This document shows, one piece after another, positions 1 through 8,484 of a DNA stretch of 8,484 nucleotides. The position numbers and the translations under genes were made by a program. The stretch is from an uncultured Oscillospiraceae bacterium (lineage in GTDB: Bacteria; Bacillota; Clostridia; Oscillospirales; Oscillospiraceae). Below the pieces are notes generated by a model. It was not told the origin of the DNA, searched no databases, and saw nothing but the letters and a program-made list of their open reading frames with translations. Every line of letters starts with the position of its first letter. The stretch's first letter is position 1. The DNA lies in NCBI GenBank assembly GCA_934561725.1, contig CAKTGW010000021.1, positions 1 to 8,484 of the forward strand, read 5' to 3'.

Positions 1-2
1 AG

Positions 3-557
3 ACCGGCAGCGCCTTTACGGATGTACGGCCGAAGGACTGGTTTTATGCGGATGTGATGAGCGCTGTGGATATGGGGCTCATCAACGGTATGGGAAACGG
101 ACGCTTTGAGCCTGAGGGTACGATCACTGTAGCTCAGGTCATTAAGCTTGCGGCCTGTACCCACCAGCGCTATCATGACGGAAAGGTCACCCTGCAGAAC
201 GGCTCGCCCTGGTATAAGCCCTATGTGGACTATGCTCTGGCAAACGGGATGATCTCTGAAGAGCCGGCCGACTATAATGCGGCCAGCAGCCGGAGCTATT
301 ATATTGCGGTGATGTATCAGGCCATGCCGCAGCGGGAATATGCCGTTATCAATACGATCGCGGACGGTGCGGTGCCGGATGTTCCCGTTGGAACAACGGC
401 CTATGAGGCGATTTACGGCTTCTACCGCGCAGGGATCCTGACCGGCTATGAGGACGGTTCCTTTGGGATCGACCGGCAGGTCAAGCGCAGTGAGGTCGCT
501 ACGCTGGTAGCGCGGATGTTTGACCCGTCGGTGCGCAAAAACGTTGATTTGACCTGA
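3..557 (+). CDS. SLH-domain cell-surface protein, C-terminal part (5' end outside window)
   Basis: The frame is open from the first bases of the window, so only the last 184 residues are visible and the true start lies upstream. The visible part is made of three S-layer-homology repeats. Repeat 1 (about residues 5-50) begins FTDV, has DWFYADV and then GLINGMGNGRFEPEGTIT. Repeat 2 (about 66-108) has PWYKPYVDYALANGMI and is more degenerate. Repeat 3 (about 124-175) has VPDVP, then AGILTGYEDGSFG and KRSEVATLVARMF. SLH triplets anchor exported proteins non-covalently to pyruvylated secondary cell-wall polymers, so this is probably the wall-anchoring tail of an exported protein. The catalytic or adhesive part, if any, is not visible. 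The protein ends 13 residues after the last repeat, and 67 bases separate it from mnmE. The SLH assignment is firm; the overall function is unknown. Confidence 0.88.
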   Translation, partial: TGSAFTDVRPKDWFYADVMSAVDMGLINGMGNGRFEPEGTITVAQVIKLAACTHQRYHDGKVTLQNGSPWYKPYVDYALANGMISEEPADYNAASSRSYYIAVMYQAMPQREYAVINTIADGAVPDVPVGTTAYEAIYGFYRAGILTGYEDGSFGIDRQVKRSEVATLVARMFDPSVRKNVDLT

Positions 558-569
558 AATATGAGATTT

Positions 570-601
570 ACGGCGGTACGGCAGAATTGACCGGCCGCCG
601 T
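570..601 (+). other. GC-rich hairpin between the SLH gene and mnmE
   Basis: ACGGCGG (570-576) is the exact reverse complement of CCGCCGT (595-601), and an inner GG/CC pair could extend the stem. Only four T's follow, and the SD sequence of mnmE begins about ten bases later. It could be a weak terminator for the SLH gene or a processing hairpin in a read-through transcript. The poor T-tract means I cannot call it a terminator. Confidence 0.3.
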
Positions 602-610
602 GTGTTTTGC

Positions 611-617
611 TTGGAGG
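611..617 (+). promoter_or_regulatory. Shine-Dalgarno sequence of mnmE
   Basis: TTGGAGG lies seven bases before the ATG at 625, an ideal spacing. Two other in-frame starts are possible. The ATG at 619 would sit one base from this SD, and the TTG at 607 would lie upstream of it. Both are therefore unlikely, and this site fixes the start at 625. Confidence 0.8.
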
Positions 618-624
618 CATGACT

Positions 625-1983
625 ATGGCAGATACGATCGCGGCAATTGCAACGGGCAGCGCTCTGTGCGCCATCGGTATTCTTCGTCTGAGCGGAGACG
701 GTGCGCTGGAGGCTGTGGACAAGGTGTTTTTTCCTGTGTCCGGAAAGAAAATGAGTCAATATCCGGACCGGCAGCTGGTATACGGACAGGTGCGGAACGA
801 GGACGGGCGGACACTGGATATAGGCCTGTGTACAGTGACACGGGGGCCGGGCAGCTATACAGGTGAAAATACGGCAGAGCTGCAGCTCCACGGTTCGCCC
901 ATCGTGCTTACGGAATGTATGGAGCTGCTGCGGCGCTGCGGCGTCCGGCAGGCGCTGGCCGGGGAGTTTACCAAGCGCGCCTTTCTCAATGGACGCATGG
1001 ATCTGACCCAGACCGAAGCGGTGATCGATCTGATCCATGCCGAGACGCCGGAGGCTGCGCTTCTGGCGGCTGATCAGCTGGGCGGCACACTGTTCCGCCG
1101 GGCGGAGAGCATCTATTCCCGGCTTACGGATATTATGAGTCATTTTCATGCCGTTCTGGACTATCCGGATGAGGATATCGATGATTTTCAGCTGGCCGGC
1201 TATGAAGAGACGCTGACAGAACTGGCTGCTGAGCTGCGGGAAATGCTGGGCAGCTTTGAACACGGCCGGCTGGTGCGGGAGGGCGTGGACTGCGTCATTC
1301 TGGGTAAGCCGAATGTAGGCAAATCCTCTGTGCTCAACGCACTGTTGGGCTATGAACGGGCGATCGTTACAGAGATCCCCGGCACGACCAGGGACACGAT
1401 CGAAGAGCGGCTGCGGTTGGGGCGTGTGCTGCTGCGGCTGACGGATACGGCCGGTATCCGGGAGACCGGAGATCTGGTAGAGCATATCGGCGTGGAACGC
1501 AGCTATGCGGCTGCTCAGCGTGCGCAGCTGGTGATCGCTGTATTTGACGGCAGCCGTCCGCTGGACGAAGAGGATGAAGCTGTGATCGCAGCCGCATCCG
1601 GAAAAAGAGCTGTTGCGCTGGTCAACAAAACAGATCTGCCCCAAAGGCTGGAGCAGCTGGAGGCCGGCCGCTTTGCGGCGGTCCTGCCGGTCTCGGCCCG
1701 CATGGGCAGCGGATTTGATGCGCTGGAAGCGCAGGTGGAGAAAATGTTTCCGGAGCCCGAGGTACATACGGGGATACTGACCAATATGCGGCAGGCCGAG
1801 GCTGTTGAACGGGCGCTTAACGGCGTGGAGCAGACGCTGGAGGCCTTGCGGGGGCAGGTGACGCCGGATGCTGCGCTGTGTGAGGTGGAGAACGCCATGT
1901 CCGCTCTGGGCGAGCTGACCGGACGAACTGTGCGCGAGGACATTACGGCGCGGATTTTTGAACGGTTTTGCGTCGGGAAATAA
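625..1983 (+). CDS. mnmE: tRNA-5-carboxymethylaminomethyl-2-thiouridine GTPase MnmE (TrmE)
   Basis: MnmE is a potassium-activated, homodimeric GTPase that works with MnmG in the cytoplasm. Together they build the aminomethyl-type modification on wobble U34 of certain tRNAs, using a folate one-carbon unit. The 452-residue product has the usual family length. The N-terminal folate-binding domain opens MADTIAAIATG and carries the GPGSYTGE stretch. The inserted G domain shows the P-loop GKPNVGKSS (about 227-235), the EIPGTTRDT switch I loop (250-258), DTAGIR as G3 (274-279) and NKTD as G4 (334-337). The protein ends FCVGK, and Cys449 belongs to the conserved C-terminal C-x-GK motif. The start at 625 is chosen from SD spacing. 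The frequent partner mnmG is not adjacent. Transcription may come from upstream, since no clear promoter is seen in the 67-base gap. Confidence 0.97.
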   Translation: MADTIAAIATGSALCAIGILRLSGDGALEAVDKVFFPVSGKKMSQYPDRQLVYGQVRNEDGRTLDIGLCTVTRGPGSYTGENTAELQLHGSPIVLTECMELLRRCGVRQALAGEFTKRAFLNGRMDLTQTEAVIDLIHAETPEAALLAADQLGGTLFRRAESIYSRLTDIMSHFHAVLDYPDEDIDDFQLAGYEETLTELAAELREMLGSFEHGRLVREGVDCVILGKPNVGKSSVLNALLGYERAIVTEIPGTTRDTIEERLRLGRVLLRLTDTAGIRETGDLVEHIGVERSYAAAQRAQLVIAVFDGSRPLDEEDEAVIAAASGKRAVALVNKTDLPQRLEQLEAGRFAAVLPVSARMGSGFDALEAQVEKMFPEPEVHTGILTNMRQAEAVERALNGVEQTLEALRGQVTPDAALCEVENAMSALGELTGRTVREDITARIFERFCVGK

Positions 1984-2070
1984 AATGTTGTCCCTTCATT
2001 TACAAAATGTTCAGAATTTATTCAATTGAAGTTCAGACAAATATTGAGAAAATGCAGTATTCTGTATTCG

Positions 2071-2222
2071 GATAAAGAAATCCCCCACGCAGAATAAACG
2101 ACCTCCCCAATGTTGATTCTGCATGAAGCACGCTGGGTAATCCCCCTTCCCGGCGGACTCCGGGTAAGATTTCGGGCCGCAATCCAGGAGCCGTCCTGCT
2201 GATGCAGGGCGGCTCTTTTTTT
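2071..2222 (+). ncRNA. Candidate structured small RNA with C-rich segments (family not recognised)
   Basis: This lies in the 415-base gap between mnmE and pncB. The RNA can fold with an outer helix GAAATC/GATTTC (2077-2082 with 2168-2173). Inside it is a hairpin GCAGAAT/ATTCTGC (2089-2095 with 2116-2122), extended by AAC/GTT, and a second hairpin CCCGG/CCGGG (2149-2153 with 2160-2164). It ends in a strong intrinsic terminator. The unpaired parts are C-rich: AATCCCCC occurs twice (2079-2086 and 2139-2146), and the first hairpin loop shows CCTCCCC (2101-2107). Known Gram-positive regulatory RNAs of the RsaE/RoxS kind use such segments to mask SD sequences. The 5' end is a guess: TATTCT at 2059-2064 could be a -10, with only a poor -35 (CAGACA, spacing 19). 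The RNA could instead be the mnmE 3' UTR or an orphan leader. The stems are seen; the function is inferred. Confidence 0.42.
2188..2222 (+). terminator. Intrinsic terminator after mnmE / end of the candidate RNA
   Basis: GAGCCGTCCTGC (2188-2199) pairs with GCAGGGCGGCTC (2204-2215) over 12 bp with a single G-U pair and a TGAT loop. Seven T's follow (2216-2222). It is about 200 bases past the mnmE stop, which suggests it ends a separate RNA or a long 3' UTR. An independent promoter for pncB lies further downstream. Confidence 0.9.
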
Positions 2223-2268
2223 ATATCTCAACTCTGAAAGTATTTGAAATGATAATGGAAACAAAGGC

Positions 2269-2308
2269 TTTGTCATAAATCTTCGTTATATATTTCACTT
2301 ATGACAAA
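2269..2308. repeat. 10-bp perfect inverted repeat upstream of the pncB promoter (possible operator)
   Basis: TTTGTCATAA (2269-2278) and its exact reverse complement TTATGACAAA (2299-2308) are separated by 20 AT-rich bases. The arm centres are exactly 30 bp apart, close to three helical turns, and the right arm ends four bases before the -35 box of pncB. The left arm also overlaps a smaller palindrome, ACAAAG-G-CTTTGT (2261-2273). It does not resemble the NiaR-type palindrome at 4416-4455. The position suits a dimer-binding site of another regulator, but the protein is unknown. It could also be a chance AT-rich repeat. Confidence 0.5.
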
Positions 2309-2312
2309 ACAG

Positions 2313-2341
2313 TTGCAAAGACACCCTAAATGCAGTATAAT
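2313..2341 (+). promoter_or_regulatory. SigA-type promoter of pncB-niaR
   Basis: TTGCAA (-35, 2313-2318) and a perfect TATAAT (-10, 2336-2341) are 17 bases apart. The predicted transcript starts near 2348, giving a leader of about 50 bases that ends in the SD AAGGA (2386-2390), eight bases before the pncB ATG. It lies downstream of the terminator at 2188-2222, so pncB does not depend on mnmE transcription. Confidence 0.82.
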
Positions 2342-2398
2342 GCAAGTCAAACCCAGAAAAAATAATCCCCTGTAAAATATTTTTTAAGGACAGGTGAA

Positions 2399-3862
2399 AT
2401 GACATTGGGCAACGGCAATAATGAAAAACTGAATTTGACCATGCTCTGCGACTTCTATGAGCTGACCATGGGCAACGGATACTTTAATTATGGGTATACC
2501 GACCGCATCACGTATTTCGATCTCTTTTACCGCAGAGTGCCGGATGACGGCGGATATGCCATTGCGGCAGGTCTGGAGCAGGTGATCGATTATGTCCGTA
2601 ATCTGCATTTCTCACCGGAGGACATTGCATACCTCAGAGGGCGCAATATGTTCAGCGAGGGCTTTCTGGATTATCTGGCCAACTTTAAGTTTACCGGCGA
2701 TATCTGGGCAGTGCCTGAGGGTACACCGATTTTTCCGCGGGAGCCGATCATTACGGTGCGGGCGCCGGCTATTCAGGCCCAACTGCTGGAGACCTTCCTG
2801 CTGCTGACTATCAACCATCAGAGTCTGATCGCAACCAAGGCCAGCCGTATCGTGGCTGCGGCCAAGGGCAGAGCGGTCCTGGAATTTGGCTCACGCCGGG
2901 CTCAGGGGGCGGACGGCGCCATGCTGGGTGCACGCGCGGCTTATATCGGCGGATGCGCCGGAACGGCGTGCACCATCTCGGATCAGCTCTATGGCGTATA
3001 TGCCGGCGGGACCATGGCGCATTCCTGGGTACAGATGTTCGACAGCCAGTATGAGGCATTTAAGACCTACTGCGAGATCTATCCGGACAATGCCGTGCTG
3101 CTGGTGGATACTTATAACACGCTTAAAAGCGGCATTCCCGACGCGATCCGCGTATTCAACGAGGTGCTCAAGCCCCGGGGGATCACCAAGTGCGGTATCC
3201 GTCTGGATTCCGGCGATATGGCCTATCTGACCCGCAAGGCGCGCAAAATGCTGGATGATGCGGGGTGGACAGAGTGCAGCATCTTTGTCTCCAACTCTCT
3301 GGATGAGTACATTATCCGCGACCTGCTGCTTCAGGGCGCTGTGATCGATACTTTCGGTGTAGGCGAGCGCCTGATCACCGCCAAGAGTGAGCCGGTGTTC
3401 GGCGGCGTCTATAAGCTGGTGGCTGTGGAGGATGCTGACGGTGTGATCCAGCCTAAAATCAAGGTCAGCGAGAATGTGGGAAAGATCACAACACCGCATT
3501 TTAAAAAGACCTACCGCCTGTTTGGCAAGGATACGGGCAAGGCAATCGCAGACTATATCTGCCTCCATGATGAGGAGGTCGATGAGAATCAGGACCTGGA
3601 GATCTTTGATCCGGACGCGATCTGGAAGCGCAAGCACGTCTATAATTTCACGGCCAAGGAGCTGCAGGTGCCTGTATTCCTGAACGGCCGGCTGGTCTAT
3701 GAGCAGCCTTCGCTGCCGGAGATCCGCAAATATTGCCGGGAACAGCTGGATACGCTTTGGGATGAGGTCAAACGCTTTGATAATCCCCATAATTACTATG
3801 TTGATCTTTCACAGAAGCTCTATGATGTTAAGCTTCAGCTTCTGGAGGAGCGCAACTCTTGA
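2399..3862 (+). CDS. pncB: Nicotinate phosphoribosyltransferase
   Basis: The enzyme catalyses the first step of the Preiss-Handler route of NAD salvage in the cytoplasm: nicotinate, PRPP and ATP give nicotinate mononucleotide. The 487-residue product has the normal length for the Firmicute form. Family motifs are in order: DFYELTM near the N-terminus (18-24), GSRRAQG (164-170), and GGTMAHSW (203-210), where His208 fits the histidine phosphorylated during ATP-coupled turnover. These are followed by LLVDTYNT (234-241), IRLDSGD (267-273) and a GVGERLITA phosphate-binding stretch. The start is supported by AAGGA eight bases upstream and by the short family-typical distance to DFYELTM. It is the first gene of a two-gene unit: the TGA stop overlaps the TTG start of niaR. 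That pairing and the NiaR-type operator nearby confirm the niacin context. Confidence 0.97.
   Translation: MTLGNGNNEKLNLTMLCDFYELTMGNGYFNYGYTDRITYFDLFYRRVPDDGGYAIAAGLEQVIDYVRNLHFSPEDIAYLRGRNMFSEGFLDYLANFKFTGDIWAVPEGTPIFPREPIITVRAPAIQAQLLETFLLLTINHQSLIATKASRIVAAAKGRAVLEFGSRRAQGADGAMLGARAAYIGGCAGTACTISDQLYGVYAGGTMAHSWVQMFDSQYEAFKTYCEIYPDNAVLLVDTYNTLKSGIPDAIRVFNEVLKPRGITKCGIRLDSGDMAYLTRKARKMLDDAGWTECSIFVSNSLDEYIIRDLLLQGAVIDTFGVGERLITAKSEPVFGGVYKLVAVEDADGVIQPKIKVSENVGKITTPHFKKTYRLFGKDTGKAIADYICLHDEEVDENQDLEIFDPDAIWKRKHVYNFTAKELQVPVFLNGRLVYEQPSLPEIRKYCREQLDTLWDEVKRFDNPHNYYVDLSQKLYDVKLQLLEERNS
3844..3850 (+). promoter_or_regulatory. Shine-Dalgarno sequence of niaR inside the end of pncB
   Basis: GGAGGAG lies eight bases before the TTG at 3859 and within the last codons of pncB. 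It decides in favour of the TTG start over the ATG at 3880, which has no comparable site in front of it. Ribosomes finishing pncB would stop on top of the niaR start, so the two are probably translationally coupled. Confidence 0.8.
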
Positions 3863-4395
3863 AGCCTGAGATCCAGAATATGACTGCCGAGCAAAGACGG
3901 GCGGCGATCCGCTCACTTCTGGAGAACGCTGCGGCACCGATCAGTGCCAGTGCTCTGGCAGGTCGGTTTTCCGTGAGCCGCCAGATCATTGTAGGGGATA
4001 TTGCGCTGCTGCGGGCGGCCGGAGCGGAGATCTCTGCCACGCCCAGAGGCTATGTCATGCAGCGCATGAATACGGGGCTGCGCCGGACGGTTGCCTGTCT
4101 GCACAGCCTGGAGGATACAGCCAAGGAGCTCTATCTTATCGTGGATAACGGCTGCGCAGTGCTGGATGTAGTAGTGGAACACCCGATATACGGGCAGCTG
4201 ACCGGGCCGCTGGAGCTGCACAGCCGCTATGATGTACAGCGCTTTCTGGAAAAGCTGTCGGTCAATGCACCGCCGCTGTCCGCGCTCACGGGCGGGATCC
4301 ATCTGCACACACTGAGCTGTCCGGAAGAGGCGGCATATAGCCGGGTGCTGGAGGCGTTGGAAAAAGAACACATCCTCCTCACGGAAAACGCTTGA
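3859..4395 (+). CDS. niaR: Niacin-responsive transcriptional repressor NiaR (HTH_11 + 3H domain)
   Basis: NiaR (YrxA) is the Firmicute repressor of NAD-synthesis and niacin-transport genes, with niacin as co-repressor. The 178-residue protein has an N-terminal winged-helix HTH (about residues 10-65, with ISASALAGRFSVSRQIIVGDIALLRAAG). A C-terminal 3H ligand-binding domain follows (about 75-172), with LHSLEDTAKELYLIVDNG, DVVVEHPIYGQL and LTGGIHLHTL. His82, Glu90, His148 and His150 match in spacing the metal ligands I recall for the Thermotoga homologue TM1602, so the metal and ligand site looks intact. Translation starts at TTG, overlapping the pncB stop. The TGA stop lies inside the -35 box of the promoter for the next gene. 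The obvious target is the palindrome immediately downstream; no copy is visible at its own pncB promoter. Confidence 0.95.
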   Translation: MKPEIQNMTAEQRRAAIRSLLENAAAPISASALAGRFSVSRQIIVGDIALLRAAGAEISATPRGYVMQRMNTGLRRTVACLHSLEDTAKELYLIVDNGCAVLDVVVEHPIYGQLTGPLELHSRYDVQRFLEKLSVNAPPLSALTGGIHLHTLSCPEEAAYSRVLEALEKEHILLTENA

Positions 4396-4420
4396 CAATT
4401 CCATAAGAATGATTTATTAT
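4392..4420 (+). promoter_or_regulatory. Strong SigA-type promoter of the PTS_EIIC_2-like transporter gene
   Basis: A consensus TTGACA (-35, 4392-4397) overlaps the niaR stop codon. It is followed after 17 bases by TATTAT (-10, 4415-4420). Transcription would start near 4427, inside the palindromic operator. The near-ideal promoter suits a gene that is strongly expressed when the repressor is off. Confidence 0.87.
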
Positions 4421-4455
4421 GCCTTACAGGTGTCTTGACACATGTAAGGCATAAT
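4416..4455. promoter_or_regulatory. NiaR-type operator palindrome over the -10 and start site
   Basis: Two 19-base arms (4416-4434 and 4437-4455) are reverse complements with one mismatch (G4429 against A4442) around a central TT. The core half-sites are TTACAGGTGTC and GACACATGTAA, which agrees with my memory of NiaR sites in Firmicutes. It starts inside the -10 box and covers the first 25 or so transcribed bases, so a bound dimer should block RNA polymerase. The two-base centre is too tight for an RNA hairpin loop, which favours a DNA operator. niaR lies directly upstream, so repression by its product is the simplest reading. This is an inference from site, position and neighbour. Confidence 0.85.
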
Positions 4456-4475
4456 TATTACTTATTGAAGGTTGG

Positions 4476-5558
4476 ATGAGAATGGCAGACTTCAAGGCGT
4501 TTCTGAAGCGGAAGAATATTGAGATCTCCGCAAAGCGATATGGAGTGGACGCACTGGGCGCAATGGCTCAGGGACTCTTCTGCTCACTTTTGATCGGAAC
4601 GATCATCAAAACTCTGGGCCAGCAGCTGAATATTGCGCTTCTGGTAGATATCGGCCAATATGCTTTTGATATGGCCGGGCCGGCCATGGCCGTAGCAATC
4701 GGCTATGCGCTCCGCTGCGATCCCATGGTGCTGTTTTCTCTGGTAGCCGTTGGCTGGGCGGCCAATAAAGAGGGCGGCGCGGGCGGCCCCCTTGCAGTGC
4801 TGCTTATTGCCATTATTGCCGGTGAGTGCGGCAAAATGGTCTCTAAGGAGACAAAAATCGATATTCTGGTCACGCCTGCCGTAACGATCCTGGTGGGTGT
4901 GGCTCTGGCAAAATGGATCGCACCGCCGATCGGCGCAGGGGCTATGAAGGTGGGCGACTTTATTATGTGGGCAACAGATCTTCAGCCCTTCTGGATGGGG
5001 ATCCTGGTGTCCGTGACAGTCGGTATTGCGCTGACACTCCCTATCTCCTCGGCTGCGATCTGTGCGTCGCTGGGGCTTGTTGGACTGGCCGGCGGAGCGG
5101 CCGTAGCTGGCTGCTGTGCACAGATGGTGGGCTTTGCGGTCATGTCCTTCAGAGAAAACCGCTGGGGCGGTCTGATCTCACAGGGACTGGGTACCTCTAT
5201 GCTCCAGATGCCGAATATTGTGCGCAATCCGCTGATCTGGATCCCGCCTACGCTGGCCTCTGCGATCACCGGCCCAATCGCTACATGTGTGTTTAAGATG
5301 CAGATGAACGGCGCGCCGGTCTCCTCCGGTATGGGTACCTGCGGGTTGGTCGGTCAGATCGGCGTGTGGACGGGCTGGGTGGCTCCCGGTGAGAAGGCAC
5401 TGGCAATGGGCGCACAGGCAATCGTACCCGGTGCGTTCGAATGGACAGGAATGCTGCTGATCTGCTTTATTCTTCCGGCAGTGCTGTCATGGCTGATCTG
5501 CCTTGGCTGCCGCCGGCTGGGCTGGATCAAGGAAAACGATCTGAAGCTGGATCGATAA
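4476..5558 (+). CDS. PTS_EIIC_2 / PfoR-like membrane protein, candidate niacin-regulated transporter
   Basis: This 360-residue polytopic membrane protein opens with a short basic segment and the signature ISAKRYGVDALGAMAQGLF, followed by SLLIGTIIKTLG. That is typical of the EIIC-like family often labelled 'PTS sugar transporter subunit IIC' or PfoR (PF13303/COG3641). Roughly nine hydrophobic stretches are visible, near 25-47, 62-80, 84-94, 104-117, 130-147, 172-190, 194-222, 256-273 and 322-347. The sequence is rich in Gly and Ala, with PISSAAICASLGLVGLAGGAA. No IIA or IIB phosphotransfer domain is fused or adjacent, so sugar phosphorylation is not supported. Control by a NiaR-type operator and proximity to pncB-niaR argue for nicotinate/nicotinamide or precursor uptake. 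I recall an annotation 'predicted nicotinate-regulated transporter BH3254' for related proteins, but could not verify it. The start could also be the ATG at 4482, since GAAGG (4467-4471) lies 4 or 10 bases upstream. Confidence 0.85.
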   Translation: MRMADFKAFLKRKNIEISAKRYGVDALGAMAQGLFCSLLIGTIIKTLGQQLNIALLVDIGQYAFDMAGPAMAVAIGYALRCDPMVLFSLVAVGWAANKEGGAGGPLAVLLIAIIAGECGKMVSKETKIDILVTPAVTILVGVALAKWIAPPIGAGAMKVGDFIMWATDLQPFWMGILVSVTVGIALTLPISSAAICASLGLVGLAGGAAVAGCCAQMVGFAVMSFRENRWGGLISQGLGTSMLQMPNIVRNPLIWIPPTLASAITGPIATCVFKMQMNGAPVSSGMGTCGLVGQIGVWTGWVAPGEKALAMGAQAIVPGAFEWTGMLLICFILPAVLSWLICLGCRRLGWIKENDLKLDR

Positions 5559-5609
5559 ATGAAAAACGGAAGCGGCCCGGTAAAAACGAGGGCGTCCGTA
5601 AGACAGTAA

Positions 5610-5645
5610 AAAAACGGCGCGGCTGTTACTGGCCGCGCCGTTTTT
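5610..5645. terminator. Perfect-hairpin terminator after the transporter gene
   Basis: AAAAACGGCGCGGC (5610-5623) and GCCGCGCCGTTTTT (5632-5645) form a perfect 14-bp stem with an eight-base loop. The stem carries its T-tract on the plus strand and an A-tract on the other side, so it could work in both directions. It closes the niaR-controlled unit about 50 bases past the stop. Confidence 0.93.
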
Positions 5646-5728
5646 GCACAACAAAAAGATTCCTCTTACGCTTCGGGAGAGAATTTGATGCCCGCGTTAC
5701 AGCGGTACAAAACTCTACGATGCGTTTG

Positions 5729-5758
5729 TTGCCATTTTGGGGGCGGATGGGCTATACT
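5729..5758 (+). promoter_or_regulatory. Probable promoter of the XRE regulator gene
   Basis: TTGCCA (5729-5734) and TATACT (5753-5758) are 18 bases apart. They would give a leader of about 70 bases before the ATG at 5838, which has GGGGG seven bases upstream. The rest of 5646-5837 shows no supported gene. Confidence 0.6.
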
Positions 5759-5837
5759 CTGTATGGTGCTGGTGGGGAGAAATACGATTTCACCGGGGAC
5801 AGCACACTAACGGTATTGAAACGAAGGGGGAAGAAAA

Positions 5838-6444
5838 ATGGACTGTGAAAAGGTAGGCAGATTGATCTGCGCTCTGCGCCGGGAAAAGGGATTCACACAG
5901 CGCAAACTGGCGGATATGCTGCATTTGAGTGACCGTACTGTCTCAAAATGGGAGAGAGGACTGGGCTGCCCCGACGTTTCTCTGCTCAGTGAGGTATCCA
6001 GAGCTCTGGGAGTGAATATTGAGGGACTGCTGGCGGGTGAGCTGGATGAAAAAAGTACAGACGGAGGCAATATGAAAAGACTGAAATTTTATGTATATCC
6101 CCAATGTGGGAATATACTTACTGCCACATCGCAGGCCGAGATCGCCTGCTGCGGCAAACGGCTGGAGCCGCTGAAGGCGCAGCCTGCGGACGAGATGAAC
6201 GGGATACGTATGGAGCGGGTGGAGGATGATGATTATATCACCTTTGACCATGAGATGACAAAGACGCATTTTTTGCGTTTTTTTTGCCTATGCGCAATAT
6301 GACCGGCTCGTGTTGGTGCGGCTGTATCCCGAACAGGGCGGCGAGGTCAGGATCCCTGCAATGCGGGGCGGGAAGCTGTACTTCTGCTGCTCGGAGCATG
6401 GACTGTTTGAGTATGGGAACAGCTCCGGAATTATCCGGAAATAA
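5838..6444 (+). pseudogene. XRE-family regulator with desulfoferrodoxin/superoxide-reductase-like C-terminus, frameshifted
   Basis: The N-terminus (about residues 6-66) is a complete Cro/CI-type HTH with FTQRKLADMLHLSDRTVSKWERG. Next comes a rubredoxin/desulforedoxin-like knuckle (about 84-111: YPQCGNI then CCGKRLEPL). A C-terminal domain follows, with DYITFDHEMTKTH and, downstream, LYFCCSEHGLF. This architecture is common in Clostridia and looks like an HTH joined to a superoxide-reductase fold, possibly a metal or redox sensor. In this copy the reading frame ends early at 6300-6302 after 154 residues. Dropping one T from the eight-T run (6278-6285) restores AYAQYDRLVLVRLYPEQGGEV and the rest of the domain to the stop at 6442-6444, for 201 residues. 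The usual first Cys of the knuckle is also replaced (Tyr87, codon TAT). The HTH alone could still be made. A sequencing error, phase variation or slippage remains possible for the T8 lesion. Confidence 0.82.
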
Positions 6445-6454
6445 GGCTGAAAAT

Positions 6455-6505
6455 AAACAGCTGCCGTTGGAGAATACTCTCCAACGGCAGCTGTTTTTAT
6501 TTTTT
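6455..6505. terminator. Bidirectional terminator between the XRE gene and convergent metG
   Basis: AAACAGCTGCCGTTGGAGA (6455-6473) pairs perfectly over 19 bp with 6478-6496 around an ATAC loop. T-rich sequence follows on the plus strand (to 6505) and also on the minus strand. It sits ten bases after the restored XRE stop and about nine bases from the metG stop, so it very probably serves both converging genes. Confidence 0.94.
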
Positions 6506-6513
6506 GAATCGAC

Positions 6514-8484
6514 TCAGCACATTTTTGCGCCGGCAGGAATGGCATCGGAAAGCATCAGCAGATTCAGCTTTTCTTCGCCGTGCTCCTTGTGTACGGCAGA
6601 GATCAGCATACCGCAGCTCTCCAGTCCCATCATTTTGCGGGGCGGCAGATTGACAATGGCCATCAGTGTCTTGCCGATCAGCTCTTCGGGCTTGTAGTAC
6701 ATGGCGATGCCGGAGAGGATCTGGCGGTCTGTGCCGGTACCGTCGTCCAGCGTGAAGCGCAGGAGCTTGTTGGATTTTTTAACGGGCTGGCAGTCCTTGA
6801 CCTTTACGGCACGGAAATCGTTCTTGCAGAAGGATTCAAAATCCACATTCTCATCATTCTGTGGCTCCAGCTCTACAGCGGGGAGCGCAGCTTTTTTTGC
6901 GGCTTCGGTGGCGGCTTCCAGCTCGGCCAGAGCCTTTTCTGCGTCTACGCGGGGGAAGAGATTCTCGCCCTTGGTCACAGCAGCGCTGTCAGAGAGACTG
7001 CCCCAATGGCCGACACTGTCCCAGGTCTGCACATCTGCGGGGGCGCCGATCTGAGCAAAAAGCTTTGTCATGCTCTCGGGCATGAAGGGAGTGAGAAGCA
7101 CGCCGGCGATACGTGCGCATTCCAGAAGGTTATACATCACATGTGCCAGACGGGAGGCGTTGGCATCCATATTCTTGGCCAGAACCCAGGGGGCGTTCTC
7201 ATCGATATATTTATTTGCGCGGTCGATCAGCTTAAATACTTCAGCCAGAGCATTGTGAGGGGCAAAGCTGTCCATCTGAGCGGCGTAGCTGTCCCGAAGT
7301 GCAGAGGCCATGGCAATCAGCTCGCGGTCGCAGTCCAGAGGCTCGCTCCATTCGCGGCAGCCGCCGGGCAGCTTTCCGCCAAAGTACTTGCCCACCATAG
7401 CGGTGGTGCGGCTGACCAGATTGCCCAGATCGTTGGCAAGGTCAGTGTTGATCGTCTGGATCAGAAGCTCATTGGAGAAATTGCCGTCGGAGCCGAAGGG
7501 GAAGGTACGCATCAGGAAAAAACGCAGGGTATCCACGCCGAACTGCTCGGCCAGAATATAGGGATCCACCACATTGCCCTTGGATTTGCTCATCTTGCCG
7601 CCGTCCAGCAGCAGCCAGCCGTGGCCGAATACCTTTTTGGGCAGAGGCAGCTCCATGCTCATGAGCATGGCAGGCCAGATGATCGAGTGGAAACGCACGA
7701 TCTCCTTACCCACAAAATGTACATCGGCGGGCCAGAACTTATCGTAGTCGTCATAGCGGTCGTTATACAGGCCCAGGGCAGTGGTGTAATTGAACAGAGC
7801 ATCTACCCAGACGTAGACAACATGGCCCGGATCAAAGTCCACGGGCACGCCCCAGGTGAAGCTGGTGCGGGAGACGCACAGATCCTCCAGACCCGGCTTG
7901 ATGAAGTTGTTGACCATCTCGTTTACGCGGGTGCGGGGCTGCAGGAAGTCGGTGTTCTCCAGCAGATCTCGTACCCGGTCGGCATATTTGGAGAGCCGGA
8001 AGAAATAGGCCTCCTCTTCTGCATCCTGCACCTCCCGGCCGCAGTCGGGGCATTTTCCGTCCACCAGTTGGCTCTCGGTCCAGAAGCTCTCGCAGGGCTT
8101 GCAGTATTTGCCCTTATAGGTGCCCTTGTAGATATCGCCCTTGTCGTACAGCTTCTTGAAGATCTTCTGGATGGCAGAGACATGGTAGTCATCTGTGGTG
8201 CGGATGAAGCGGTCGTTGGAGATGTTCATCAGCTTCCACAGATCCTTAACGCCCCGGGGACCCTCTACAATGTTATCAACGAACTGCTTGGGGGTTACGC
8301 CGGCCTCTTTGGCCTTGTCCTCGATTTTCTGGCCGTGCTCATCTGTACCGGTGAGGAACATGACGTCGTAGCCCTGGAGGCGCTTATAGCGTGCCATGGC
8401 GTCGGTTGCCACGGTGCAGTAGGTGTGGCCAATATGCAGCTTATCAGAGGGATAATAAATAGGGGTGGTGATATAAAACTTCGG
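6514..8484 (-). CDS. metG: Methionyl-tRNA synthetase (N-terminal few residues outside window)
   Basis: This class I aminoacyl-tRNA synthetase charges tRNA-Met and initiator tRNA with methionine in the cytoplasm. The frame stays open to the right edge, giving 656 visible residues from PKFYITTPIYYPSDKLHIGHTY; only a handful of residues before PKFY should be missing. Numbered from the window edge, the HIGH motif is at 17-20. The zinc-knuckle cysteines are C128-x-x-C131 and C145-x-x-C148. KMSKS is at 297-301 within GGKMSKSKGNVVDP. The anticodon-binding helical domain follows. A Trbp111-like OB-fold tRNA-binding domain closes the protein (about 548-656, with FRAVKVKDCQPV, LLRFTLDDG and LPPRKMMGLESCGMLIS). 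The domain order is typical of Firmicute MetRS. No defect is seen. Internal starts such as the GTG at 8412 are excluded because the HIGH motif lies upstream of them. Confidence 0.97.
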   Translation of the reverse strand, partial: PKFYITTPIYYPSDKLHIGHTYCTVATDAMARYKRLQGYDVMFLTGTDEHGQKIEDKAKEAGVTPKQFVDNIVEGPRGVKDLWKLMNISNDRFIRTTDDYHVSAIQKIFKKLYDKGDIYKGTYKGKYCKPCESFWTESQLVDGKCPDCGREVQDAEEEAYFFRLSKYADRVRDLLENTDFLQPRTRVNEMVNNFIKPGLEDLCVSRTSFTWGVPVDFDPGHVVYVWVDALFNYTTALGLYNDRYDDYDKFWPADVHFVGKEIVRFHSIIWPAMLMSMELPLPKKVFGHGWLLLDGGKMSKSKGNVVDPYILAEQFGVDTLRFFLMRTFPFGSDGNFSNELLIQTINTDLANDLGNLVSRTTAMVGKYFGGKLPGGCREWSEPLDCDRELIAMASALRDSYAAQMDSFAPHNALAEVFKLIDRANKYIDENAPWVLAKNMDANASRLAHVMYNLLECARIAGVLLTPFMPESMTKLFAQIGAPADVQTWDSVGHWGSLSDSAAVTKGENLFPRVDAEKALAELEAATEAAKKAALPAVELEPQNDENVDFESFCKNDFRAVKVKDCQPVKKSNKLLRFTLDDGTGTDRQILSGIAMYYKPEELIGKTLMAIVNLPPRKMMGLESCGMLISAVHKEHGEEKLNLLMLSDAIPAGAKMC

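Follow-up and report, generated by a model that had tools for sequence, protein, structure and literature searches.

What does a protein named as a PTS EIIC do when its gene directly follows pncB and niaR? The question is raised by the window, i.e. the whole stretch of 8,484 nt analysed here, from an uncultured Oscillospiraceae bacterium (contig CAKTGW010000021.1). We consider it likely that this PF13303 protein imports niacin without PTS phosphorylation; NiaR is predicted to shut the gene off through a palindrome in its promoter.

The coordinates of the window features are collected in Table 1. A reading made earlier from the nucleotide sequence (the sequence-only reading) had described the gene order pncB-niaR-EIIC-like gene, a near-consensus promoter, a palindrome with 19-bp arms and one mismatch over the −10 box and transcription start, and the lack of a IIA or IIB partner. 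All of these were recovered. The three genes lie on the same strand; the start of niaR overlaps the end of pncB by 4 bp, and the −35 box of the transporter gene promoter overlaps the niaR stop codon. The palindrome, ATTATGCCTTACAGGTGTC-TT-GACACATGTAAGGCATAAT, has arms at 4416–4434 and 4437–4455 with a 2-nt spacer and 18 of 19 possible pairs, and covers the −10 box plus the expected transcription start; the repeat search also returned a version with 30-nt arms (80%) at 4405–4466. A Pfam scan of seven window ORFs found no IIA or IIB domains, the window protein matching PF13303 alone.

Table 1. Features of the window with their positions, strands where given, and supporting matches
Feature	Position	Strand	Remarks
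ORF with S-layer homology domain	54–557		Possibly cut by the window edge
mnmE	607–1983		
pncB (nicotinate phosphoribosyltransferase)	2399–3862	+	NCBIfam NF006695, 694.7 bits; Pfam NAPRTase_N and NAPRTase_C
niaR (niacin-responsive repressor)	3859–4395	+	Pfam HTH_11 and 3H; PDB sequence matches
Promoter of the transporter gene	4392–4420	+	TTGACA (4392–4397), 17 bp, TATTAT (4415–4420); 11/12 consensus positions
Palindrome, predicted NiaR operator	4416–4455	+	Matrix match 4424–4447; type I TGT-N4-ACA
PF13303 gene, likely niacin importer	4476–5558	+	360 aa; Pfam 316.8 bits; predicted EIIC fold
Probable terminator downstream of the transporter gene (inverted repeat ending in T)	5610–5645	+	Perfect 14-nt arms
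HTH ORF (HTH_3)	5838–6302		
Methionyl-tRNA synthetase gene	6514–8412	−	

The niaR product matched PDB sequences 9ebr, 1j5y and 7cv0 (E from 9e-39 to 1.5e-33), two of the three being named NiaR. The niacin/zinc histidines of Bacillus halodurans NiaR, described in an excerpt of PMC7713382, have aligned counterparts in its His82, His148 and His150. An Rfam scan of the whole window gave no matches, and the inverted repeat after the transporter gene was absent from the terminator-scan list. Separately, the HTH_3 ORF (region 5838–6450) is apparently shortened by a frame change at a T run near 6285, which appears to be an assembly error or the mark of a pseudogene.

Type I operators of NiaR have the consensus TGT-N4-ACA (excerpt of PMC7713382); passages from the literature place this type in Bacillus/Clostridium and Fusobacteria. 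In the window, such a palindrome lies in the promoter region and niaR directly upstream, as in a NiaR regulon. Its core, TGTCTTGACA, is identical to that of the predicted site R1 at the Streptococcus pneumoniae PnadC promoter and of the B. halodurans nifS-nadB site studied by EMSA, as given in parts of PMC5343564 and PMC7713382; unlike in the known type I operator, the arms are extended to 19 bp. Resemblance to R1 alone proves nothing, because the active PnadC site in S. pneumoniae, according to the same partial source, was R2.

A weight matrix (consensus TTACAGGTGTCNNGACACCTGTAA) was built from 47 strict sites of relatives, leaving the window out. Its inner eight positions are conserved by construction, as the sites were collected by their core, and argue nothing for an operator; the ten flanking positions, unused in the collection, carry 0.57–1.24 bits each. 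The window site scored 34.0 bits, against 8.6 for the runner-up within the window and 15.8 for the best of 30 mononucleotide shuffles; the palindrome is therefore beyond chance. We infer that it is a NiaR binding site, at which niacin would act as co-repressor. A half-site-like match before pncB at 2307 (8.6 bits) was dropped as lying within the shuffle range. Just before the pncB promoter there is also a 17-nt inverted repeat (82%, 20-nt spacer; 2262–2315), whose matrix score is likewise within that of shuffles.

The sequence-only reading had suggested a scan for this motif before PF13303 genes and a comparison with niaR. We examined 80 genomic loci encoding relatives with 68–83% identity to the window protein, 79 of which were used (L048, with a truncated start, was dropped). 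The TGT-N4-ACA core was present upstream of the gene in 36 of the 79 loci and the strict form TGTCNNGACA in 32. The niaR gene was searched for (as a 3H protein) in the genomes of 50 of the 80 loci, which were picked after the sites had been seen and before the presence of NiaR was known. The strict site accompanied 27 of 32 NiaR-positive loci vs 1 of 18 NiaR-negative ones (L018; Fisher p 4e-8). With the loose TGT-N4-ACA, a pattern that includes weak chance matches such as the one at L068, the counts were 30/32 vs 1/18. Three NiaR-positive loci of the 50 had no credible variant site (L001, L056 and L068, the last with the weak match alone). L001 is the closest relative (83%); its sole 3H protein is divergent in sequence, at 38% to NiaR of the window, and encoded in divergent orientation; the L001 promoter, with no usual TGT-N4-ACA, has other short palindromic pieces. 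This 3H protein is possibly a NiaR variant with an operator of its own.

As evidence against itself, the sequence-only reading had named a palindrome and a niaR neighbourhood missing from most related genomes. Taken to the letter, this is what the loci show: in flanks that reached 6 kb at most and less at contig ends, niaR was a neighbour at only 16 of 80 loci, 13 times upstream in the same orientation and 3 times divergent, and 47 of 79 loci had no strict site. Yet absence of the site tracks absence of the niaR gene. An Rfam scan of 12 loci with no NiaR site, made to find a riboswitch in its place, had four hits, not one of which immediately preceded the transporter gene. At L005 and L020, where niaR was not found, the transporter gene directly follows the apparent end of proC, with no operator between.

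A second comparison used an order sample of 197 evenly drawn genomes (90% completeness was requested; no completeness values were reported). PF13303 was present in 90 of them. The site table holds 89 genes for 89 of the 90 carriers; the fragmented G156, L170, which was doubled, and additional or incomplete copies in G189, G198 and G089 were left out. One gene in the data, L082, has a faulty start call. Among the 40 genes with at least 60% identity, the strict site was found in 21 of 26 NiaR-positive and in none of 14 NiaR-negative genomes (p 5e-7); one of the five NiaR-positive misses, L108, does carry the site, which was overlooked through a wrong start call. The scan thus gave co-occurrence in both sets. 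Relatives below 60% identity showed no NiaR-site signal (0/7 with NiaR, 2/42 without). The TGTCNNGACA matches in L128 and L129 were judged to be −35 boxes rather than operators.

Kinship inflates these co-occurrence tables, because independent-pairs tests on the tree, which were of low power, were in the expected direction and not significant: among 11 pairs differing in NiaR, the site changed the same way in 2.8 and the opposite way in 0.6 (averages; median p 0.625), and among 7 pairs differing in the site the averages were 3.1 vs 0.5 (median p 0.375).

A stricter pattern, TGTCNNGACACCTGT, was searched for across 50 whole related genomes. It was present in 19, at one place in each, and all 19 have NiaR; a control with the pattern reversed matched 4 times, in 4 of the 50. 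The single place was before the PF13303 gene in 18 genomes and before a nad operon in one, Blautia wexlerae, where the motif fronts nadB-nadC-niaR-nadA, a canonical NiaR target. The motif is tied to NiaR by this last case, because these are genes of known function. In the same genome niaR sits within the very nad operon that NiaR would control (L177, 1082–4851), and the PF13303 gene (L178) has a diverged site of the TGTATATACA type.

Could the palindrome be a hairpin only, such as a terminator of pncB-niaR? Its arms do extend past the operator core, and their outer parts remain complementary even as the bases change from genome to genome (e.g. in the window, L145, L024, L033, L012 and L041; the hairpin is bulged in L003 and L017). 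Over 47 sites, the window included, the outer arms form 3.55 of 7 pairs vs 2.34 in shuffles, and none of 2000 shuffles scored as high; over 35 non-redundant sites the values were 3.40 vs 2.28, though related sequences can exceed shuffles without structure. T-rich tails follow the palindrome at several loci. However, the flanking positions are conserved as sequence, the motif occurs in NiaR-positive genomes and hardly in NiaR-negative ones and also stands before a nad operon, and the palindrome is absent from the terminator-scan list. We therefore regard a hairpin with no NiaR site as highly improbable. Operator and hairpin roles are compatible, and the outer arms suggest that at some loci a hairpin is maintained besides the operator. 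As a check on a terminator role, long and short palindromes were compared by the orientation of the ORF before them, which did not tell the two apart; these mechanical ORF calls are confounded by antisense ORFs.

We next consider the protein under this predicted NiaR operator. The PF13303 match spans residues 25–358 of its 360 aa, with no attached soluble domain. The AlphaFold2 model (pLDDT 90.7) matched in fold E. coli PtsG, B. cereus MalT and ChbC, members of the PTS glucose superfamily, and an EIIC-type fold is accordingly the predicted one. PDB searches with the window protein and with its profile returned no credible relative, and hhalign found no sequence similarity to PtsG (probability 0.3%). 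GITE is the sugar-site motif of the PTS glucose superfamily. It is present in E. coli PtsG and absent from the window protein, and G[IVL][TS]E occurs in 2 of 103 aligned rows.

Coupling to the PTS was assessed through Enzyme I, which was not found in 58 of the 90 PF13303 carriers of the order sample (assembly gaps may explain some of these) nor in 20 of the 50 close-relative genomes; in the order sample PF13303 and Enzyme I showed no association (p 0.88). The window protein might still be an ordinary sugar-PTS EIIC with IIA and IIB encoded elsewhere and niaR as a chance neighbour, a possibility with which the predicted fold agrees. Against it stand the carriers with no detectable Enzyme I, the independence of the two genes, the missing PtsG similarity and GITE motif, and a motif that tracks niaR and a nad operon; we hold it to be hardly credible. 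The claim of the sequence-only reading that the sugar-PTS label misleads seems to hold for coupling and to fail for descent: the Pfam name seems right on descent and wrong on coupling, because the predicted fold is that of EIIC and Enzyme I was not found in most carriers.

The search for relatives gave at least 8,000 scored matches. The named ones among the matches listed are mostly PTS IIC, some being 'uncharacterized membrane protein', 'hypothetical protein' or 'regulatory protein (pfos/r)'. PfoS/PfoR names, which we take to denote COG3641, occur on relatives in a Peptostreptococcaceae branch and imply regulation, whereas the evidence here points to transport. With one relative named in this way and the name of another beginning 'Regulatory', a membrane sensor or regulator is conceivable in place of a transporter. 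The PfoS/PfoR name is, however, silent on mechanism; a transporter-domain fold is predicted, no soluble domain is present, and the distribution of the gene with respect to PncB and NadA is that of a nutrient importer. A sensor is thus very unlikely.

This distribution was seen in the order sample, where PncB was found in 134 genomes, NadA in 67 and NiaR in 53. PncB was present in 86 of 90 PF13303 carriers vs 48 of 107 non-carriers (p 9e-16), and NadA in 8 of 90 vs 59 of 107 (p 2e-12); within PncB-positive genomes the NadA difference persisted (8/86 vs 20/48, p 3e-5). Association with NiaR was mild (33/90 vs 20/107, p 0.006). NadC was above its curated cut-off in 8 carriers, the same 8 as for NadA, vs 63 of 107 others; two carriers, G133 and G210, have sub-threshold NadC-like proteins. 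Among the 50 close-relative genomes NadA was found in 2 and PncB in 43. The exceptions among the 90 carriers are 4 with no PncB hit and 8 with NadA. As read from gene content alone in these relatives' genomes, carriers would mostly be niacin auxotrophs with PncB, i.e. the gene co-occurs with PncB salvage and with absence of the de novo genes.

Is free niacin the substrate? NiaR also controls pnuC in S. pneumoniae (part of PMC5343564), so NiaR control is no proof of it. Under the same control the protein could carry another NAD precursor (nicotinamide riboside, nicotinamide mononucleotide or nicotinic acid riboside) or a different pyridine, and the 4 carriers with no PncB hit would fit such a substrate. 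PncB, however, needs free nicotinate and marks most carriers, and L099 and L115, both more distant relatives, each have a pncB gene divergent from and adjacent to the PF13303 gene; among the 80 closest loci there was no case of pncB next to it. Most carriers cannot make NAD from quinolinate, because NadC passes its cut-off in so few, and quinolinate is excluded as the substrate there. We judge another precursor unlikely. Niacin transport under a NiaR-type operator, the candidate function put forward by the sequence-only reading, is supported by the co-occurrence of site and niaR, the motif at the nad operon and the PncB-positive auxotrophic carriers.

The regulatory cycle could then run as follows. 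At low niacin, NiaR would leave the DNA and the transporter would be made; niacin (nicotinate or nicotinamide) would enter through the PF13303 protein, and PncB, the enzyme that would use it, would trap it as nicotinate mononucleotide. At high niacin, NiaR would bind the palindrome and block RNA polymerase at the −10 box. From sequence and gene content we infer niacin as the cargo of the window protein, together with the direction and energy source of its transport, which would be secondary or facilitated, given the apparent lack of a PTS in most carriers.

Two other niacin transporters of Firmicutes, NiaP (MFS) and NiaX (an ECF S component), are under NiaR control according to the passages available, and the same control is proposed here for the window protein. 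Their folds are unrelated to the EIIC fold predicted for it. One of three NiaR-regulated families of niacin transporters in Rodionov et al. 2008 is NiaY, according to parts of PMC5343564, PMC7713382 and PMC6593275; an excerpt of PMC5343564 states that it was found in five genomes in 2008, and one of PMC12735969 uses the name for a streptococcal transporter. Like NiaY, the window protein is a Firmicutes membrane protein placed in the NiaR regulon with a proposed role in niacin uptake, a likeness drawn from the descriptions in those papers. The SEED role 'Predicted nicotinate-regulated transporter BH3254' probably denotes the PF13303 family. Our literature search found, among the papers listed, none for the 'nicotinate-regulated transporter' label or the BH3254 locus tag, and none tying PF13303 to niacin, a weak result as PfoR/PfoS is swamped by unrelated acronyms. 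The suspicion of the sequence-only reading that the family link is only partly new seems justified by the 2008 prediction of NiaY, as far as the partial sources go; the idea of a NiaR-regulated niacin transporter is probably not new. What is added here is the evidence on Enzyme I and on the auxotrophy of carriers.

A broader proposal, on which we are evenly divided, is that a lineage of EIIC-type permeases left the PTS and became the main B3 importer of niacin-auxotrophic gut Clostridia, with NiaR often shrunk to a nearly single-target switch. A 2019 survey, as quoted from part of PMC6593275, could assign a known B3 transporter to only 25% of auxotrophs. Of the 106 genomes of the order sample with PncB and no NadA, 78 carry PF13303. 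If the proposal is true, these 78 would have their transporter and many B3-auxotrophic gut bacteria their missing importer, and an EIIC fold would work with no phosphorylation coupling. It would also correct a widespread PTS mislabel; an excerpt of a PTS paper (PMC6952197) uses PF13303 as a PTS marker.

Operator and substrate are not to be extended to all PF13303 proteins, because NiaR sites are missing from the relatives below 60% identity and because the regulators in Listeria differ. Acetoanaerobium noterae, from another order, has niaR followed directly by a PF13303 gene (48% identity) with no TGT-N4-ACA between the two, and Fusobacterium vincentii has NiaR with no site just before its PF13303 gene (39%). 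The Listeria protein (~28% identity; L175, 2998–4014) is encoded between LysR-type and GntR-type regulators. Distant branches probably carry other substrates. The gammaproteobacterium Photobacterium sp. DA100 encodes a PF13303 protein with 49% identity to that of the window (L172, 4956–6023); no niaR was seen by eye among the neighbouring ORFs, and the gene was possibly acquired horizontally.
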